DNA of 64,000 nucleotides, taken from NCBI RefSeq assembly GCF_015326965.1, contig NZ_CP017659.1:1116001-1180000 (forward strand). The letters are read 5' to 3'. The DNA is from Paenibacillus sp. JZ16 (GTDB lineage Bacteria; Bacillota; Bacilli; Paenibacillales; Paenibacillaceae). Each line of letters opens with the position of its first letter. Position 1 is the first letter of the stretch. Positions 1 to 64,000 of this stretch are shown in pieces. The notes beneath the pieces were generated by a model, which saw only the letters and a program-made list of their open reading frames with translations, was not told where the DNA came from and did not search any database. Position numbers and translations under genes: made by a program.

Positions 1-1917
1 TTCCAGAATGGCATCGACATGCCGGTCATACCAGTCCAGGACCAGCGGACGTCCGTTCGTCAGGACAAGAACCGTCGGTTTGCCTTCCGCGATCACGGCT
101 TCCGCCAGCCGCTGCTGCGCCTCGGGAATGACGACATCCATGCGGGAAGCGGCTTCACCGGACATATCGCTGCTCTCACCCAGCGCCAGAACGACGATGT
201 CGGCCTCTCTCGCCTGCAAGATTGCAGCCTCGATTCCGCCGTCAATCGCTTTATTCACGCCGCTGCCTTGAGCATAGAGGAGGCGCTCCGCAGGGATGCC
301 TTTCTCCAGAAGCCCTTCGTACAGGGTCACCGTTTCATGGCCGTACCGGGAGAACTGCCACGGTCCGAGCAGATCCTTGCTATCGGCAAACGGACCAATC
401 AGCGCGATTTTGCCAGCATCATTAGCCAGCGGGAGCACGCCGTTATTTTTGAGCAGAACGGCCGATTTGCGCGCCAACTCCAAACTCGCCTGCAGATGCG
501 CTTTGTTAAAGTGGTATTCGATTTCTTTCTCAGGGCGAATATATCGATATGGGTCGTCCATTATACCGGTTTTGTACTTCACATATAAAATGCGGCGAAC
601 AGCATCATCGATTTGCCGTTCGCTCACCTTACCTTCCCTGACCAGCGCAGGCAAATGATCGAAAGCGCGTGTCACCATTTCGATGTCCATCGTGGCATGA
701 ACTGCTTTTAGCGCAGCCTCCTTCGTATCCTTCGCGTGTCCGTGAATCCGAATCTCGTCAACAGAGCCGTAATCGGAAATCAGGATTCCGTCAAAGCCCA
801 GCTCTTCCCGCAGCAGCTCTTTCAGTACGAACATATTAGCCGCAACCGGGACACCCTGATAAATATTAAAGGCATTCATCACCGAGTCGGCTCCCGCTTC
901 CAGTGCAGCCTTAAACGGCGGAAGGTACACGTTTCGCAGCGTGCCCTCCGAGATGTCCACACTGTTATAATCCCTGCCGGCTTCTGCTGCACCATAGGCA
1001 ATGAAGTGCTTCAGGCAGGCGACCAGCGTCTCTTCGTTATGCAGAGACGCTCCTTGGTACCCTGCAACTTGAGCTTTGGCAATTAACGCCCCTAAAAACG
1101 GATCCTCGCCGGCTCCTTCCGATACTCTGCCCCAGCGGGCATCACGGGTAATGTCGATCATCGGGCCGTGATTGAATATCGTTCCGGAAGCGCTGGCCTC
1201 CTTAGCGGCGATCGCGCACGCTTCTTGGATCGCTTCCATGTCCCAGCTGCAGGACCATGCCAGTGGAATCGGGAAAATAGTCTGCGAGCCGTGGATGACG
1301 TCCGCATGAAACAGCAGCGGAATGCCGTGCGGCGATTGCTCGACGGCTATTCTCTGCAATTCGAATACTCTTGTGATGTCAAAGGCTCCCAGTACCGACC
1401 CTGCCCTGCCCTCGGCAATCAGCTTCTCGGGCGGGTCGGATTCCACGGCATTCCCGAAGGAGAAATTGGAGGCCTGGCACTGGCACATTTGACCAACCTT
1501 CTCCTCCAGCGACATGTCGGCAAGCAACGCTTCTACAGCCTCTGCAATCTCTTCGTCCGTACGCTCCCGTACCCCGCTCTTTCGATGCTCCGCTGCTCCC
1601 TCCAGCAAGGATTGTGCTAGATAGGGCCCCCGCCCCCTTTCACCTTGAAGGGGGAAGCTTCCGAACGAGGGGATGCGAAGCTCGCCGGTGAACGAGTCCC
1701 CGTCGAACGACAGCTGGACGGAAAGATCCTCATCCGGCTTCCAAAACACTTTACCCAGTCCCCGTAGTTGGCTGCCCTGCACCGTAACGTCGGGGAATGA
1801 GAGCGGAACCGGAAGGGGCTCCATGACGGCATCGAGGGTGTAGTCTGCTTTTTTGCTGATTTTAAACTGTATTTTCATTCGCGGTTTGTCGATGATGCAA
1901 TGCCAATTTCCTATCAT
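1..1917 (-). CDS. GH3 beta-glycosidase, 3' end cut by window edge
   Basis: Glycoside hydrolase family 3 enzyme, expected to release sugars from the non-reducing end of oligosaccharides. It has no signal peptide, so it probably acts in the cytoplasm on sugars imported by the adjoining ABC transporter. The frame stays open for 639 codons to the window edge. The GH3 barrel starts near residue 125 (LLADMSLEEKVGQM), with HGIPLLFHADVIHG and the RWGR..E..GEDP stretch following. The nucleophile is D382 in ISDYGS. The (alpha/beta)6 sandwich domain is partly present (LLKNNGVLPL). Residues 1-97 are an extra beta-rich module (IGNWHC..FTGELRIP..GERGRGP). I chose the ATG at 1917 because AGGAG lies about 10 bases upstream. 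It is the last gene of the locus, 47 bases after the permease. The exact substrate (beta-glucoside, beta-xyloside or other) cannot be read. Confidence 0.9.
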   Translation of the reverse strand, partial: MIGNWHCIIDKPRMKIQFKISKKADYTLDAVMEPLPVPLSFPDVTVQGSQLRGLGKVFWKPDEDLSVQLSFDGDSFTGELRIPSFGSFPLQGERGRGPYLAQSLLEGAAEHRKSGVRERTDEEIAEAVEALLADMSLEEKVGQMCQCQASNFSFGNAVESDPPEKLIAEGRAGSVLGAFDITRVFELQRIAVEQSPHGIPLLFHADVIHGSQTIFPIPLAWSCSWDMEAIQEACAIAAKEASASGTIFNHGPMIDITRDARWGRVSEGAGEDPFLGALIAKAQVAGYQGASLHNEETLVACLKHFIAYGAAEAGRDYNSVDISEGTLRNVYLPPFKAALEAGADSVMNAFNIYQGVPVAANMFVLKELLREELGFDGILISDYGSVDEIRIHGHAKDTKEAALKAVHATMDIEMVTRAFDHLPALVREGKVSERQIDDAVRRILYVKYKTGIMDDPYRYIRPEKEIEYHFNKAHLQASLELARKSAVLLKNNGVLPLANDAGKIALIGPFADSKDLLGPWQFSRYGHETVTLYEGLLEKGIPAERLLYAQGSGVNKAIDGGIEAAILQAREADIVVLALGESSDMSGEAASRMDVVIPEAQQRLAEAVIAEGKPTVLVLTNGRPLVLDWYDRHVDAILE

Positions 1918-1964
1918 TTCGACTTCACTCCTGTCCTTGGTCATCTTGTTTTATACGTTCTGGT

Positions 1965-2849
1965 TTAGCCCTTTACCGCACCGATCGTCATGCCTTTAAC
2001 AAAGTATTTCTGGAAGAACGGATAGGCGACGAGGATCGGCAGGACGCCAATGACGGCCACGGCCATCCGGAATGTCTCGCTTGGCAGCTGCTCCAGTGCA
2101 TTCCCTGAATTCATGCTGCTGTTGCGGGTCAAATACTGGATATCGCTCATGATCCGGTTCAGAAGATTTTGCAGGCTGAACAGCTCCGGATCCGTTACAA
2201 AGACCAATCCGTTATTCCAGTCGTTCCAGTATGCCAGCCCTTGGAACATGCCGACCGTTGCCATAATCGGCAGCGACAGCGGCAGAATGATCTTGTAATA
2301 CATTCTGAACTCCCCGGCACCGTCCATGCTGGCCGATTCCAGCACCGCCGAAGGGATCGTGGTGGCAAAGAAGGTCCGCATCAGCAGCACATTGAAGCCA
2401 TTCATGAGCAGCCAGGGGATCAACAGAGCTAGCAGCGTGTTTTTCATATCGAACAGCTGGGTATAGACCAGATAGGTCGGAACCAGTCCCCCGTTAAACA
2501 GCAGCGTAAAGAACACGATGAACGACAGCACGACGCCGCCGGGAAGATCCTTGCGGGATAGCGGATAGGCCAGCAGCGAAGTGATGACAAGGCTTGCGCT
2601 CGTGCCGATCACTGTGATCAGGATCGTGATCCCGTACGCATGGAAGATCTGTGCCGATTCTCTCCATAGATATTCATATGCGCCCAGGCTGAGCTTGGAG
2701 GGGAAGAAGGAATAGCCCTCCACGGCAATCGTGTGATCGTCCGTGATCGATGAGATGAACAGCAGGATGAACGGAAGAATGCACGCCAGGGAAAAAACAA
2801 TCATGATAATGTGCGCTGCCCATTGCAGACCGCGAGATTCGTTTTTCAT
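1965..2849 (-). CDS. ABC sugar transporter permease, LplC/YtcP type
   Basis: Inner-membrane permease of a CUT1 carbohydrate ABC importer. It has six predicted membrane segments and the cytoplasmic EAA loop near residues 187-206 (ESASMDGAGEFRMYYKIILP), which docks the ATPase. The ending (KYFVKGMTIGAVKG) is typical of the LplC branch. The start has AAGGAG about eight bases upstream. It lies 12 bases after the LplB-type permease and 47 bases before the GH3 gene, so all three are probably co-transcribed. No ATPase is encoded nearby. Transporters of this type usually share a distant MsmX-like ATPase; that is family knowledge, not seen here. Confidence 0.93.
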   Translation of the reverse strand: MKNESRGLQWAAHIIMIVFSLACILPFILLFISSITDDHTIAVEGYSFFPSKLSLGAYEYLWRESAQIFHAYGITILITVIGTSASLVITSLLAYPLSRKDLPGGVVLSFIVFFTLLFNGGLVPTYLVYTQLFDMKNTLLALLIPWLLMNGFNVLLMRTFFATTIPSAVLESASMDGAGEFRMYYKIILPLSLPIMATVGMFQGLAYWNDWNNGLVFVTDPELFSLQNLLNRIMSDIQYLTRNSSMNSGNALEQLPSETFRMAVAVIGVLPILVAYPFFQKYFVKGMTIGAVKG

Positions 2850-2861
2850 ATGGTTCGCTCC

Positions 2862-3794
2862 TTAGAACAAAGCATTGTTTTTATCAATTTTCCGCACGAC
2901 ATAATTGGAGACCAGCACGAGAACGAAGCCGACCAGCGACTGATAGAATCCTGCCGCCGAGGACATCCCGATATCACCGAGCTGCATCAACCCGCGGAAT
3001 ACGTAGGTGTCTATCACATTGGTGGTCGAGAACAGTGCGCCGGAATCCATCGGCACCTGGTAGAACAATCCGAAATCCGAATAGAAGATGCGCCCGATAC
3101 CGAGCAGAGTCAGAATGGTGATCACCGGCGTAATCATCGGAAGCGTGATCTTGCGGATCTGCATCCATTTGGAGGCCCCGTCCAGCTTTGCAGCCTCGTA
3201 GTATTCGGGATCGATGCCGATGATGGCTGCCAAATAAACGATGCAGGAATACCCCGCTGCCTTCCAAATATGCACGACCGTCAGAATGAAGGGCCAATAT
3301 TTCGGCTCCGTATACCATGAGATAGGATCCAGCCCAAGTGCCGGCAGCAGCGTCTTGTTCACCATTCCCGTATTCACGCTGAACATGGCGTAAACCAGGT
3401 AGCTGACGATAATGATGGAGATAAGGAACGGCAGAATGATGACGCTTTGATAAAAGCGAGATGCCACTTTGTTTCGGATCTCGTTCAGCAATATCGCGAC
3501 ACCAACCGAAACGATCAAGCCGAGAACGATAAACGCAGCATTGTAAAGAATCGTGTTACGCGTAATGATAAATGCATCATCCGTTTTGAACAGATACTCA
3601 AAGTTTTTGAAGCCGATCCAGTCACTGTCCCATATCCCTTTGCTGTAGTTCACGTCCTTAAAAGCGATGCTTAGACCGAACAGCGGCAAATAATTGTTGA
3701 TGAGCAGGTAGATAAGCCCCGGCAACATCATGATGTATAGCGGAACGTACTTCCGAAGGGATCTCCGTCCCTTACGGCGTGTTGTACTTGTCAC
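2862..3794 (-). CDS. ABC sugar transporter permease, LplB/YteP type
   Basis: Partner permease of the 1965-2849 protein in a CUT1 importer. The basic N-terminus (TTRRKGRRSLRKY) is followed by about six membrane segments. The EAA loop is YEAAKLDGASKWMQIRKITLP. The C-terminus NYVVRKIDKNNALF is usual for LplB proteins. The start is GTG at 3794, supported by AAAGGGGGAAG a few bases upstream. A hairpin at 4089-4116 separates it from the upstream binding-protein gene, so transcription probably continues at a lower level from that gene. Confidence 0.93.
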   Translation of the reverse strand: MTSTTRRKGRRSLRKYVPLYIMMLPGLIYLLINNYLPLFGLSIAFKDVNYSKGIWDSDWIGFKNFEYLFKTDDAFIITRNTILYNAAFIVLGLIVSVGVAILLNEIRNKVASRFYQSVIILPFLISIIIVSYLVYAMFSVNTGMVNKTLLPALGLDPISWYTEPKYWPFILTVVHIWKAAGYSCIVYLAAIIGIDPEYYEAAKLDGASKWMQIRKITLPMITPVITILTLLGIGRIFYSDFGLFYQVPMDSGALFSTTNVIDTYVFRGLMQLGDIGMSSAAGFYQSLVGFVLVLVSNYVVRKIDKNNALF

Positions 3795-4088
3795 CGCACT
3801 TCCCCCTTTGCGGCTTTATAGCCGAATCTATATCTTCATTTTAAAGAGCAAGCACACGGGCCACTACCGCTTTGACGACTTCACATTTGTGCTTTCCCGA
3901 CTTCAGCGCCAGTAGAGTAGAACCTAGGACAGAAAACGCGCTGGATCATCCCAATTCCCTTGGAGGCGCTATGTCAACAAGAAAAAAGCAGGCTGCACAA
4001 GGCTATATCCTTGGCTGCCTGCCGTTCATGCTTCACTTGATCGATGAGCTTAAACTTTAAACATTTCCTCTTCACTATACAAAACAGA

Positions 4089-4116
4089 AACAGTCACGGG
4101 GTAACCCGTGACTGTT
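4089..4116 (-). terminator. hairpin between binding protein and permeases
   Basis: Twelve-base arms AACAGTCACGGG and CCCGTGACTGTT enclose a GTAA loop. On the minus strand the stem is followed by an interrupted T run (TCTGTTTTG). It sits just after the stop of the solute-binding protein gene. It could be a leaky terminator or mRNA stabiliser that keeps binding protein in excess over permease. The rest of 3795-4127 shows no gene. Confidence 0.65.
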
Positions 4117-4127
4117 CACATGATGCT

Positions 4128-5642
4128 TTACTTCACGCCGTTGGTTTTAGCCCATTCATCCAATTGCTTCTGTTTCTCCGCAATAATCTTATCGATTCCG
4201 ACCGATTTCAATTTGGAGATGAACTCCGGCAAAATTTGTTCCGGGTCTACACTGCCTGTCTCCAGCGGCATTTTATATTGCGTAATGACGTTGCTTACGG
4301 CTGCATACTCGGTCTTCACCGGAGAAGCATCAAACAGGAAGCCCATCGCTTTGGAGCGCTTGGAGCTCTTGTTGAATTCATCCATCTTGGACCAAATTTC
4401 CGGATCGTCGCCATTTATGACATAAGACAAGAACTGATTCCCGAACAGCCAGCCAAGCGGCATTTTATAACCCACCGAGTTGTAATCAACACCCTCCGGA
4501 TAATCGATCACATTGTCAAAGCCGTCCACCTTTACATAATGGGTGCCTTCGATCCCCCAGTCATACAGGTTCACGATATCCTTGTCGGTGTACATCAGAT
4601 TTAAAAATTCCATCGCTTTCTCAGGAGTTTCGGAATTGACCGGAATGCCCCACATCGCTCCCGTTACCGTGCTCGTCGTAGCTACAGGAGGTACGAGTTC
4701 TGCAGTGACCAGCTCAAGCCCGGACAGCTTCTTCTCGCTCTCCGCAAAGCCGGGTTTTTGCATAGCCATATAGGCAAAGGCTTTGCCTGCCTTAATCATG
4801 TCAAACCGCGTTGCCTGCGTTGTAGCCATATCCTGTGGAATCAGCCCGTCCTGATACCAGCCGCGAATCTTGTTGACAAAGCCGGCATATTCCTTCGTCT
4901 CGTAATAGTTGACAATCTTGAGGCCATTGTCATAGCTCGGAAGAACACCGATCGTGTCGTTCAGACTATCGTAGTTGACATAATTCTCTCGGAAGGATTG
5001 CCCCGCTGCACCGGTAACCAGCGGTGTCATGGTAGGACCCTCTCCTTCCTTTACCTTCCGCAGCACGGCCTCCACGTCATCAAGCGTCTTGATCGAGGCA
5101 ACATCGATCTTGTATTTATCAACCAAGTCTTTGCTCATGGTCAGCCCATAGCTGGCCGCCAAATCCCGTACCGTCGGCGTTCCATATATCTCGCCTCCGA
5201 TGCGCGTAGCTTGCAAATAATCTTTACCCAAGGCGTCGGCGATCCCCTGACCATGCTGCTCAAGCAATTGATCCAGAGGCTTCAGCTGACCTTTCGCAAC
5301 GATGTTGCTGAAGTTATAACCGGATAAGTACAGCAGATCCATTTTCTCACCGCTTGCAAACATCAGATTCGTTTGCTGCTCCCAGTCTCCGACAGAAATA
5401 TGCTCAAATTTGACCTTGGCCTGTATTTTCTCTGCCGCGATCTTGTTGATGGCGTCTTCCACTTGCTGCATATCCTTCGGTATGGAGCCTGCCACCGGAA
5501 GCACGACCGTCAGCTCCGTGAGGGCTTTTTGTTCACTTGCCGGCTCATTGTCTTGGTCGGCTGCTTTCCCTCCTCCGCAGGCCGACAATAGTATGACGGC
5601 GCTCAAGAGCATCGTGGATAGTCGTGCGAATGATTTTTTCAT
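4128..5642 (-). CDS. sugar ABC transporter solute-binding lipoprotein
   Basis: Extracellular substrate-binding lipoprotein of family 1, which captures an oligosaccharide and delivers it to the two permeases downstream. The signal peptide MKKSFARLSTMLLSAVILLSACGGG carries a lipobox (LSAC), so the mature protein is anchored to the outer face of the membrane. The body (about 500 residues) is typical of LplA-like proteins. The start at 5642 gives a proper signal peptide with GGGGG upstream; the frame is open 22 codons further, but those codons are not signal-like. It lies 95 bases after the response regulator gene, which suggests control by the two-component pair. The ligand cannot be deduced. 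Confidence 0.92.
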   Translation of the reverse strand: MKKSFARLSTMLLSAVILLSACGGGKAADQDNEPASEQKALTELTVVLPVAGSIPKDMQQVEDAINKIAAEKIQAKVKFEHISVGDWEQQTNLMFASGEKMDLLYLSGYNFSNIVAKGQLKPLDQLLEQHGQGIADALGKDYLQATRIGGEIYGTPTVRDLAASYGLTMSKDLVDKYKIDVASIKTLDDVEAVLRKVKEGEGPTMTPLVTGAAGQSFRENYVNYDSLNDTIGVLPSYDNGLKIVNYYETKEYAGFVNKIRGWYQDGLIPQDMATTQATRFDMIKAGKAFAYMAMQKPGFAESEKKLSGLELVTAELVPPVATTSTVTGAMWGIPVNSETPEKAMEFLNLMYTDKDIVNLYDWGIEGTHYVKVDGFDNVIDYPEGVDYNSVGYKMPLGWLFGNQFLSYVINGDDPEIWSKMDEFNKSSKRSKAMGFLFDASPVKTEYAAVSNVITQYKMPLETGSVDPEQILPEFISKLKSVGIDKIIAEKQKQLDEWAKTNGVK

Positions 5643-5737
5643 CTGTTCCCCCGCCTTTGTGATTGATGTATTTCTAGCTATATTGTAAGAGGGGACGTGA
5701 TTGTGCACTGCTCTTGTAACGACTTTTCACTGTCACT

Positions 5738-7357
5738 TTACCGACTTTCCCCGGAGCTGGTGATGCCGGCATGCTCTTGCCGGTACTCGACCGGGCTCAT
5801 ATTCATATATTTTTTGAACATGCGGGAAAAATGAGAGAAGTTGGCGTAGCCGATTCGCGTCGCAATCGAACTGACGGACAGCTCGGTATTTGCGAGCAGC
5901 CCGGCCGCCATGCGCAATCGCTGCTGGAGCAGGTAATCCGAGATCGACATGCCGGTCCCTTTTTTGAAGATTCGGGTCAAATAATCCGGATTCAAAAACA
6001 CATGACTCGCGATATCCTCCCTCGACAGATCCTCGGATAGATGCTCGCGGATATAAGCCTTTACTTTCTCTACGATGCTTGGCGAATGCTCCACCGATGA
6101 TGCAAAATCCATCGCCCTTTGAACGATATGATGAATCCAGGCCAACGCATCCGTAGCCGAGCGCACCGATCTGGCATATAACTCCAAGGAACGGCTGTCC
6201 CTGAGAGGCTGATGCGCCTGGATCCCCTTCAGATGAAGCACATAATAGAGCATTTGCTGAAAATCCTGAATGAATTGATTCAGTAAATCCGAAGTGAGTG
6301 AGTTACCTTCGATCTGAGACCTGATGTAAGCCTCCGCCTCCTTCAGGACCTGTCCGCTCGCGCCCTCCTTTAGCAGAATCGCCCACATGCTCATATCCGG
6401 AAGCATCTGCTGGAGGGCAGCCGACGGCTTCTCTTCCTTCAGCAAAAAGACTTGCTGATCATAAGCCACATTCATTTCGTTCATCCGATCCAATTGAATA
6501 TACATCGAAGGGACTTCATGTCCGTGACCCGGCTCCCCGATATAACAGGCGACGCCCGCATAGAAATATTTCCTGCAAGCATCGATATACCTCTCACACA
6601 TATCCTTGTATGCATCATCATCCACCGATGCCGTATCCCTGTTGATCAAGGCGAGCCAGCGCCCTTTCTCCACCGGCACCAGCATACCATGCTCGGCCCT
6701 CTCTTGGATGTGCTCCTCGGCGGATTTGCGTATCGCGTATTCAATGATTTTTTCGTCCCGCAGCGTGACTTCCTTATACCATCTCCGAACTTGAATCAGT
6801 ATCGGGGTAAAGATCATATCCTCCGAATACGGAATATTGCGATTCTCCGCCTGCTCCTTGATTGCAGCGGAGCGGCTTGGAATCGTTTGATTCAGGATAT
6901 CCAGCCAGAATCGTTCAACCAACAGGGGCTGATGCTGCATCCAAAACTTCCCATATTGACTGAACTCTGATTGCTCGCGCTCCTGGTCCAGCTTCTCGAT
7001 CGCTTTACTTACAACGGATTCAAGATCGGCAAAAGGGACCGGTTTCAGTAAATAATCAAAGCTGCCCAGCTGAATGGCCTGCTTGGCATAGTGAAAGTCG
7101 GCATGACAGGTAAGGAATATCGCAACGATATCCGGATGATATCCCCGTACCCATTCCAATAGATCCAAGCCGGACCCATGCGGCATTTCAATATCGCATA
7201 ACAGAAGATCCACGCGCTCCCGCCGGATGATCTCCATCGCCTGGCTGGCGCTATGGGCGGTAAATACAGCGGAAACACCCAGCCGATCCCAGTCCACGCC
7301 ATGTTTCAATCCCTCTACAGCAATAACCTCATCGTCCACGATCAGTACATGACGCAT
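5738..7357 (-). CDS. YesN-type AraC response regulator
   Basis: DNA-binding response regulator pairing with the kinase encoded just upstream. The N-terminal receiver domain shows the acidic pair in VDDE and phospho-acceptor D55 in LLLCDIEMP. A long linker region follows. Two AraC-type helix-turn-helix motifs fill the last 100 residues (DIASHVFLNPDYLTRIFKK and IATRIGYANFSHFSRMFKK). I chose ATG 7357 because AGGAGG sits six bases upstream; a frame start 18 bases earlier lacks this. The gene overlaps the kinase gene by 29 bases, so the two are translationally coupled. The likely target is the sugar transporter and GH3 operon directly downstream. Confidence 0.93.
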   Translation of the reverse strand: MRHVLIVDDEVIAVEGLKHGVDWDRLGVSAVFTAHSASQAMEIIRRERVDLLLCDIEMPHGSGLDLLEWVRGYHPDIVAIFLTCHADFHYAKQAIQLGSFDYLLKPVPFADLESVVSKAIEKLDQEREQSEFSQYGKFWMQHQPLLVERFWLDILNQTIPSRSAAIKEQAENRNIPYSEDMIFTPILIQVRRWYKEVTLRDEKIIEYAIRKSAEEHIQERAEHGMLVPVEKGRWLALINRDTASVDDDAYKDMCERYIDACRKYFYAGVACYIGEPGHGHEVPSMYIQLDRMNEMNVAYDQQVFLLKEEKPSAALQQMLPDMSMWAILLKEGASGQVLKEAEAYIRSQIEGNSLTSDLLNQFIQDFQQMLYYVLHLKGIQAHQPLRDSRSLELYARSVRSATDALAWIHHIVQRAMDFASSVEHSPSIVEKVKAYIREHLSEDLSREDIASHVFLNPDYLTRIFKKGTGMSISDYLLQQRLRMAAGLLANTELSVSSIATRIGYANFSHFSRMFKKYMNMSPVEYRQEHAGITSSGESR

Positions 7358-9116
7358 TGGCGTCCTCCTTTCCATCTTGTCCAGGGCTTAACGGAATGAA
7401 GAGTTCGACGACCGCCCCGTGCGGATCGTCGTTATAGCAATCCATTACGGCCCCATTCCCATACTGCAGACGCAGACGTTCCCGTACATTCCACAAGCCA
7501 ATATGCGCTCGCCCGGCGTTTGCACCTTGTCCGCCGCAGCGGATCGCCTCCAATACCTCATCCGAAAATCCATCTCCGGTATCACGTACGGTCAAGCAAA
7601 CGGTCGGCTCTTCCGCCAGATCGTCGAGGATCGCTTCAATGACCAGCATCGTCCGAACATCTGCCCTTACGGCATGCTTGATCGTATTTTCTACAATCGT
7701 CTGAAGCATCAGCGGAGGAACAGGGGTCTCCAGCAGATAATCCGGAACATGAATCTCGCTTTCGAATTGATTGGGAAGCCGCAGCTGCTGAATCCGCAAA
7801 TAATTTCTCGTATGCTGCAGCTCATCCTTTAATAGAACCAAAGCCTGATTATTGCTCTGGAACATATATCTGAAGTATTGAACCAGGCAAATCGTCATCT
7901 CCTGGATCAATTCATATCGCTTCACCTGTGCCAAATGGTACAAAATATTCAGGGAATTCATGAAAAAATGCGGGTTGATCTGGAGCTGCAGTTGCTTCAG
8001 CTCCGCCTGCTGCTTGCTCAATTGCTCTTCATAGACGTCAATCTTCAGCTTTTCAATTTGCGACACCATCTGATCTAAGGTGCGATAAACCAGCTGAAAC
8101 TCCTCGGGAGCGGTCGGTACTTTCTCGATTCGCAAATTGAAGTTCCCTTCCCCGATTCTTCGCATTAATTGAACGATCTTCTGCAGCGGGCGAAGCAGCA
8201 CTTTCCGCAGGAACCACAAGCTAACCGGCAGCAGCAGAACAGCGAATGCCGACAGGATGGCAGCCGTCTTTTTGAGATATGGCAGATTTTCGAGCGTCAG
8301 CTTGTCCGGAATGACGGCGACCATGCTGATGTCCGCTTTCTTCGAAGTCTCCCCCACGATGAGATAGTCCTTGTCCTTGCCTGACATGTAATAGCTGTTG
8401 AAACCATGGGTGAAATCCAACGTTTCATCCTGCAGGGGCTTCGTGTTATAAAGCGGCTTCCCCTGGGCGTCGACGAACAGCATTGCTCCGGTTTCACCCG
8501 TGTTCAGAACCGACATCGGCGACATCAAGGTTCTGAGGGATACCCATGACCCGATGCTGATATTGTCATCCCTGAGCACCTTGATCGCGTAATAGGACCC
8601 TTCAATCTCTTGCAGCTGCCAGTTCGCCTCCATTCCATAGAAACGGTTCTGGCTCGTGCTGCTTTCCTGCAGGTAATCTCGCATTTTCAATAATCCGTTA
8701 TAGGTCATCGACCCTTTGTAGGCTTCAACAAAATCATGCCGCGGCAATGAATATACGAAAAGTCCGTCAATATAAGGATAAACCGATAGATCGGAGGACA
8801 GCTTCCGGGAAACATCGCTTTTGGCCATCATATACGTATTGTCCGGCACTGCGTCTTTCATCGTCAGCACACTGACTTCCGATCTGGACAGATTCACCAG
8901 ATGCCGTTCGATCTCCGCGAGCTGGTTATCGATCTGTCTCATTTGGATGGAGATCATATTTTTATTGGAGACCGCCACCTGATTATGAATGACGTTCACA
9001 CTGTAATAGCTCATATAGATCAGTAAGGCGATTAGAGGGATTGCCACGCCCAAAAGGCCAAGCACCAGCTTGACGCGAATCGAATTCCAAGGAATTGCCT
9101 TGATATGGCTGTACAT
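7329..9116 (-). CDS. YesM-type sensor histidine kinase
   Basis: Membrane sensor kinase of the HPK8/YesM type. One membrane helix near residues 15-35 and a second near 285-310 flank an extracellular sensing domain. A HAMP linker follows. The His-containing box is INPHFFMNSLN, and the ATP-binding N box is TIVENTIKHAV, with G boxes DTGDGF and HIGLWNVRERL. It should phosphorylate the AraC-type regulator whose gene overlaps its 3' end. AGGAG precedes the ATG by about nine bases. The signal is probably a sugar or a sugar-loaded binding protein; that is inference from the neighbours. Confidence 0.93.
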   Translation of the reverse strand: MYSHIKAIPWNSIRVKLVLGLLGVAIPLIALLIYMSYYSVNVIHNQVAVSNKNMISIQMRQIDNQLAEIERHLVNLSRSEVSVLTMKDAVPDNTYMMAKSDVSRKLSSDLSVYPYIDGLFVYSLPRHDFVEAYKGSMTYNGLLKMRDYLQESSTSQNRFYGMEANWQLQEIEGSYYAIKVLRDDNISIGSWVSLRTLMSPMSVLNTGETGAMLFVDAQGKPLYNTKPLQDETLDFTHGFNSYYMSGKDKDYLIVGETSKKADISMVAVIPDKLTLENLPYLKKTAAILSAFAVLLLPVSLWFLRKVLLRPLQKIVQLMRRIGEGNFNLRIEKVPTAPEEFQLVYRTLDQMVSQIEKLKIDVYEEQLSKQQAELKQLQLQINPHFFMNSLNILYHLAQVKRYELIQEMTICLVQYFRYMFQSNNQALVLLKDELQHTRNYLRIQQLRLPNQFESEIHVPDYLLETPVPPLMLQTIVENTIKHAVRADVRTMLVIEAILDDLAEEPTVCLTVRDTGDGFSDEVLEAIRCGGQGANAGRAHIGLWNVRERLRLQYGNGAVMDCYNDDPHGAVVELFIPLSPGQDGKEDANASCTDRGR

Positions 9117-9201
9117 GATGAGACTCCTCTCCCTGGTATTGAGCTATCCCCATTTTACTACTTCTCCCGATAAAAGTTGAAGCACCAGTCTTTGTCATTG
9201 T

Positions 9202-10200
9202 TTATCCCCGCTCTTGCAATTGCTCTTCCAAAAAGGATAACGTCATCTCAAAGCACTCCATGGCCTCTTTAGTGTTAAGCTGAAATTGATATTCGTGCTG
9301 CACGACGCCATGGGACAGCGGGTAAAACAATGACTTCACGGGCACGTTTGCCTCTTTGAGCCGCGCCTCCAATTCCTTACCGTGTTTTTCAAAAGAACCC
9401 GTGTTGCCGTCCGTTATAAAGGTTGGCGGGAAATCAGTTGTCACATGGTTTGTCGTTGAAGCTTCTTCTGCTTCGGTCCCATCCTTCCAGTTCCGTGTTC
9501 CAATATAAGCCCACCCCAGCTGATTCAGGAAGAACTTCTCTAATCTGCCGGTAACGCTCGCCAGCTGTTTGACGTTATACGGACCGCAATACAGCAGCGC
9601 CGCTTGTATGGATTCCTCCGGAACCGCTTGTTCAATCCCTGTCCGCTGCGCCAAGTCGGCATTCGTCTGAATTGCGATGAATTGGGATGCAATTTGGGCG
9701 CCGGCTGAGTCTCCGCCGACAATTAGACGGTCCAAGTCCAAGGACGGGAAATCCGAAAGCTCCTTAAGATGCTGATAGACCTCAGTCATCTGAAGGACTG
9801 GTGCCGGATATCGTGCCTCGGGAGCCACCTCGTAATTCATGCTGACGACCGCATAACCTTTGCTGGCCATCATCGTACACCAATAGGCGGTGCCCGATTT
9901 ATCTCCTGACACAAAAGCGCCGCCGTGAACCCATAGGATCGTAGGCAGTTTGCCCGCACGGTCTTTGGGGAGGTACAGGTCCATTTCGTTGGATTTGAAT
10001 GTCGAAGGATACTTGAGGTCTTTATGAACCTCTACCACCTGCTCAAGCTCCGCCCAATTTGAAGGTGCTGCAGGCGCTGCTTCCGGCTGGCTGCGCAGCC
10101 AATGGATAAATGGAACAGGCGTTAAATTTACAAGCAGAAGCCCCCCTATGATAACAAGAACAAAGACGGACAGCATCCATTTTATAATCTTCAGAATCAA
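9202..10200 (-). CDS. membrane-anchored family IV (HSL-like) esterase
   Basis: Alpha/beta hydrolase of the hormone-sensitive-lipase-like group, predicted to cleave acyl or acetyl esters. An N-terminal hydrophobic segment (residues 8-25) anchors it, with the catalytic domain outside. The oxyanion motif HGGAF and nucleophile elbow GGDSAGAQ are present. Asp in FITDGNTG and His in PLSHGVVQHEY complete a plausible triad. The start is TTG at 10200, with AAGGAGAGAAG upstream. It could deacetylate plant polysaccharides taken up by neighbouring systems, but it has its own upstream region and may be unrelated. The 10201-10393 region shows no gene. Confidence 0.85.
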   Translation of the reverse strand: MILKIIKWMLSVFVLVIIGGLLLVNLTPVPFIHWLRSQPEAAPAAPSNWAELEQVVEVHKDLKYPSTFKSNEMDLYLPKDRAGKLPTILWVHGGAFVSGDKSGTAYWCTMMASKGYAVVSMNYEVAPEARYPAPVLQMTEVYQHLKELSDFPSLDLDRLIVGGDSAGAQIASQFIAIQTNADLAQRTGIEQAVPEESIQAALLYCGPYNVKQLASVTGRLEKFFLNQLGWAYIGTRNWKDGTEAEEASTTNHVTTDFPPTFITDGNTGSFEKHGKELEARLKEANVPVKSLFYPLSHGVVQHEYQFQLNTKEAMECFEMTLSFLEEQLQERG

Positions 10201-10393
10201 TATGCTTCTCTCCTTAATGCTTCTTTGGTGACGACATTCTACCTCCTTTGCATCCCTATGATCTACCGTTAATCCGACTTCTTCGTTGTCATATAACGAC
10301 CTGCGCCAGCATTCCGCGTGTTCTATAGAGTAATGATCCGAATCTAAGATGTGGAGCGTCCTCAGCTAAGGACAAAACTTACATCGCTATAGT

Positions 10394-10420
10394 AAAAAAA
10401 GCCGCTAACTTAGCGACTTC
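10394..10420 (-). terminator. terminator of the GH105 operon
   Basis: On the minus strand GTCGCTAAGTTAGCGGC forms a hairpin followed by seven T. It lies about 80 bases after the GH105 stop. The layout resembles the repeat terminators at 24754, 26885 and 63746. Confidence 0.75.
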
Positions 10421-10499
10421 TAAATCATCTATATATCCTCCAGCATGCTCCATTCGAATCGCCGATGTCCGTTGTTATGATGAGCAAGTAGCCTGAGGT

Positions 10500-11579
10500 C
10501 TAATCGACTTGATCGCTACGTTTGCTAAGCTCGCGATCTCCTTGGGCTTCGATAACGTCAATGACCGACGACAGGAACGCTAGCGCCAATCCTTGTCCCC
10601 AGCCTTGTGCCCATTTCCGGTCAATGCCTAGATATCCTTCGATGTCGTTCATGACCGCCGTTCCTCCGGACACGTTCAGAACCCGTCCGTTATCCGCTAT
10701 ATTGGCGAGAACCCCGGCCAAGGCTTTTCTCACATATTTCGCGTGCAGCGGATTGCCCTGCATCACCATCGCTGCTGCAATACCCGCTGTAGCCGATACT
10801 TCGCTGTAAGCTTCCGGGCAATCGAGCACGGTGCCCCACAGACCGTCCTCATGCTGCATCCGTTTCATTGCCGCCAACTGGTCGCGTAAGGAGCTCCATA
10901 TGTGCATCATGGGAGGATAAAGATAGCCTTCCGGCAGCCCTCTTGCCGCTCGGGACATCGTATAGGCTGCCCAGGCGTTGGCGCGCGCCCAATGAATGCC
11001 GGACATATGGTCCTTTTTGACATGGTTATAGCCATGGTACCACAGCCCGGAATCCTCATCTTGCAAGTAATGAATATGCCGTTCGAATTGATGGAGCGCG
11101 TCGTCGATGAGCGCCTTCTTTCCGAGGAGCACGCCGACCCGAAGCTCCAAAAATGCCGCCATGAACAAAGTATCCGCCCAGCACTGCTCCGGAAAGTCAT
11201 TGTCAGCCGACACCGTATGCTGAAGGACCCGGTCACCGAATCGCAAAGCCTGATGCTCCAAATAATCAATCTTGCTTAAAATGAGATCCATATATTTTTG
11301 ATCCTTCGTCTGTTCATATAGGGTCAGCAGCATATGCCCCATCGCACAGGTGTTCACGGTCCATCCTTCCGGAATGCCCGCCTCTAAGTACTCCTCAACC
11401 CAATCGATCATCCGTTCCAGATAAGCATGCTCGCCAGTCACCTCGAACAGCCGGCTAATCCCATAGAATGCGACACCTCCCGGCCAATCCCACGTCAAAT
11501 CCATCCCGAACGTATAATCTGCAACACGCTTGGCGGTTTGCTTTAAATCTTCTAAAGCGATATCTAGTTTCAGATTCAT
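10500..11579 (-). CDS. GH105 unsaturated rhamnogalacturonyl hydrolase (YteR/YesR type)
   Basis: Cytoplasmic GH88/GH105 enzyme that removes the unsaturated uronic acid left by polysaccharide lyases from oligosaccharides. The protein is an (alpha/alpha)6 barrel of about 360 residues. The motif WADTLFMA carries the Asp used as general acid in this family, and HWARANAWAAYTMS matches the conserved W-x-R-x-N-x-W region. I chose ATG 11579 because GGAGG lies five bases upstream; a longer reading to 11771 would overlap the upstream gene and has no homology-like sequence. It ends the operon of permeases and binding lipoprotein, which suggests that the imported sugar is a rhamnogalacturonan or related lyase product. 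Confidence 0.9.
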   Translation of the reverse strand: MNLKLDIALEDLKQTAKRVADYTFGMDLTWDWPGGVAFYGISRLFEVTGEHAYLERMIDWVEEYLEAGIPEGWTVNTCAMGHMLLTLYEQTKDQKYMDLILSKIDYLEHQALRFGDRVLQHTVSADNDFPEQCWADTLFMAAFLELRVGVLLGKKALIDDALHQFERHIHYLQDEDSGLWYHGYNHVKKDHMSGIHWARANAWAAYTMSRAARGLPEGYLYPPMMHIWSSLRDQLAAMKRMQHEDGLWGTVLDCPEAYSEVSATAGIAAAMVMQGNPLHAKYVRKALAGVLANIADNGRVLNVSGGTAVMNDIEGYLGIDRKWAQGWGQGLALAFLSSVIDVIEAQGDRELSKRSDQVD

Positions 11580-11649
11580 ATTGCCCTCCATATCATCCAG
11601 AGCCCCCGCTTTCGGCAGGAGCTCGGAGTTTTGGTTTAGATTTTCGTGA

Positions 11650-13293
11650 TTACCGGAATTGACCTGCATCAATCGCTTTTTGCTTCTCGTCCAAAATCTC
11701 TTGATAGCCGGCGTCGAGGAATTTCTGCTTGGCCGCTTCGTATTTCGCATCGAACTGGTCTGCTGGCGCAAGGATAATGTCGAGATACAGCTCTTGGAAG
11801 AGGTTGTTCAAATCCGCCTTATACTCGGTAACCTTCTCAAGGACTACGGTGAACAGCGGATCCGGCGTCTGGTATGGCTTGGTCTCGTTTCGATATTGAA
11901 TCATGTCTTCGACAATTTGCTCATAACCCGCAGGCGTCCAGTTATTTTTGTTAGCTTTAAGCGTTAGCTCTGGCGTTGCGAAGGATGGCGCTTCCGTTAC
12001 AAGTGCCCAATAGTCCTTGTTATTGTTCTGAGAGAGTACGGATTCGCCCTTGAAATCCGGTTTTTTCACCGGCAAGCCATCGGAATCGAGCGTATAGTTC
12101 TCACCTTCCACCCCGTTCTGCAGGAACATCAGGTTCTCCACTTGGCTCATCCACTCGAGATACATCCATACAGCAGCACGCTCCTCTTCCGTCGATTCAT
12201 GGTTAATTCCCATGATCAACCCGAACGGCCAGTCGGCGCGTCCTTGGGGCATATTTCCCTCCGGTACGCCGGAGCCAGGGGGAAGCACGGCAAATTCAGC
12301 TTCCGGATTATTCTTCAGCGTTGCTTCAAACGCATCGGTGTTATTGGTCAGGTACAAACCGTAGGTGCCCGTATTTCCCGCAACAAACTCGGCCTTGAGC
12401 TTGTTATCATCGTCGCGCAGATAGAACTCCTTATCGATAAGTCCGTTATGGTATTGATAGCTTAGGTTACGCAGCCAGGCTTCGGTTGCCGGTGTCGTAA
12501 AATCCGCAACGGATAGATCGGAATAAAGCGCGTGCGTCTTCGGATCAACCGGCCAGTCACGGAATCCGTAACTATAGTTGAACACGTTCCGTGTTAAACC
12601 GGCCCCGGCAACGCCGATTCCTTCTTCCTTCCATTTCATGAGCATTTCATTGTACTTCTCGAGCGAAGTCAGGTCCTCGATTTTCATTCCTACTTTCTCA
12701 ACCCAGTCTTTACGAATGATATTGACAAAGTTGCTGAAATCTGGACGTGCAGCGAAGAAGAAGGTGTTTTTTTCGTCAACGACGCCGTATTGCAGAATCG
12801 TCTCGCTCAAATTGCTCCAATAGGTTGGGGCATAGTGCTCAATCTCTTGCCAGTCCAGCTCCTGCATGACACCTTCTCCATAGTATGCAAGCGCTTGCGG
12901 CATGTCGTAGTGGAAAATGATATCCGGCGCCTTGCCGGCTGCGAGCAGCTGCTGATAAGTCGTAACTTCGTTGGTACGGGCGATCGGCGTAAACTTGACC
13001 TCGATATTGTATTTGTCGCCGAATTCCTTCTGAATCCAGCGTGTATAGTAGTTGTCAGTTACGTTCCAGCCTTCGAACGCACGCTCATACACTGGAATTT
13101 CGAGTGTAACTCTTTCCGGGAAGCCTTGCGAATAATCGGGATAGCTGCCTTCCGCGTTTTGGCTTGGCGTGTTACCCTCATCCGATGGAGAAGGCTTCTT
13201 CTCACCATTGGTGCTGTTCCCCGTACATCCCGCTATAAGACCGGCAATTAATATTAAAACCATGAACATAGACATGATTTTCGGTTTGCTCAT
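11650..13293 (-). CDS. oligosaccharide ABC transporter solute-binding lipoprotein
   Basis: Large (547-residue) extracellular solute-binding lipoprotein. The signal peptide ends in a lipobox, LIAGC, and is followed by a Ser/Asn/Glu-rich linker. The length and sequence style match LplA/YtcQ proteins that bind pectin-derived oligosaccharides in Bacillus and Paenibacillus; that is a family inference. AAGGGGG precedes the ATG. It lies 54 bases after the LplC-type permease and 71 bases before the GH105 gene. Confidence 0.92.
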   Translation of the reverse strand: MSKPKIMSMFMVLILIAGLIAGCTGNSTNGEKKPSPSDEGNTPSQNAEGSYPDYSQGFPERVTLEIPVYERAFEGWNVTDNYYTRWIQKEFGDKYNIEVKFTPIARTNEVTTYQQLLAAGKAPDIIFHYDMPQALAYYGEGVMQELDWQEIEHYAPTYWSNLSETILQYGVVDEKNTFFFAARPDFSNFVNIIRKDWVEKVGMKIEDLTSLEKYNEMLMKWKEEGIGVAGAGLTRNVFNYSYGFRDWPVDPKTHALYSDLSVADFTTPATEAWLRNLSYQYHNGLIDKEFYLRDDDNKLKAEFVAGNTGTYGLYLTNNTDAFEATLKNNPEAEFAVLPPGSGVPEGNMPQGRADWPFGLIMGINHESTEEERAAVWMYLEWMSQVENLMFLQNGVEGENYTLDSDGLPVKKPDFKGESVLSQNNNKDYWALVTEAPSFATPELTLKANKNNWTPAGYEQIVEDMIQYRNETKPYQTPDPLFTVVLEKVTEYKADLNNLFQELYLDIILAPADQFDAKYEAAKQKFLDAGYQEILDEKQKAIDAGQFR

Positions 13294-13346
13294 CGTATTT
13301 CCCCCTTATCATTCTCATCATATCGATGCAATAGAATCTGGAAATG

Positions 13347-14246
13347 CTATTCCTTGATAGCCCCAAGCATGACTCCCTGGACAAAATACTTCTGAATGAA
13401 CGGATAGACACAAATGATCGGTAAAGTTGCAAAAACGACACATGCTGCTTTGAGCACTTCAGGATTGCTGAGCGAGACTTGCGTCATCTCTAGCTGAAAG
13501 CTCTCGCTGGCCTGAACCACCAGGTAATATAGTTTCAACTGCAGCGGCCGCAAATCGACATTATGCTTAATATAGAATAGGGCGTCCTGATAAGCGTTCC
13601 AGCGTCCGACCGCGTAAAAAAGGGACAATGTCGCTAGAATCGGCTTGGAGAGTGGAAGTACGATGCTGAACAGGATCCTGAAATGCCCCGCTCCATCCAT
13701 CCGGGCCGATTCTTCCAGGCTCGCCGGAATATTGCTGGAGATCGAAGTCCTTAAGATCAGCAGGTTAAATGCGCTAAAGGATAGCGGTAATATAAGCGAC
13801 CACATCGTATCAAGCATCCCCAGGCTGTTGATCAGCATATATTCGGGAATAATGCCGCCTCCAAAGAACATCGTAAACATAAAGATGAAGTTAAAAAACG
13901 AACGGCCTTTAAGCTGCTTACGGGATAGCGGGTAGGCTGCACAAATGGTGACGATCATGCCGATCAGTGTGAACAGCACCGTAATGATTACGGATATGTA
14001 AAGAGACCTCAGAATACTCTGATCGGCAAAAACTTTGCCGTACGCATCCAGAGTGAACCCCGCCGGCCAGAGAAACACCTTGTTAGCGATGACGTAGGCG
14101 TCTTCGCTTAAAGATTTTGCAACGACATGAACGAATGGCAGCAAGCAGGCAAGTGAGGCAGCAATAAGTATGAGCCGTATTAGAATATCCCATATGTCCA
14201 GTTTCCTGGTGCGGCGCACCGCATAGCTCCTAGTGAATGTTTTCAT
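13347..14246 (-). CDS. ABC sugar transporter permease, LplC type
   Basis: CUT1 permease with six predicted membrane helices. The EAA loop is EESARMDGAGHFRILFSIVLP and the ending KYFVQGVMLGAIKE is the LplC signature. It is 14 bases downstream of the LplB-type gene and would form the heterodimeric channel with it. The ATPase is not encoded here. Confidence 0.93.
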   Translation of the reverse strand: MKTFTRSYAVRRTRKLDIWDILIRLILIAASLACLLPFVHVVAKSLSEDAYVIANKVFLWPAGFTLDAYGKVFADQSILRSLYISVIITVLFTLIGMIVTICAAYPLSRKQLKGRSFFNFIFMFTMFFGGGIIPEYMLINSLGMLDTMWSLILPLSFSAFNLLILRTSISSNIPASLEESARMDGAGHFRILFSIVLPLSKPILATLSLFYAVGRWNAYQDALFYIKHNVDLRPLQLKLYYLVVQASESFQLEMTQVSLSNPEVLKAACVVFATLPIICVYPFIQKYFVQGVMLGAIKE

Positions 14247-14260
14247 CGCTTCCCTCCTTT

Positions 14261-15226
14261 CTAAATGACTCCATCTTCACCCAGTTTCTTGGCAACCCGA
14301 TCAGCAATTAAGATAAGGACAAGCCCCACGACAGCTTGGAACAACCCGAGAGCGGTTGCTCGGCTGAAGTTGCCGCCTTCAATTCCCCAGCGATATACCA
14401 GAACGGGAATGGTCGTGGTGAACTCCGTCGTTGCTTTGTTCGCTAAGGCAAAAACACGCTCAAAGGAACCCGCCATCACGTGGCCAAGGTTCAAAATCAG
14501 CAATGTCACGATCGTCACTCGGATCGAGGGCAGAGTAATGTTCCACATTTTCCGCCACCGGCCTGCACCATCGACGACCGCCGCTTCATACAGCTCGGGG
14601 TTAATGCCGCTAATTGCAGCCAGGTAGATGATGGTCCCCCAACCCATGCTTTGCCATACGCCAATAAAGATGTAACTGATTAGCCAATTGACGTTCTCTT
14701 GAAGGAACGGGATCCGTGTTCCCCCCAGATTCGCGATCAGATTATTGATCATACCGGTTCCTTCACCCAACAATTGATAAGCGATTGCGCCGATAATGAC
14801 CCAAGACAGAAAGTGCGGTAAATAAAGCAGCGTCTGATTCACGCGTTTGAAGAAAGCGTTCTTGACCTCGTTTAGCAGCAAAGAGAGTATAATCGGCATT
14901 GTAAAGCTAAATATAAGGTCCGACACATTCAGCAAGAGCGTGTTGCGGATGGCGCGAGCGAAATCGGGCTTTGCGAATATGTCTTTAAACACTTCCAGAC
15001 CGACCCATTCGCTGCTCCAGAATCCGTGGGCAATCTTGTAATCCTTGAATGCAAGCACAAGACCGCTCATCGGCGCGTACTTAAAGACCAAGACAAACGC
15101 TAAAGGAATGAGAAGCAGAAAATAGAGCTGCCAATCCCGACGAAGATAATAGAGAGTTCCCTGTTTCTTGCCTGCGAAGGGGATTAAAGCGGTTTCATTT
15201 CCTGGTGCTGCATCTTGGACTTTCAA
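14261..15226 (-). CDS. ABC sugar transporter permease, LplB type
   Basis: First gene of the pectin-type transport operon. About six membrane segments and the EAA loop YEAAVVDGAGRWRKMWNITLP mark it as a CUT1 permease. I chose TTG at 15226 because a near-perfect GGAGGAGGTGAG lies four to five bases upstream. An in-frame ATG at 15265 adds 13 residues but has only poor ribosome-site potential. The 15227-15436 gap would hold the operon promoter; no cre-like site was seen there. Confidence 0.9.
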   Translation of the reverse strand: MKVQDAAPGNETALIPFAGKKQGTLYYLRRDWQLYFLLLIPLAFVLVFKYAPMSGLVLAFKDYKIAHGFWSSEWVGLEVFKDIFAKPDFARAIRNTLLLNVSDLIFSFTMPIILSLLLNEVKNAFFKRVNQTLLYLPHFLSWVIIGAIAYQLLGEGTGMINNLIANLGGTRIPFLQENVNWLISYIFIGVWQSMGWGTIIYLAAISGINPELYEAAVVDGAGRWRKMWNITLPSIRVTIVTLLILNLGHVMAGSFERVFALANKATTEFTTTIPVLVYRWGIEGGNFSRATALGLFQAVVGLVLILIADRVAKKLGEDGVI

Positions 15227-15436
15227 AATCTCACCTCCTCCATGCGTGATCTCCCCCCGGTTCATTTCCCTATTTCGGTGGCCCCGAGGTTGGATTTATC
15301 ATATCGCCCCGTTCGTCCGAAGGTAAACGCCGAATATTGATAAGCTGCAGCCACTATTGATCCAAATTGCAGCCGATCCGTTATTCCTGAGAACCCAAGA
15401 ATCATTTTTGTCTATTTGAATCAAATATTGTCCTGC

Positions 15437-17707
15437 TCACGAGGTTTTGGATCTCTGCAGCTTGAAGCTGCTCGGCGGCATGCCTTCAAATTTTCGGAAC
15501 AGACGATTGAAGCTTCGAACATTCATGTAGCCTACCTCGGATGCAATCTGTGCAATCGACAGGTTACTCTCAAGAAGCAGCTCTTTTGCCTTCTCGATTC
15601 GGAGCAAATTGAGATAGTCGGACAAGCTTTTACCCGTATGTTCATAGACAATTTTTCGCATGTAGGAGTAACTGATTCCGATTTGCTTAGCCATTTCTTC
15701 AAACACGACTTCTTCACGATAGTGCTCATTCAAATAATGGATAATTCGATCGGCATATTTGTTGGACCCGCCCGGTGACCGCGTAAGATAGTGAACAATC
15801 TCGCTGTAAAATTCAATAAGATATTCTTCAAGCTCGTCAAGCGTATCAATAGAAGCAAGGGCTGCGTAAATGTTCCCCCGCGTCGAGAAGATCCGCGCCG
15901 TGCTAACATTATTCTCCCTAAGGTGTTTAATGGTCACGCCAACCAATTGATGATAGATGAATAGGATATTATCGTAGGACACGTATTCGGCAGAACGGAT
16001 TTCATTACGAATGATTCTTAGTTCTTCGATGATGCTATCCAGATCGCTATGACCAAGGAAGTTCAGAATTCGTCTTTCGCTGTTAACAGGGTAAATGTAT
16101 TTTTTATCCCGCCCTTCTTCCTCCTTCCAGCACGTAATGCCGCCATTGCCGGCAATCATGCGCTGCTTGATCGCTTCCATCGCCTCTGCAAAGCAATCCG
16201 AGACCAGGCGATTTGAATCTGCCGGACTGCTTACGCCGATCGTTACGGAGTGCTCGAGCAATTCCGCCGCACTGTTCCTCAACATGTCTAAAGCCGCATA
16301 AATGGCAAGCCTATAGTTGTCATCTTCCTCCTGTCTGTAGTTGATCAGGATTGCGAAGTGGCCGTCACCATGATAGACGCAGCGCGCGTGAACATCTTTC
16401 GGGAATAAATCGTCACATTTGGAGATGAGCAAGTAGCGATGGTAACTGCGCGTTTCCGGATTATTCAGGCTTATATAAGTTCGGTAACCGTCGATGGAAA
16501 CGACGGCTACAAGAAAGTGCAAGTCCGGGAAAATCTCTTCCGCTTGTGGGGTCACTTCACCCCGCAGCAAACTATGGATGGCGTGGCTTTGGGCATCCTG
16601 CTCGCGGATACTTAGCAGCTTATAAAGCCCTTCTTCCTCTTCCTGCATGCGTCTGAATGCCGCCTCCAGAAAGACGAGCTCATTCTTATCGCGCACCCCC
16701 GGATTGACTCGGCCGCGTACCGTACGGACCAATTCCCTGGCTGGCTTGGATAACCATGTCGCAATAAAAACGGTCAGTATGGACCCCGCAAAAATAATAA
16801 CGATCGTAAGCAAAAGGATACTTCTCTGCAAGGTAAGGGGCTTATTCATCAATTCGTCGACCGAGTAGATGCTTACGTTCGTCCAACCGAATTCTTTCGT
16901 AGGGGACCACGCATATAGCAATCGCTCGCCGTTAAGCTCGCGGAACATGTACCCTTCAGGCAATGCTTGCCGGGCGATTTCGCGAATATACGGCTCCTCG
17001 TAGGCGTTCTTGAGCAATAAATCTTTGTCGTGATGTGAGATGATGGTACCGCTTGACTTCATAAGCAAATAGCCTTGCTTGCCTGACTTCGATGATTGCA
17101 AATACTGCTCGATTTGACTCTCCTTCAGATTGACAACGATCGTTCCGCGTGTAGCGGTTGACAGCCGGTTTAAAGGCAGTGCGAACGATAAGACATTAAC
17201 GCCCGAATCGAGCTTGCGCGGATACCATACGCCGCGTATCCCTTTTTGCTCCATAAGCGCCTCGTTCAGCCAGTCGATGGACTCGTATCTGTCCAAGCTC
17301 GTTATGCCTCTGTCCGTAGAAATCACGTAATTCGCGTCGTCCAGGTAAAAGAAAGATGAATACACCCCATCGACGCTCTGATTCAGATTCAACAATTCCT
17401 TGAGCACCGCCATCGCTTTGCTTACATTCACGTAATTCGTCTTAAGCTCTGCAAGAGACTTATAAGGACGGATTCGATCGAAGGCGTCGGTGCCTCCTAG
17501 GCGTACCGTATTCTGGGACAAATTGTTCAACGCATTCTCATTAAGCTCGCGATTGGCATTTAATTCTGCAAGCGAAGTTTCCGCAAAGGCATGCTCTGAA
17601 TTCTGTAGAATCTGAGAGCTGCTATACCAGGTTAAAATCGCCATCGGAATGGCCATGATGCAAAATAGGATTAATGCCAATTGCATCATCATTGGAATTC
17701 GCTTCAT
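15437..17707 (-). CDS. membrane-bound AraC-family regulator with extracellular sensor
   Basis: One-component transcription regulator of 756 residues. A membrane helix at about 8-28 and another near 297-318 flank an extracellular Cache-like domain. The cytoplasmic middle part (about 400-560) looks like a degenerate GGDEF-type fold. The last 100 residues hold two AraC helix-turn-helix motifs (MAKQIGISYSYMRKIVYEH and IASEVGYMNVRSFNRLFRK). GGAGGGG lies five bases before the ATG. Its position directly upstream of the permease, binding protein and GH105 genes suggests it activates them in response to an external oligosaccharide. Confidence 0.92.
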   Translation of the reverse strand: MKRIPMMMQLALILFCIMAIPMAILTWYSSSQILQNSEHAFAETSLAELNANRELNENALNNLSQNTVRLGGTDAFDRIRPYKSLAELKTNYVNVSKAMAVLKELLNLNQSVDGVYSSFFYLDDANYVISTDRGITSLDRYESIDWLNEALMEQKGIRGVWYPRKLDSGVNVLSFALPLNRLSTATRGTIVVNLKESQIEQYLQSSKSGKQGYLLMKSSGTIISHHDKDLLLKNAYEEPYIREIARQALPEGYMFRELNGERLLYAWSPTKEFGWTNVSIYSVDELMNKPLTLQRSILLLTIVIIFAGSILTVFIATWLSKPARELVRTVRGRVNPGVRDKNELVFLEAAFRRMQEEEEGLYKLLSIREQDAQSHAIHSLLRGEVTPQAEEIFPDLHFLVAVVSIDGYRTYISLNNPETRSYHRYLLISKCDDLFPKDVHARCVYHGDGHFAILINYRQEEDDNYRLAIYAALDMLRNSAAELLEHSVTIGVSSPADSNRLVSDCFAEAMEAIKQRMIAGNGGITCWKEEEGRDKKYIYPVNSERRILNFLGHSDLDSIIEELRIIRNEIRSAEYVSYDNILFIYHQLVGVTIKHLRENNVSTARIFSTRGNIYAALASIDTLDELEEYLIEFYSEIVHYLTRSPGGSNKYADRIIHYLNEHYREEVVFEEMAKQIGISYSYMRKIVYEHTGKSLSDYLNLLRIEKAKELLLESNLSIAQIASEVGYMNVRSFNRLFRKFEGMPPSSFKLQRSKTS

Positions 17708-17761
17708 TGGACCCCTCCATACCCTTATTTTCTATAGAAAATCACTTATGTATTAAGATAA

Positions 17762-17775
17762 CTAAAGCGCTTACA
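17762..17775 (-). promoter_or_regulatory. cre-like CcpA site upstream of the AraC regulator
   Basis: On the minus strand TGTAAGCGCTTTAG matches the cre consensus TGWAANCGNTNWCA except for the last two bases. It lies 55 bases upstream of the regulator start, which fits catabolite repression of a pectin-use locus. It was identified only by eye. Confidence 0.45.
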
Positions 17776-18103
17776 TTTGTCTTCATTTTTATGTTTATGG
17801 TGGTTAGATCTGAGTTTCGTATTATCTGAGTTTCCCATTATATGTTAAGTCAATCTTGTTCAACTCGTAAATCGCCACAATTGATATTCTTCATCAACAT
17901 CTGATTCTCTTCGTATAAAGGATCATTTCTTACCATGATGATCAATAATGGCATGCCTAATATTTTGCAATTACCCTACTCATTCCATGTTATTAAACTT
18001 GGTTGTTTTGCTGCCGCTCGAATGGCCGGACTTTCGAGTTTATATTAAATTTATTTAGCTGTGCTAGAGTAAGTGCGACAAATTAAAGAGGGGGAAACAA
18101 CCT
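17776..18103. other. AT-rich intergenic region between divergent genes
   Basis: This stretch holds the promoters of the divergent AraC regulator and MMPL genes. No open frame with a ribosome site was seen. AGGGGG at about 18090 serves the MMPL start. Confidence 0.6.
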
Positions 18104-20227
18104 TTGAGGAAGCTATTAAGTCCCATCACCGATTGGGTCTCAACCAAAAAAGGGATGTGGATTACCATTCTGGTCTGGCTGATCGTTATGGTCGGTTTAA
18201 GCGCGGGTCCCACGCTTGGCGATTACAAAGCCACCAACTTCCAGTCACTTCCAGATGAAGCACAGTCCATCATAGCCGAGAACAAATTGGAGAACACATT
18301 TCCGAATGAGCAGGGAACGCCAGGAATCCTGGTTTTTCATAATGCATCAGGAAACGTAAACCTGGATGAAGTAAAGCATATTTTGAATGGAGTCCTATCC
18401 GCCAAGATTCAGGGAGTCAAATCCATAGTCGATATCAGCACCCTGCCGCCTCAAGCCCTGAAGGGTTTTACTTCGGAGGATAACTCTACCATCATCGTTC
18501 CCATGAGCCTGGAAGCCGGTCTTGGCAGCAGCGAATATTCGGAAATCAATGACGAAGCCTCCAGACTTGGCAACGAGATTGCCAGGGGTCTGAGTACAGA
18601 CTTCTATATTACAGGTCCAGCCGGGATAGCCGGCGATACGATCAAGCTCTTCGAGCAGGCGGATTTTGTTCTGCTACTTGCCACCATTGTCATCATTCTT
18701 GTATTATTGATCGTTATTTACCGTTCACCGCTGCTTGCCTTCATTCCTCTGCTTGCTACGGCTATCGTATATCAGGTCGTCAACCAATCCGTAGCCTTGA
18801 TGGGCTCAGCCGGACTCGAAATTAACAACTCGACCACCTCCATCATGAGCATCCTGCTGTTTGCCGCCGTCATCGACTACTCACTGTTTGTGTTCTCGCG
18901 ATACCGCGAGGAATTGAATAAACATGAAAGCAAATATACTGCAATGCAGTTTGCCATGCGAGCTACCGGGGAACCTGTGTTTTTTGCAGGCGGCACCGTG
19001 CTCGCCGCGATGCTCATTCTGTTCTTCATGGATTTCCGTGATTATCAAAATTTTGCGCCGGTATTCGGTTTGGCCATGCTTATTATTATGCTCGCTTCCG
19101 TCACCCTTGTCCCAGCCCTGTTCACCCTTTTTGGGAGAAAAGCGTTCTGGCCTAAGGTTCCTCAGTTCGGTCAGAACAATGAAATCAAACACGGTTTCTG
19201 GGGGCCAGTAGCCAATTTCGTGGTGAACAAGCCGCTGCTCACCGGTGGAATCGTGGCTGTCTTCATGATCATGACCGCCTTGAACGTATTCAACCTGAAT
19301 TATGAATTCGACACCGTCAAAAAATTCCCCGAAAACTTGCCTTCGCGTGTAGGTTATGAGATCGTGGAATCTAAATATAACAAAGGCGAGCTTGCGCCGT
19401 CGACGGTTCTTCTGGAATCCGAGTATGCGCTATCCGACGGGCAGATCGATCAATTCCTGAAAAAGCTGGAGAATTACGAAGAAATCGACTCCGTCCGCTT
19501 GGCCGGCATCACGGAAGATTCCAAGGCGGCAAAACTCAGCGTTGCCTTGACAATGAATCCTTATTCCACCGAAGCTATCGATTTTATTGAAGAGCTTCAG
19601 GGCCAGACTGACGCCCTTCTTAACGAGTTGTCTCTTCGGGGCGATGTTTACTACGGCGGCGTGACAGCCAAACTAGTCGATGAACGGACCGTAAACAACG
19701 GTGACATTATCAAAGTCATCATTCTGGAAACGGCTCTGATTCTCGTGCTGCTGGTTGCCTTGACCCGTTCGTTAAAAATGTCGATGTATATGATGGCCAC
19801 CATCCTCATATCTTACGTGTCAGCCCTTGGCCTGGGCATCTTCCTGGTCGATATGCTGTTCGGGTACGAATCCATCAGTACGCGAGTACCTGTCTATGCG
19901 TTTATATTCTTGGTGGCGCTGGGGATCGATTATAATATTATTCTTATATCCCGCTTCCTCGAAGAGAGAAAAACATTAAAGATCAAGGAAGCTCTTGAAG
20001 TGGCCATCCGCAATACGGGCGGCGTCATTTCCTCGGCAGGCGTGATCTTGGCGGCAACCTTTGCCGCATTGACCACCATGCCGATTGCCGATCTCTTCGT
20101 GTTCGGTTTTATGGTTGCGATTGGTATTTTATTAGATACATTCCTGGTAAGAGGCATTCTGCTTCCATCCTTAATTCTATTTTTCGAAAAAGATAAGGAT
20201 CCTAGAAAGCTCTCATCCCAGGCATAA
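18104..20227 (+). CDS. MMPL-family (RND superfamily) exporter, YdfJ type
   Basis: Membrane transporter of 707 residues in the MMPL/HAE2-like RND group, driven by the proton gradient and exporting lipids or drugs. Two repeated halves are visible. Each has one helix, an extracellular loop domain, then five helices (about 185-350 and 545-690). Charged residues in the central helices, such as D in AAVIDYSLFVFSRYREEL and D in LGIDYNIILISRFLEER, are the proton-relay type of the family. The start is TTG at 18104 with AGGGGG upstream. It lies 23 bases before the response regulator and is probably controlled by that two-component system. Confidence 0.9.
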   Translation: MRKLLSPITDWVSTKKGMWITILVWLIVMVGLSAGPTLGDYKATNFQSLPDEAQSIIAENKLENTFPNEQGTPGILVFHNASGNVNLDEVKHILNGVLSAKIQGVKSIVDISTLPPQALKGFTSEDNSTIIVPMSLEAGLGSSEYSEINDEASRLGNEIARGLSTDFYITGPAGIAGDTIKLFEQADFVLLLATIVIILVLLIVIYRSPLLAFIPLLATAIVYQVVNQSVALMGSAGLEINNSTTSIMSILLFAAVIDYSLFVFSRYREELNKHESKYTAMQFAMRATGEPVFFAGGTVLAAMLILFFMDFRDYQNFAPVFGLAMLIIMLASVTLVPALFTLFGRKAFWPKVPQFGQNNEIKHGFWGPVANFVVNKPLLTGGIVAVFMIMTALNVFNLNYEFDTVKKFPENLPSRVGYEIVESKYNKGELAPSTVLLESEYALSDGQIDQFLKKLENYEEIDSVRLAGITEDSKAAKLSVALTMNPYSTEAIDFIEELQGQTDALLNELSLRGDVYYGGVTAKLVDERTVNNGDIIKVIILETALILVLLVALTRSLKMSMYMMATILISYVSALGLGIFLVDMLFGYESISTRVPVYAFIFLVALGIDYNIILISRFLEERKTLKIKEALEVAIRNTGGVISSAGVILAATFAALTTMPIADLFVFGFMVAIGILLDTFLVRGILLPSLILFFEKDKDPRKLSSQA

Positions 20228-20250
20228 TGTAAGGTATGGAGGAGTCTTCC

Positions 20251-20922
20251 GTGAAAATTTTAGTCGTAGACGATGATTACGATATCCTGCAGCTTGTGAC
20301 CATCCATTTGACGCGGGAAGGCTATACGGTTTTACAAGCTCATAACGGGAAGCACGCGCTGGAGCTTCTGGAAGAGTCGGAGGTAAACCTGGCCATCGTG
20401 GATGTCATGATGCCCGGGATGGATGGCTTCTCCCTGACTAGAATACTAACGAAAGAGCTCGACATTCCTGTCATCCTGCTGACCGCCAAGGGACAATTAT
20501 CCGACAAGGAACAGGGGTTCAAATCAGGCTCCGAGGATTATCTTGTGAAGCCTTTTGAGCCAAAGGAGCTGCTGTTTCGGGTTGCCGTTGTTCTTCGCCG
20601 CTATGGCCGCGCAATGGAAAGTGTTTTGAAGGTCGGCAATGTGAAGATCAACCGGAACGATTTTGAAGTGATCATCAAGGATGAAACCATTCTCTTTCCT
20701 CTAAAAGAGTTTGAGCTGCTGACTATGCTGGCAGTACGGGCCAACAAAGTCACTCCCCGGTCCGTTCTTATCGAACAGGCATGGGGCGAGGATTATCAAG
20801 GCAACGAGATGACATTGAATACGCATATGAACCGGATTCGCGACCGTCTCAAACGTTACAACGCTTCCATCGAGATCCAGACCATCAGGGGCATTGGTTA
20901 TAAATTAGAGGCGGCCGAATGA
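20251..20922 (+). CDS. OmpR-family response regulator
   Basis: Response regulator with receiver domain (VVDDD, phospho-acceptor D51 in AIVDVMMPGMDG, K in LLTAK) and a C-terminal winged helix (residues 125-224). I chose GTG at 20251 because GGAGGAG lies six bases upstream; an ATG 15 bases earlier overlaps the ribosome site itself. It overlaps the kinase gene by four bases (ATGA). Confidence 0.93.
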   Translation: MKILVVDDDYDILQLVTIHLTREGYTVLQAHNGKHALELLEESEVNLAIVDVMMPGMDGFSLTRILTKELDIPVILLTAKGQLSDKEQGFKSGSEDYLVKPFEPKELLFRVAVVLRRYGRAMESVLKVGNVKINRNDFEVIIKDETILFPLKEFELLTMLAVRANKVTPRSVLIEQAWGEDYQGNEMTLNTHMNRIRDRLKRYNASIEIQTIRGIGYKLEAAE

Positions 20923-22337
20923 AAACATTATATCGGGAGTTTATATCCACAACACTGCTCATTCTAGGGATCAGCATCTTTATCGGATTTATTCTGGCAA
21001 ACGTTGTCTACGTGATATTTACCAAAGAAGAAATCACGCAGCAAAACATGGAGGTTGCCGAACAAATCGTCCACGTTCTCGAGGAAATGCATGTATCGAG
21101 CCATACCGTACACCCCTTCCTTGAGTCCGTTGGACAACTAGGATACCAGATATATTTGGCTAACCGTTCCGGGGAGGCGTATTTTTTCGGTGAGCCTTTT
21201 GAGCATAGAAGGCTGCCTGACCACACCATGGACCAGGTGTTAAGCGGCACGCCGTATATGGGGAAAGACGGCATATGGGATCAGCTCTGGATGATGGGGC
21301 ATTTCTCCAATGATATTAGAAACACCGTCGGGCTCCCCCTTCAAATCGGAAATCAGACTTATGCTCTATTCGTCAAACCGGCCAGCAAAATCCTATTTTC
21401 CGATATCCATATGATGCTGGCGGGATTTATCGTAGCTGTCGCCATCGTGAGCCTATTGGGTGTAATCAAAATGACCAAACGGCTAATTCACCCCATCTCG
21501 GAGCTGTCCGAAGCGACGAAAGCGATCACCAACGAAGATTTTACGTATTCGCTGGATATCCATCGTAAGGATGAGCTGGGCCAGTTGGCTGAGAACTTCC
21601 TGCGTATGCAGCAGCAGCTGCAGCATAATGACGTCGCCCGGAAGTCCTTCATCAGCAACGTGTCTCATGATTTTCAATCTCCATTAATGAATATTCAAGG
21701 GTATGGAGACCTGCTCCTTCTTCCGAATCTGGATGAGAAGACGCGGCTGCAGTATGCGGGTATCGTGAGCGATGAAGCTAGACGATTATCGAATCTGACC
21801 AAGCAGCTTCTGCTGATTACGTCCCTGGATCAATCCGGTTACCCGGTGAAAAAGAGCCCTCTCCGACTGGATCTGCAAATCAAGGAATCCATCAAAAAAC
21901 ATCAATGGAGTCTGCAGGACCGGAACCTGACCATCTCGTACAAATTAGATAAAGCCATGTTGTACTCCGATCGCGAGCTGCTGGCGATCGTGTGGGATAA
22001 CTTGATAACGAACGCCATTAAGTACAACCAACCGAACGGCCATATCTTCATTTCCTGCACCACCGCCGGAAACAAGATCATCCTCACATTCGAGGACACC
22101 GGTGTCGGTCTGTCGGAGGCATCAGCCAAGCAAGTGTTCGAGCGCTTCTACCGGGTGGATGCAACCCGCAAGAAAGACGGGACAGGCCTTGGCCTGTCCA
22201 TTGTTAAAGAAATCGTCACACTATTAAACGGAACCATAACGCTCGAGAGCGAGCTTGCGAAGGGTACGACCTTCACCGTTATTTTTCTAATGGAAGGACA
22301 TGATGAATCATGGAACAAAAATGGAGTTTACGGTTAA
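20919..22337 (+). CDS. HisKA-type sensor histidine kinase
   Basis: Membrane kinase partner of the OmpR regulator. Helices at about 10-32 and 160-182 flank an extracellular domain, and a HAMP domain follows. The phospho-acceptor box is NVSHDFQSPLMN, the N box is VWDNLITNAIKYN, and the G boxes are FEDTGVGLS and GTGLGLSIVKEI. Together with the regulator it forms a unit next to an MMPL exporter, which suggests sensing of an envelope-active compound. Its 3' end overlaps the next gene by 28 bases. Confidence 0.92.
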   Translation: MKTLYREFISTTLLILGISIFIGFILANVVYVIFTKEEITQQNMEVAEQIVHVLEEMHVSSHTVHPFLESVGQLGYQIYLANRSGEAYFFGEPFEHRRLPDHTMDQVLSGTPYMGKDGIWDQLWMMGHFSNDIRNTVGLPLQIGNQTYALFVKPASKILFSDIHMMLAGFIVAVAIVSLLGVIKMTKRLIHPISELSEATKAITNEDFTYSLDIHRKDELGQLAENFLRMQQQLQHNDVARKSFISNVSHDFQSPLMNIQGYGDLLLLPNLDEKTRLQYAGIVSDEARRLSNLTKQLLLITSLDQSGYPVKKSPLRLDLQIKESIKKHQWSLQDRNLTISYKLDKAMLYSDRELLAIVWDNLITNAIKYNQPNGHIFISCTTAGNKIILTFEDTGVGLSEASAKQVFERFYRVDATRKKDGTGLGLSIVKEIVTLLNGTITLESELAKGTTFTVIFLMEGHDESWNKNGVYG

Positions 22338-22705
22338 TTCGATATGCAGCGCTGTTCGGCATTTTTGGAACCTATCTTGGTTCCAAAATGTCTGGCGAGA
22401 TGGATTACTCCCTTCGTCCGATCCACGCCCACATTTTACTGGTCGGCTGGTTGTCGGTATTTGCTTGGGGAATCTTCTACAAGGCATACAAAGTAAGATA
22501 TAAGAAACTGGTTGCTGTCCACGGCTGGCTGGCGATCCTGGGGTCCTTCGGCTTAACGTTCGGAATGTGGATGTACAATTTCAATCCTTTTCAGCTGGAC
22601 GACAGTTTGGTTTTGGTCTTGTTTATTGTGGGCGGTTCGCTCCTGCTGCTTGCCTTTCTGTTATTTGCCATCATTACATTTTTTACGGAAAAAGAACAAC
22701 AATAA
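22310..22705 (+). CDS. small haem-copper-oxidase-like membrane protein
   Basis: A 131-residue protein with four predicted membrane helices. The stretch RPIHAHILLVGWLSVFAWG and the later HGWLAILG resemble the His-bearing helices of cytochrome oxidase/NorB subunit I. Short stand-alone relatives of this kind are known in Firmicutes, but their role is not established. It overlaps the end of the kinase gene and is the last gene before a strong terminator, so it is probably part of the MMPL-regulator transcript. Haem binding is inference. Confidence 0.65.
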   Translation: MEQKWSLRLIRYAALFGIFGTYLGSKMSGEMDYSLRPIHAHILLVGWLSVFAWGIFYKAYKVRYKKLVAVHGWLAILGSFGLTFGMWMYNFNPFQLDDSLVLVLFIVGGSLLLLAFLLFAIITFFTEKEQQ

Positions 22706-22720
22706 GCTTCTTCTAAATAG

Positions 22721-22763
22721 AAAACAGCCAATCCCTCTCCAAGCGAAGGATTGGCTGTTTTTC
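22721..22763 (+). terminator. terminator of the MMPL/two-component operon
   Basis: Arms AACAGCCAATCC and GGATTGGCTGTT enclose a short loop and are followed by TTTTT. It lies 16 bases after the last stop codon of the operon. Confidence 0.9.
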
Positions 22764-22843
22764 ATTAGTGGATGCTGCGTCAATTTTATGAATCATCAAG
22801 GATTGAATTATAGATTTCTATAGGAATAGTGCTTCTTGTGTTG

Positions 22844-23206
22844 TTACGCAAACATCTCAATGCCAAGGAAAAGGAGCAGACCGCTAACACTTGCATAAGC
22901 ACTGATGATGTGCTGTTTGGAATCTTTCTTATAGCGTCTTTCAACAACGGAACGGAAAGCGTGTAGAACAGCTACCACAAGTATAACGTCCTGATAAGCC
23001 GACGATCTCCACTCCCAAACAATCCTCATGAAGTAAAGGGCGGTTAGGGACAAAGCTATGATGATCAACTCCCCAATCAGATGAAATCGATTGATATGCT
23101 TATAGAGCAGCTGATTTGAATCGTTGGATACCTTGAGCTTTTTTTTGATCCATAAGTACCCGGAGACGAATACGATCGAATATAAAATGAGACTGAGTAA
23201 GAGCAT
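22844..23206 (-). CDS. small membrane protein, DUF4181-like
   Basis: A 120-residue protein with three or four predicted membrane helices. The arrangement (short first helix, IKKKLKVS loop, HRFH-like central region, ERRYKKDSKQ basic loop) resembles DUF4181 proteins of Bacillales. I chose ATG 23206 because GAAAGGGGTGA lies about eight bases upstream; a longer frame to 23302 has no ribosome site. Function unknown. It stands alone on the minus strand. Confidence 0.65.
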   Translation of the reverse strand: MLLLSLILYSIVFVSGYLWIKKKLKVSNDSNQLLYKHINRFHLIGELIIIALSLTALYFMRIVWEWRSSAYQDVILVVAVLHAFRSVVERRYKKDSKQHIISAYASVSGLLLFLGIEMFA

Positions 23207-23383
23207 GCTAAAGTCACCCCTTTCCAAAGTTAGCGGCCGTGCAACAGCTGGTATTCCCGTAAAGGCGGTTGCAACGGGTTTAACCGAAGCACCTGGACAC
23301 AAAGTATAACTTTTGGCATTGCAGGATAGTAAGAGGAATATAATACTCTTAAAAATAAACTACCAATTAAAGAGGAGAAATGT

Positions 23384-23773
23384 ATGGAAGAGAGTATGCT
23401 CTACATATTATCCATTATCGTCACTTTTATGTTTATTTCTATCGCCGTTTTTCAGGTGTTGCTCGCGCTTGGTTTGCCTTTAGGCGAATTTGCAATGGGT
23501 GGATATTATAAAGTGCTGCCCTACAAATTACGTGTTGTAAGTGCTATAAACGCTATTATTCTTCTCGTTATGGGAGTTGTTTTTTTGCAGCATACTAACG
23601 TCATCAATATCTTTAATGTTCTGCCTACGAATATTTTGGTTTGGGTAATTACTGTATTTCTTGGCATAAATACGATAGCAAATCTAATATCCAGAAGTAC
23701 AAAAGAAAAATATGTAATGACACCATTATCGAGCATTGCGTTTATATTGTGTTTCATGATCTCTTTATCATAA
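23384..23773 (+). CDS. hypothetical four-helix membrane protein
   Basis: A 129-residue hydrophobic protein with four predicted membrane helices and the loop LGLPLGEFAMGGYYKVLP, a sequence style seen in uncharacterised Bacillales proteins. AGAGGAGAAATGT precedes the ATG. Its stop overlaps the end of the convergent ADP-ribosylglycohydrolase gene by six bases. No function can be assigned. Confidence 0.65.
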   Translation: MEESMLYILSIIVTFMFISIAVFQVLLALGLPLGEFAMGGYYKVLPYKLRVVSAINAIILLVMGVVFLQHTNVINIFNVLPTNILVWVITVFLGINTIANLISRSTKEKYVMTPLSSIAFILCFMISLS

Positions 23774-24646
23774 AGTTTTCAATGCATACAGTTGCGAAAC
23801 GATCCGGTCGAGTCTATCTTTGATGAGGATCGCCTCTGCATATCGGACAGGAATTCCTTCATACCCATAATAGATACCTGCCAATCCACCGGCAATAGCT
23901 CCGATCGTATCCGAATCATCTCCTAGATTTGCCGCCTTTTGAACGACTCCTGCAAAATCCGACGTATGGAGCAAAATATGCAGTACCCACCGGAAGGTAT
24001 GGACCACATAACCGCTTGCCGGGCAGTCCGGCTGTGCTTCAATGATGCCTTCGTAATCGCTACCCACCACCTCGGACATGATGGCTGCTCTTAAATGTTC
24101 ACCCTGCAGAAGGCGCTGGGCCATTCGGTTGTACATGACGCAGACTTCGGCACACCTTGGATCATAATGCGTCATCCGTGACTGTATGATGGTCACTCGG
24201 TCAATGTCCGCCGGATCCTTGTAGGCAAGTGCTGCAGGCAGGCATCGCATGAGGGAGCCATTCCCGCCGCTTTGCCCCATATCCATGTGCGCCACAAAGG
24301 CCGCTTCGAACCAGTCTCCCTCATACTTTTGAAAAACATGACGGATGATATTCCCGATGTCTTTGGGCCTCGAACGGTACCATTCCATGAAGAAACGCCC
24401 GATCGCCTCCATTGGCTCTCCTGGATTTTCGTGAATTCCTGCTGCCACGCACAGCGTCATCATCGTATCGTCGGTCACTTCGCCCGGTTCCAGCTGCCAC
24501 ACCCCGCCGCCGATGATCTCCGTCAAATAGCCGTGCTTCTCCTTAATCTCCTGCACACTCATAAACTCCGTCGTTCCGCCAAGCGCGTCGCCTACAGCCA
24601 CTCCATACAGGCCGCCTTTGATTCGGTTATATAATATATTGTCCAT
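23768..24646 (-). CDS. ADP-ribosylglycohydrolase family protein (DraG-like)
   Basis: Predicted to remove ADP-ribose from proteins or small molecules using two divalent metal ions. The motifs expected of the family are in order: VGDALGGTTEF, VTDDTMM (metal ligands), GGNGSLMRCLPAA, and LGDDSDTIGAIAGGLAG near the C-terminus (metal ligands). The length of 292 residues is normal. I chose ATG 24646 because AGGTGG lies upstream; the longer frame to 24718 lacks one. No ADP-ribosyltransferase was seen nearby, so the substrate is unknown. Confidence 0.88.
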   Translation of the reverse strand: MDNILYNRIKGGLYGVAVGDALGGTTEFMSVQEIKEKHGYLTEIIGGGVWQLEPGEVTDDTMMTLCVAAGIHENPGEPMEAIGRFFMEWYRSRPKDIGNIIRHVFQKYEGDWFEAAFVAHMDMGQSGGNGSLMRCLPAALAYKDPADIDRVTIIQSRMTHYDPRCAEVCVMYNRMAQRLLQGEHLRAAIMSEVVGSDYEGIIEAQPDCPASGYVVHTFRWVLHILLHTSDFAGVVQKAANLGDDSDTIGAIAGGLAGIYYGYEGIPVRYAEAILIKDRLDRIVSQLYALKTL

Positions 24647-24753
24647 ACAACCACCTCGTATCTGTTCATTAAATAAGAAATCCATTAAGTTAATTATAAC
24701 AAAATGGACAGTGGTCATCTTCTAAATATAAAGAAATGGGGCATCGGTAAATT

Positions 24754-24779
24754 AAAAAAGCCGCGATTTTCGCGACTTC
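24754..24779 (-). terminator. terminator repeat, family A
   Basis: On the minus strand GTCGCGAAAATCGCGGC is followed by six T. It terminates the MFS gene. The sequence is nearly identical to 26885-26911 and 63746-63771. Confidence 0.8.
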
Positions 24780-24911
24780 GGCTGCGCATATGCTCTAACC
24801 ATCCCGATTCGTAAAGTTATTTGTGCTGGAAGTTCCCCCCCTGGGAATGAGGGAGAACCGACTATTTTTTTAGCCGGCCCTTCTTCACATAACCTTATCG
24901 ATCGTGCGAGA

Positions 24912-26162
24912 TTATGTCTCTTGTGCAGTAAGTACATGTTCCGGCGCTTTTTGGTTCATGATCGGCACCATGACGAGTGAGCCAAGAAGAAATAGTAATC
25001 CTGCTCCGCTATAGATCGTACTCAGCGAAAAGGCGTCCTTTAACGCGCCCGCGAAAGACATGGAAATGACCATCATCCCAACAAACATCGGATTCAGAAC
25101 CCCATTCACCCGACCGACAATGGAAGCATGCGACCATTTCAGGATCATGGTACTGATCCCGATATGAATGCAAGGAAAAACAAGCCCATTTAGAAATTGA
25201 ACGGTCAGCGTGACCGGAACACTAGTGGAATACCCCACAATGGTTGTACAGACCGCCCCTGCCAGCATGCCTATGGCAAGAAGAACCTGCGGCGGAACCC
25301 GCTTCGCGAAGACGGCCACGATCCCGCCCCCGATGAGCATGGCTGCGCCATTCACCATTAGCAGATATTGCAGGAACTCCTCGCTCCTGCCCAGCCGCTC
25401 CGTTACGATAAACAGGTTGAGCGCTTGGGCTACGCCAACAGCGAGTCCGGCGAGAATAAACGCAAGCCCGAGCATGCGCAGCACTTGACTTTGCCAAACA
25501 TAGCGGAAGCCTTCAACGAAATCTTTACGGAATTGCCCTTTTACGGCGGCTGTTTGAGATTTCATATCATCCTCCGGCAGGCGAATCAGGACGAGCGCGG
25601 ATAACAGAAAAACTACGCCCATTACAGCGATCGATGTTTCAAGGCCGAACGTGCTGTAAACAAATGTACCAAGCATAGGGCCAAGGACCATGAAGATGGC
25701 CATCAGCGATTGGAACAAAGCCATCCCTTGCTGCAGTTGTTCTTCAGACACGTGATACTTAAACAATCGCATACTTGAAGGTTGAGAGAACTGCGAAAGA
25801 ATAGCTGAGATGAATGCGACAAGGTAGACGGATTGCCATGAACCGTAATGGATGGTCAGAAGCACTACGAATACCGATACCGCGGATAATAAATCGCACC
25901 AGATCATCGTTCGCTTTGGCTTCCATCGGTCCGCAAATGTACCTCCGATGAACGAAAAAACAAATATCGGGGCAAATTCTGCTACGCTGATTAGCGAAAT
26001 AGCGTATGGATCATTATTGGTTCTATCCGCTACATACAGAAGGATAGCAAAATTACGTACCCAGATTCCGATCTGCAGAAGCACGCTTGATAATAAAATC
26101 GTCTGCAGGAACCGATTGCGAAGAAGGCTTGGTGCATTAGTGCTTGTGTCGTGCCTATTCAA
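24912..26162 (-). CDS. MFS efflux transporter (macrolide-efflux-like)
   Basis: Major facilitator protein of about 416 residues with 12 predicted membrane helices, in the style of Mef/MFS_3 exporters. The loop between helices 2 and 3 reads GGTFADRWKPKRTM, the signature motif A. It likely exports a drug or metabolite by proton antiport. I prefer TTG at 26162, nine bases after GGAGG; the in-frame TTG at 26171 directly abuts the ribosome site. Upstream lie a five-codon reading frame and an inverted repeat, noted separately. Confidence 0.85.
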   Translation of the reverse strand: MNRHDTSTNAPSLLRNRFLQTILLSSVLLQIGIWVRNFAILLYVADRTNNDPYAISLISVAEFAPIFVFSFIGGTFADRWKPKRTMIWCDLLSAVSVFVVLLTIHYGSWQSVYLVAFISAILSQFSQPSSMRLFKYHVSEEQLQQGMALFQSLMAIFMVLGPMLGTFVYSTFGLETSIAVMGVVFLLSALVLIRLPEDDMKSQTAAVKGQFRKDFVEGFRYVWQSQVLRMLGLAFILAGLAVGVAQALNLFIVTERLGRSEEFLQYLLMVNGAAMLIGGGIVAVFAKRVPPQVLLAIGMLAGAVCTTIVGYSTSVPVTLTVQFLNGLVFPCIHIGISTMILKWSHASIVGRVNGVLNPMFVGMMVISMSFAGALKDAFSLSTIYSGAGLLFLLGSLVMVPIMNQKAPEHVLTAQET

Positions 26163-26234
26163 TCTTTTCAACCTCCAATTTGTCTATAAAAATGCCAGCT
26201 TGAGTCGTGGTATGTCTCTCCTTTCCAATCCTTA

Positions 26235-26252
26235 TTATACGGACTTCATCAT
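26235..26252 (-). CDS. five-codon leader frame (MMKSV) upstream of MFS gene
   Basis: AAGGAGGAGG lies six bases before ATG-ATG-AAG-TCC-GTA-TAA. The ribosome site is the strongest in the region, yet the frame stops after five codons. It could be a translational leader for the efflux gene or the stub of a deleted regulator gene. Confidence 0.3.
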   Translation of the reverse strand: MMKSV

Positions 26253-26284
26253 CGTTGACCTCCTCCTTAAGACTGAATTTACAT

Positions 26285-26299
26285 ATTCAATATTCGAAT
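26285..26299. promoter_or_regulatory. inverted repeat upstream of MFS gene
   Basis: ATTCAATATTCGAAT is an imperfect palindrome of the kind bound by ArsR-type repressors. It lies about 33 bases upstream of the five-codon frame. No ArsR gene is present beside it. Confidence 0.35.
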
Positions 26300-26402
26300 C
26301 TACTCACGACGTAAAGTACCATTTCATTTAACCAAAAAGCCACCAATAGCAGCTTTTGCATACTGATTAAATCGGGCTCGGAACCAGCGTTTGCCGTTAG
26401 TG

Positions 26403-26770
26403 TCAAGACATACTTGCCAGATGTTCCTCAAGACGGTCCATGGTCTATTCGGCACCTTGAACGGCATAGGTTTTCACCTTATCGAATACAGCGACCGTTT
26501 CCTCAAAAACGGTTTGATACGTCAAATGTGTCTTACCTTCCAGTTCCTCAACGCTTACTGACGCCAGAAAATGCGGAAACACGGCATGTTTGATAACGAT
26601 TCGCTCGGGTTTAACGACCACAACAAACACGTTGGTGTTGGGAAAATCAACGCCATCAGGACCGTGCATAATAAACTCCCATGTACCACCCGGTTTCATA
26701 TCAAACTGCTGAGTAGTCATCGTAAAACCTTGAGGCCCCACCACTTCGACAAGTGCTCCTGTTTTCGATC
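26403..26770 (-). pseudogene. decayed AHSA1/SRPBCC-domain protein
   Basis: Remnant of a START-like ligand-binding protein of the AHSA1 group. The readable core is GPQGFTMTTQQFDMKPGG to FDKVKTYAVQGAE. Three lesions are visible. Upstream, HLSKWW is in a different frame from GPQGF, as if one G were lost from the run at about 26738. The sequence before HLSKWW has no start and soon meets stops, so the first 15-20 residues are missing. At 26445-26447 a TAG replaces an expected Gln codon, after which the frame continues TMDRLEEHLASMS to TGA at 26403. Function is presumably lost. Confidence 0.8.
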
Positions 26771-26884
26771 ATAGCAGGTTATTCATTCATGGATTTCTTT
26801 CAGATTGCTCACTTCTATAACCCAATCGTCGCATACGATAACGCCCGATTTCGGAATATATTTTCTTGTCCATATCGGCTGACA

Positions 26885-26911
26885 AAAAAAGTCGCGATTT
26901 CCGCGACTTCG
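26885..26911 (-). terminator. terminator repeat, family A
   Basis: On the minus strand GTCGCGGAAATCGCGAC is followed by seven T. It lies 45 bases after the DinB-family stop. Confidence 0.8.
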
Positions 26912-26955
26912 TATATGTCCTCATCCTCTGACCATGTCCTGCGACTTTCCTTACT

Positions 26956-27453
26956 TCACTTGCCTTCCTCATCGGCTGAGGGACCGTACATGCCCGGCAC
27001 CGGAACATCAAGCAGCCGTAGATAAACTCCGAGCTGCGCCCGGTGGTGAACCATGTGACTTAAGCCGAAAGTGCGAAGCGCGATTGCACGCGGTTGACGC
27101 TGGAGAATATAGTCGCCGTTCCGCAAGATCCATTCCTCGGCGAGCGATTTCTCGTCGCATTCGGCTAACAGCTTATTAATCTGTATAACGTTCGCGTCAA
27201 ATTCCTCCAGCACGTCTTCGCGTCTTTCCAAAGCTTCCCGCCGAATCGGCACGGATGAAAGATCGAATTCCGGGTATAGAAGAATCGCGACTTGCCAGTT
27301 CAGCAGGTTGATCAGATGCGTGGCGAGCCCGCCTAATGTCATTGATTTTACGTGGGGCTTCCAGGTCATATGCTCCTCGGGTAAGCACTCCAGAATTCGG
27401 CGCGTTTGAGCCAATTCATGTTCGGCATCTCCGATAATTAATGGTTTCGTCAT
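26956..27453 (-). CDS. DinB-family protein
   Basis: Four-helix-bundle protein of the DinB/YfiT fold, often a metal-dependent thiol transferase or hydrolase. Candidate metal-binding His residues are in LATHLINL and HMVHHRAQLGVYLR, which match the family pattern. The length of 165 residues is normal. GAAGGAGAG precedes the ATG. It stands alone between the AHSA1 remnant and the UvrA-like gene. The substrate is unknown. Confidence 0.85.
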   Translation of the reverse strand: MTKPLIIGDAEHELAQTRRILECLPEEHMTWKPHVKSMTLGGLATHLINLLNWQVAILLYPEFDLSSVPIRREALERREDVLEEFDANVIQINKLLAECDEKSLAEEWILRNGDYILQRQPRAIALRTFGLSHMVHHRAQLGVYLRLLDVPVPGMYGPSADEEGK

Positions 27454-27497
27454 AGTTTCCCTCTCCTTCTTTTATGGCAGACACAAGTGGGTTAAGA

Positions 27498-29753
27498 TTA
27501 CATCAAATATCTTCCCGTGATCGACTGCTCCGCATGGATGATCTTCGAAGGTGTGCCCTCGAATACCACTTGGCCACCCCGGCTCCCCCCGTCCGGTCCC
27601 ATATCGATAATCCAATCCGCTTGACTGATCACGTCGAGGTTATGCTCGATGACGATCACCGTATTGCCTGCATCCACGAGACGGTTCATGATCCCAAGCA
27701 GGTCACCGATATCTGACATATGTAGGCCCGTCGTCGGCTCATCCATCACGTAGATGCTCCCCTTCTTATACAGCTCGCTTGCCAGCTTGATCCGCTGGCA
27801 TTCCCCGCCTGAGAGCGTACTGAGCGGCTGGCCGAGTGTAATATAGTTCAGCCCTACATCACTCATTGCTTGCAGCTTGCGCACAACCTCTTTTAGTTCA
27901 AAAAATTCCAATGCCTGCTCCACCGTCATCTCCAGCACTTCTGCAATGGATTTGCCGTTTAATTTGTACTCGAGCACCTCTTCCTTAAACCGTCTGCCTC
28001 CGCATACTTCGCATGGCAGCTTCACGTTCTCGAGGAATGCAAGATCTGTATACACTACACCCAGCCCTTGACAGTTATCGCAAGCCCCTTTGGAGTTGAA
28101 GCTGAACAAACCTTGATTGACCTTGTTTGCAGAAGCAAACGCTTTGCGAACATCGTCCATTATGCCCGTATAGGTTGCAGGATTCGAGCGTGTTGACACG
28201 CCTACCGCCGATTGGTCAATGACAATCGCATCCGGATGGTGGCTGAGGAATACTTCGTTAATCAGCGTACTCTTGCCAGAGCCTGCAACGCCAGTAACGA
28301 CGGTCAGTACGCCGGTTGGAATATCTAAACTCACGTTCTGAAGGTTGTGAAGTGTGGCATCCTGGATAGATAGCTTGCCGGAGGGTTGCCTGCAATCTTG
28401 TTTCAGCTGCAGCGGCCGCTTCATATGAGTGCCTGTCAGCGTGCCTGCCTCCAATAAGCCTTCGAAGCTTCCTTCATATACGATCGTCCCGCCGCGGCTG
28501 CCGGCGTGAGGTCCTACGTCTACGATATGATCCGCCACCTTGATCACATCGGGATCATGCTCGACAACAATCACGGTATTGCCCTTGTCGCGCAGTTTCT
28601 GAAGCAATTCATTTAACCGGTGTACATCACGGGGGTGTAGGCCCACGCTGGGCTCATCGAAGATGTAGGTGACATCTACCAGACTGCCGCTCAGGTGCTT
28701 CACCATCTTGACGCGTTGCGACTCGCCGCCGGACAAAGTGTCCGTTTCGCGATCCAGCGTCAGGTAGTCAAGCCCGATATCCACCAGATGCTGCAGCCGC
28801 TCCGTTAGTGACTTCACCATCGGCGCTGCGACCGCGTTGTCAATCTCCCGGATAACTCGAATGAGCTGACCAACCTCCATGGAGGACATTTCCGCAATGT
28901 TGAGTCCATTGATCCTGCAGCTAAGGGCTGCCTGACTTAGTCTGGCACCGCGGCAGCTGGAACACGGGCCCTCTGAAATGTAGGGTGCAACAGCTTTTTG
29001 TGTGCGCTCGGACTTCGTCTTCACATCCTGCTTGATGTATTTATTCGTGAACTTCTCAATGACGCCTTCTACTGTAATATTCGTTGCCTTGCCGGCGAAG
29101 TCCATCTTTACTTTCCTTGCCTTGGCGTACAGCAGCTGATCCAGTTCATCATCCGAATAGTCGTTCAGCTTCTTATCGAGATCAAAGTCCCCGGTCTGCA
29201 CGATCATGTTCCACTCCCAGCCGTTCACCGAATAGTCCGGCAGCATAATAGCCCCCTCGTTGAGCGACTTTGACATATCCAGCGCCTTGCTCATATCGAC
29301 GCCTAATTTCCGGCCAATCCCGTTACATTCGGGACACATGCCTTGCGGATCGTTAAACGAGAACATGTTCGCTTGTCCGACATAAGGCTGTCCCACTCGG
29401 GAAAAGAGAAGACGGAGAATGGGAGAAATATCGGTAATCGTGCCCATCGTGGAATGGGAACCGCCGCCTAGCCGCTTCTGATCAACGATTACAGCCATGC
29501 TCAGATTCTCGATCGCGTCCGCATCTGGCTGCGGATAACGAGGAAGAAAGTTACGCACGAACATACTGAAGTTCTCATTCAGCAAACGCGTGGATTCTGC
29601 GGCAATCGTATCGAAGACGATCGATGACTTGCCGGATCCGGATACCCCGGTGAATATCGTGATCTTCCGCTTGGGAATGCGCAAGGATACGTTCTTGAGA
29701 TTGTTTTCCCTCGCAGCCGAGATTACGATATATTCCTGATTCGATTCGCTCAT
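27498..29753 (-). CDS. UvrA-like ABC ATPase (short, drug-resistance type)
   Basis: UvrA-related protein of 751 residues with two ABC ATPase halves: Walker A GVSGSGKSS and GVAGSGKST, signatures LSGGESQRVK and LSGGECQRIK. Zinc-finger CxxC pairs are at CPECNGIG, CSSCRGA, CDNCQGLG and CEVCGG. It is about 200 residues shorter than housekeeping UvrA, consistent with loss of the insertion that contacts UvrB. Relatives of this kind occur in antibiotic producers and resistance loci, where they are thought to recognise intercalated drugs. I chose ATG 29753, about eight bases after GGAAGGA. It is probably not the main repair protein. Confidence 0.88.
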   Translation of the reverse strand: MSESNQEYIVISAARENNLKNVSLRIPKRKITIFTGVSGSGKSSIVFDTIAAESTRLLNENFSMFVRNFLPRYPQPDADAIENLSMAVIVDQKRLGGGSHSTMGTITDISPILRLLFSRVGQPYVGQANMFSFNDPQGMCPECNGIGRKLGVDMSKALDMSKSLNEGAIMLPDYSVNGWEWNMIVQTGDFDLDKKLNDYSDDELDQLLYAKARKVKMDFAGKATNITVEGVIEKFTNKYIKQDVKTKSERTQKAVAPYISEGPCSSCRGARLSQAALSCRINGLNIAEMSSMEVGQLIRVIREIDNAVAAPMVKSLTERLQHLVDIGLDYLTLDRETDTLSGGESQRVKMVKHLSGSLVDVTYIFDEPSVGLHPRDVHRLNELLQKLRDKGNTVIVVEHDPDVIKVADHIVDVGPHAGSRGGTIVYEGSFEGLLEAGTLTGTHMKRPLQLKQDCRQPSGKLSIQDATLHNLQNVSLDIPTGVLTVVTGVAGSGKSTLINEVFLSHHPDAIVIDQSAVGVSTRSNPATYTGIMDDVRKAFASANKVNQGLFSFNSKGACDNCQGLGVVYTDLAFLENVKLPCEVCGGRRFKEEVLEYKLNGKSIAEVLEMTVEQALEFFELKEVVRKLQAMSDVGLNYITLGQPLSTLSGGECQRIKLASELYKKGSIYVMDEPTTGLHMSDIGDLLGIMNRLVDAGNTVIVIEHNLDVISQADWIIDMGPDGGSRGGQVVFEGTPSKIIHAEQSITGRYLM

Positions 29754-29937
29754 GGCTAACATCCTTCCGATCTGGGTTCAAACGCAACCTGTTTTGTAAT
29801 ATGAAGAGTGGGCTGAAGTGTGGTATGTATAAGCATATACTAATTGGACACCATTTAGTGACACAATGATTATAGGAAACTACTTCGTGTCATGTCAATC
29901 CATAATTTTGCTCATATTGAATTTTAGACAGGCATGC

Positions 29938-29968
29938 AAAAATGGCCCTCCCTTAAGGGAAGGCCATC
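29938..29968 (-). terminator. terminator after terC-like gene
   Basis: On the minus strand TGGCCTTCCCTTAAGGGAGGGCCA is followed by TTTTTG. It lies about 26 bases after the TerC stop. Confidence 0.85.
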
Positions 29969-29993
29969 TGTCAACTATGATCGAAAGACGGAA

Positions 29994-30770
29994 CTATAGT
30001 TGCTCGGTCTGTGACTGTTTACTTTTACCAGGTGCAAACCAACCGAGAAGGGCTATCGCCACCAAGACACCATAGAAGATTATGGTCCAGACTGTGCTAT
30101 GTGGGAAATGGTGATCTAACACCCCAATATCTTCATGGGCTAAGGTAATCACAGCGAGCTTGACACCGACCCATGCCACGATTGCATAAGCCGTGGTCTC
30201 CAGCGCTGGCCGTTGAGCAAGCAGCTTAACAAACCATGTGGCTGCAAATTTGATCAGAATAAGCCCGGCGATTCCGCCAAGCACAACAACCAAGAATTGA
30301 CCTCCGTCCATACCACCGAAATCAGGAAGCGGTGAATCTGGGAGACCCAGTGCCAGAGCCACAGCAGCAAGAATGGAATCAATCGCAAAGGCCAGATCCG
30401 CAATCGCAATTTTGCTTACCGTTGGCCAGAAGCCTTTACCGGCAGCATCTTTCTTTATGTCCTCGCGAATATTTTTATTTTCCTTACCGAAACGTGCTTT
30501 GATGATGTGCTTTAATCCGAGGTACAGAAGATAAGCAGCTCCAATCGCCTGTATTTGCCAGACGTTCGCAATAAACGATATCGCAAATAAAGCCGCGAAG
30601 CGAAAAACAAAAGCCATAATGATCCCGTAATTGATCGCTTTCTTCTTCTGGTCCTCCGGTAAGTGCTTCGCGATAACTGCCAACACAAGGGCATTATCCG
30701 CCGATAGTAAACCTTCCAATCCAATAAGAATTAGTAATGCCCATGCATACTCTAGCCAAATTGACTCCAA
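29994..30770 (-). CDS. TerC-family integral membrane protein
   Basis: TerC proteins are metal-linked membrane proteins; Bacillus relatives (YceF, YkoY) help load manganese into exoenzymes during export. About seven helices are predicted. The family motifs GLEGLLSADNALVLAVIAKHLP and IAIADLAFAIDSILAAVALA carry the acidic residues thought to bind metal. I chose TTG at 30770, after AGAGGGGAAG; an in-frame ATG 30 bases upstream has weaker support. A 30-codon reading frame ends just before its ribosome site. Confidence 0.88.
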   Translation of the reverse strand: MESIWLEYAWALLILIGLEGLLSADNALVLAVIAKHLPEDQKKKAINYGIIMAFVFRFAALFAISFIANVWQIQAIGAAYLLYLGLKHIIKARFGKENKNIREDIKKDAAGKGFWPTVSKIAIADLAFAIDSILAAVALALGLPDSPLPDFGGMDGGQFLVVVLGGIAGLILIKFAATWFVKLLAQRPALETTAYAIVAWVGVKLAVITLAHEDIGVLDHHFPHSTVWTIIFYGVLVAIALLGWFAPGKSKQSQTEQL

Positions 30771-30786
30771 CAGTACTTCCCCTCTC

Positions 30787-30879
30787 TTATGTGCGATGCT
30801 CATGGTTAAACTTCTGGCTGAAAACATCTAATCTCCACTTTAAAGAGCAGAGGTTTTTCCCCAGTTTTGATTGTTCCAT
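30787..30879 (-). CDS. 30-residue leader peptide or small protein before terC
   Basis: ATG at 30879 has AAAGGAAG upstream, and the TAA at 30787 directly precedes the terC ribosome site. The peptide starts MEQSKLGKNLCSLKW and ends NHEHRT. It could couple translation to terC or act as a leader. No known family is recognised and the call rests on layout only. Confidence 0.35.
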   Translation of the reverse strand: MEQSKLGKNLCSLKWRLDVFSQKFNHEHRT

Positions 30880-30983
30880 GACTTCCTTTCGTTATTACGT
30901 TGTCAAGTAACGTCTCGTTTCATTCATTTCAGGCCAAATTTTCAGATCCACGGTCAGCTTGGCGACTTCCCGAAGCCAGCATC

Positions 30984-31010
30984 AAAAATCCCCTTTTCAA
31001 AGGGGATTTT
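30984..31010. terminator. hairpin terminator after fra
   Basis: AAAATCCCC and GGGGATTTT form a symmetrical hairpin with T runs on both sides. It ends transcription of the fra gene on the minus strand. Confidence 0.8.
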
Positions 31011-31029
31011 CCTATACATTCTTTTTTTG

Positions 31030-31401
31030 CTATTTTCGCCAAAAAGTTGTACAGTCAGCCTTATCCATAATATTAAACTCGATCATTTTCTCAAGTAATG
31101 AGAAGTCCACCGGTCTTTCCCACCGGATACGTACTAACTCTTTGGTGTGATCATAGCCAGCCTGTACAATTTCATCAGAAAAATGCTGAATCACTACTCT
31201 TTCAGGTGCAACAGCCAAATGTTGTTTGGCAATGCTAAAGCCGATGATAAATGTGCCGTGGTCGGTAAACATAGGCTGGTTCCACGCCATTTTCGGCATT
31301 AATTCCGGGAATTTTTTAGTTACCCAAGCCAAAACCTCTTCCGTACGTTCACGATGTTCAGGGTTATCAATATGTGCTAAATATTCTGCAAAGACTTCCA
31401 T
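31030..31401 (-). CDS. fra: frataxin-like iron chaperone Fra (YdhG)
   Basis: Small DUF1801 protein of 123 residues, the functional frataxin of Bacillus that hands iron to Fe-S cluster and haem assembly. The sequence follows B. subtilis YdhG closely in my recall, including [34 protein letters not shown] and the end [11 protein letters not shown] chose ATG 31401 because AGGAGGAACAAC precedes it; the frame extends 48 codons upstream without similarity. It is a single-gene unit ending in a hairpin. Confidence 0.92.
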
Positions 31402-31889
31402 GTTGTTCCTCCTAATATGAAAATGATGTCGATCGGAGAAGCAACTATATATTCTCAACATATACGATCCCCACACAATTCTAATACAAGAGGATTTTCT
31501 TATGCAAGAGAGTTTTTTTATTTCTCCCATCAAGTTTTTTTTCAATATATAATGATATGTCTTGGTTTCTACGCTTTTGTATTCAAATAGAAAATGACCC
31601 CATATTGCGATTCACCTTTGTTATCATGGCCAATTTATCCACATTGTAATTAAACGCCCCTGGTTGGCATCAAAAGCGGAGCCTACGGGAATCTTAATGG
31701 TGCATTAAGATAAAAGTTCATTTGGCACAAAAAAACCTCCGCAGCCATTTCACAGGGAAGTTCCTACATCCCTAGAAAGTTGTAGAGGGTCCGGCCCGGT
31801 ATTTCTTGTCATCCATATGTGCATGTTCTGACCTTTTTTTACATACCTATGAGAGAATACTCATGTTTTCAGGCGAAAGAAGGGATATC
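31402..31889. other. intergenic region between fra and fixH-like gene
   Basis: No convincing gene lies in this 488-base stretch. A palindrome CTTAATG-GTG-CATTAAG sits at 31693-31709. A GC-rich patch at 31736-31800 contains TGTAG/CTACA-like pairing but matches no RNA family that I know. Promoters of the divergent fra and FixH-like genes must lie here. Confidence 0.5.
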
Positions 31890-32297
31890 ATGAAGACAAG
31901 ATGGGGCATGGCTTTGTTGTTGCTCTTTATAATCGCGGCTATGATTCTTTACCAGCAGGTTCATGATCGTTCCAAAGTAGAAAACCTGTATACTGATGGG
32001 CAGCTTCGCATGGAAATACAAACCGTTCAATCTGTCGCAGAACCCATGAAAGAAACGTCCTTCCAGGTTTTCATTACCGAGCTGCCTGAGAAACCCATTG
32101 CTAATGCCGATATTAAACTAAACCTCAAGATGCCCGATATGTTTTGTGGTGTGTTTCCCGCCGAGATTGTCGAATCAAAGCCGGGTGTATACAGCGCAAC
32201 GGCCGTACCTGTTATGCAAGGACTTTGGGAAGCGGAAGCGGTCCTTCGTTGGGAGGATCAAAATGTCACGGTGAGGACGTTGTTCAACGTTCGCTAG
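31890..32297 (+). CDS. FixH/YtkA-like membrane-anchored protein
   Basis: A 135-residue protein with one N-terminal membrane helix (about 6-23) and an extracytoplasmic beta domain of the FixH/YtkA type. PDMFCGVFPAEIVESKPGVYSA and GLWEAEAVLRW match the family pattern (usually M-x..P..G.Y..). Such proteins are tied to copper delivery and oxidase assembly. I chose ATG 31890, since GAAGGGATATC precedes it; a longer frame from 31806 lacks support. It converges with the SafE-like gene, and the two share a copper/oxidase theme. Confidence 0.7.
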   Translation: MKTRWGMALLLLFIIAAMILYQQVHDRSKVENLYTDGQLRMEIQTVQSVAEPMKETSFQVFITELPEKPIANADIKLNLKMPDMFCGVFPAEIVESKPGVYSATAVPVMQGLWEAEAVLRWEDQNVTVRTLFNVR

Positions 32298-32303
32298 CCC
32301 TGC

Positions 32304-32990
32304 TTACCATAACCATGGGTGAATTCCCGGGATCCATCCGTTAGCGCTAATTCCTTTTAAAATGGAAAGCACCCCCATTAAAAAGGCCAGAAATCCGCCG
32401 AGTTTACGCATTCCTCTGCGCCACTTTTTCGTTAAACTGCCGGCGGACAGCGCCGTTAGGAGTAGAATGGGAAAAGTCGAAAGTCCAAATACCAGCATGA
32501 TCAAGAGGCCTTCCAGACCAGATCCGGATGCCGCTGCATTCATGTGCATCGCATAGGTCAAACCGCATGGAAGAAAACCGAGCAGGAGGCCCGTTAGAAA
32601 AGTCGCAAACAACTCATACCGCTGACCAAGCCGTTCCAATTTCAGATGCAACAAAGAATGTCTCGGCAGATGCGCGTTATAAATGGGCAGTGTGTACCGA
32701 CGAAATGTCCACAGCAGAATGAGCAGACCTCCAATGATGCTGGCCGCGCCTTGAAAGCCAACAAAGCTGCCAGCCACATCCAGGAAGGAGCCCACCATCC
32801 CCATAAAGCCTCCGATCACCGTGTACGTTGTCACTCTGCCAGCGTTGTAGGCTAACGTAGAAGCAAGCGGAGAACTGCTGGTTCGAAGGGCCAGAGAAGA
32901 AACGATCCCTCCGCACATCACCAGGCAATGCGGCGCCCCCATCAAGCCTGTCAGAGCTACTAACAGTAATCCGCTCCCCGTCCAGTCCAT
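32304..32990 (-). CDS. SafE/DsbD-like heavy-metal membrane protein
   Basis: Integral membrane protein of the TauE/SafE-DsbD_2 type, 228 residues and about six helices. The first helix carries GAPHCLVMCGG and the fourth FLPCGLTYAMHM. This Cys/His pattern is typical of homologues linked to copper handling and cytochrome oxidase maturation. I chose ATG 32990 because GGGGG lies about nine bases upstream. It faces the FixH-like gene tail to tail with a six-base gap. Confidence 0.82.
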   Translation of the reverse strand: MDWTGSGLLLVALTGLMGAPHCLVMCGGIVSSLALRTSSSPLASTLAYNAGRVTTYTVIGGFMGMVGSFLDVAGSFVGFQGAASIIGGLLILLWTFRRYTLPIYNAHLPRHSLLHLKLERLGQRYELFATFLTGLLLGFLPCGLTYAMHMNAAASGSGLEGLLIMLVFGLSTFPILLLTALSAGSLTKKWRRGMRKLGGFLAFLMGVLSILKGISANGWIPGIHPWLW

Positions 32991-33085
32991 GTTCTCAACC
33001 CCCTTCCCGGCCGGACAATATACGCCGTTCTTCATAGGATCGCAAATCCATTCATTGTATGAAGGTGCGCGATTATTAAGAATAA

Positions 33086-33709
33086 TTATTCTACTGAATC
33101 AGGTCCGAATACCGGCGCTAATTTTGATGAGGACAATTGCTCGCTTAGACCGAAATATTCGCAAAAATTCATAATCATCGGATTCCATTTCGAAGGATCG
33201 ACATAGTTTGAATGGGCATCCATAAGAAGATCTGCCTCGACATGAACTTTATCGATGCGCACTTCGATGGCAACAAGTGAGCTTGGTTCTTCAAAAGGAT
33301 GGAGCTTAACAAACCTGGCTTCCAGATGGACAGGGCATTCTTTCACACGCGGCGCTTGAACGAGCTGGGACGGAAGTGGTGTTAACCCTGCGACACCGAA
33401 TTTGTTCGCCTCAAACTGATACCCCCTTGCTGCTTTCGACTCAGGGACCGGGTTGCGACCTGTTAACAGGGTCAGACGCTCAACTGCGGGAATCAAGTCA
33501 GTCGACGGGAGATTAAGCACGCACTCCCCTTCACGAATGATATTTTGAACAGTCTGAGACTTGCTGCTCATACCAAGCATGCATGATTGATTGAGCCACC
33601 AGGCTGAGGACATCGGAGCCAGGTTGGGTGTGCCGTCTTCGTTGATGGTACTTATCAACACGACCGAAGTCCCGAAATAATGAATTTTTGGATGTATGAC
33701 TTTATGCAT
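33086..33709 (-). CDS. flavin reductase-like FMN-binding protein
   Basis: FMN-binding split-barrel protein of the flavin reductase family, about 207 residues. The N-terminal half shows GTSVVLISTINEDGTPNLAPMSS and the conserved middle CVLNLPS, the usual FMN-site stretches. It may reduce flavin or act on an unknown substrate. The start is uncertain: the ATG at 33709 is 12 bases after GGAG, while the ATG at 33721 abuts it. It stands alone. Confidence 0.83.
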   Translation of the reverse strand: MHKVIHPKIHYFGTSVVLISTINEDGTPNLAPMSSAWWLNQSCMLGMSSKSQTVQNIIREGECVLNLPSTDLIPAVERLTLLTGRNPVPESKAARGYQFEANKFGVAGLTPLPSQLVQAPRVKECPVHLEARFVKLHPFEEPSSLVAIEVRIDKVHVEADLLMDAHSNYVDPSKWNPMIMNFCEYFGLSEQLSSSKLAPVFGPDSVE

Positions 33710-33833
33710 ATCAGATTCCATCTCCTCGACATGATTTTTATGTAATGTATCACAAGCTCGTTATTGGAGCATAGGGTTATGGAATAAGACCGCAAGATAT
33801 AAAAACTGGATCCCTACCATTCATTGTTGATTG

Positions 33834-33861
33834 AAAACAGCCGACCCTAAGGACGGCTGTT
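33834..33861 (-). terminator. terminator after bdbC
   Basis: Arms AACAGCCG and CGGCTGTT, with T residues following on the minus strand. It lies about 30 bases after the bdbC stop. Confidence 0.75.
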
Positions 33862-33889
33862 ACAGGTCATATAATAAGAGCAGCTTTCA

Positions 33890-34315
33890 TCACTGGTTTG
33901 TATGTTGCTTCTGCGAGCGAAGGGCCAGCAATAGAGCCACGGCGATGAGCACGAATGCGGCAAATGCCAGCATCGGAATGGTCAACCAACCGAACCAATT
34001 CAAATAGTCATTCAAGCAGGACACCGGCCCGCATGCGGCAATATCCGACTCTTTGGGGAGTTTTTGAATGATACTATGATATGTAGATATGCCTCCGCCA
34101 ATGATGACAAGGGGTAGGATGTATGGGACAATGTGCGTCTTTTGCCGATATGCCGCGATTCCCAAGACAATGACTAATGGATACATGAAGATCCTTTGGT
34201 ACCAACATAAGACGCATGGCGTAAAATGCCATACTTCACTAAGAAACAAACTTCCGCTAGTTGCCACAGCTGATACAGTCCATGCAAAAAACAGCCATAC
34301 TCCCGTTTTATTCAT
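33890..34315 (-). CDS. bdbC: disulfide formation protein BdbC (DsbB-like)
   Basis: Quinone-linked membrane thiol oxidase of 141 residues with four helices, which reoxidises an extracytoplasmic DsbA-like protein (BdbD). The first Cys pair is C34/C37 in PCVLCWYQR, the second is C95/C100 in ACGPVSC, as the mechanism requires. GGGAGG precedes the ATG. No bdbD gene adjoins it, so its partner must be elsewhere. The neighbouring copper and oxidase-type genes fit a cell-envelope redox theme. Confidence 0.93.
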   Translation of the reverse strand: MNKTGVWLFFAWTVSAVATSGSLFLSEVWHFTPCVLCWYQRIFMYPLVIVLGIAAYRQKTHIVPYILPLVIIGGGISTYHSIIQKLPKESDIAACGPVSCLNDYLNWFGWLTIPMLAFAAFVLIAVALLLALRSQKQHTNQ

Positions 34316-34495
34316 TGTTCAAACGACCTCCCTTCTATTTTTGTTCTAGCCATCATACGAGATTTGGTCATATGTTTTCTCATTTTCTCTTAATTGTCAG
34401 TAAATGAAAATGGCTCCTTCGGGCTATAGATTCAAAAACACGTTCCTTTCAACTTCTCAATATCCTTATCCTCTCCTTAGATCAGATCATGAGTC

Positions 34496-34526
34496 AAAAA
34501 GACTGCCGGTAATAATACCGACAGTG
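34496..34526 (-). terminator. terminator repeat, family B
   Basis: On the minus strand CACTGTCGGT and ACCGGCAGTC flank a short loop and are followed by TTTTT. The sequence resembles 51529-51560 and 53782-53812. Confidence 0.8.
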
Positions 34527-34551
34527 TTAATTGCGCTCCAGGACACCAAGA

Positions 34552-34965
34552 TTAAACAACTGGAGAAGAAATGCTTGCAAGTTCCTTAAACTCGTTAACA
34601 TGATGAAGGGCATGCGAGATTTCATTACAACGAACAATCTTGCCGTTTTTTATTTCAAAAATCGCGATAAGCTCAATTAACCCCCGGGTTCCGCTTTTCT
34701 TGGTAACATCTACGGTGTATCGCAATGTCAAAGTTTGAAGCTCTTCGTCATAGAGGGTATCGTAAAATGGAGAAACGGTAATTTTGTCTACTGTAGCTTT
34801 TAATGCAGTTAGATGATTCTTAAATTCTTCCAAGTTTATCTTTTTGCCATCAGTCACTTGATAGTATCGGTTATGAAAATAATCGGGTATTTTAACAAAA
34901 TCAAAATTAACTATAATGTCGTTATACATTTGCGATATAAAACGAATAGCTTCCTGCTTGTTCAT
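34552..34965 (-). CDS. SnoaL/NTF2-like protein
   Basis: Small NTF2-fold protein (137 residues) of the SnoaL-like group, with YNDIIVNFDF near the start and ELIAIFEIKNGKIVRCNEIS near the end. Members are isomerases, hydrolases or ligand binders, and this one has no assigned activity. I chose ATG 34965, nine bases after GGAG. It lies 20 bases downstream of the MarR gene and is probably its co-transcribed target. Confidence 0.75.
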   Translation of the reverse strand: MNKQEAIRFISQMYNDIIVNFDFVKIPDYFHNRYYQVTDGKKINLEEFKNHLTALKATVDKITVSPFYDTLYDEELQTLTLRYTVDVTKKSGTRGLIELIAIFEIKNGKIVRCNEISHALHHVNEFKELASISSPVV

Positions 34966-34985
34966 TTTGGTCATCTCCTACAGAG

Positions 34986-35462
34986 TTATTTGGATTCCGA
35001 AGTCATCAGCAGCCACGTATTAAGAAAGCGAATAATCACATCGATTTCGTTATCATTAAAATGACTGAACAGTTCGTAGTACTTCTCTTCAGCTTGCTGA
35101 TGCAGATTATCATGCTCTGCAGCCAACTGCTTCCCTTGATCTGTAGCCTCATAATAAATTTCTTTAAGATTGTCCGTTTTCTTTGCAGTCACGACTAAAT
35201 CGTGTTGAATCAATGTATTTATGGCTTTGGTTATAGCGGATTTTGATAAATTTAATTCCGTTGCTAAAGACGTATTATTCAATTGACATGGGTGACGCTT
35301 TACTAAAGATAAGATGTGAAGTTGCGTCATGGACCAGTATTTTACTGAATCTGAACCAACAGCACTCTCGATCGACGTGTTCCGAGCCCGTAAACTTTTC
35401 TCTCTATTCATAATGAAATGTTGGACAGCTTCAATCGCTTCTTTACGTTTATTTGAGGTCAT
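34986..35462 (-). CDS. MarR-family regulator
   Basis: Winged-helix repressor of about 158 residues. The recognition region is ELNLSKSAITKAINTLIQHDLV, with the wing at KKTDNLKEIYYEATDQGKQL. I chose ATG 35462 because AGGAGG lies eight bases upstream; a GTG nine bases earlier overlaps the ribosome site. It heads a two-gene unit with the NTF2-like gene and probably binds the palindromes at 35486-35522. Confidence 0.88.
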   Translation of the reverse strand: MTSNKRKEAIEAVQHFIMNREKSLRARNTSIESAVGSDSVKYWSMTQLHILSLVKRHPCQLNNTSLATELNLSKSAITKAINTLIQHDLVVTAKKTDNLKEIYYEATDQGKQLAAEHDNLHQQAEEKYYELFSHFNDNEIDVIIRFLNTWLLMTSESK

Positions 35463-35485
35463 GGGAGTCACCTCCTATGAGAATA

Positions 35486-35522
35486 TTGTTAACCATTCAA
35501 CAATTATAGTTTACCGGTTAAC
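35486..35522 (-). promoter_or_regulatory. MarR promoter with palindromic operators
   Basis: On the plus strand TTGTTAACCATTCAACAA (35486-35503) is an 18-base imperfect palindrome of MarR type. GTTAACC (35488-35494) and GGTTAAC (35516-35522) form a second, wider inverted repeat. On the minus strand TATAAT lies between them. A repressor bound here would block its own promoter. Confidence 0.6.
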
Positions 35523-35583
35523 AAAAATATGTCAAGAAACTAAGCTCATAAAACATATTGGGGAAAAGTAATAACAGGAAGAC

Positions 35584-35607
35584 AAAAAAGCCGCCAAAAT
35601 TGGCGAC
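35584..35607 (-). terminator. terminator after the beta-helix gene
   Basis: On the minus strand GTCGCCAATTTTGGCGGC is followed by six T. It lies about 140 bases after the stop. The 35608-35744 gap shows no gene. Confidence 0.8.
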
Positions 35608-35744
35608 AGTAGATGGGTTCGAAGATGTTAGCTTAAAATAATACAACGTTGTCCACATAAGAACATACGATTGCTGCCGAAACAGCCTATTATTAATCTC
35701 TCTTAACATTCCAACTCTGTTACTCGATTCTAAAAAGCATAACT

Positions 35745-37289
35745 TTACTCATCAGCGCCAATGTTCACATCGGCCCCTTGCACTCTTGGCTGCCCGTCAA
35801 TGTCCTGGGTACCGATGATCCCGTAATCCGTCGAACCCGCATCAATCGCTGGGGACGAAGATTGAAGATGAAAGTTACCTCCTGAAGCATTGACGAATGC
35901 AGGATCCTTGAAGAATGAATGCGCATCGTTGCCGGTTCCCGCTTGATATGCGGAAAAGCCAGCATAATCTTTGTTCTTCCATGTCCAGAAAGCATCCGTG
36001 CTACCGCCTGGTGAAAAATATAGATTGTAATCCACCACGTTACCTGAATTTTTTGTATATTCATTGTAGATCAGCACACCCGTTGAACTGGCCACAATGA
36101 TATTGTTCTTAATCACGTTATTTTTCGTATCATACTGCACATAGAGCTGACCGCTGCCCTCACCTAAAAGATCGTTATTGTAGACGGTGTTGTTCACGAT
36201 CTTGCAATTCACCGTTGACCCCCGTTCGTCGTCGTATCCACCCATGGCGATGCCCGTCAACCGGTTATTGTGCACCACGTTGCTTCGGATCGTAATATCA
36301 CTGGTGGATTTGCCCGCATGCTCCGAGGCAATTTCAATGCCGATGTCATTGTTGTTGCTGTAGTTCTGCTCAATAATGCTGTCTTTACCGCCATCAACAT
36401 AAATACCACCGGCTGCATTACTGTTATTCGGGAGTTTTTTCCCATAAGAAGGATTGTTGTTGGAGGAAATATTATATACCCGATTGCCTTTCACCAAACC
36501 ATTTCGGGCCTGGTCGTATGCTTCTTCCGGCGCAGTTCCCTCGAAACCGATAATATCGATCCCGATGTTGTCGTTATCGTGAATGAGATTGTCCGTTACT
36601 TTAAACGTATCTACATTACCATTCAGCACCAGTGTTTCACTGGAACCCAAGATTAGATTGTACAGCTCATTCCCGTGAATCGTAATGTCATGAAGCGATT
36701 CCGGAGCTTTGGTGCCGTATACGGCGATACCATGAGCATCTCTGCCAAGCAAATCGCTGCCGATAGGTGTGACTGTGCTCTTGATATCATGGATTTTGTT
36801 ATTCGTCAGATTTATAAAGCCGCCAGAACCTTGAACATAAATTCCAACAGGAACCGCGTTTCTGGAAGTCGTTGTATAGTTGCGAATCTCCAAGCCTTGA
36901 ATCGTAATGTAATTCACATTGGTTAGCTCGACAAGCCCTTCGATCCCGTTGACTGAAAGTCCAGTACCATCGATGATAGCTTTCTCTGAACCATAGTTCT
37001 TGAAAGTTATGGGACCCTGCGAGGCTGTACCGGAACGTGTTATCTTGAGTTTTTGATTATATACGCCGCCCCGAACGTAAATCAAGCTGCCCGGATCAGC
37101 CTCCTCAGCCGCATGCTGCAGCGTCTTCCAAGGCGCAATCATCGTCCCTGGATTGGAGTCACTCCCGTCGGTAGCTACATAGTACTCAGTACCGGCTGCC
37201 GACACGGGGGAAGATTGTACATTTCCAGAATCCAAACCAAATACAGTTATGCTCAATCCCACCAGCAACGCCTTTACTAATTTCAACAT
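35745..37289 (-). CDS. secreted right-handed parallel beta-helix protein
   Basis: A 514-residue secreted protein with a signal peptide ending near ASA (SPVSAAG). The mature start YYVATDGSDSNPGT..PWKTLQHA is shared by beta-helix lyases (PL9-like) and DUF1565 proteins. Repeating coils with NxI/VxxN and HxNxG patterns follow (for example DNLIHDNDNIGIDI, NNKIHDI, NNTVYNND), and the C-terminus has SSPAIDAGS...DIDGQPR, the choice-of-anchor type end. It may be a pectate or other polysaccharide lyase acting outside the cell. The catalytic residues cannot be assigned, so the enzyme class is uncertain. Confidence 0.75.
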   Translation of the reverse strand: MLKLVKALLVGLSITVFGLDSGNVQSSPVSAAGTEYYVATDGSDSNPGTMIAPWKTLQHAAEEADPGSLIYVRGGVYNQKLKITRSGTASQGPITFKNYGSEKAIIDGTGLSVNGIEGLVELTNVNYITIQGLEIRNYTTTSRNAVPVGIYVQGSGGFINLTNNKIHDIKSTVTPIGSDLLGRDAHGIAVYGTKAPESLHDITIHGNELYNLILGSSETLVLNGNVDTFKVTDNLIHDNDNIGIDIIGFEGTAPEEAYDQARNGLVKGNRVYNISSNNNPSYGKKLPNNSNAAGGIYVDGGKDSIIEQNYSNNNDIGIEIASEHAGKSTSDITIRSNVVHNNRLTGIAMGGYDDERGSTVNCKIVNNTVYNNDLLGEGSGQLYVQYDTKNNVIKNNIIVASSTGVLIYNEYTKNSGNVVDYNLYFSPGGSTDAFWTWKNKDYAGFSAYQAGTGNDAHSFFKDPAFVNASGGNFHLQSSSPAIDAGSTDYGIIGTQDIDGQPRVQGADVNIGADE

Positions 37290-37365
37290 CGTTCCTCATC
37301 TCCCATCTGTTCCTATTTATATTACATGGAGATCAATACTCGAGTCACTACGAATATGGGAAAGC

Positions 37366-37677
37366 CTAAAAGGCAGTGCGTTGTTTCAAGACATGTTTCG
37401 GCAATATGCCCGCTTCTTTATATAGAAGCTTCCCATCTTTGAAAACAAGGGTGGTCGGTATGCTCATAATCTGAAATTGGGAAGACGTCGCCGGGTTTTC
37501 GTCTACATTTACCTTAACTACTCTAATGGAATCTTTTGCCTCCCTTTCAAATTCCTCAAGAACAGGTGCAAACATTCTGCACGGACCACACCAGGAAGCC
37601 CAAAAATTCACTACGGTTACTCCGTCGGTTTGGATCATCCCTTTAAAAGTAGAATCTGTTGCGTGTTGAATCGCCAT
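37366..37677 (-). CDS. thioredoxin
   Basis: Thioredoxin of about 103 residues with active site WASWCGPCR and cis-Pro loop MSIPTTLVF. The C-terminal helix is shorter than usual ([10 protein letters not shown]). Four tandem ATG codons follow GAAGGG; the fourth (37677) has the best spacing, but the first at 37686 cannot be excluded. It lies just after the methyltransferase gene and is probably co-transcribed, perhaps keeping that enzyme or its substrate reduced. Confidence 0.88.
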
Positions 37678-37690
37678 CATCATCATCCCT

Positions 37691-38590
37691 TCAAATTTTT
37701 CTTGTGTACATACTTAGATCCTGCATTCGAACCAGTACTTTGCCATAACGACCACTCTGTCGAACCGTTACTTTGCCGGACGGGTACGCTTGTTCCAAAT
37801 AGTCTGCAACTAATTTCCGATTCTGCTCATCTGTAGCCAGACTGTGACTGCGAAGCCAGTTCATCATTTCCTCTAACGCCGCTTCTCTTGTAACTTCCGT
37901 CATTTTCGTTTCCCGTGTTATAAGAGACTCATAGGAATAGCCTTTGAGATACAGCAGATGAAGCAAATATCCGAACTCCAAGTGCTTCGATTGGAAGGGC
38001 TGACCGGTGATGAGCGGCCAGATTTCATTCACCAAACTGATTTCCATGGAGCCTGCCGGCATACTGATATAACAATAATCCCGGGCGCATTGTAGAATCT
38101 TTTCGATGCTATCCCAATCCAGAATGACCGGACACATCGAGACAAAAACCAGATCAAAGGCATTACTCCAGTCTCTAGCCAGCACGTCAATATCTTCAAA
38201 AGGTTCGGGCACAATCTTTACCTGGTCATCGGCGAATTTTGTGATATTTTCCTTCAGCAGTTCGATCAAGGGTAGAGAGGATTCTACAGCAGTAACGCGG
38301 GCCCCCCGCTCTGCAAACGGCACCGAGAATACTCCCGAAGCGGCGCCAATGTCCAGCACAGACGCGTTGTTGAATTGAACTCCTTGTCCTTCAATCCAAT
38401 TCATGATCCGTGTGGTCCGTTTTCTTCCCTCTTCATTAAACGATTGCTCATTGAAAGTCTTCGCCTTGTGATCAAAGGCACGGGTCGGGTCGGTTCCGGC
38501 CTTTTTCATCTTGTTCACAACACGTTCGCCATGTTCTTTCCAAGCCTTTTCCCAAATAGCCTCATTAAAAAAATCATTCATAACTTCCAT
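37691..38590 (-). CDS. class I SAM-dependent methyltransferase
   Basis: Rossmann-fold methyltransferase of 299 residues. SAM-binding motif I is [19 protein letters not shown], with the acidic motif II residue in VTAVESS. The N-terminal helical part ([16 protein letters not shown]) and C-terminal [12 protein letters not shown] are not diagnostic. The substrate is unknown. The start is either ATG 38590 or ATG 38581; ribosome-site spacing is poor for both. It forms a two-gene unit with thioredoxin, behind two copies of a palindromic operator-like element. Confidence 0.82.
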
Positions 38591-38690
38591 CTCTCTTTCC
38601 GTTATAGTTTCTGGTTGCGGTTGTGAAACCCGTCGACGCTTCCAATGATCACCACATCGAAAGTTGGTTGATTCATTGGTTTTTTCATTA

Positions 38691-38709
38691 ATGGATCTAT
38701 ATTATCCAT
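38691..38709 (-). promoter_or_regulatory. operator-like palindrome, copy 1
   Basis: ATGGAT and ATCCAT are separated by seven AT-only bases that contain a -10-like TATATT. The whole arrangement recurs at 38844-38868. It lies about 100 bases upstream of the methyltransferase gene. Confidence 0.5.
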
Positions 38710-38843
38710 AATTATGATGCAAAACATGTATCCCTTATTGTTTAGTATACGCTCACTTCCCGAATGTTCCTGAGCCTGCTGTACTTCTGGAGAACAGCAT
38801 GTCCCCTCCCCTCTTCCTAGCTCTTCTTCTTAAGATTGCTATT

Positions 38844-38868
38844 ATTATGGATGTATAATATCCATAAT
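38844..38868 (-). promoter_or_regulatory. operator-like palindrome, copy 2, over a promoter
   Basis: Perfect nine-base arms ATTATGGAT and ATCCATAAT flank a seven-base AT spacer. On the minus strand TTGACT lies 16 bases upstream of TATACA, and the palindrome covers the -10. A repressor binding here would control a leftward transcript toward the methyltransferase-thioredoxin unit. The rest of 38591-39029 shows no gene. Confidence 0.55.
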
Positions 38869-39029
38869 AAACGAGTCAACTTCAATATGCAATACCATTT
38901 TTTAGCCATAGTCTGCTTCTGCCTTATGCTGACATTGAACATTTAACAATCTAACTTTCGATGTACCCATCAAAAACGTAACGTTTACTTCGGGGGCTGA
39001 ATGGTATAACCGATTGTTAGACCATAGCA

Positions 39030-39060
39030 AAAGCAGCCGATCATTCAGATCGGCTGCTTT
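39030..39060. terminator. terminator after the ABC-2 exporter
   Basis: Thirteen-base arms AAAGCAGCCGATC and GATCGGCTGCTTT form a strong hairpin. It lies 42 bases after the last permease stop. Confidence 0.88.
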
Positions 39061-39101
39061 ATGCTCAGATGTCACATGAACCTATACTTTGGTCGCCCCA
39101 T

Positions 39102-39827
39102 TTAAGATTGTCTATTGTTAAACACAGATACCATAAAATATAAGTAGGCGGCATGTAACAGCAATCCGACCGAAAAGAAAACGATTGCCAACATAGGTTC
39201 ATTCTGCGTGATCAGATAGGGCACTTTTGCAGGCCAATACGTTGGGAGCCAAGCGCCTAACACCTGCCAAGCTCCTGGAACGAAGTTGGCCACCACAGGT
39301 CCGGCTATGAACAGCCCTCCTATTTTAGATAAGGCTAATCCTTCTACCTTGTTCGCTGAGAAAGCGGCAAGGAACAACGAGAATATTGGAGCTTCCGATG
39401 CCAGCAACAGCAAAACACCCAATTTAGCCCAGTGAATATCCGATAAAGTCGAAAAGGACAGATATAGAATGGATAATACGGTGCATAACAGAAAAGGAAG
39501 CGTCACTCTATATAGCAAATAACCTTTACGCATTAGTGGGGTCACCGCATAATATGCAATCACATTCTCGTCGCGTTCATCGAGAATAAGGAGACCGGTG
39601 AGCATTCCTGTCAGCATGGGGATCGTAACAATTAATAACGATGCCGCAAAGCCGCGATACGGCTCCAAATGAAACGAATAGTTTACATCGAGCCAATTAA
39701 CGGCAACCGGGAATCCAAACCTCGATAGAAACAAAAGCAGCAGCGGACCGAACATAGCTGCCATCAGAACGGGATCCTTCCACGCATGCCGTAGATCCAT
39801 GATCATGAGGGCTTTATATCTCTCCAT
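39102..39827 (-). CDS. ABC-2-type exporter permease 2
   Basis: Membrane subunit of about 241 residues with six predicted helices, last in the exporter operon. The stretch LLTGMLTGLLILDERDENVIAYYAVTP resembles the conserved loop of ABC-2 permeases. I chose ATG 39827 because GGAGGGGGC lies six bases upstream. It overlaps the previous permease gene by 14 bases. The cargo is unknown. Confidence 0.82.
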   Translation of the reverse strand: MERYKALMIMDLRHAWKDPVLMAAMFGPLLLLFLSRFGFPVAVNWLDVNYSFHLEPYRGFAASLLIVTIPMLTGMLTGLLILDERDENVIAYYAVTPLMRKGYLLYRVTLPFLLCTVLSILYLSFSTLSDIHWAKLGVLLLLASEAPIFSLFLAAFSANKVEGLALSKIGGLFIAGPVVANFVPGAWQVLGAWLPTYWPAKVPYLITQNEPMLAIVFFSVGLLLHAAYLYFMVSVFNNRQS

Positions 39828-40536
39828 TAATGCCCCCTCCTTCACCTACGCGCATCAACACATGTCGAGTATAGGATCGCTGCGCCCAGATGTAAGCCGC
39901 AAAGTTCCAAATCAACAGAATACATATGGAATATAGAACGCTGCCAATAGATAAGCCGTCACTGGGAGACACAAGTAACCGGAGAGTTCCTTCGGTTGGA
40001 AGGACGAGAAACAGGTCTTCATGCCACAATTGAAGAAAACTTAACAATGGAAGGATGAATGGCAGCGCGTAGACCTGCACCATCAGAATAAAACCGTTAA
40101 TTGTCCGTTGGCGTGCCGCCACGCCAATCGACAGCAAGGTCATGAAGGTTGATGTTAATACAATACCGGCAGAAAAAGCAAGCGGATATTCCGGGAGACT
40201 GCCGGTCGCCATATGAATCACCCAGCCTGCCGCAAGGGATAACACCGACAGGGACGCAGCCTTCGCCAGCAAATATTCCCGAATGTGTACCGGCGCTACA
40301 AACAACGGATCGTGGACGCCCTGGTCCCTCTCCAGCAGGACCATACCGCCTGCCATGATAAGCCCCAGGGCTGCGGGATCGCTGAATGTCAACACAATCG
40401 CTGTTGTCTCCTGGTAGGCCTCGGGTACGAATCGGAGCAAAATCCAATAACAGGTACAGACAAACATATAAACCCAATAGAATCCGTGGCGCCACTGGAA
40501 ACGCAGATCGAATACAAATAAGCTTAGGCCCTTCAT
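39814..40536 (-). CDS. ABC-2-type exporter permease 1
   Basis: A 240-residue membrane protein with six predicted helices and a central GLIMAGGMVLLERDQGVHDPL loop, which parallels the ERDE loop of its partner. The two permeases probably form the membrane part of one exporter. It overlaps the ATPase gene by four bases (ATGA). Confidence 0.82.
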   Translation of the reverse strand: MKGLSLFVFDLRFQWRHGFYWVYMFVCTCYWILLRFVPEAYQETTAIVLTFSDPAALGLIMAGGMVLLERDQGVHDPLFVAPVHIREYLLAKAASLSVLSLAAGWVIHMATGSLPEYPLAFSAGIVLTSTFMTLLSIGVAARQRTINGFILMVQVYALPFILPLLSFLQLWHEDLFLVLPTEGTLRLLVSPSDGLSIGSVLYSICILLIWNFAAYIWAQRSYTRHVLMRVGEGGGINGEI

Positions 40537-41387
40537 ACAAGCTGCCTCCCGGTTACCTCAATAAAAATTTGTTCGAGCGACGCCTCTTGCGAATGAATGG
40601 TATCGAGGGGATAATCCTGTATCAGCTTAAGAAATTGGTTATTCTCACCGATGCCATCCAGAGAAAATACCGCTCCCTTTAATTCGCCATCCCTACTGTA
40701 TTCGACTCGGACCTCCTTTCTTCCCTTACGAAGTTTCAACTCTCTGGGTGAATCGATTAATTTGATTTCACCGTCGACGATAAAGGCTACCCGATCGCAA
40801 AGTTCTTCTGCCGCTTGCATATTATGCGTTGTTATTAGAACCGTCTTGCCGGCAGCCTTTTTAGCAAGTATCAATTCCTTCATTCGGTGGGCATTGACCG
40901 GGTCTAATCCGGAAGTAGGTTCATCCAGAAATAGGATTTCTGGATCATGCTGTAACGCCCGACAGAAATTCAACCTCATCTTCATGCCCTTGGATAGCTG
41001 GGAAACCTTCATATTTGCGGCATCTGTTAGATCGACTTGTTCCAGCAATTTCATGGGATCCTCCGTCTCCCCCTTGTAAAGGGAACGAAAGAGCTTTAAA
41101 TTGTCAAGAACCGAAAATTTACTGTAGAAGTTCGGGAATTCAAAAGCTACTCCAATTCGCTCATAATAATCGGGACCGGTATTCCTGATTTCGTTGCCCA
41201 TGACTTTTATACTTCCTTGATAACCTTTCAGAACACCGATCAGCAGTTTTTGCGTCGTGCTTTTACCAGCGCCGGACGGGCCGAGAAAGCCAAAGATTTC
41301 GCCAGGCGGGATGACAAAATCAAGCCCATGCAGGGTGGGCTCTTTTCGATTCGGATACGTGTAATGAAGCCCTCTTACTTCGATCAC
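40533..41387 (-). CDS. ABC exporter ATPase
   Basis: ATP-binding subunit of 284 residues: Walker A GPSGAGKST, Q loop FEFPN, signature LSKGMKMRL, Walker B EILFLDEPTSGLD and switch His in ITTHN. The C-terminal region EQIFIEVTGR is typical of the DrrA/NatA style of ABC-2 ATPases. It overlaps the TetR gene by four bases and both permeases follow. The system probably exports a toxic compound that releases the TetR repressor. Confidence 0.92.
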   Translation of the reverse strand: MIEVRGLHYTYPNRKEPTLHGLDFVIPPGEIFGFLGPSGAGKSTTQKLLIGVLKGYQGSIKVMGNEIRNTGPDYYERIGVAFEFPNFYSKFSVLDNLKLFRSLYKGETEDPMKLLEQVDLTDAANMKVSQLSKGMKMRLNFCRALQHDPEILFLDEPTSGLDPVNAHRMKELILAKKAAGKTVLITTHNMQAAEELCDRVAFIVDGEIKLIDSPRELKLRKGRKEVRVEYSRDGELKGAVFSLDGIGENNQFLKLIQDYPLDTIHSQEASLEQIFIEVTGRQLV

Positions 41388-42016
41388 AACGCTCCATCTC
41401 CCTTCAGCGCATTAGACACCGCAAGCATGCCGGCAGATAATAACTCGACTAGCAATTCGATCGTAGATGTAAATTGCTCCTCTCCAATCTCTTTTTGGTG
41501 CAGCGTAAGCAGTGCCAAGGATCTGATCATGCCCACGATGGATTCGGGTGCCGTACCAGGTAAAATGCCAGCCTTCTGCCAAGCCGTAATCACAGGCAAG
41601 AGCGCGTCTTGATCCTCCGTAAAGTTACGCTCCAGCAAGTCTTTCGGCAATTTCCTGAACAACAACTCCATCTCCCCGCGATCCATCATCTGGCGAAGCA
41701 TTGGGCTCTCGTCCATCATCCTCAGTGAATATAAGAGAAACCGTTTAATGCTTTCCTTACTGCAGACCTCTTCAGGAGGGAATAAATCAAGAACGGCATT
41801 GCGAATTCGCTGCTCCTCCTCCAGAATCAGTTCATAATATAATTCCTCTTTCGATCCGAAAAACATGTAGAACGAGCCTTGGGCAATGCCGGCGGCCTTC
41901 GTCAGATCTTCAACACTCGTTTTGCGAAGGCCCGCCGTTTCGAAATGATGGCGTGCCTCCGTCAGCAGTTTTTGGCGTATCCATTCACGTTCTTCATCCG
42001 AGAATTTTTTGGGCAT
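41384..42016 (-). CDS. TetR-family repressor of the ABC exporter
   Basis: TetR protein of about 210 residues. The helix-turn-helix is SVEDLTKAAGIAQGSFYMFF, and a variable ligand domain follows. I chose ATG 42016 (MPKKFSDEE); a GTG 12 bases upstream is possible. It is the first gene of the operon, so it likely autoregulates its own transcription and that of the exporter. Confidence 0.88.
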   Translation of the reverse strand: MPKKFSDEEREWIRQKLLTEARHHFETAGLRKTSVEDLTKAAGIAQGSFYMFFGSKEELYYELILEEEQRIRNAVLDLFPPEEVCSKESIKRFLLYSLRMMDESPMLRQMMDRGEMELLFRKLPKDLLERNFTEDQDALLPVITAWQKAGILPGTAPESIVGMIRSLALLTLHQKEIGEEQFTSTIELLVELLSAGMLAVSNALKGDGAL

Positions 42017-42086
42017 GTTGCATATCACATCCTTAATCAGGCCGTTTGTGATCCTGTGAATAATTTTATTTTATATTCATAAAAGT

Positions 42087-42130
42087 ACTCCCTAAATCCC
42101 CATATGTCAATATATTTGGTGTTAGGGAGT
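42087..42130 (+). promoter_or_regulatory. 44-base inverted repeat upstream of cation antiporter
   Basis: Perfect nine-base arms ACTCCCTAA and TTAGGGAGT are separated by 26 AT-rich bases. It lies between the divergent TetR and antiporter genes, 50 bases before the antiporter ATG. It could be an operator pair for the TetR protein or a leader hairpin in the antiporter message. Confidence 0.5.
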
Positions 42131-42179
42131 CTTTAGGTTACAATAAATGGAGATTTAATCCTTTGATGAGGGGTGCCGT

Positions 42180-43424
42180 ATGCATCATTTTAATGAGGTT
42201 TTCGTGCAGTTGCTGATTTTGCTTGCGATATCGATGGGTGTTATCTCGATAGCCAAAAAAATGAATCAGCCCTACTCTATTGCACTTGTTATTGTAGGCC
42301 TGCTGCTTGGTTTGATCCATGTGCCTGTGTTGGATGAAGCCGAATCGTTTATAACCCAATCGAATGTGTTTCAGGCAATCATTATCTCCCTGTTCCTTCC
42401 TATCCTTCTTGGAGATGCAACATTAAAGCTTCCGTTCTCGCATCTTCGTAAACAAGGAAAGCCGGTGATTGCCCTCGCGTTTGGCGGCACCTTGCTCTCT
42501 TTCCTTCTTATAGCTCTAGCCATGTATGGGTTTATGGGATTGCCTTTGATTGTTGCATTTACCTTTGCAGCATTGATGAGTGCCACGGACCCGATCAGTG
42601 TCATCTCCATCTTCAAATCATTAGGCGTACCGAAGAAAATTGTAACCATCATCGAAGGGGAGTCGCTGTTTAATGACGGAATTGCCGTTGTGTTATTTCA
42701 GATCTCCTCTGTTTATTTGCTCACGTACATGGAAATGGGTTGGGCGGGAATAGGCAGCGGTGTATTGCTCTTTTTGAAGTTTAGTATTGGCGGTATCGCT
42801 GTTGGAGGCGTGTTAGGATATCTGTTCTCACAGCTCATTCGCTTCTATGATGATTATCCGCTGGAGATAGCTTTCTCTATGCTCCTGTTCTTCGGAAGTT
42901 TCTTTATTGCCGAACATTTCCATGTATCTGGCGTCATTGCCGTTGTCGTGGGCGGCTTGATTTTTGGCAGTTACGGAGCGCGCATCGGGATGTCGGATAC
43001 AACCAAGATGAATATTAATTCGTTCTGGGACGTCATCACGTTAATCGCAAATTCATTGATTTTTTTAATGATCGGTCTAGAAATCAAGCATATTAACTTC
43101 GCGGACAAGTGGGCGTTAATCGGAGCAGCCATTCTTATCGTTCTACTCGGAAGAACATTGGCCGTCTACGTAAGCTTGTACTTCCTGAAATCCTTCCCAT
43201 CTTCATGGAAGGTGGTTTTGAATTGGGGAGGGTTAAAGGGCAGCTTGTCAATCGCTCTCGCCTTAAGCTTGCCCCCAACCTTCGACGGACGCGATGATAT
43301 ACTCGTTCTCACCTTTAGCGTTGTCCTTTTCTCACTTCTCGTTCAGGGGTTAACCATCAAACCTTTGGTTAAGAAGTTTGGATTAGCCAGCCCCGTGAAG
43401 GAAAAAGACGGGGCAGATATGTAA
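42180..43424 (+). CDS. CPA1-type Na+(K+)/H+ antiporter
   Basis: Monovalent cation/proton antiporter of 414 residues with about 12 helices. The ion-site motif is ATDPISVISIFKSLGVPKK, followed by EGESLFNDGIAVVLF, as in NhaP/NHE-type CPA1 proteins. It would expel Na+ or K+ in exchange for protons. GAGGGG lies about seven bases before ATG. No cytoplasmic regulatory tail is present. The nearby K+ uptake genes suggest a role in K+ balance, but the ion preference cannot be read. Confidence 0.88.
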   Translation: MHHFNEVFVQLLILLAISMGVISIAKKMNQPYSIALVIVGLLLGLIHVPVLDEAESFITQSNVFQAIIISLFLPILLGDATLKLPFSHLRKQGKPVIALAFGGTLLSFLLIALAMYGFMGLPLIVAFTFAALMSATDPISVISIFKSLGVPKKIVTIIEGESLFNDGIAVVLFQISSVYLLTYMEMGWAGIGSGVLLFLKFSIGGIAVGGVLGYLFSQLIRFYDDYPLEIAFSMLLFFGSFFIAEHFHVSGVIAVVVGGLIFGSYGARIGMSDTTKMNINSFWDVITLIANSLIFLMIGLEIKHINFADKWALIGAAILIVLLGRTLAVYVSLYFLKSFPSSWKVVLNWGGLKGSLSIALALSLPPTFDGRDDILVLTFSVVLFSLLVQGLTIKPLVKKFGLASPVKEKDGADM

Positions 43425-43462
43425 GAACCCTCCGTATAAGCAAAACAGAACATAAAACGAGT

Positions 43463-43518
43463 ATAAGGTTCAGCCCCGGAGATCGAATTAAACGACTCCA
43501 GCTGAACCTTATTTTTTC
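43463..43518. terminator. terminator between antiporter and ktrB-like gene
   Basis: Twelve-base arms ATAAGGTTCAGC and GCTGAACCTTAT with a 26-base loop, followed by TTTTTT on the plus strand. It separates the convergent antiporter and Ktr genes. Confidence 0.82.
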
Positions 43519-43545
43519 GTATCCCGATTTGCAGATCGACCACTC

Positions 43546-44910
43546 TTAACCAATAAGCACTTTCTCTTCAGGCAACCGGTACTTTTGTTTGACTACTCTT
43601 TGCGACAGCGCGAAGGCCAGCGTTAAGGGGCCGAGTCTGCCGATGTACATGGTCAAAATGATGACTCCTTTACCAAAAGGAGACAGCTCAGGCGTCAATC
43701 CCATCGATAGGCCAACGGTGCCGAAGGCTGAGGTCACTTCGAACAGAACTTCCATAAAGTCCTTTTGCAAGCTATGCTCGCTTATGGTTAACAAGAATGT
43801 AGCGACAATCACAACGCTCACTGAGATCACCATGACGGCTATGGATCGGAGGATAATCGATTGGGGGATGCGTCGATTTAACAACTGCACGTCCTGCTTC
43901 CCCTTAATAATACTAATCAATGTGAATAACAGTACGGCAAATGTATTGGTTTTGATCCCGCCTCCTGTGGATCCGGAGGAAGCACCGATAAACATAAGGA
44001 AAATCATGAAAAACTGAGAAGTCGTCATCATCGCGGCTATGTCGATGGTATTAAACCCGGCCGTACGAGTCACCACGCCTTGAAAATAAGCCGCCCATAC
44101 TCGCTCTCCCCAGCTCAAAGAGCCGAACGTACGGGAGTTGAACAACTCAATAATGAAAATTACGATAAACCCGGCTAAACATAGACATGCTGAAGTCGAC
44201 AAAACGATTCTTGAATGAAGGGACAGCTTATTCCACCTTCTATGCTTCCATAAGTCCAGAACAACAGTAAATCCAAGCCCACCAATGATAAAAAGCAGGG
44301 TGATGACGATGTTGACCAGCGGGTCTCCCACATACCGGCTCAAACTGTCTGACCAAAGACTGAAGCCAGCGTTATTAAATGATGAGATGGAGTGGAACAC
44401 CCCATAATAAATAGCTTGCCCCAAGCCCAGTTCCTCCTCCCAACGAACAATTAACAAGGCTGCTCCGACGAACTCGATAATGAGCGCAATCAGAAAAATA
44501 CCTAGCGATAGCCTCACTACGCCTTGCGTTGATAATGCGTTAGTGGATTCTTGGAGGAGCAGTCGATTTTTCAGTCCAATTTTCTTTCCAAGCACAACGG
44601 CGATCAAAACTCCGAAGGTCATGAAACCAAGACCGCCGACTTGAATCAGGCACATGATCATGATTTGACCAAAAAGGGAAAAGTCGGTTCCTGTATCCAC
44701 TACGGCCAATCCGGTTACGCACACTGCAGATGTTGAGGTGAACAAAGCGTTTAACCAACCTACACCTTCACCTGATGACGATGATATGGGCAAGGCTAAC
44801 AAGATCGCGCCGATTACAATCGGTGCGGCGAAACCAAGAAGGATCAGTCGTGAAGATGATAGGTTAAACTGTTTTAATGATTTTAGCGGCTCCGATTTGC
44901 CTTTAGCCAT
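43546..44910 (-). CDS. KtrB/TrkH-type potassium transporter, copy 1
   Basis: Ion-conducting membrane subunit of a K+ uptake system, 454 residues with four M1-P-M2 repeats. The pore loops are readable: SAVCVTGLAVV, SFNNAGFSLW, RTAGFNTID and SAFGTVGLSMG. The gating-loop motif SGSTGGGIKTNT is present. Such proteins need a cytoplasmic KtrA/TrkA RCK ring; none is encoded here. I chose ATG 44910, after AAGGGG; a longer frame to 44988 lacks support. It is divergent from the riboswitch-controlled second copy. Confidence 0.92.
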   Translation of the reverse strand: MAKGKSEPLKSLKQFNLSSSRLILLGFAAPIVIGAILLALPISSSSGEGVGWLNALFTSTSAVCVTGLAVVDTGTDFSLFGQIMIMCLIQVGGLGFMTFGVLIAVVLGKKIGLKNRLLLQESTNALSTQGVVRLSLGIFLIALIIEFVGAALLIVRWEEELGLGQAIYYGVFHSISSFNNAGFSLWSDSLSRYVGDPLVNIVITLLFIIGGLGFTVVLDLWKHRRWNKLSLHSRIVLSTSACLCLAGFIVIFIIELFNSRTFGSLSWGERVWAAYFQGVVTRTAGFNTIDIAAMMTTSQFFMIFLMFIGASSGSTGGGIKTNTFAVLLFTLISIIKGKQDVQLLNRRIPQSIILRSIAVMVISVSVVIVATFLLTISEHSLQKDFMEVLFEVTSAFGTVGLSMGLTPELSPFGKGVIILTMYIGRLGPLTLAFALSQRVVKQKYRLPEEKVLIG

Positions 44911-45038
44911 CCTATTTTCCCCTTTCAGATACGACAGACCATGAAACCCCGTAGACTTCTTTGCGTAGTATATACCATAGTAAAGCATAATTTTTGCTGC
45001 AATCCAATGATATGATGTTGTTGACTGATCGCTAACTG

Positions 45039-45067
45039 TTTACTTTCAGCATGTTTTAGCATAATAT
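45039..45067 (+). promoter_or_regulatory. promoter of the riboswitch-ktr operon
   Basis: TTTACT at 45039 and TAATAT at 45062 are 17 bases apart. The predicted start lies just before the riboswitch. Identified by eye only. Confidence 0.5.
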
Positions 45068-45083
45068 TTATTACGATAAATTT

Positions 45084-45223
45084 CATACGCATGAATGCTT
45101 AATCCTCTATGAGGAACGGGGGAACCAACAAAGCGACTAAGCTTTAGGGGTGAATTCTTTCTGGATAAGAAGGAACGGGAACTCTCAATCCCGAATCCGA
45201 CAGCTAACCTCGTCAGCGTCTTG
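45084..45223 (+). promoter_or_regulatory. c-di-AMP riboswitch (ydaO/yuaA class)
   Basis: The conserved blocks of this aptamer appear in order: GCTTAATCCTCTATGAGGAA, CGGGGGAACCAA, AGGGGTGAATTC, AAGGAACGGGA, AATCCCGAATCCGACAGCTA, ACCTCGTCAGCGT. The outer ACGC (45087) can pair with GCGT (45216). This class binds cyclic di-AMP and shuts off gene expression when the ligand is high. A strong terminator follows at 45271. Downstream lie a KdpD-type USP protein and a Ktr transporter, which is the known kind of target. Confidence 0.93.
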
Positions 45224-45270
45224 GGAAAGAACACTCTTACTACTTTGACTTGTCCATGATCCGTACAGCC

Positions 45271-45312
45271 AAGGCCTAGAAGCAGATTTTTCTCTGCCTC
45301 CAGGCCTTTTTT
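45271..45312 (+). terminator. riboswitch expression-platform terminator
   Basis: AAGGCCT and AGGCCTT close a hairpin whose inner part pairs AGCAGA with TCTGCC-like sequence, followed by six T. It lies 31 bases upstream of the first codon, so it would act as the OFF switch of the c-di-AMP aptamer. Confidence 0.88.
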
Positions 45313-45343
45313 GTTAAAGCTGTTGTGTTTAGAAAAGAAAGGA

Positions 45344-46027
45344 ATGATTATTCTGCTTAACAATGAAAAGATACTGGTATGCGTGTATTACGGTCCAAAC
45401 GGAGAACGTCTCATCCGTCGAGGCGGCGAATTAGCCAGACTTCTTCAGTGTCCCCTGTTTGTGTTGAGCGTTATACCCTTGCGTGAAGATGAGCTGGATC
45501 AGGCACAAGAAAGGTATATGGCTGAGTGGCAAATGAAATGCGACGAGTATGGGGCAACCTTCATTGTCAAAACGAATGAAGATCGCAAAGCTTCGGAAAT
45601 CATAGCGGAAACCGCCAAGAATCATCAAATTACCCAGCTAATCATCGGACAATCCGGTCAAACGCGGTGGCAAGAAATTACGCGTGGTTCGTTTGTCAAC
45701 GAACTCCTTAACCAGATCGGCGAAACGGATTTGCACATTGTAGCGGTTCAAAGGATGGATGATCAAATGGCTGACACCCATGAACGGGGAATTCGAGTCA
45801 CTGTGTTCAGGGAGGGTTCTCATTATCTGCTTGGCGGTAAGGAATCCGGGGGCGATCCAATAGCCGAAGGTCTATTTTTCAAAGAGTTAAATACCGATTT
45901 TGACACCGGCTTGCTGAAAATAAAAACAGACCACGAGATCCAATATTTGAAAATAAGTCACGGAAAAGTGGTAGAGTCGTCTTTTTTCCAAAACAGAAAA
46001 TTCTTTGATAAACCCGGCGATCAATAA
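45344..46027 (+). CDS. KdpD-type universal stress domain protein without kinase
   Basis: A 227-residue soluble protein. Residues about 8-135 match the USP domain of the KdpD sensor: ILVCVYYGPNGERLIRRGGELA, then ITQLIIGQSGQTRW and LHIVAV. The KdpD Walker domain, membrane helices and histidine kinase are absent. A C-terminal part of about 80 residues (GIRVTVFREGSHYLLGG to KVVESSFFQN) is unfamiliar. KdpD USP domains bind c-di-AMP in staphylococci, so this could be a stand-alone c-di-AMP or K+ status sensor; that is inference. The ATG at 45344 abuts AAAGGA, so a nearby non-ATG start is possible. The Ktr gene follows closely. Confidence 0.75.
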   Translation: MIILLNNEKILVCVYYGPNGERLIRRGGELARLLQCPLFVLSVIPLREDELDQAQERYMAEWQMKCDEYGATFIVKTNEDRKASEIIAETAKNHQITQLIIGQSGQTRWQEITRGSFVNELLNQIGETDLHIVAVQRMDDQMADTHERGIRVTVFREGSHYLLGGKESGGDPIAEGLFFKELNTDFDTGLLKIKTDHEIQYLKISHGKVVESSFFQNRKFFDKPGDQ

Positions 46028-46045
46028 AGAATGGGGGTGGAACTT

Positions 46046-47455
46046 GTGAGAAGAACATTTATGAATTCAAAAGATCGAAATACACAACATTCCGCTCCTG
46101 ACACAATGGAGTTGTTTATCAACAAGCTTAAAAAAAATATGAGTCCCCCTCAACTCGTCATGCTTGTCTTTTTCACTTTAATAATAATCGGGACCACATT
46201 GCTCGCGCTGCCCTACTCTTCCTCCACCGGGAGGTCAATTGGTCTGCTGGATGCTTTATTTACAGCCACCTCAGCAATATGCGTAAACGGGCTCGTTGTC
46301 TTGGATACCGGTAGTGTTTTTTCAACTTTTGGACAAGTCATTATCATGATCTTGATTCAAATTGGCGGGCTCGGCTTTATGACCTTTGGCGTTATGGTTG
46401 CCATTGTTCTGGGGAAAAGGATTGGCTTGAAGCAACGAATGATTATTCAGCAAACCACGCATTCGACCTCGGCACAAGGTTTGGTTAAATTATCCATGTA
46501 TATGGTACTCATTGCATTCGCGTTTGAAGCCTTGGCTACGATTGTCCTTACGCTCCGTTGGCAACAGGACGTCGGGTGGGGACAGGCAGCCTACTACGCA
46601 CTTTTCCATTCCGTTTCGGCATTCAACAATGCCGGATTTGCCCTGTGGTCTGACAGCCTTTCTCCCTTTGTCGGCGATCCGATCGTCAATATTACGATTG
46701 TCCTGCTATTTATCATTGGAGGCCTCGGCTATATCGTCATTGTGGATGTATTCCAAAAACGTTCATGGAAGAAGCTTTCGCTTCACTCCAAGGTTGTCCT
46801 AGTCGGAACAGGAACGCTGTCCCTGCTCGGTTTTCTATTTATATACTTTTTAGAGAGCTGGAATCCGTCAACCTTTGGCCAATTGAGCGAAAGCGAACAA
46901 GTGCTGGCTGCTTTTTTCCAAGGCATAACGCCTCGAAGCTCGGGGTTTAACACGATAGATATCGGTAGCATGCTGGCGGCTTCTCAGTTTTTCATTATTA
47001 TTCTGATGTTCATCGGTGCTGCTTCCGGAGGAACAGGCGGCGGTATTAAGATCAATACGCTTGTTGTACTCATCCTAGCTACGATCCAAACCTTTCGCGG
47101 GGGCGGTCAAATCCATGCCTTCAAACGCAAAATTGCAGGAGAAACCGTCATGCGCGCCCTGGCGGTTGTCATGAGTTCTTTGGTGGTCGTGCTGGGCGTT
47201 TCCCTGTTGCTGACCATCTCCGAAGGTATGCTCGAAGAACACTTCTTGGAAGTGTTGTTTGAAGCGACATCAGCATTTAGCACCACCGGTTTGTCGATGG
47301 GATTGACAAGTGAATTGTCCCCCGTAGGGAAAGTCATTGTAACGATAACGATGTTTGCCGGTCGTCTGGGTCCCTTAACACTGGCTTACGCATTGGCTCA
47401 GAAAAAACGCACATCCAAAATTGGTTATGCGGAAGATCATATCTTGATTGGGTAA
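46046..47455 (+). CDS. KtrB/TrkH-type potassium transporter, copy 2
   Basis: Second K+ channel-like subunit, about 469 residues. Pore loops are SAICVNGLVVLDT, SAFNNAGFALW, RSSGFNTID and SAFSTTGLSMG, with the gating loop SGGTGGGIKINT. The first loop has VNG where copy 1 has VTG. I chose GTG at 46046 because GGGGGTGG lies five to six bases upstream; an ATG at 46031 lacks a ribosome site. It is the second gene of the c-di-AMP riboswitch operon, so K+ uptake should fall when c-di-AMP is high. Confidence 0.92.
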   Translation: MRRTFMNSKDRNTQHSAPDTMELFINKLKKNMSPPQLVMLVFFTLIIIGTTLLALPYSSSTGRSIGLLDALFTATSAICVNGLVVLDTGSVFSTFGQVIIMILIQIGGLGFMTFGVMVAIVLGKRIGLKQRMIIQQTTHSTSAQGLVKLSMYMVLIAFAFEALATIVLTLRWQQDVGWGQAAYYALFHSVSAFNNAGFALWSDSLSPFVGDPIVNITIVLLFIIGGLGYIVIVDVFQKRSWKKLSLHSKVVLVGTGTLSLLGFLFIYFLESWNPSTFGQLSESEQVLAAFFQGITPRSSGFNTIDIGSMLAASQFFIIILMFIGAASGGTGGGIKINTLVVLILATIQTFRGGGQIHAFKRKIAGETVMRALAVVMSSLVVVLGVSLLLTISEGMLEEHFLEVLFEATSAFSTTGLSMGLTSELSPVGKVIVTITMFAGRLGPLTLAYALAQKKRTSKIGYAEDHILIG

Positions 47456-47535
47456 CTCAGGGTTCCCAATCAAGAATTTTCTTGTCCATTAACACCTTAA
47501 CTTTTGGACACATATCCCTTGTTAAAGGAATTCTC

Positions 47536-48795
47536 TCAAAAGTGATGGTGTAGCCGTCTCTCAATAAAATCTACAGTTCGATCAACACCTCTCTCCTCTG
47601 AAATTTTATCTGACAGTGCCATTACATTGGCTGTCAATGTTGAATGACTGGTTAGCTCCGCTATTCGCTCAGCCAAACTGGCTACTGACATTGATTTTTC
47701 AGGAATCGGCTTTGTCGATACACCTAGCTCATACATACGCTTGGCCCAGAAGGGTTGATCCGCATTGAACGGGGATATGGTCATCGGCTTACCTGCTCTC
47801 AAAACGGCCGCTGTCGTCCCTGCTCCACCATGATGAATAACGCCTGCAGCTCGCGGAAACAGCCATGCATGCGGTGCTTCCTGTATACACAGGATGTTCT
47901 CGGCCCCATTACCGGATACTTGCATTCCACTCCAGCCAACCAGAATGATGCCGCGTTGCCCCGTTTGTCGTAAAGCCTGCATAGTCATCTCGAGCACATG
48001 GTCCGGATGCTTTAGAGGCATGCTGCTATAACTGATAACAATTGGCGGGGATCCTGACGCGATAAAAGACTCCAACTCCCTTGGTGGGTCCCAATCGGTA
48101 TCTTCCAGAAACCAAAACCCCTCCATACAGACGCGATCCTTCCATTTCGGATCAAATGGAATAATCGAAGGACTGCAACCGTAAAGCACCGGAATATCGC
48201 GTCCATTTACGTGCAGATCATCGGAGAATAGACTTCGTGGAGGTAAATGTAACGTATCTCTTCTCCATGTATTCAACAATTTTTTGAAGGATAACAGCAT
48301 GAAACGGTTGAGATGATAGCTTTTTTCATTTAACCATCGATTCCTGAAGGTGAAAGGTAAAAAGGGATTGGTGAAAGCGCCTGTCGGTGCAATGATCGGA
48401 ATTGGATGGGCCGCAAATACGGGAATATTCAGCTTTTGGGCAATATCATATCCAGCGAATGCTTTGGGATGGTAGATGAGGCAGTCCGCATCTTGAGAAG
48501 CGGTCCACAGGTCATCGAGCATTTGCTGCATCATAGGATATATAAGCTTTTTCATCTGCTTCATAATCTCGAAGGGATTGCTGCCCAGCATGCGTTTCCC
48601 TTCTGCAGATTGGGCTAGTTTCATAATATTTGCCTGTATAGGCGCGAAACCGACACCATGCCCTCGAACGAAGCCTTCGAAATCCTGCGATGTGCATATA
48701 ACCACGTCATGTCCGTTGTTCTGGAGACCTCGGGCAAGGGCAATGAACGGCTGTACATCTCCCCTTGTTCCGATGGTGAGCAACTTTATTTTCAC
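47536..48795 (-). CDS. GT1-family glycosyltransferase (UGT/sterol-glucosyltransferase-like)
   Basis: GT-B fold enzyme of 419 residues that transfers a sugar from a nucleotide donor to a lipophilic acceptor such as a macrolide, sterol or flavonoid. The N-terminus KLLTIGTRGDVQPFIALARGL is the hallmark of this group. The donor-site signature is HHGGAGTTAAVLRAGKPM followed by FNADQPFWAKR. It overlaps the TetR gene by four bases, so the two are co-expressed. A role in drug inactivation under TetR control is a reasonable inference. Confidence 0.88.
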   Translation of the reverse strand: MKIKLLTIGTRGDVQPFIALARGLQNNGHDVVICTSQDFEGFVRGHGVGFAPIQANIMKLAQSAEGKRMLGSNPFEIMKQMKKLIYPMMQQMLDDLWTASQDADCLIYHPKAFAGYDIAQKLNIPVFAAHPIPIIAPTGAFTNPFLPFTFRNRWLNEKSYHLNRFMLLSFKKLLNTWRRDTLHLPPRSLFSDDLHVNGRDIPVLYGCSPSIIPFDPKWKDRVCMEGFWFLEDTDWDPPRELESFIASGSPPIVISYSSMPLKHPDHVLEMTMQALRQTGQRGIILVGWSGMQVSGNGAENILCIQEAPHAWLFPRAAGVIHHGGAGTTAAVLRAGKPMTISPFNADQPFWAKRMYELGVSTKPIPEKSMSVASLAERIAELTSHSTLTANVMALSDKISEERGVDRTVDFIERRLHHHF

Positions 48796-49409
48796 TCTTT
48801 TCCCTCCTTACGATAAATGCCGTACCTTAATATGTCCAAATAGGGTTTCGTGTCTAAAGCCGCACTTGCCTCGAGTTCTCCTGTAGATTTCTCGTCGTAC
48901 CGTTTGGTCATTTGCTTCGTAATTAGAGATTCAAGGGAAAGCAATACGAATTCGATTGCTTGCTTGGGATCGATTCCTTCCCTAAAACGGCTCTGATCGA
49001 TCCTGCTTGCCAGGAGGTGTATGGAATCCTTGTTCATCTGTTGTTGTTTGAGCAGAAGATCCGCTCTCAGCTCTTCCGGCATAATCAGAAATGTTTTAGC
49101 CATAAATCCAAACCTGATGGGGTCACTTTTAAATACATCCATCTTTTTTTGAGATAATTGCTCTATCGCCTGAAACAGATCCTCGGAGAGATCCATAGGT
49201 GACGAAGTCAGTGAATGGTAGTAATGCTTTAAGCATTCATCCACCACCGTTAAATACAACGTTCTTTTATCCGAAAAATAATGAAACAAAATTCCCTTGG
49301 ATACGCCAGCTGCTTTGGTAATTTGATTGGTTGAAGCTCCTTCATAGCCCTTGTGATAAAACTCCACTAAAGCTGCTTGCAAAATGGTTTGTTTTTTATC
49401 TGGCTCCAT
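48792..49409 (-). CDS. TetR-family regulator of the glycosyltransferase
   Basis: TetR protein of 205 residues with helix-turn-helix STNQITKAAGVSKGILFHYF. I chose ATG 49409 (MEPDKKQ); a frame start at 49463 would begin inside the promoter. It heads a two-gene unit with the glycosyltransferase. Two perfect palindromes at its promoter are the likely binding sites. Confidence 0.88.
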   Translation of the reverse strand: MEPDKKQTILQAALVEFYHKGYEGASTNQITKAAGVSKGILFHYFSDKRTLYLTVVDECLKHYYHSLTSSPMDLSEDLFQAIEQLSQKKMDVFKSDPIRFGFMAKTFLIMPEELRADLLLKQQQMNKDSIHLLASRIDQSRFREGIDPKQAIEFVLLSLESLITKQMTKRYDEKSTGELEASAALDTKPYLDILRYGIYRKEGKE

Positions 49410-49432
49410 TGGTTTGTACGCCACCCCACCGA

Positions 49433-49492
49433 TTGACCACCTGGTCAATATCATTTTGACCAAATTGTATTACACATTGACCACCTGGTCAA
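49433..49492 (-). promoter_or_regulatory. twin TetR operators and promoter
   Basis: TTGACCACCTGGTCAA occurs perfectly at 49433-49448 and again at 49477-49492, with a half site TTGACCAA at 49456. On the minus strand TTGACC within the upstream copy serves as -35, and TACAAT follows after 17 bases as -10. The downstream copy lies past the start point. Repressor bound at both would block transcription. Confidence 0.75.
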
Positions 49493-49589
49493 TAGTGTGG
49501 TGACTTGCTTGCATCAAGCCAGGAAATCAGCGGCCACCTTGCGGTAAGACTCACGGATAAACACCAACTTCACAAACTAAATCCGGAAT

Positions 49590-49624
49590 AAAAAAAGAAA
49601 CATGACATGAAATGTCATATTTCT
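49590..49624 (-). terminator. terminator overlapping the SUMF1 lipoprotein stop
   Basis: On the minus strand ATGACAT-TTC-ATGTCAT is followed by GTTTCTTTTTTT. The stem includes the last codons of the gene. Confidence 0.65.
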
Positions 49625-50457
49625 CCGCGAACGACACGAAAACCTTGATCGGGGCCAAAGCCATTGGGATCGAACTTCCCTCGGAAGGATATCTCGTTGT
49701 TGGTAACGTCGCCGATCCAACCGCCGCCCTTCACTACCCGGAAGGAACCGCTTGGACTATCCAATTCGCCGTGCCAGTCCCAGCACCATTCCCTTACGTT
49801 TCCAGACATATCGTAAATTCCTAACTCGTTGGGTTTCTGGGTACCGATCGATTTTGTTTGGTTCTGATTGCTCTCTATGATAGGCCAGTTCCAATCCCCA
49901 GATAGGTATTTGTCTCCGGCGTTTTTCCAATACCATGCGACCTCATCGGCATTATTGCTTCCGCTATACATGTAACCCTTGCTATTCTGACCTCCGCCCG
50001 CAGCGTATTCCCATTCCGCTTCTGTAGGCAACCGGTAACCGTTAGCTCCCTCATTGATCGTGACGGTCCATTTGATATCATCGTTATCGTTCTTATTATT
50101 CGCATCCTTTTTCACCTTGTCTATGTTGTAATACGGATTCAAGCCCTCCTGGATACTTCTTTGATTACAATACTCCACAACGTCATACCAGCTCACCATT
50201 TCTACCGGCAAATGATCGCCTTTGAATGCAGATGGATTACTGCCCATTACTTCCACCCACTCTTTTTGGGTGACCTCATATTTGCCGATGTAAAAGTTCG
50301 ATAAGGCTTCTTTTTTATCAGCATAGTTAGACTGGTTGTTCTTAAAGGTCCCGCCTTTCACCAATACCAAATCATCCTTCTTTTCAGGCTGATCTTGCGA
50401 ACAAGCGCTGATCACAGCCATTGCTGCTATTAAAAGGAACATTATTAGCTTTCTCAT
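49615..50457 (-). CDS. SUMF1/FGE-domain lipoprotein
   Basis: Secreted lipoprotein of 280 residues with signal MRKLIMFLLIAAMAVISAC (lipobox ISAC). The rest is one formylglycine-generating-enzyme-type (C-type-lectin-like) domain: YKVTQ-like KYEVTQKEWVEVMG, GYRLPTEAEWEYAAGG, NVREWCWDW and the end GPDQGFRVVR. The paired active-site Cys of true FGE are not visible, so sulfatase activation is unlikely. Such domains often serve binding or unknown surface roles. I chose ATG 50457, after AAAGGAG. Confidence 0.82.
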   Translation of the reverse strand: MRKLIMFLLIAAMAVISACSQDQPEKKDDLVLVKGGTFKNNQSNYADKKEALSNFYIGKYEVTQKEWVEVMGSNPSAFKGDHLPVEMVSWYDVVEYCNQRSIQEGLNPYYNIDKVKKDANNKNDNDDIKWTVTINEGANGYRLPTEAEWEYAAGGGQNSKGYMYSGSNNADEVAWYWKNAGDKYLSGDWNWPIIESNQNQTKSIGTQKPNELGIYDMSGNVREWCWDWHGELDSPSGSFRVVKGGGWIGDVTNNEISFRGKFDPNGFGPDQGFRVVRGEI

Positions 50458-50679
50458 TGATAATTTCTCCTTTAAGCTAATAAAAAAATGAGAGCCCATT
50501 GTTGCCCGCAACTTGCCTGCCCGTTACGTCGAAGGCCGTTCGTCTCCGCGAAAAACGACCCGCAACGTATCCGGATTTAGGGCTAAACGAAGGGAACGGT
50601 CAATCGGATAGCCGAACTCCGTTTTCCTAAGAGATGCTCCCCTCCGTGTCCGTTAGTTGAGTTTACGGATGGCGATTGG

Positions 50680-51327
50680 CTACCATACCGTTACGTTAGA
50701 GCTTCCGCTGCTTTGATAACCCTCTGTTGCTAACACCTGATAAGACCAGCTGCTCCCCAGATTCATTCCTTTACTTGCCCATGCGTTCACGTGGTTGCTG
50801 AAAGTGATGGAGGAGTTGACCCCCGTCGCTCTTTTCGATTGTCGAACGCTCCAGTACTGGGCAAACGTTTGTGTTCCGTCAATGGAAGGTGCATTGTATC
50901 GCATGGTCGTATAGATGTCGTATGTGCCTCCATCACTTGTGACTGTCCCTTTATGTGTTCCGGTAGGGCGATAAGTACCCCAGCTATCTACGACGTAATA
51001 CTCGATGAGTGCGTTTCTCGTCCATCCGTAGAGTGTCAAATACCCATTGCCGGACGGTGACCAGACGCCGGCATTGTAGTTAATCGTTCGGTTAGGCGAT
51101 CCGGTATTCCAGCCTTTGCCGACAACGAAATTTCCGGTATTTTGCCATGTCACGCTGTAATTACCGCCGGAGCCGTTAACAGCATTCACCGTTCCGCCGC
51201 CATCGGTCCAATTTTGCCAATAGTCGGTCGCTGCACTTGAGGTTGTTGCAAACATACTAAAACTCATGGTAGCTGCAAGAATAACCGTCACCATTTTCTT
51301 ACTAAACTTAAACTTAAACTTAAACAT
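50680..51327 (-). CDS. xynA: GH11 endo-1,4-beta-xylanase
   Basis: Secreted xylanase that cuts the xylan backbone outside the cell. The 215-residue protein has a signal peptide ending near SSAA, then a single GH11 jelly-roll domain with no binding module. The catalytic glutamates are E109 in [12 protein letters not shown] and E202 in [11 protein letters not shown]. The thumb loop is [25 protein letters not shown] lies about seven bases upstream. The start codes for a tandem FK repeat (AAGTTT three times). A perfect cre site lies in the promoter, which suggests glucose repression. Confidence 0.96.
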
Positions 51328-51431
51328 AATCTACCTCCTCTTATTGTTGAATTGTACCTTGCGTTGATTTTCTTGGCTGTGCTTAGCATGCGATTTCCCT
51401 TGTATTTTCCTTTTACCTCCTTTCCAAGTAA

Positions 51432-51454
51432 ATTATAGAATGATAGCGGTTTCA
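51432..51454 (-). promoter_or_regulatory. xynA promoter with perfect cre site
   Basis: On the minus strand TGAAACCGCTATCA (51454-51441) matches every position of the cre consensus TGWAANCGNTNWCA. TATAAT follows at 51437-51432. CcpA bound here would cover the space between -35 and -10. The rest of 51328-51528 shows no gene. Confidence 0.75.
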
Positions 51455-51528
51455 AAACACTTAGCAAATTAAATATGATATCTAGATTATTTTACAATTT
51501 TAGGAACTTGCGAGGGCGGATAGATCAT

Positions 51529-51560
51529 AAAAAAAGACTGCCGGAATATTACCGTCAGTC
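51529..51560 (-). terminator. terminator repeat, family B
   Basis: On the minus strand GACTGACGG and CCGGCAGTC flank a short loop and are followed by seven T. It ends the MerR and membrane protein operon. Confidence 0.85.
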
Positions 51561-51630
51561 CTTCTATTTCACAAAAGTAGTATCCCCCTTATCCTTTTCC
51601 CTTGTTCCACCCGATGAATGGACAGTCTTT

Positions 51631-52068
51631 TCATGAATAGTCGCTCGTCTGACCTCCGAACCCCTTCGGCTTTCTTCTTATGCCCATTATGATGAAGATG
51701 AGATAGATTACGATCGCAATCGAATCGATTAACGTATCCGTAAGCGCCGATATGTTTTGTAATGCCGTTATACCAAGAATGACCAGCAGCCGGACGATCA
51801 GAAGCGATACGATGGTCCAGGCGGCGAAGTGGGTCTTTGATCGTTCACTTTGGAATGACATAAGAATGAACACAAAGCCGAAAATCAGATTTTCCGCCGT
51901 GATGATGTGCCATACATACATGAATACTGTTTGGGTGTCCATCGCTATCGCACTCACATGGAGCACTGGCAGCACAATGGATTGCCCGTTCCATGCGTGC
52001 GTAAAGGCAAACAGTATCGCCAGAAGGCCGGCAGTCAAAAAATAAAAATTCCTAACCTTAATGCCCAT
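51631..52068 (-). CDS. hypothetical four-helix membrane protein
   Basis: A 145-residue protein with four predicted helices (FYFLTAGLLAILFAFTHAWNG, then WHIITAENLIFGFVFILMS, then two more) and a basic C-terminus. I chose ATG 52068, since GAGGAGGGATGTC precedes it. It overlaps the MerR gene by 11 bases and is likely the gene that MerR controls. No function is known to me. Confidence 0.7.
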   Translation of the reverse strand: MGIKVRNFYFLTAGLLAILFAFTHAWNGQSIVLPVLHVSAIAMDTQTVFMYVWHIITAENLIFGFVFILMSFQSERSKTHFAAWTIVSLLIVRLLVILGITALQNISALTDTLIDSIAIVIYLIFIIMGIRRKPKGFGGQTSDYS

Positions 52069-52525
52069 GACATCCCTCCTCAGATATTTCCGGTTCCTTC
52101 TTGTGAATAGAGCGGTAAAGCTCGCGAACGATTTCTGCCAGTCGTTGGTCGCTTTCATGATTAAAGTCCCTTAGCGTTTCGGCTGCTACGTCAAGCAACT
52201 GACTGACCTTTTCCAGATGGGCCATTTTCTTGCGCGTTTCTGCATTCTTGGCATCGAGGAACGAAGCAACCTCACGGCAATAAGCAGGATCTAGCTTCTC
52301 CTTCCTGTGGAATCCAATCGTTCCCTTGATCTCGTCAAGCGTAAAGTCCGCATACTGCATGATTTGGATATTCATCAAATCGATGAGGTCGTTCTTCGAA
52401 TACCTGCGGTACCGATTGTCTTCACGGGATGGTGATACGATTCCTATCCGGTCGTAGTAGCGAAGCGTATCCTTTGGCATCCCAAGCAGCTGCGAAACTT
52501 CTTGTATAGAATAAAGTTTTTCCAT
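52058..52525 (-). CDS. MerR-family regulator
   Basis: MerR activator of 155 residues. The N-terminal winged helix (YSIQEVSQLLGMPKDTLRYYDRIG) and wing region (RYRRYSKNDL) are clear, and a long coiled helix follows. The C-terminus has only one Cys, in GCHGH, so metal sensing of the CueR type is not supported. It controls its own operon through the 19-base-spacer promoter at 52532-52562. Confidence 0.9.
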   Translation of the reverse strand: MEKLYSIQEVSQLLGMPKDTLRYYDRIGIVSPSREDNRYRRYSKNDLIDLMNIQIMQYADFTLDEIKGTIGFHRKEKLDPAYCREVASFLDAKNAETRKKMAHLEKVSQLLDVAAETLRDFNHESDQRLAEIVRELYRSIHKKEPEISEEGCHGH

Positions 52526-52531
52526 GAATTC

Positions 52532-52562
52532 AAAATAACATTGGAGTAAGCTCCAATGTCAA
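52532..52562 (-). promoter_or_regulatory. MerR-type promoter with 19-base spacer
   Basis: On the minus strand TTGACA (52562-52557) and TATTTT (52537-52532) are 19 bases apart. The dyad ACATTGGAG and CTCCAATGT fills the spacer. This over-long spacing with a central palindrome is the classical MerR operator layout. Confidence 0.82.
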
Positions 52563-52709
52563 GTCATAATGTAATTTCATTATCAGAGCAATCAAGCAAT
52601 CGTTGGCATGAGGGCATATGATATTCCAGTAGGCTAGTCTCAATTGTTACGCTCATCGTTGCTGCCCTTTTCGCGCCCGCGTCAATGAGATCATCTGCCC
52701 TATCCGCGT

Positions 52710-53054
52710 CTAACTAATTAGGGGCTGACATCTCACATTCAGATAGGATGTGCTTCTTCCCCCACTCATCGAATCCAGAAGTTCAATCATGGTTCGACCC
52801 TTCGGTGTCAGCGTATATTCTACTCTAGGCCGAGGCTCCGGATACGATGTTCTATCGATGATTCCATCATGCTCAAGCTCACGAAGCTGTTCAGTTAATA
52901 TTTTTTTCGAAATGGATGGTAAATGTCGCAGCAATTCGCTATACCGAACGGGGATTGAGTTTTTATACAAAAATCGATAGATTGGAATTTTCCATCTCCC
53001 GCTTAACATGGAAAATACGATCTCAACGGGACATTCATTTCGTTGAACAGGCAT
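52710..53054 (-). CDS. HxlR-family regulator, C-terminus possibly frameshifted
   Basis: Winged-helix regulator of the HxlR group, 114 residues. CPVEIVFSMLSGRWK and RYSELLRHLPSISKKILTEQ are the typical stretches, as is PEPRPRVEYTLTPKG. The family end D-S-M-x-x-W-G-K-K-H is not reached in frame; the neighbouring frame reads WGKKHILSECEMSAPN after DSM at about 52757. A small deletion therefore seems to have altered the last 13 or so residues. I chose ATG 53054 after GGGGGCG. Confidence 0.8.
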   Translation of the reverse strand: MPVQRNECPVEIVFSMLSGRWKIPIYRFLYKNSIPVRYSELLRHLPSISKKILTEQLRELEHDGIIDRTSYPEPRPRVEYTLTPKGRTMIELLDSMSGGRSTSYLNVRCQPLIS

Positions 53055-53281
53055 TACTTCGCCCCCCATTTTTATCCATAAGGTCAGGGTTCTTCTTAAC
53101 GATCTCGGTTGGACAACGGTCGTTGATTTAGGTGATATTCGGCAAAGCTTACTACAAGAATCAATCATGCTTGCATGTGTGATTAGTGAAATTCAACTGC
53201 AATCGCCAGGGTCATCCTTTGCCCTTTTAAGACATTAAGTGTAAAACAACTGACTGGGCTATGACCTTAACTTAGCAAGTA

Positions 53282-53689
53282 CTAGTGATTTTCACTTTCC
53301 GCTTGTTTTTTGATTGAATCCACAGTGAGAGTGAATGCTTCCGCTGCTTTATATGCATCTAATGCATTTTGAAGGCGTTTTACTTGCTGATTCAACTCGT
53401 TTCGATTGTCTTTGACCTTTATCATTGCACGTGCCACGTGAATCAGCTCTTCTTTTGCTGCGTTTATCGCACGATGATGAGCTTTTTCAATCATCTGTAC
53501 GGCCATATGAGTGTAGATCGTCTCAAATTCCTTATCATCAATCCGCTGCTCACGGGCAGCCAAATCGCTCTCGCTAATTACCCAATCTCCAGAGTCGTTC
53601 TTCGAAGCGGCTAAGCGCCCATCATTTATCATGTTAAGAATCGTTTTGTAATGAACCCCAAGTAATAACGCTGCTTCTTTAGCATTCAT
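53282..53689 (-). CDS. excisionase-type HTH protein with coiled coil
   Basis: A 135-residue protein. Residues about 1-45 form a MerR-like/HTH_17 helix-turn-helix (KEAALLLGVHYKTILNMINDGRLAA). The rest is helical with heptad character (ARAMIKVKDNRNELNQQVKRLQNALDAYKAA), likely a coiled coil for dimerisation. It may be a small transcription factor. ATG 53689 has GGGAAGG upstream; a GTG nine bases before is possible. No integrase or plasmid gene is nearby. Confidence 0.7.
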   Translation of the reverse strand: MNAKEAALLLGVHYKTILNMINDGRLAASKNDSGDWVISESDLAAREQRIDDKEFETIYTHMAVQMIEKAHHRAINAAKEELIHVARAMIKVKDNRNELNQQVKRLQNALDAYKAAEAFTLTVDSIKKQAESENH

Positions 53690-53781
53690 TTTAAACACCT
53701 TCCCTTATCTCTTGTTATCCATATATTAAGTGATAATTAGAGGTAAGTAAACCGAGATATCTAATGAATGATACAAGAAAG

Positions 53782-53812
53782 AAGACTGCCGGCATTAGAG
53801 GCCGACAGTCTT
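53782..53812 (-). terminator. terminator repeat, family B
   Basis: Arms AAGACTGCCGGC and GCCGACAGTCTT (one mismatch) flank a short loop. It lies 29 bases after the stop of the 34-residue gene. Confidence 0.82.
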
Positions 53813-53841
53813 TCTATCTTCCAAGCAGTATACTCTTCATC

Positions 53842-53946
53842 CTATTCGCTGGACAATTCCTTAAGCGATTTGATTTTACCATGGGGATGCTGTTCTTGCT
53901 TTCGCGACTTCCAGGCAGCTTCTTTCCTTCTCTTCTGGTGAGCCAT
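53842..53946 (-). CDS. 34-residue basic protein (DUF6254-like)
   Basis: AAAGGAGGATATCTGTC precedes ATG 53946 with ideal spacing. The product starts MAHQKRRKEAAWKSRKQEQ and ends HGKIKSLKELSSE. It is strongly basic and its end resembles very short Bacillales proteins that I recall as DUF6254. A family-B terminator follows, so this is a complete unit. Function unknown. Confidence 0.7.
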   Translation of the reverse strand: MAHQKRRKEAAWKSRKQEQHPHGKIKSLKELSSE

Positions 53947-54266
53947 GACAGATATCCTCCTTTGGAAACTGAATTGTATACCACTTACTTATATTGTCAT
54001 TCCTCAGCTCGGTTCATTCATGGAAATCATATAGAGTCAATTGTTTTAAAAACAGTTATGTACTCGATGGCTTCTCTCTTATACAGGTCATGATCGGAGA
54101 AGGTGTGCGGCCTATGATTTCCTTAACAGCCCATTTAGCTTCACTAATCGGTTGGGGAAAGCGTCCGGCAGACCACCCGGAGTCACGTTTGAGGTCGAGA
54201 GTGTGGGTGATCTTGCTTACCGGGTTGGCGACTTATATCCGCATTGCCGTCCGTTCGCCTCTATTC
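53947..54266. other. intergenic region without assigned gene
   Basis: The plus strand has an open stretch from about 54080 to 54290 that could code for TFEVESVGDLAYRVGDLYPH, but there is no start, ribosome site or recognised family. It may be a gene remnant or chance. Confidence 0.4.
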
Positions 54267-55013
54267 TTACTGGGCCGTTAATATCAGCGGTCCGTCCGAC
54301 GTGATTGCGATTGTATGCTCATATTGCGCCGACAGCTTGCCGTCAGCCGTTCTCGCCGTCCACTGATCGTCGTCGATCGTGATACGGAACGTACCTTCGT
54401 TGAGCATCGGTTCAATCGTAAACACCATGCCTTCCTTTAATCGAATGCCTTTGCCGGCTACGCCGATATGCTCGTAGTTCGGCTCCTCGTGCAGGCTCCG
54501 CCCGATCCCGTGCGCCAGCAGATCGCGTACGACGGAGTACCCGTTCGATTCCGCATGCTGTTGAATCGCCGACGTAATGTCGCCGAGCCGGCCTCCAGGG
54601 ATTGCCCGGGAGATCCCCAGATCCAAGCACTCCTTTGTCACCTTCATTAATTTCTGTGCTTCCGGCCGGATATTGCCCACCGCATAGCACCAGCATGAAT
54701 CGCCGAACCAACCGCCGTATTCCACGACGATGTCGAGCTTCAACAAATCGCCGTCCATAAGCGCACGATTCGAAGGAATGCCGTGGGCCACCACATCGTT
54801 AACCGAAGTGCAGGTTTCTGCGGGGAAACCGTTATACCCTTTCGTAAACTGCTTGCCGCCGAGTTTGGTGATGTGTCTGGCAACAAAGTCATTGATTTCG
54901 CGGGTGGTGATCCCAGGCTCGATCAGTTTGGCAACCTCACGGTAGCAGTCCGCAACGATTTGGCCCGCCGGCTTCATCTCCTCGATTTCCCTAGGTGATT
55001 TTAAGATGATCAT
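54267..55013 (-). CDS. map: type I methionine aminopeptidase
   Basis: Cytoplasmic metalloenzyme that removes the N-terminal Met from new proteins. All expected residues are visible: H77 (VVAHGIP), D94 and D105 (LKLDIVVEYGGWFGDS), H168 (AHGIGRSLHEEP), E201 (FTIEPML) and E232 (YEHTIAIT). The length of 248 residues is normal for a stand-alone MAP. It is not next to adk and secY, so it is probably a second, non-ribosomal-operon copy. A start at 55013 is preceded by AAGGAG-type sequence. Confidence 0.95.
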   Translation of the reverse strand: MIILKSPREIEEMKPAGQIVADCYREVAKLIEPGITTREINDFVARHITKLGGKQFTKGYNGFPAETCTSVNDVVAHGIPSNRALMDGDLLKLDIVVEYGGWFGDSCWCYAVGNIRPEAQKLMKVTKECLDLGISRAIPGGRLGDITSAIQQHAESNGYSVVRDLLAHGIGRSLHEEPNYEHIGVAGKGIRLKEGMVFTIEPMLNEGTFRITIDDDQWTARTADGKLSAQYEHTIAITSDGPLILTAQ

Positions 55014-55035
55014 CTATGTTTATTCACTCCTTATA

Positions 55036-55806
55036 CTATAATTTTAAAAACATGACGATATCCTTGGCCTCTTCGTGCAGCTTACCGCGGCGAAGCGAAA
55101 GCGAGGCGCAGCCGACCAAGGCGGCCAGCAGCATTTCCGCGCGCTGTAGCCGATACAGCGGCTCTGCCGCGTTTCCGCCGGAAGCCGCAGCCCCGTCCTC
55201 CGCGCGCCCGGTTTCTAGCAGCTCGGCAAGAGGCGTGAGCACCTCCCGGCGAAAGGTGGCCAGGAGCGGGGCCGAGCGCGCTTCTGGCAGCGAGGCAAAG
55301 CTCTCACCGGCCAGCTTATGCAGCAGGTACAGGGCATGGTCCTCCGCCCAAAGCTGCAGCAGCCGGACGCCGGCTACCGCGACGGGGCCAAGCTCAGCGG
55401 CAGCGGCCGATTCGTGGCTTCTCATACGGGAATCCGCGGCAGCCGACTTTCCGGTGTCCGGCGCAGCAGCCAAGCCGAAATGCCCGCCCGATGGCACCTC
55501 CCCCGAAGCCGATGCAAGCGGGACTTTCGACGGATTCTTCACCAAGGCTTCTAACGCAGCATCTAGCGGAGCCTTCAGCCATCCACCGTCCCGCTCCAAC
55601 GCATCCCATAGCAGATCGTGGAGTAAATCGCCTTTATTGCTGTAATAATGATATACCGTGCCATAGCCGAGTCCCGCCTGCGCGGCCACATCCCGGATTT
55701 CCAGTAAAGGACCTTTATCCAAAAACACATCGGCAGCGGCTTTCCGGATTTGCGCCAGACGCCGCAGCCGGATCTCTTCGTTTTGTTCCTTCGTGCGTGG
55801 AGTCAT
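55036..55806 (-). CDS. TetR-family regulator, GC-rich
   Basis: A 256-residue TetR regulator with helix-turn-helix EIRDVAAQAGLGYGTVYHYY. The middle (about residues 85-200) is unusually Ala/Gly/Glu rich and clearly more GC-rich than its neighbours, which suggests transfer or codon-biased expansion. The C-terminus returns to a helical end (GKLHEEAKDIVMFLKL). It lies 22 bases before the map gene on the same strand and may be co-transcribed with it. A palindrome at 55831-55850 could be its operator. Confidence 0.85.
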   Translation of the reverse strand: MTPRTKEQNEEIRLRRLAQIRKAAADVFLDKGPLLEIRDVAAQAGLGYGTVYHYYSNKGDLLHDLLWDALERDGGWLKAPLDAALEALVKNPSKVPLASASGEVPSGGHFGLAAAPDTGKSAAADSRMRSHESAAAAELGPVAVAGVRLLQLWAEDHALYLLHKLAGESFASLPEARSAPLLATFRREVLTPLAELLETGRAEDGAAASGGNAAEPLYRLQRAEMLLAALVGCASLSLRRGKLHEEAKDIVMFLKL

Positions 55807-55830
55807 CTAGTCTCGTCACCTCATTTATTT

Positions 55831-55850
55831 TTGACCTACTCTTATGTCAA
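55831..55850 (-). promoter_or_regulatory. TetR operator candidate near promoter
   Basis: TTGAC and GTCAA are separated by ten bases on the plus strand. On the minus strand TTGTTA and TATATT, 17 bases apart, lie just upstream. A bound repressor would block the start of transcription. Confidence 0.45.
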
Positions 55851-55881
55851 TATAAAACATCAGCTTACGAATAACAAGTGA

Positions 55882-55973
55882 TTAGTGTAGGATTTCAGGC
55901 TCAACCTTGAAATCGGTGTTTGACCAACGGGTTAACCTCGAACGAGCGACCTGGTTCAACATTGCTACACTAA
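55882..55973. repeat. nested inverted repeats closed by a 9-base stem
   Basis: TTAGTGTAG (55882) pairs perfectly with CTACACTAA (55965). Inside lie GATTTCA/TGAAATC and TTGACC/GGTTAA. This could fold as a three-way junction. No known RNA family was recognised. Confidence 0.35.
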
Positions 55974-56024
55974 CGGTTGTCATAGTGTTTAATCGGCCCA
56001 AAAACGATGCAAGCTTCAAACCTT

Positions 56025-56058
56025 AAAAGGCAGCCGCTCATACTGGTCGGCTGCCTTC
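56025..56058 (-). terminator. terminator after the lipoprotein gene
   Basis: Ten-base arms AAGGCAGCCG and CGGCTGCCTT, with TTTTAAGG following on the minus strand. It lies about 50 bases after the stop. Confidence 0.82.
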
Positions 56059-56110
56059 AACGCATTATTCAGCTATCGTTCCAGCTCGCTTAGGATAGCT
56101 TAGCAATAGA

Positions 56111-56671
56111 TTAGAGTTGTTCCTTTTCCTTCATCCATTCTTTGTATTCCGGTAAAGTATATTCATCCGTTTTTACGACAGCCCAATGATTGTTCTTATG
56201 TTCTAAGTAGAGCTTAATTAAATGCTCTCCTCCAGACTCATCAAAATCATCTCTCATATAAACTATACTTGCATGAATGAGAACTTCCACTTTATGATCA
56301 CTTATCGTTTTCACTTTCATTCGTTCATAACCTTCAATGTTGTAATTGGCATCCAACAAATGAACATGTTGATTTAAGGATTCAACCTCATTTTTCTCTA
56401 TATTGATTCCTAGTTTGAGGTCAACATTCTCTTTAAGATCCGGGTAATGGTCCCATAAAATATGTATATCCTTGTTAACCACGGCTTGCGTTCTATAATA
56501 CATGTACTCTCTGACTGGCGTTATATATTTCACCCAATCCGACGGCTCTGGCTCTACAAAACCTGCTAGATCTGATTCAGCAGTGAGGTTTTCTATTGAG
56601 CTCGTATTTTGCTGACACCCGATTAAAGATACGAATAGTACAATCATTATAGTTCTTAATAGTAAAATCAT
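56111..56671 (-). CDS. hypothetical lipoprotein
   Basis: A 186-residue AT-rich gene. The N-terminus MILLLRTIMIVLFVSLIGCQQ is a lipoprotein signal with lipobox SLIGC. The mature part (EYMYYRTQAVVNKDIHILWDHYPDL, HLIKLYLEHKNNHWAVVKTDEYTLP) resembles an NTF2-like/DUF4878-style fold but no family is certain. GGGGAGAGAA precedes ATG. It follows the frameshifted kinase gene by 28 bases and may share its transcript. Confidence 0.65.
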   Translation of the reverse strand: MILLLRTIMIVLFVSLIGCQQNTSSIENLTAESDLAGFVEPEPSDWVKYITPVREYMYYRTQAVVNKDIHILWDHYPDLKENVDLKLGINIEKNEVESLNQHVHLLDANYNIEGYERMKVKTISDHKVEVLIHASIVYMRDDFDESGGEHLIKLYLEHKNNHWAVVKTDEYTLPEYKEWMKEKEQL

Positions 56672-56699
56672 GTTCTCTCCCCTTCATTACTTAATTACT

Positions 56700-57331
56700 T
56701 TAAGTTGCATCGTTGATTCCCATGAGTATCTGTTTTGCGTAAGCATTCCAGTCTGCTTCATCTGTGTTGATCTCTAGAGTGGGAATAAGCGATTGTTTCG
56801 CACACATGCGAAGTTGATTCTGGTCCTCTAAGAACTTCTGACAAGCCTCCGTAACTGTGGAGTGATTGTTCATCACATATGATTTCCAAGCGTCGCCACG
56901 ACTTTCAATATACCTTGACTCCACTGCATCTTGAGAAAGTGTTAAAAGCACACAATGAGCATTCAGTCTTAATAAGCGTTTTTCTAACACCTCAATGTCT
57001 GAAGAATTTGAAAATGCCGCTCGATGATTTAAATGGAATCTTTCCAAAAGATAGAATATTCCGTTTGATGGTTTCGTATGGCCTAGTGAATCAATCCAAT
57101 TGTATTGTAGCTCAAGATAATCAACATGACGATTTAACAGGTCAATATGTTCATCCTTATCCATGGATCTCAGGACGCCTTGGTATGAATGCAAAACTTG
57201 CGAATAGTGTTCACTTATTGCAATTATCGATTTTCAACATTATTCGCTTGACTATGTATTCCCCTGATTGCAGAAAACAATGATGTTTTTCCAGCAGTTG
57301 ACACCCCTTCGATAATGACTCCCCGAATCAA
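56700..57331 (-). pseudogene. frameshifted P-loop kinase-like protein
   Basis: A small nucleotide-binding protein broken by a single-base loss. From TTG 57331 (after GAGGGG) the first frame reads GVIIEGVSTAGKTSLFSAIRG, with a clear P-loop, then runs into TAA. From about 57236 the next frame continues KSIIAISEHYSQVLHSYQG and reads on to 56700. Adding one A to the run GAAAA would restore 210 codons. The family resembles small AAA/thymidylate-kinase-like ATPases. Either the gene is inactive or the assembly missed one A. Confidence 0.75.
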
Positions 57332-57481
57332 AATTCCAACCCCTCTTCTATGGTTCTTGACAACCATTTTACCACGTATTAGGAAACACGAGCATAACCT
57401 GCTTCACGACAATCCTGACCGTCCATTTATGATTCGATTCTGTTTCACGTCAGACAATCATCAAGATTGCTTATGAAACAC

Positions 57482-57510
57482 AAAAAAATCGCCGAAATGG
57501 CGACTTTTTA
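57482..57510. terminator. bidirectional terminator after the yozG-like gene
   Basis: AAAAAAATCGCC and GGCGACTTTTTA form a short stem with T runs on both strands. It lies 11 bases after the stop of the minus-strand gene. Confidence 0.8.
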
Positions 57511-57520
57511 GATCCCTGCT

Positions 57521-57745
57521 TTATGATTCTTGCGTGTTCTCGTCACTTTTGTATTCTAAAATATCTCCAGGCTGGCATTCCAGCGCTTTGCAAATAGCTT
57601 CCAACGTTGAAAGCCTAATGGCTTTTGCCTTTCCGTTTTTCAATATAGACAGATTGGCCATGGTTATTCCAACTCTCTCCGAAAGCTCGGTTACGCTCAT
57701 TTTTCGTTTAGCCAGCATCACATCAATATTGATAATAATCGCCAT
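57521..57745 (-). CDS. YozG-like Cro/CI HTH regulator
   Basis: A 74-residue DNA-binding protein consisting almost only of a Cro-type helix-turn-helix (MLAKRKMSVTELSERVGITM, then LSILKNGKAKAIRLSTLEAI). The end CQPGDILEYKSDE is typical of YozG proteins. ATG 57745 follows GAGGTGATAACT. It lies 10 bases after the DUF2975 gene; this pairing also occurs in Bacillus (yoaS-yozG) as I recall. Confidence 0.85.
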   Translation of the reverse strand: MAIIINIDVMLAKRKMSVTELSERVGITMANLSILKNGKAKAIRLSTLEAICKALECQPGDILEYKSDENTQES

Positions 57746-57755
57746 AGTTATCACC

Positions 57756-58238
57756 TCAGACCGTCAAATCATTCTCAGATTTTATATCAATTGCCTCTTT
57801 TAAAAGCTTTTGAAGAACAGCAGCAAAAACGGCAATCACCATGGACGCAAAAATCAGGGCCATTCCGATGATTATGATGCCTGGGGCATCGTCTTTCTCC
57901 GCTATCAGATAAAAGAGCGGCATGCCTACCACAAACAAGCTGCTGATTATGGTTGCACAGTTTTTTATATTCTTTAGAACGCGTACGGATAATTCCGAGA
58001 AAGCTTTGTTCTTGTCAATATAGCCTAGAAGCTTATACGCCTGATACAAAGCAAAGTAAAACGGTATCGCGGTTGCATACAAATCGATGAAAACAAGATA
58101 TCTCAAATAAGTATGATCTGGATACAATTCTGCAATAAATTCCGCTATCTCTGGTACCACAAATATGCACAGAGCTAGAACTGGAATTCCAATAAGAATT
58201 ACAGCAATCCTTAAAAATAATGTGGACCCTCGTTTCAT
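57756..58238 (-). CDS. DUF2975 membrane protein
   Basis: A 160-residue protein with four predicted helices. The loop YLRYLVFIDLYATAIPFYFALYQAYKLL and the region NKAFSELSVRVLKNIK are the DUF2975 pattern. The role is unknown. I chose ATG 58238, after AGTGAGGTG. It is the first gene of a two-gene unit with the HTH protein, which may repress it. Confidence 0.82.
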   Translation of the reverse strand: MKRGSTLFLRIAVILIGIPVLALCIFVVPEIAEFIAELYPDHTYLRYLVFIDLYATAIPFYFALYQAYKLLGYIDKNKAFSELSVRVLKNIKNCATIISSLFVVGMPLFYLIAEKDDAPGIIIIGMALIFASMVIAVFAAVLQKLLKEAIDIKSENDLTV

Positions 58239-58420
58239 AAAAAAGCACCTCACTTCATGATTATGAAATTGATTTTAGCAATTTATTTATCGTTTTGCAA
58301 TAAATAATTAATGTTTATGATTATATTTATATTGTTATACTGATATCTCCAAGGAAATACTTACATTGAAACGAAATCAATCTGAATCACCTCACTTACT
58401 GCCCCCCTTACTACCACCTA

Positions 58421-58454
58421 AAAAATACACCCTAAAATACGTGGGTGTATTTTT
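58421..58454 (-). terminator. terminator after arginase-family gene
   Basis: AAAAATACACCC and GGGTGTATTTTT flank a 10-base loop, with T runs on the minus strand. It lies 44 bases after the stop. Confidence 0.85.
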
Positions 58455-58497
58455 ATGATTATTCAGTTCATTTTTCTATATAAGTTCATGGATGCCT

Positions 58498-59412
58498 TTA
58501 GTTATTTAAAATGGGTATTTCTCCAAGGAGTTTCTTCAGGTTGATGGAGTCCCACGGCAAATGCTCTGTTATACCTAACCCAACGACATCGGTTTCTTCT
58601 GATAGTTCTTTAATCAAACGCAGTAGTTGAGGCAATTGCATGGTTCCCTTAGGAGATAAATTAAAGGGTTCTTCCGGGTTGGCGAATAATACCGAACGAA
58701 AAGCCTTCGGATCAAGCACGTCTAAATCAAGATGAATAGCCAGATGTTTAATGCCGCTTTCTTTGATCCATTCTTTTATTGATTCTGTGCTGCTCGCTAA
58801 CTCCTTCGTTCCGGCCGTTCGAATACCAAGCCTTTGAATCATTTCCGTGTCCGGTTCTGTAGGTGCTACACCTAATCTTTGAAACGCTTCAGAAATTACA
58901 GCAACTTCTTCTTCTGTAGGAGCCGCTAATCCCGCAATAAAGACATTTTCAGGTTTTAGCGGGGTTTTCACATGTTTTGCGAACTCCTCATCTCCTTCTC
59001 CCAAAAGATTCCCGAGAGGTACTGCGTGCCCGTTATCATAGCCGACATAATTGACCAAATCAGAGTGAGCATCGATCCATACCAAACCTAATTCCCCACC
59101 GTACCGTTCGTTTAAATAGGCAAATGGAGCTTGTTCAACTAGGCAATCACCACCAAACATGATAACGCGATCCGGCTGATGAGCCTCAATAAGATGATGA
59201 GCAGCCTTTAGCTGTTCAAGCAGCTGTTGTCTTCCATTCATACCGTTCTCGTTTTCGAGCGGAGTTCCATCATAAGCTTGAACAGGTACACGGATAAGGG
59301 GTTGATCATTGTCCGGAGCCAGCCAAGCAAGCAGCTCGGCTCCAAAAGAGTAGTTCGGGTTGTTTCCTCCTTGCCATTGTGGCATTAACAGACGTATTGT
59401 TTTTTTAGTCAT
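58498..59412 (-). CDS. arginase/agmatinase-family hydrolase
   Basis: Ureohydrolase-fold protein of 304 residues, expected to use two manganese ions. Metal-site motifs are D114, H116 and D118 in WIDAHSDL, and the two Asp of HLDLDVLDP. The first ligand motif, GGDH in arginases, reads GGDC here (C90). Substrate could be arginine, agmatine or formiminoglutamate, or it may be a non-catalytic member. It is divergent from an HxlR regulator with an inverted repeat in the shared promoter region. Confidence 0.85.
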   Translation of the reverse strand: MTKKTIRLLMPQWQGGNNPNYSFGAELLAWLAPDNDQPLIRVPVQAYDGTPLENENGMNGRQQLLEQLKAAHHLIEAHQPDRVIMFGGDCLVEQAPFAYLNERYGGELGLVWIDAHSDLVNYVGYDNGHAVPLGNLLGEGDEEFAKHVKTPLKPENVFIAGLAAPTEEEVAVISEAFQRLGVAPTEPDTEMIQRLGIRTAGTKELASSTESIKEWIKESGIKHLAIHLDLDVLDPKAFRSVLFANPEEPFNLSPKGTMQLPQLLRLIKELSEETDVVGLGITEHLPWDSINLKKLLGEIPILNN

Positions 59413-59469
59413 TTGTTTCTCTCCTTTACATCAAAGTAAGGTTAGTATAGACTGAGCACAAATATAAAA

Positions 59470-59498
59470 GTAGTACGCACATTTATGATAGGTACTAC
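59470..59498. promoter_or_regulatory. HxlR operator candidate between divergent genes
   Basis: GTAGTAC (59470-59476) and GTACTAC (59492-59498) form a perfect seven-base inverted repeat. This is the style of HxlR-family sites. It lies between the arginase-like and HxlR starts and could control both. Confidence 0.6.
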
Positions 59499-59519
59499 CC
59501 GAAAGGATAGTGTATCAGT

Positions 59520-59861
59520 ATGAGTATGGAGGAATTTAAAGGTAAAGTTAAGAATGTCCAAGACACACCTTTTGGTTATACCATTTCGATTATTGGCGGC
59601 AAATGGAAAATGGTGATTATGTACCTCTTGGCTGAAAACCAAACGGTTCGCTTTAACGATCTGAAAAGACAAATAGGAGCGATCACTTACAAAACATTGA
59701 GCTCACAGCTCAAAGAACTGGAAGCGGATGGTCTGGTGACACGCAAAGAATATCCTCAAGTTCCGCCAAAAGTCGAGTACAGTCTTACAGATAAAGCGGA
59801 AACTCTATTACCCATTTTGGAACAGCTATGTGAGTGGGGAGTAAAGAACCAACATCATTGA
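59520..59861 (+). CDS. HxlR-family regulator
   Basis: Winged-helix regulator of 113 residues: GYTISIIGGKWKMVIMYLL, ITYKTLSSQLKELEADGLV and PKVEYSLTDKAETLLPILE are the family stretches. The end CEWGVKNQHH is intact, unlike the 52710-53054 homologue. It is divergent from the arginase-family gene and probably regulates it. AAAGGATAG lies a little further upstream than usual. Confidence 0.9.
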   Translation: MSMEEFKGKVKNVQDTPFGYTISIIGGKWKMVIMYLLAENQTVRFNDLKRQIGAITYKTLSSQLKELEADGLVTRKEYPQVPPKVEYSLTDKAETLLPILEQLCEWGVKNQHH

Positions 59862-59878
59862 GCCCTATTTTCTTGTTG

Positions 59879-59906
59879 CAAAAAAGCCGCATAAAATGCG
59901 GCTTTC
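59879..59906. terminator. bidirectional terminator between HxlR and GNAT genes
   Basis: AAAAAAGCCGCAT and ATGCGGCTTTC flank a three-base loop. It lies between convergent genes and has T runs on both strands. Confidence 0.85.
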
Positions 59907-59932
59907 AAGGGTTGATCCGTTGAAGCAGAGAA

Positions 59933-60409
59933 TTAAAGTCGTAAAACGGTTATTAGCTCGTCGTTTTCGATTTCGCCGTTGTCACGGAAGCCGTAGCTTT
60001 CATAAAGCTTTTTGGCGGCTGCGTTATCAGCCTTATAAGAAATCCAGCAGTAATGTGCAGGCCCCGCAGGAAAGGTACGGACAAATTCCAAGATTTTTTT
60101 CATGGCTTCCCGACCATAGCCTCTGTTCTGGAATTGCTTGTCAATCATCAGCCGCAGGATGCAATAGCTGTCGTCTGCGATTGTCGGAAGTTCATATCCG
60201 GTGATTCTGTAGGTAATCATAACAAAACCAACCGGCTGCTCATCCGCGTAAATGGCAAATGGAAATGGCTGCCCCCCATTGGTTGCAAGGACATAACACG
60301 AAGCCACGCTCGATAAATTGGACGCTACGAAGCGCCGTTGATCTTCTGAGACCTCCAGATTAAATATGGCACGTCGGTTTTCCAACGTGATTTTCCTGAG
60401 TGTTATCAT
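59933..60409 (-). CDS. GNAT N-acetyltransferase (polyamine type)
   Basis: Acetyl-CoA-dependent acetyltransferase of 158 residues. The acetyl-CoA motif is RLMIDKQFQNRGYGREAMKKIL, with the terminal KLYESYGF stretch. The N-terminal ENRRAIFNLEVSEDQRRFVASN is similar to spermine/spermidine acetyltransferases such as BltD and PaiA. The exact substrate is not certain. Its start precedes a gene-poor region. Confidence 0.88.
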   Translation of the reverse strand: MITLRKITLENRRAIFNLEVSEDQRRFVASNLSSVASCYVLATNGGQPFPFAIYADEQPVGFVMITYRITGYELPTIADDSYCILRLMIDKQFQNRGYGREAMKKILEFVRTFPAGPAHYCWISYKADNAAAKKLYESYGFRDNGEIENDELITVLRL

Positions 60410-60835
60410 GCAAGGTTTCTCCCTTCATTATCTTGGGTTGATCGTTGCGCCGCGGTCGCTTATATAACATACAATTTATCCAAAAAAAGTAATAGACTTA
60501 TATAGAAATTTTTTATAGAATATTATGTATCCATGCCTTTTTTAGGTTAGTATGAATTAACCGGCACATTATTGTGCCGGTTTTATTTTTTTGCTCATAT
60601 AAGCTGCGTTTTAGCATTCATGTTGATGGATCAACCAGATGAACGGTATCCCATTTTCATCGTTGCCGCTTATACATCTGTTACACCACTTTCTGCTGAC
60701 GGATATATAGAGGCGGAGGCTGAAGATACATTTAATTAAGTGAATCCCCTTAAAGCAGACATTGTTGAAAACCCATAAGGGAAACTAATCATCTTTAGGG
60801 GGTTATGAGGAAGAAGCTATTTAACCAACTCCGTA
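60410..60835. other. gene-poor region with orphan terminator
   Basis: No gene is recognised between 60410 and the repeat cluster at 60837. It contains one strong plus-strand terminator at 60559. Short frames lack ribosome sites. Confidence 0.5.
60559..60592 (+). terminator. orphan plus-strand terminator
   Basis: AACCGGCACA and TGTGCCGGTT flank a four-base loop, followed by TTATTTTTTT. No plus-strand gene lies upstream, as the nearest gene ends at 59861 with its own terminator. An unannotated transcript starting after 60410 is possible. Confidence 0.75.
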
Positions 60836-60836
60836 T

Positions 60837-61014
60837 GGACCGTGGTTCCGCTATTTGTAAGAAAAGGTGCTGAACATAGGGTTAGGCGGACACAGGTTCC
60901 GCTATTGCCTGCAAATCACAGCAATAATAAGAAAAATCCGAGAATAACGGATTCTGTGTCCGCGAATCGGTGATTTCGGTACAGTTGTTGGGAAATAGCG
61001 GATCTCCTGTCCGC
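60837..61014. repeat. cluster of four intergenic repeats in two orientations
   Basis: GGTTCCGCTATT-centred units of about 21 bases lie at 60837-60857 and 60888-60908. Units on the opposite strand lie at 60948-60963 (partial) and 60993-61014. All relate to GCGGACACAGGTTCCGCTATT. The two pairs face each other and could fold into a large hairpin. Confidence 0.65.
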
Positions 61015-61137
61015 ATACAGCTATGCACCAATACATCCTTGCACACTATCCATCAATTGTCCGACGCGTTCACATTAATGAATCGGATTCCAGCTCTTTC
61101 GGGAAAATGGGGCTCCGCGCTTATCCATTCTATCCTC

Positions 61138-62596
61138 TTATTCAGTCTGTCCGCTTAGCCATTGTATTAGCGGAGAGGCTTTTGAAATTATAGAATCTGG
61201 ATCATGCGTCGGTTCAAATTGCGGAAAGAAGTCAGGAAACATGGCAAGGTATTCGCTTACACACCATCGAACCGTCCAATTGATATCCGTTGACAATGGA
61301 ATCCACTTGGAACCTTCATTTTTCCTTGCGTCTTGCAATAATGCATAGGCATACCAACCACGGACGCCGCCTTCCGATTCCTGAGCTAATCGCTCCCAGA
61401 AAACCTCTCGCTCATATTCGTTTATGGGCTTTTCCAAAGCACAAACAGCGATTTTTCTTACGATTGGCGAGCGATCGAATGAATATTGCCATAAAAGGTT
61501 CCGTGAGCAAAGCTGCCTTTCCACGAGAGTAGATAGGGATACCGCCCTTTTGATGTCATCTTGGGAATGTAGTGCGATATGTGTGTCCCTGATCCGCAGG
61601 GACTGTAAAGCTACTTGGGGTTGATTCGTTATCTGACCCAATTCAATTGCGGTTTTTGTTTTGGCGACGTTAACCCTGGGGGGCTAGATTATCGTAGCCA
61701 TGTATACGATCACCGTATGTCGTCAACGCAGTGCGTAGAGTTGCTGCATCTAAACCTTGAAATGTAGACATTAGGTATGCTGCGACTCCGGTTACGAGTG
61801 TTGCTGCGCCTGATGTTCCCTCATAATAGGAAACGACATCTGCTTTTTTAATGAATTCACAAAAAGGAACGGTCAAGTATACTCGTGGTGCTAGAACGTC
61901 AGGCCTGAAGTGCCCCTCGGCATTTCGTCCATACGGTTCATCGGGAAATGGTACATGGATGTGGCGCTCTGCGTGGCCTCGGTCATTGTATCCCCCCACG
62001 GCTAGATATTCGCGAGGCGGCAACATATTCGCTGTTCTCGTATTCCCATTTGCACAGACCACAAGAACCCCACTTCTAACGGCTGAAGTTAGTGCCTGAA
62101 CCGTGCTGTTTTTGCTTGTGCTTTTTAGATATACCTGATGATCTAGTGCATGCCATCCCGTACTTAATATGATTCGAATATTCCATTCTTTCTGCTTATT
62201 CAATATCCACTCGATCCCGGCTTTTAATCGTTCTCCTTCCCCAATCTTGAACGCCCCATGATTAAGCACGATATAATGTGCCGCCGGTGCAATGCCTATA
62301 TGCGTTTTTCCTTGGAAAACAAAAGGTTTATGAGATAGTGCCAATAGTGTCATCAACCCATGCTCACCACTAGCGTCTTCATGTTCAAGGGACTCTTCTA
62401 AAGCAATATTTCGGCATGTAATGGAGAAGTCGTCATGAACGGTGACGTATTGTAATCGATCGCCTAAATGCTGAAGTGCAGGATGAGGGGTAATTGTATC
62501 AATGATGACGATACCCATGTTTTTCCCGGATTCCGTAAAATCCGGAGCTTCTGAAAAGCCTAGTCGTGCCCACGTAGGTTCAGGTAATACTCTCAT
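61138..62596 (-). pseudogene. intracellular S8 subtilase with HEAT-like C-terminus, frameshifted
   Basis: Subtilisin-type protease joined to a helical repeat domain, split by one base. The first part (62596-61670, 308 residues) has no signal peptide and keeps the triad D33 (VIIDT), H79 (GEHG) and S262 (GTSGAA), plus oxyanion N185. It ends NLAPQG-stop. If one C is removed from the run of six at about 61678-61683, it reads NLAPRVNVAKTKTAIELG and continues to 61138, giving 485 residues. The C-terminal part has HEAT-like segments (FDRSPIVRKIAVCALEKP, TDINWTVRWCVSEYLAMFP). AGGAG precedes ATG. The break may be real or a homopolymer error; the two halves could also be separate proteins. Confidence 0.72.
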
Positions 62597-63144
62597 GGAT
62601 TCATGCTCCTTCTAAAGCAATATACATCTTTAGCTTATTGCTTGATCATTCATTTGGCTAGTTGAATGAAGTAACAAAAAACAACCCCGAACCTAATATA
62701 TCTTCGGGGTTGCAGTCTATAATAACATGTTTATATGTCGCTGATACGATTAAGCGCTATCAATTCTTTTAGCCCTGATCCTCTTCATAAGTAAATGGTT
62801 AACTTTCACTTCCTAGCAGCATTCTATAAGCGGTCCGAAGCCATTTTTGAAAATATGTACTTTTATGGAGCAGCATCGCTTAGCCGAGTGACATCATAAC
62901 CATGAGCGGAACGCTGACCGCGCTGAAGTAAAACGTGTTAAATGCCGCCTTGTGGAAGGAAGACTTCCCAGCAGCTCTACGTAATTATCGAAACCCACAA
63001 AATAGCCGTCTACCGTTTAGGGAAGATAATTTAAGTAAAAAGTGGAGAAATATTAAAATATCTTAAATAGTGAACGCGGCCAAAAAATCCAATCCCTTCA
63101 CCCCTCAAATCACATCAATTATGTTCCAACTGTAGCACGCATGT
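62597..63144. other. intergenic region with a possible gene remnant
   Basis: A minus-strand stretch at about 62880-62985 reads FHKAAFNTFYFSAVSVPLMV before a stop, like the end of a membrane protein, but stops lie on both sides. No intact gene is seen. A terminator lies at 62676. Confidence 0.35.
62676..62711 (-). terminator. minus-strand terminator
   Basis: AACCCCGAA and TTCGGGGTT flank an 11-base loop and are followed by GTTTTTTG on the minus strand. The nearest upstream minus-strand gene is the YqeG-like gene, 430 bases away. Confidence 0.8.
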
Positions 63145-63621
63145 TTATACTCGGAGCACTTTTACGAGTAGTCGTTTGACTACGCCTAAAATCTGAGGTT
63201 TCGCCCATGAAGAAGATATGAAAATCGTGTACATCCCCAGACGGTTTCCTCCCCATAGATCGGTAATGATGCCGTTTCCGATAACGGCTGTCTCGTTACT
63301 GCGCGTTCCGAGTAGATTCAATGCAGCTAAAAACGCTTTTTTCTTCGGTTTACCGGCTTCGAACAATGCTGGAATCTCATGGATCTGTCCGTGACCATGC
63401 ATCGGTGGTTTGCTGTTAGAGACGATGATCACCTTAATTCCGTATCGGGACTGCATGTTATTCAGCCAATCTTTCATCAAATCGGTTAAGGATTCAGCAT
63501 TTTTCGTCGTTATGGTATTGGTCCAGTCAAGGATGATCCCTTTAATACCTGCCTGCTGGAGTGTTTCTCCGTCAATCTCATATATCGAGCGCGCAATTTT
63601 CGATGGTTTAAAAATAGACAT
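63145..63621 (-). CDS. YqeG-like HAD protein with altered active site
   Basis: HAD superfamily IIIA protein of 158 residues, of the YqeG type. The fold markers are GIKVIIVSNS, KPKKKAF and DLWGGNRLGMYTIFI. Motif I reads D32-W-T34-N-T instead of DLDNT, so the second Asp (acid/base) is Thr. In the last motif GDQ is GN116G, although D121 remains. It is therefore a paralog that is likely inactive or changed in function. GGAGG precedes ATG by about six bases. Confidence 0.85.
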   Translation of the reverse strand: MSIFKPSKIARSIYEIDGETLQQAGIKGIILDWTNTITTKNAESLTDLMKDWLNNMQSRYGIKVIIVSNSKPPMHGHGQIHEIPALFEAGKPKKKAFLAALNLLGTRSNETAVIGNGIITDLWGGNRLGMYTIFISSSWAKPQILGVVKRLLVKVLRV

Positions 63622-63745
63622 ACATATCCTCCACTACCTTGATATAAGTGAGCCAATCGTGTATAGATTGCCTTCATTCTGTTAAAATCATACTTTTGAA
63701 CAATCATTTCTCTTGGATGGTCTGTATGTTTAGTTTCACCTAAAC

Positions 63746-63771
63746 AAAAAAGCCGCGATTTCCGCGACTTC
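63746..63771 (-). terminator. terminator repeat, family A
   Basis: On the minus strand GTCGCGGAAATCGCGGC is followed by six T. It ends the membrane protein gene at 63880. Confidence 0.8.
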
Positions 63772-63879
63772 ATAAGCATGTTTGTTTTTTCCTTCCGACA
63801 GGTAAGGATACTCGCTGCCTGAACGACGTAATGTTCCGAATCGATATCGCACTACACATGACGTGTTCCAACGAATCGT

Positions 63880-64000
63880 CTACAAGGCACGACGTCGATC
63901 ATGCAGAACGAGCAGAATGATCATAATCATCATTACACCTAAGATGATACCGGCCTCTGTGGTCAGCATCCGCAGCAGCGGGTACTCTGGCGAGAACTGC
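63880..64000 (-). CDS. membrane protein, C-terminal end only
   Basis: The last 39 residues of a minus-strand gene that starts beyond the window. They read FSPEYPLLRMLTTEAGIILG, then a membrane helix (VMMIMIILLVLH) and a basic end (DRRRAL). The protein cannot be identified. Confidence 0.5.
   Translation of the reverse strand, partial: QFSPEYPLLRMLTTEAGIILGVMMIMIILLVLHDRRRAL

Follow-up and report, generated by a model that had tools for sequence, protein, structure and literature searches.

The locus studied here raises the question of why a gene for a kinase-less, KdpD-like USP protein lies between a c-di-AMP riboswitch and a gene for the KtrB membrane subunit of a K+ transporter, where no ktrA adjoins, and of what then gates this KtrB. 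It is part of a 64-kb stretch of Paenibacillus sp. JZ16 DNA (hereafter the window; C1:1116001–1180000 of the 7.42-Mb one-contig genome).

The ydaO-type aptamer that an earlier note had recognized in this sequence was confirmed via cmscan against Rfam, which returned a full-length match (positions 1–134; 88.7 bits vs. a gathering score of 38, E-value of 2.1e-19) to the c-di-AMP riboswitch family RF00379 at 45086–45233 on the plus strand; nothing else in the 64-kb window reached the gathering score of an Rfam family. The terminator claimed along with it was located at 45271–45313 (plus strand) in the expression platform, i.e., a hairpin of 7+2+5 pairs with small bulges followed by a T run. RNA folding of 45264–45318 yielded –21.8 kcal/mol, and the terminator was absent from the output of a pattern scan. 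In all seven other riboswitch-USP loci that were folded, a comparable hairpin (read by eye) occupied the gap between aptamer and USP gene, with a short T run of four T in L197. The aptamer match, the fold and these seven hairpins support a riboswitch ahead of a Ktr gene, with a predicted response to c-di-AMP. An Rfam scan counted seven RF00379 riboswitches in the genome. Besides that of the window, one (in L110) is followed by kdpABC and a tandem kinase-less KdpD, and another (in L111) by a ktrB-ktrA pair. The first ORF past the c-di-AMP riboswitch encodes a 136-aa protein with a sub-threshold TrkA_N match in L110 (5949–6359), and a 148-aa protein without a TrkA_N match in L161 (6284–6730).

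The gene proposed to be of the KtrB type indeed proved so, as the ORF at 46031–47455 (plus strand) scored 351 bits with TIGR00933 (cut-off of 331), and four filter glycines (CVNG, NNAG, RSSG and STTG) could be read by eye from the alignment. Its real start is probably the GTG at 46046, behind GGGGGTGG. The first filter loop was CVNG in all 29 proteins compared (the window KtrB and 28 clade relatives), vs. mostly CVTG in aligned paralogues, and the fourth was STTG in the five clade proteins seen aligned, vs. GTVG or GTAG in paralogues. A second KtrB paralogue (43546–44988, minus strand; TIGR00933, 394 bits), 53% identical to the first, is divergent from the riboswitch operon. A CPA1-type Na+/H+ exchanger gene (42180–43424, plus strand; PF00999) also lies upstream of the operon, a neighbour that is kept in L071 and L072. 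KtrB directly follows the USP gene at five loci in four genomes, i.e., in the window, L071 (G048), L072 (G006) and the broken pieces L073 and L074 (both G002). The G002 operon is split over two contigs, one with the full USP gene and a KtrB fragment and the other with the 3′ part of the USP gene and a full KtrB, neither piece carrying a riboswitch; group II intron motifs are present in L074.

The USP protein itself comprises 227 aa (45344–46027, plus strand), its ORF opening at 45311 and the start codon at 45344 being uncertain. Its sole Pfam match above cut-off was Usp (residues 8–124), without a match to the KdpD domain PF02702, and the NCBIfam KdpD_non_kinase match was confined to the USP end of that model (positions 245–371 of 373), with a score against NF038185 (124.6 bits) below the curated cut-off of 550. 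The domain at residues 8–134 (45365–45745, plus strand) forms the five-strand α/β sandwich of the USP fold (AlphaFold model of the protein, mean pLDDT of 83.3), and its nearest fold was the KdpD USP domain, with TeaD and KimA matching as well. While the match to only the USP domain of KdpD was thus upheld, the roughly 80 further residues described as unfamiliar are part of a conserved β-rich tail of about 90 residues (residues 137–227; 45752–46024, plus strand; tail alignment and models), with six invariant columns among 43 aligned tails. The closest named relatives of this USP-tail protein came from Paenibacillus, and mean column identity in an alignment of 92 rows was 53%.

Riboswitch-Ktr arrangements are already known in kind. 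In Bacillus subtilis a c-di-AMP riboswitch also stands on a Ktr operon (ktrAB), which it represses, yet ktrA is present and a USP gene is not mentioned in the portion of the report cited (PMC11302148), whereas the window has a USP gene and no ktrA. The Bacillus thuringiensis riboswitch-kdpFABC-truncated kdpD operon, as far as the cited portion of PMC6488665 describes it, shares with the window a c-di-AMP riboswitch with terminator before K+ uptake genes and a kinase-less KdpD-type protein, but its truncated KdpD has 365 aa and its transporter is Kdp, vs. the 227-aa USP-tail protein and Ktr; according to the same portion, deletion of the truncated kdpD left kdp transcription unchanged. Four KdpD-like non-kinase potassium sensors (NF038185) were 37–44% identical to the window protein in their USP domain (127–132 residues), whereas the window protein has the extra β tail and lacks PF02702. 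TeaD of Halomonas elongata is an ATP-binding USP that modulates the transporter TeaABC (PMC9006882, cited portion), but TeaABC is an ectoine TRAP transporter rather than Ktr, and the matched TeaD chain (147 residues) is without the tail. In KimA, a C-terminal domain is fused to an unrelated transporter, whereas the USP of the window is a separate protein.

With regard to the ligand, the earlier note had proposed that, next to the riboswitch, the transcript also encodes a sensor of c-di-AMP or K+ at the protein level, namely the USP protein. As a c-di-AMP sensor, this protein would lower KtrB activity at high c-di-AMP, a reading that is possible but doubtful. The c-di-AMP pocket of KdpD USP domains is given as (A/G/C)-x-S-x-S-x2-N plus Y/F at 271 in the cited portion of PMC8214093 (with an older motif in that of PMC4686210). 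In the window protein its place is occupied by the β1-α1 loop CVYYGPNG (residues 13–20; 45380–45403, plus strand; alignment with 7ji4 and column counts), in which C13 alone of the five pocket positions is kept, S244, S246, N249 and Y271 corresponding to Tyr15, Gly17, Gly20 and Ser42, respectively. The pocket motif was likewise found at that site in none of the 92 aligned sequences, leaving the proposed sensor unsupported by the published pocket residues. Nevertheless, this count is not decisive against c-di-AMP, since the motif was also missing from all 120 non-kinase KdpD proteins inspected (the best 120 of 7975 matches), including those of B. cereus and B. thuringiensis, whose truncated KdpD is 41–42% identical to the window protein in its USP part, and since B. 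anthracis KdpD is a strong c-di-AMP binder in lysates according to the cited portion of PMC11302148, the motif comparison covering the B. cereus and B. thuringiensis sequences.

The G-x2-G-x9-G-(S/T) motif of ATP-binding USPs (UspFG) is complete in the window protein (G102-QS-G105-x9-G115-S116; residues 102–116, 45647–45691, plus strand; alignment), and the β1-α1 loop Asp of these proteins is absent, with Tyr15 there. Outside the fragmentary loci L074 and L093, the complete motif was present in 4/4 Ktr-linked, 3/100 Mrp-linked and 3/17 other copies. The USP domain probably binds an adenine nucleotide, either ATP/AMP or c-di-AMP. The last gene of the kdp operon in this genome encodes a 775-aa protein (L110:11056–13383) that carries two KdpD domains and a USP match in each half, with no kinase domain found (Pfam); both its USP parts are without the c-di-AMP motif.

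A search at E ≤ 1e-30 placed the protein in 133 of the 394 family genomes, and relatives also occurred in other families of the phylum. Neighbours were named, by BLAST to reference proteins, at 123 loci (the window, L008, 41 from earlier searches and the best 80 new places of the 394-genome search) that remained after removal of five rows repeating other loci (L009–L012); mrp genes were Pfam-checked in L076 and L098. The USP-tail gene adjoined mrpA, of an Mrp Na+/H+ antiporter operon, in 100 of these 123 loci, either as the gene before mrpA (35) or divergent from it (65). The remainder consisted of five Ktr loci and 18 classed as other, a part of which lies close to a contig end; L103 touches mrpA, yet falls in this class, and in L177 and L180 the USP-tail gene is divergent from kdpA. 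Tandem c-di-AMP riboswitches, with kdpA next on the same strand, were seen at L177:3604–4113 and L180:3598–4109, and further tandems at G163 C1:1575434–1575934, G048 C4:58730–59217 and G016 C1:2055788–2056252, with KdpD-type USP matches about 6 kb off. The genome of the window has an Mrp gene, MNHE, at C1:1569139, and no second USP-tail gene was found in it.

In a tree of 52 chosen proteins, 14 Mrp-divergent copies formed one branch (support 100/100), 15 Mrp-first-gene copies another (96/91), and Ktr- and kdp-linked copies fell together in a third branch, a mixed one with 20 members (100/97), in which the four Ktr-linked rows were not resolved as one clade (64/52 when joined with three window-like rows). 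That most examined relatives are Mrp-linked argues against the reading as a protein-level c-di-AMP sensor, as does the scan of four Mrp-divergent loci, in which RF00379 appeared in L107 only and not before the USP gene. In L107 this riboswitch (7783–7907, plus strand) lies just past the 3′ end of the USP-tail gene (7950–8660, minus strand) and runs antisense through it toward mrpA. Another c-di-AMP riboswitch, in L076 (at about 14596–14753; G015 C32:416571–416728), is flanked on one side by the end of an mrp operon and on the other by an ORF for an alpha/beta hydrolase (Pfam), and riboswitches at a like distance occur in G034, G003 and G016. The usual place of the relatives beside Mrp genes points to USP-tail proteins as a sizeable, undescribed family of putative transporter-partner proteins.

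The history of the Ktr arrangement could be followed through KtrB. Orthologue-like KtrBs (at least 69% identity) were present in 34 of the 394 family genomes, that of the window included, and other KtrBs beside them were 43–65% identical. Among the best 30 loci of this set, in which neighbourhoods were examined, ktrA lay directly upstream of KtrB in 27, the exceptions being the window, G002 and G006; in L071, from another family, ktrA was likewise absent beside KtrB. A USP gene preceded ktrA in six of the 27 KtrA-bearing loci, and none was seen in the flanks of the other 21. Five of the six were translated (L235, L236, L245, L249 and L252). L249 (the same locus as L197) has a complete USP-tail gene before ktrA, in L245 and L252 the gene stops at the end of the USP domain, in L235 the frame breaks within the tail, and in L236 the USP part is frame-broken and the tail absent; in L246 the match covers USP residues 4–142 only.

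RF00379 lay upstream of the USP gene in all five of these loci with enough flank (L236, L245, L246, L252 and L197; that of L235 is too short for a riboswitch call), and in none of the 14 scanned KtrA-bearing loci without USP (upstream flank of about 810–860 nt), in a scan of the 30 loci that left out L255–L261 and covered the window, L238 and L249 separately. Riboswitch and USP thus appear to travel together, these clade counts coming from related genomes whose events are not independent. The conserved neighbourhood that had been anticipated was therefore recovered, as riboswitch-USP-KtrB in three genomes (window, L071 and L072) and as riboswitch-USP-KtrA-KtrB in five more, one with a frame-broken USP. 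Since the KtrA-less KtrBs formed one clade (support 93/92; 94% of 200 bootstrap trees), ktrA seems to have been lost only once, and the ancestral order was probably riboswitch-USP-ktrA-ktrB, from which ktrA was lost in the clade of the window. By BLAST only, a divergent mrpA-like start was found 630–670 nt from ktrA in seven of the 30 loci (L250, L251, L253–L256 and L260), suggesting that some relatives also have Mrp genes close to this ktrAB; a 77-residue piece of one such start had no Pfam match.

These USP genes also bear on the alternative that the gene is a passenger, or its product a general stress protein, and that KtrB is not acted on directly. Broken or tailless copies in several ktrAB-bearing relatives and the 21 clade loci where no USP was seen would fit such a role, but it is unlikely given the strong conservation of the protein (53% mean column identity over 92 rows), its linkage to Mrp, Ktr and kdp alike, and the joint occurrence of riboswitch and USP.

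As to gating, KtrA, in whose place the USP protein was suggested to act, is indeed missing from the operon, in which no RCK partner (KtrA/KtrC) is encoded, but not from the genome, which has two elsewhere. Each of the four genomes with a ktrA-less operon in fact encodes two further KtrA/KtrC proteins, one of whose genes adjoins another KtrB. Replacement of KtrA by the USP-tail protein as gating subunit finds its best evidence in the tail, which is kept where ktrA was lost (window, L071, L072 and L073, their KtrBs being of the one KtrA-less clade) and mostly not where ktrA stays, being missing or frame-broken in L235, L236, L245 and L252 and complete in L249. This replacement is nonetheless improbable, as six relatives have USP and ktrA side by side, including a full USP-tail in L197/L249, the loss of ktrA amounts to a single event, and the KtrB positions are kept: of 244 conserved columns (at least 95% conservation in 25 KtrA-bearing KtrBs), one was changed in at least three of the four KtrA-less proteins, giving no sign of a freed KtrA-contact surface. 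Moreover, S. aureus KtrC functions with KtrB or KtrD (PMC3791899, cited portion). The other KtrA/KtrC genes, the kept KtrB columns and the S. aureus precedent make gating by KtrA/KtrC made elsewhere likelier than replacement, with the USP protein as an added regulator.

The explanation we prefer, at about an even chance, is that USP-tail proteins are nucleotide-binding companions of monovalent cation transporters, mostly Mrp, recruited to a Ktr whose KtrB is probably still gated by KtrA or KtrC. Past sequence and gene order, we infer the following steps. USP-tail proteins would be companion regulators chiefly of Mrp antiporters, one USP-tail lineage, together with the riboswitch, standing before a ktrAB operon that later lost ktrA in the clade of the window. 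At low c-di-AMP, the riboswitch would permit read-through into a two-gene operon encoding the soluble USP-tail protein and KtrB. The USP domain would bind ATP/AMP or c-di-AMP, and the β tail may dock on the transporter or gating ring, so that flux would be tuned to energy or osmotic state, with KtrB still gated by KtrA or KtrC encoded elsewhere. As a working analogy, the USP-tail protein might tune its transporter as TeaD modulates TeaABC. A stronger version, in which USP-tail proteins are unrecognised nucleotide-sensing subunits that dock by their tail on Mrp and Ktr and, following the loss of ktrA in the clade of the window, have become the gating subunit there in its stead, seems a long shot.

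Among the open-access papers listed in our searches, we found no description of a USP-tail family with Mrp linkage, nor an account of a USP-tail gene in a riboswitch-ktr operon from which ktrA has gone. To our knowledge, the regulation of Mrp antiporters is poorly understood, and the mode of action of kinase-less KdpD-type proteins is an open question. The USP-tail protein, conserved and soluble, is a concrete candidate for a regulator that would couple adenine-nucleotide signalling to Na+ export and K+ import, a candidacy that rests on the adjacency to mrpA in 100 of the 123 loci and on copies that precede Ktr genes behind a c-di-AMP riboswitch.
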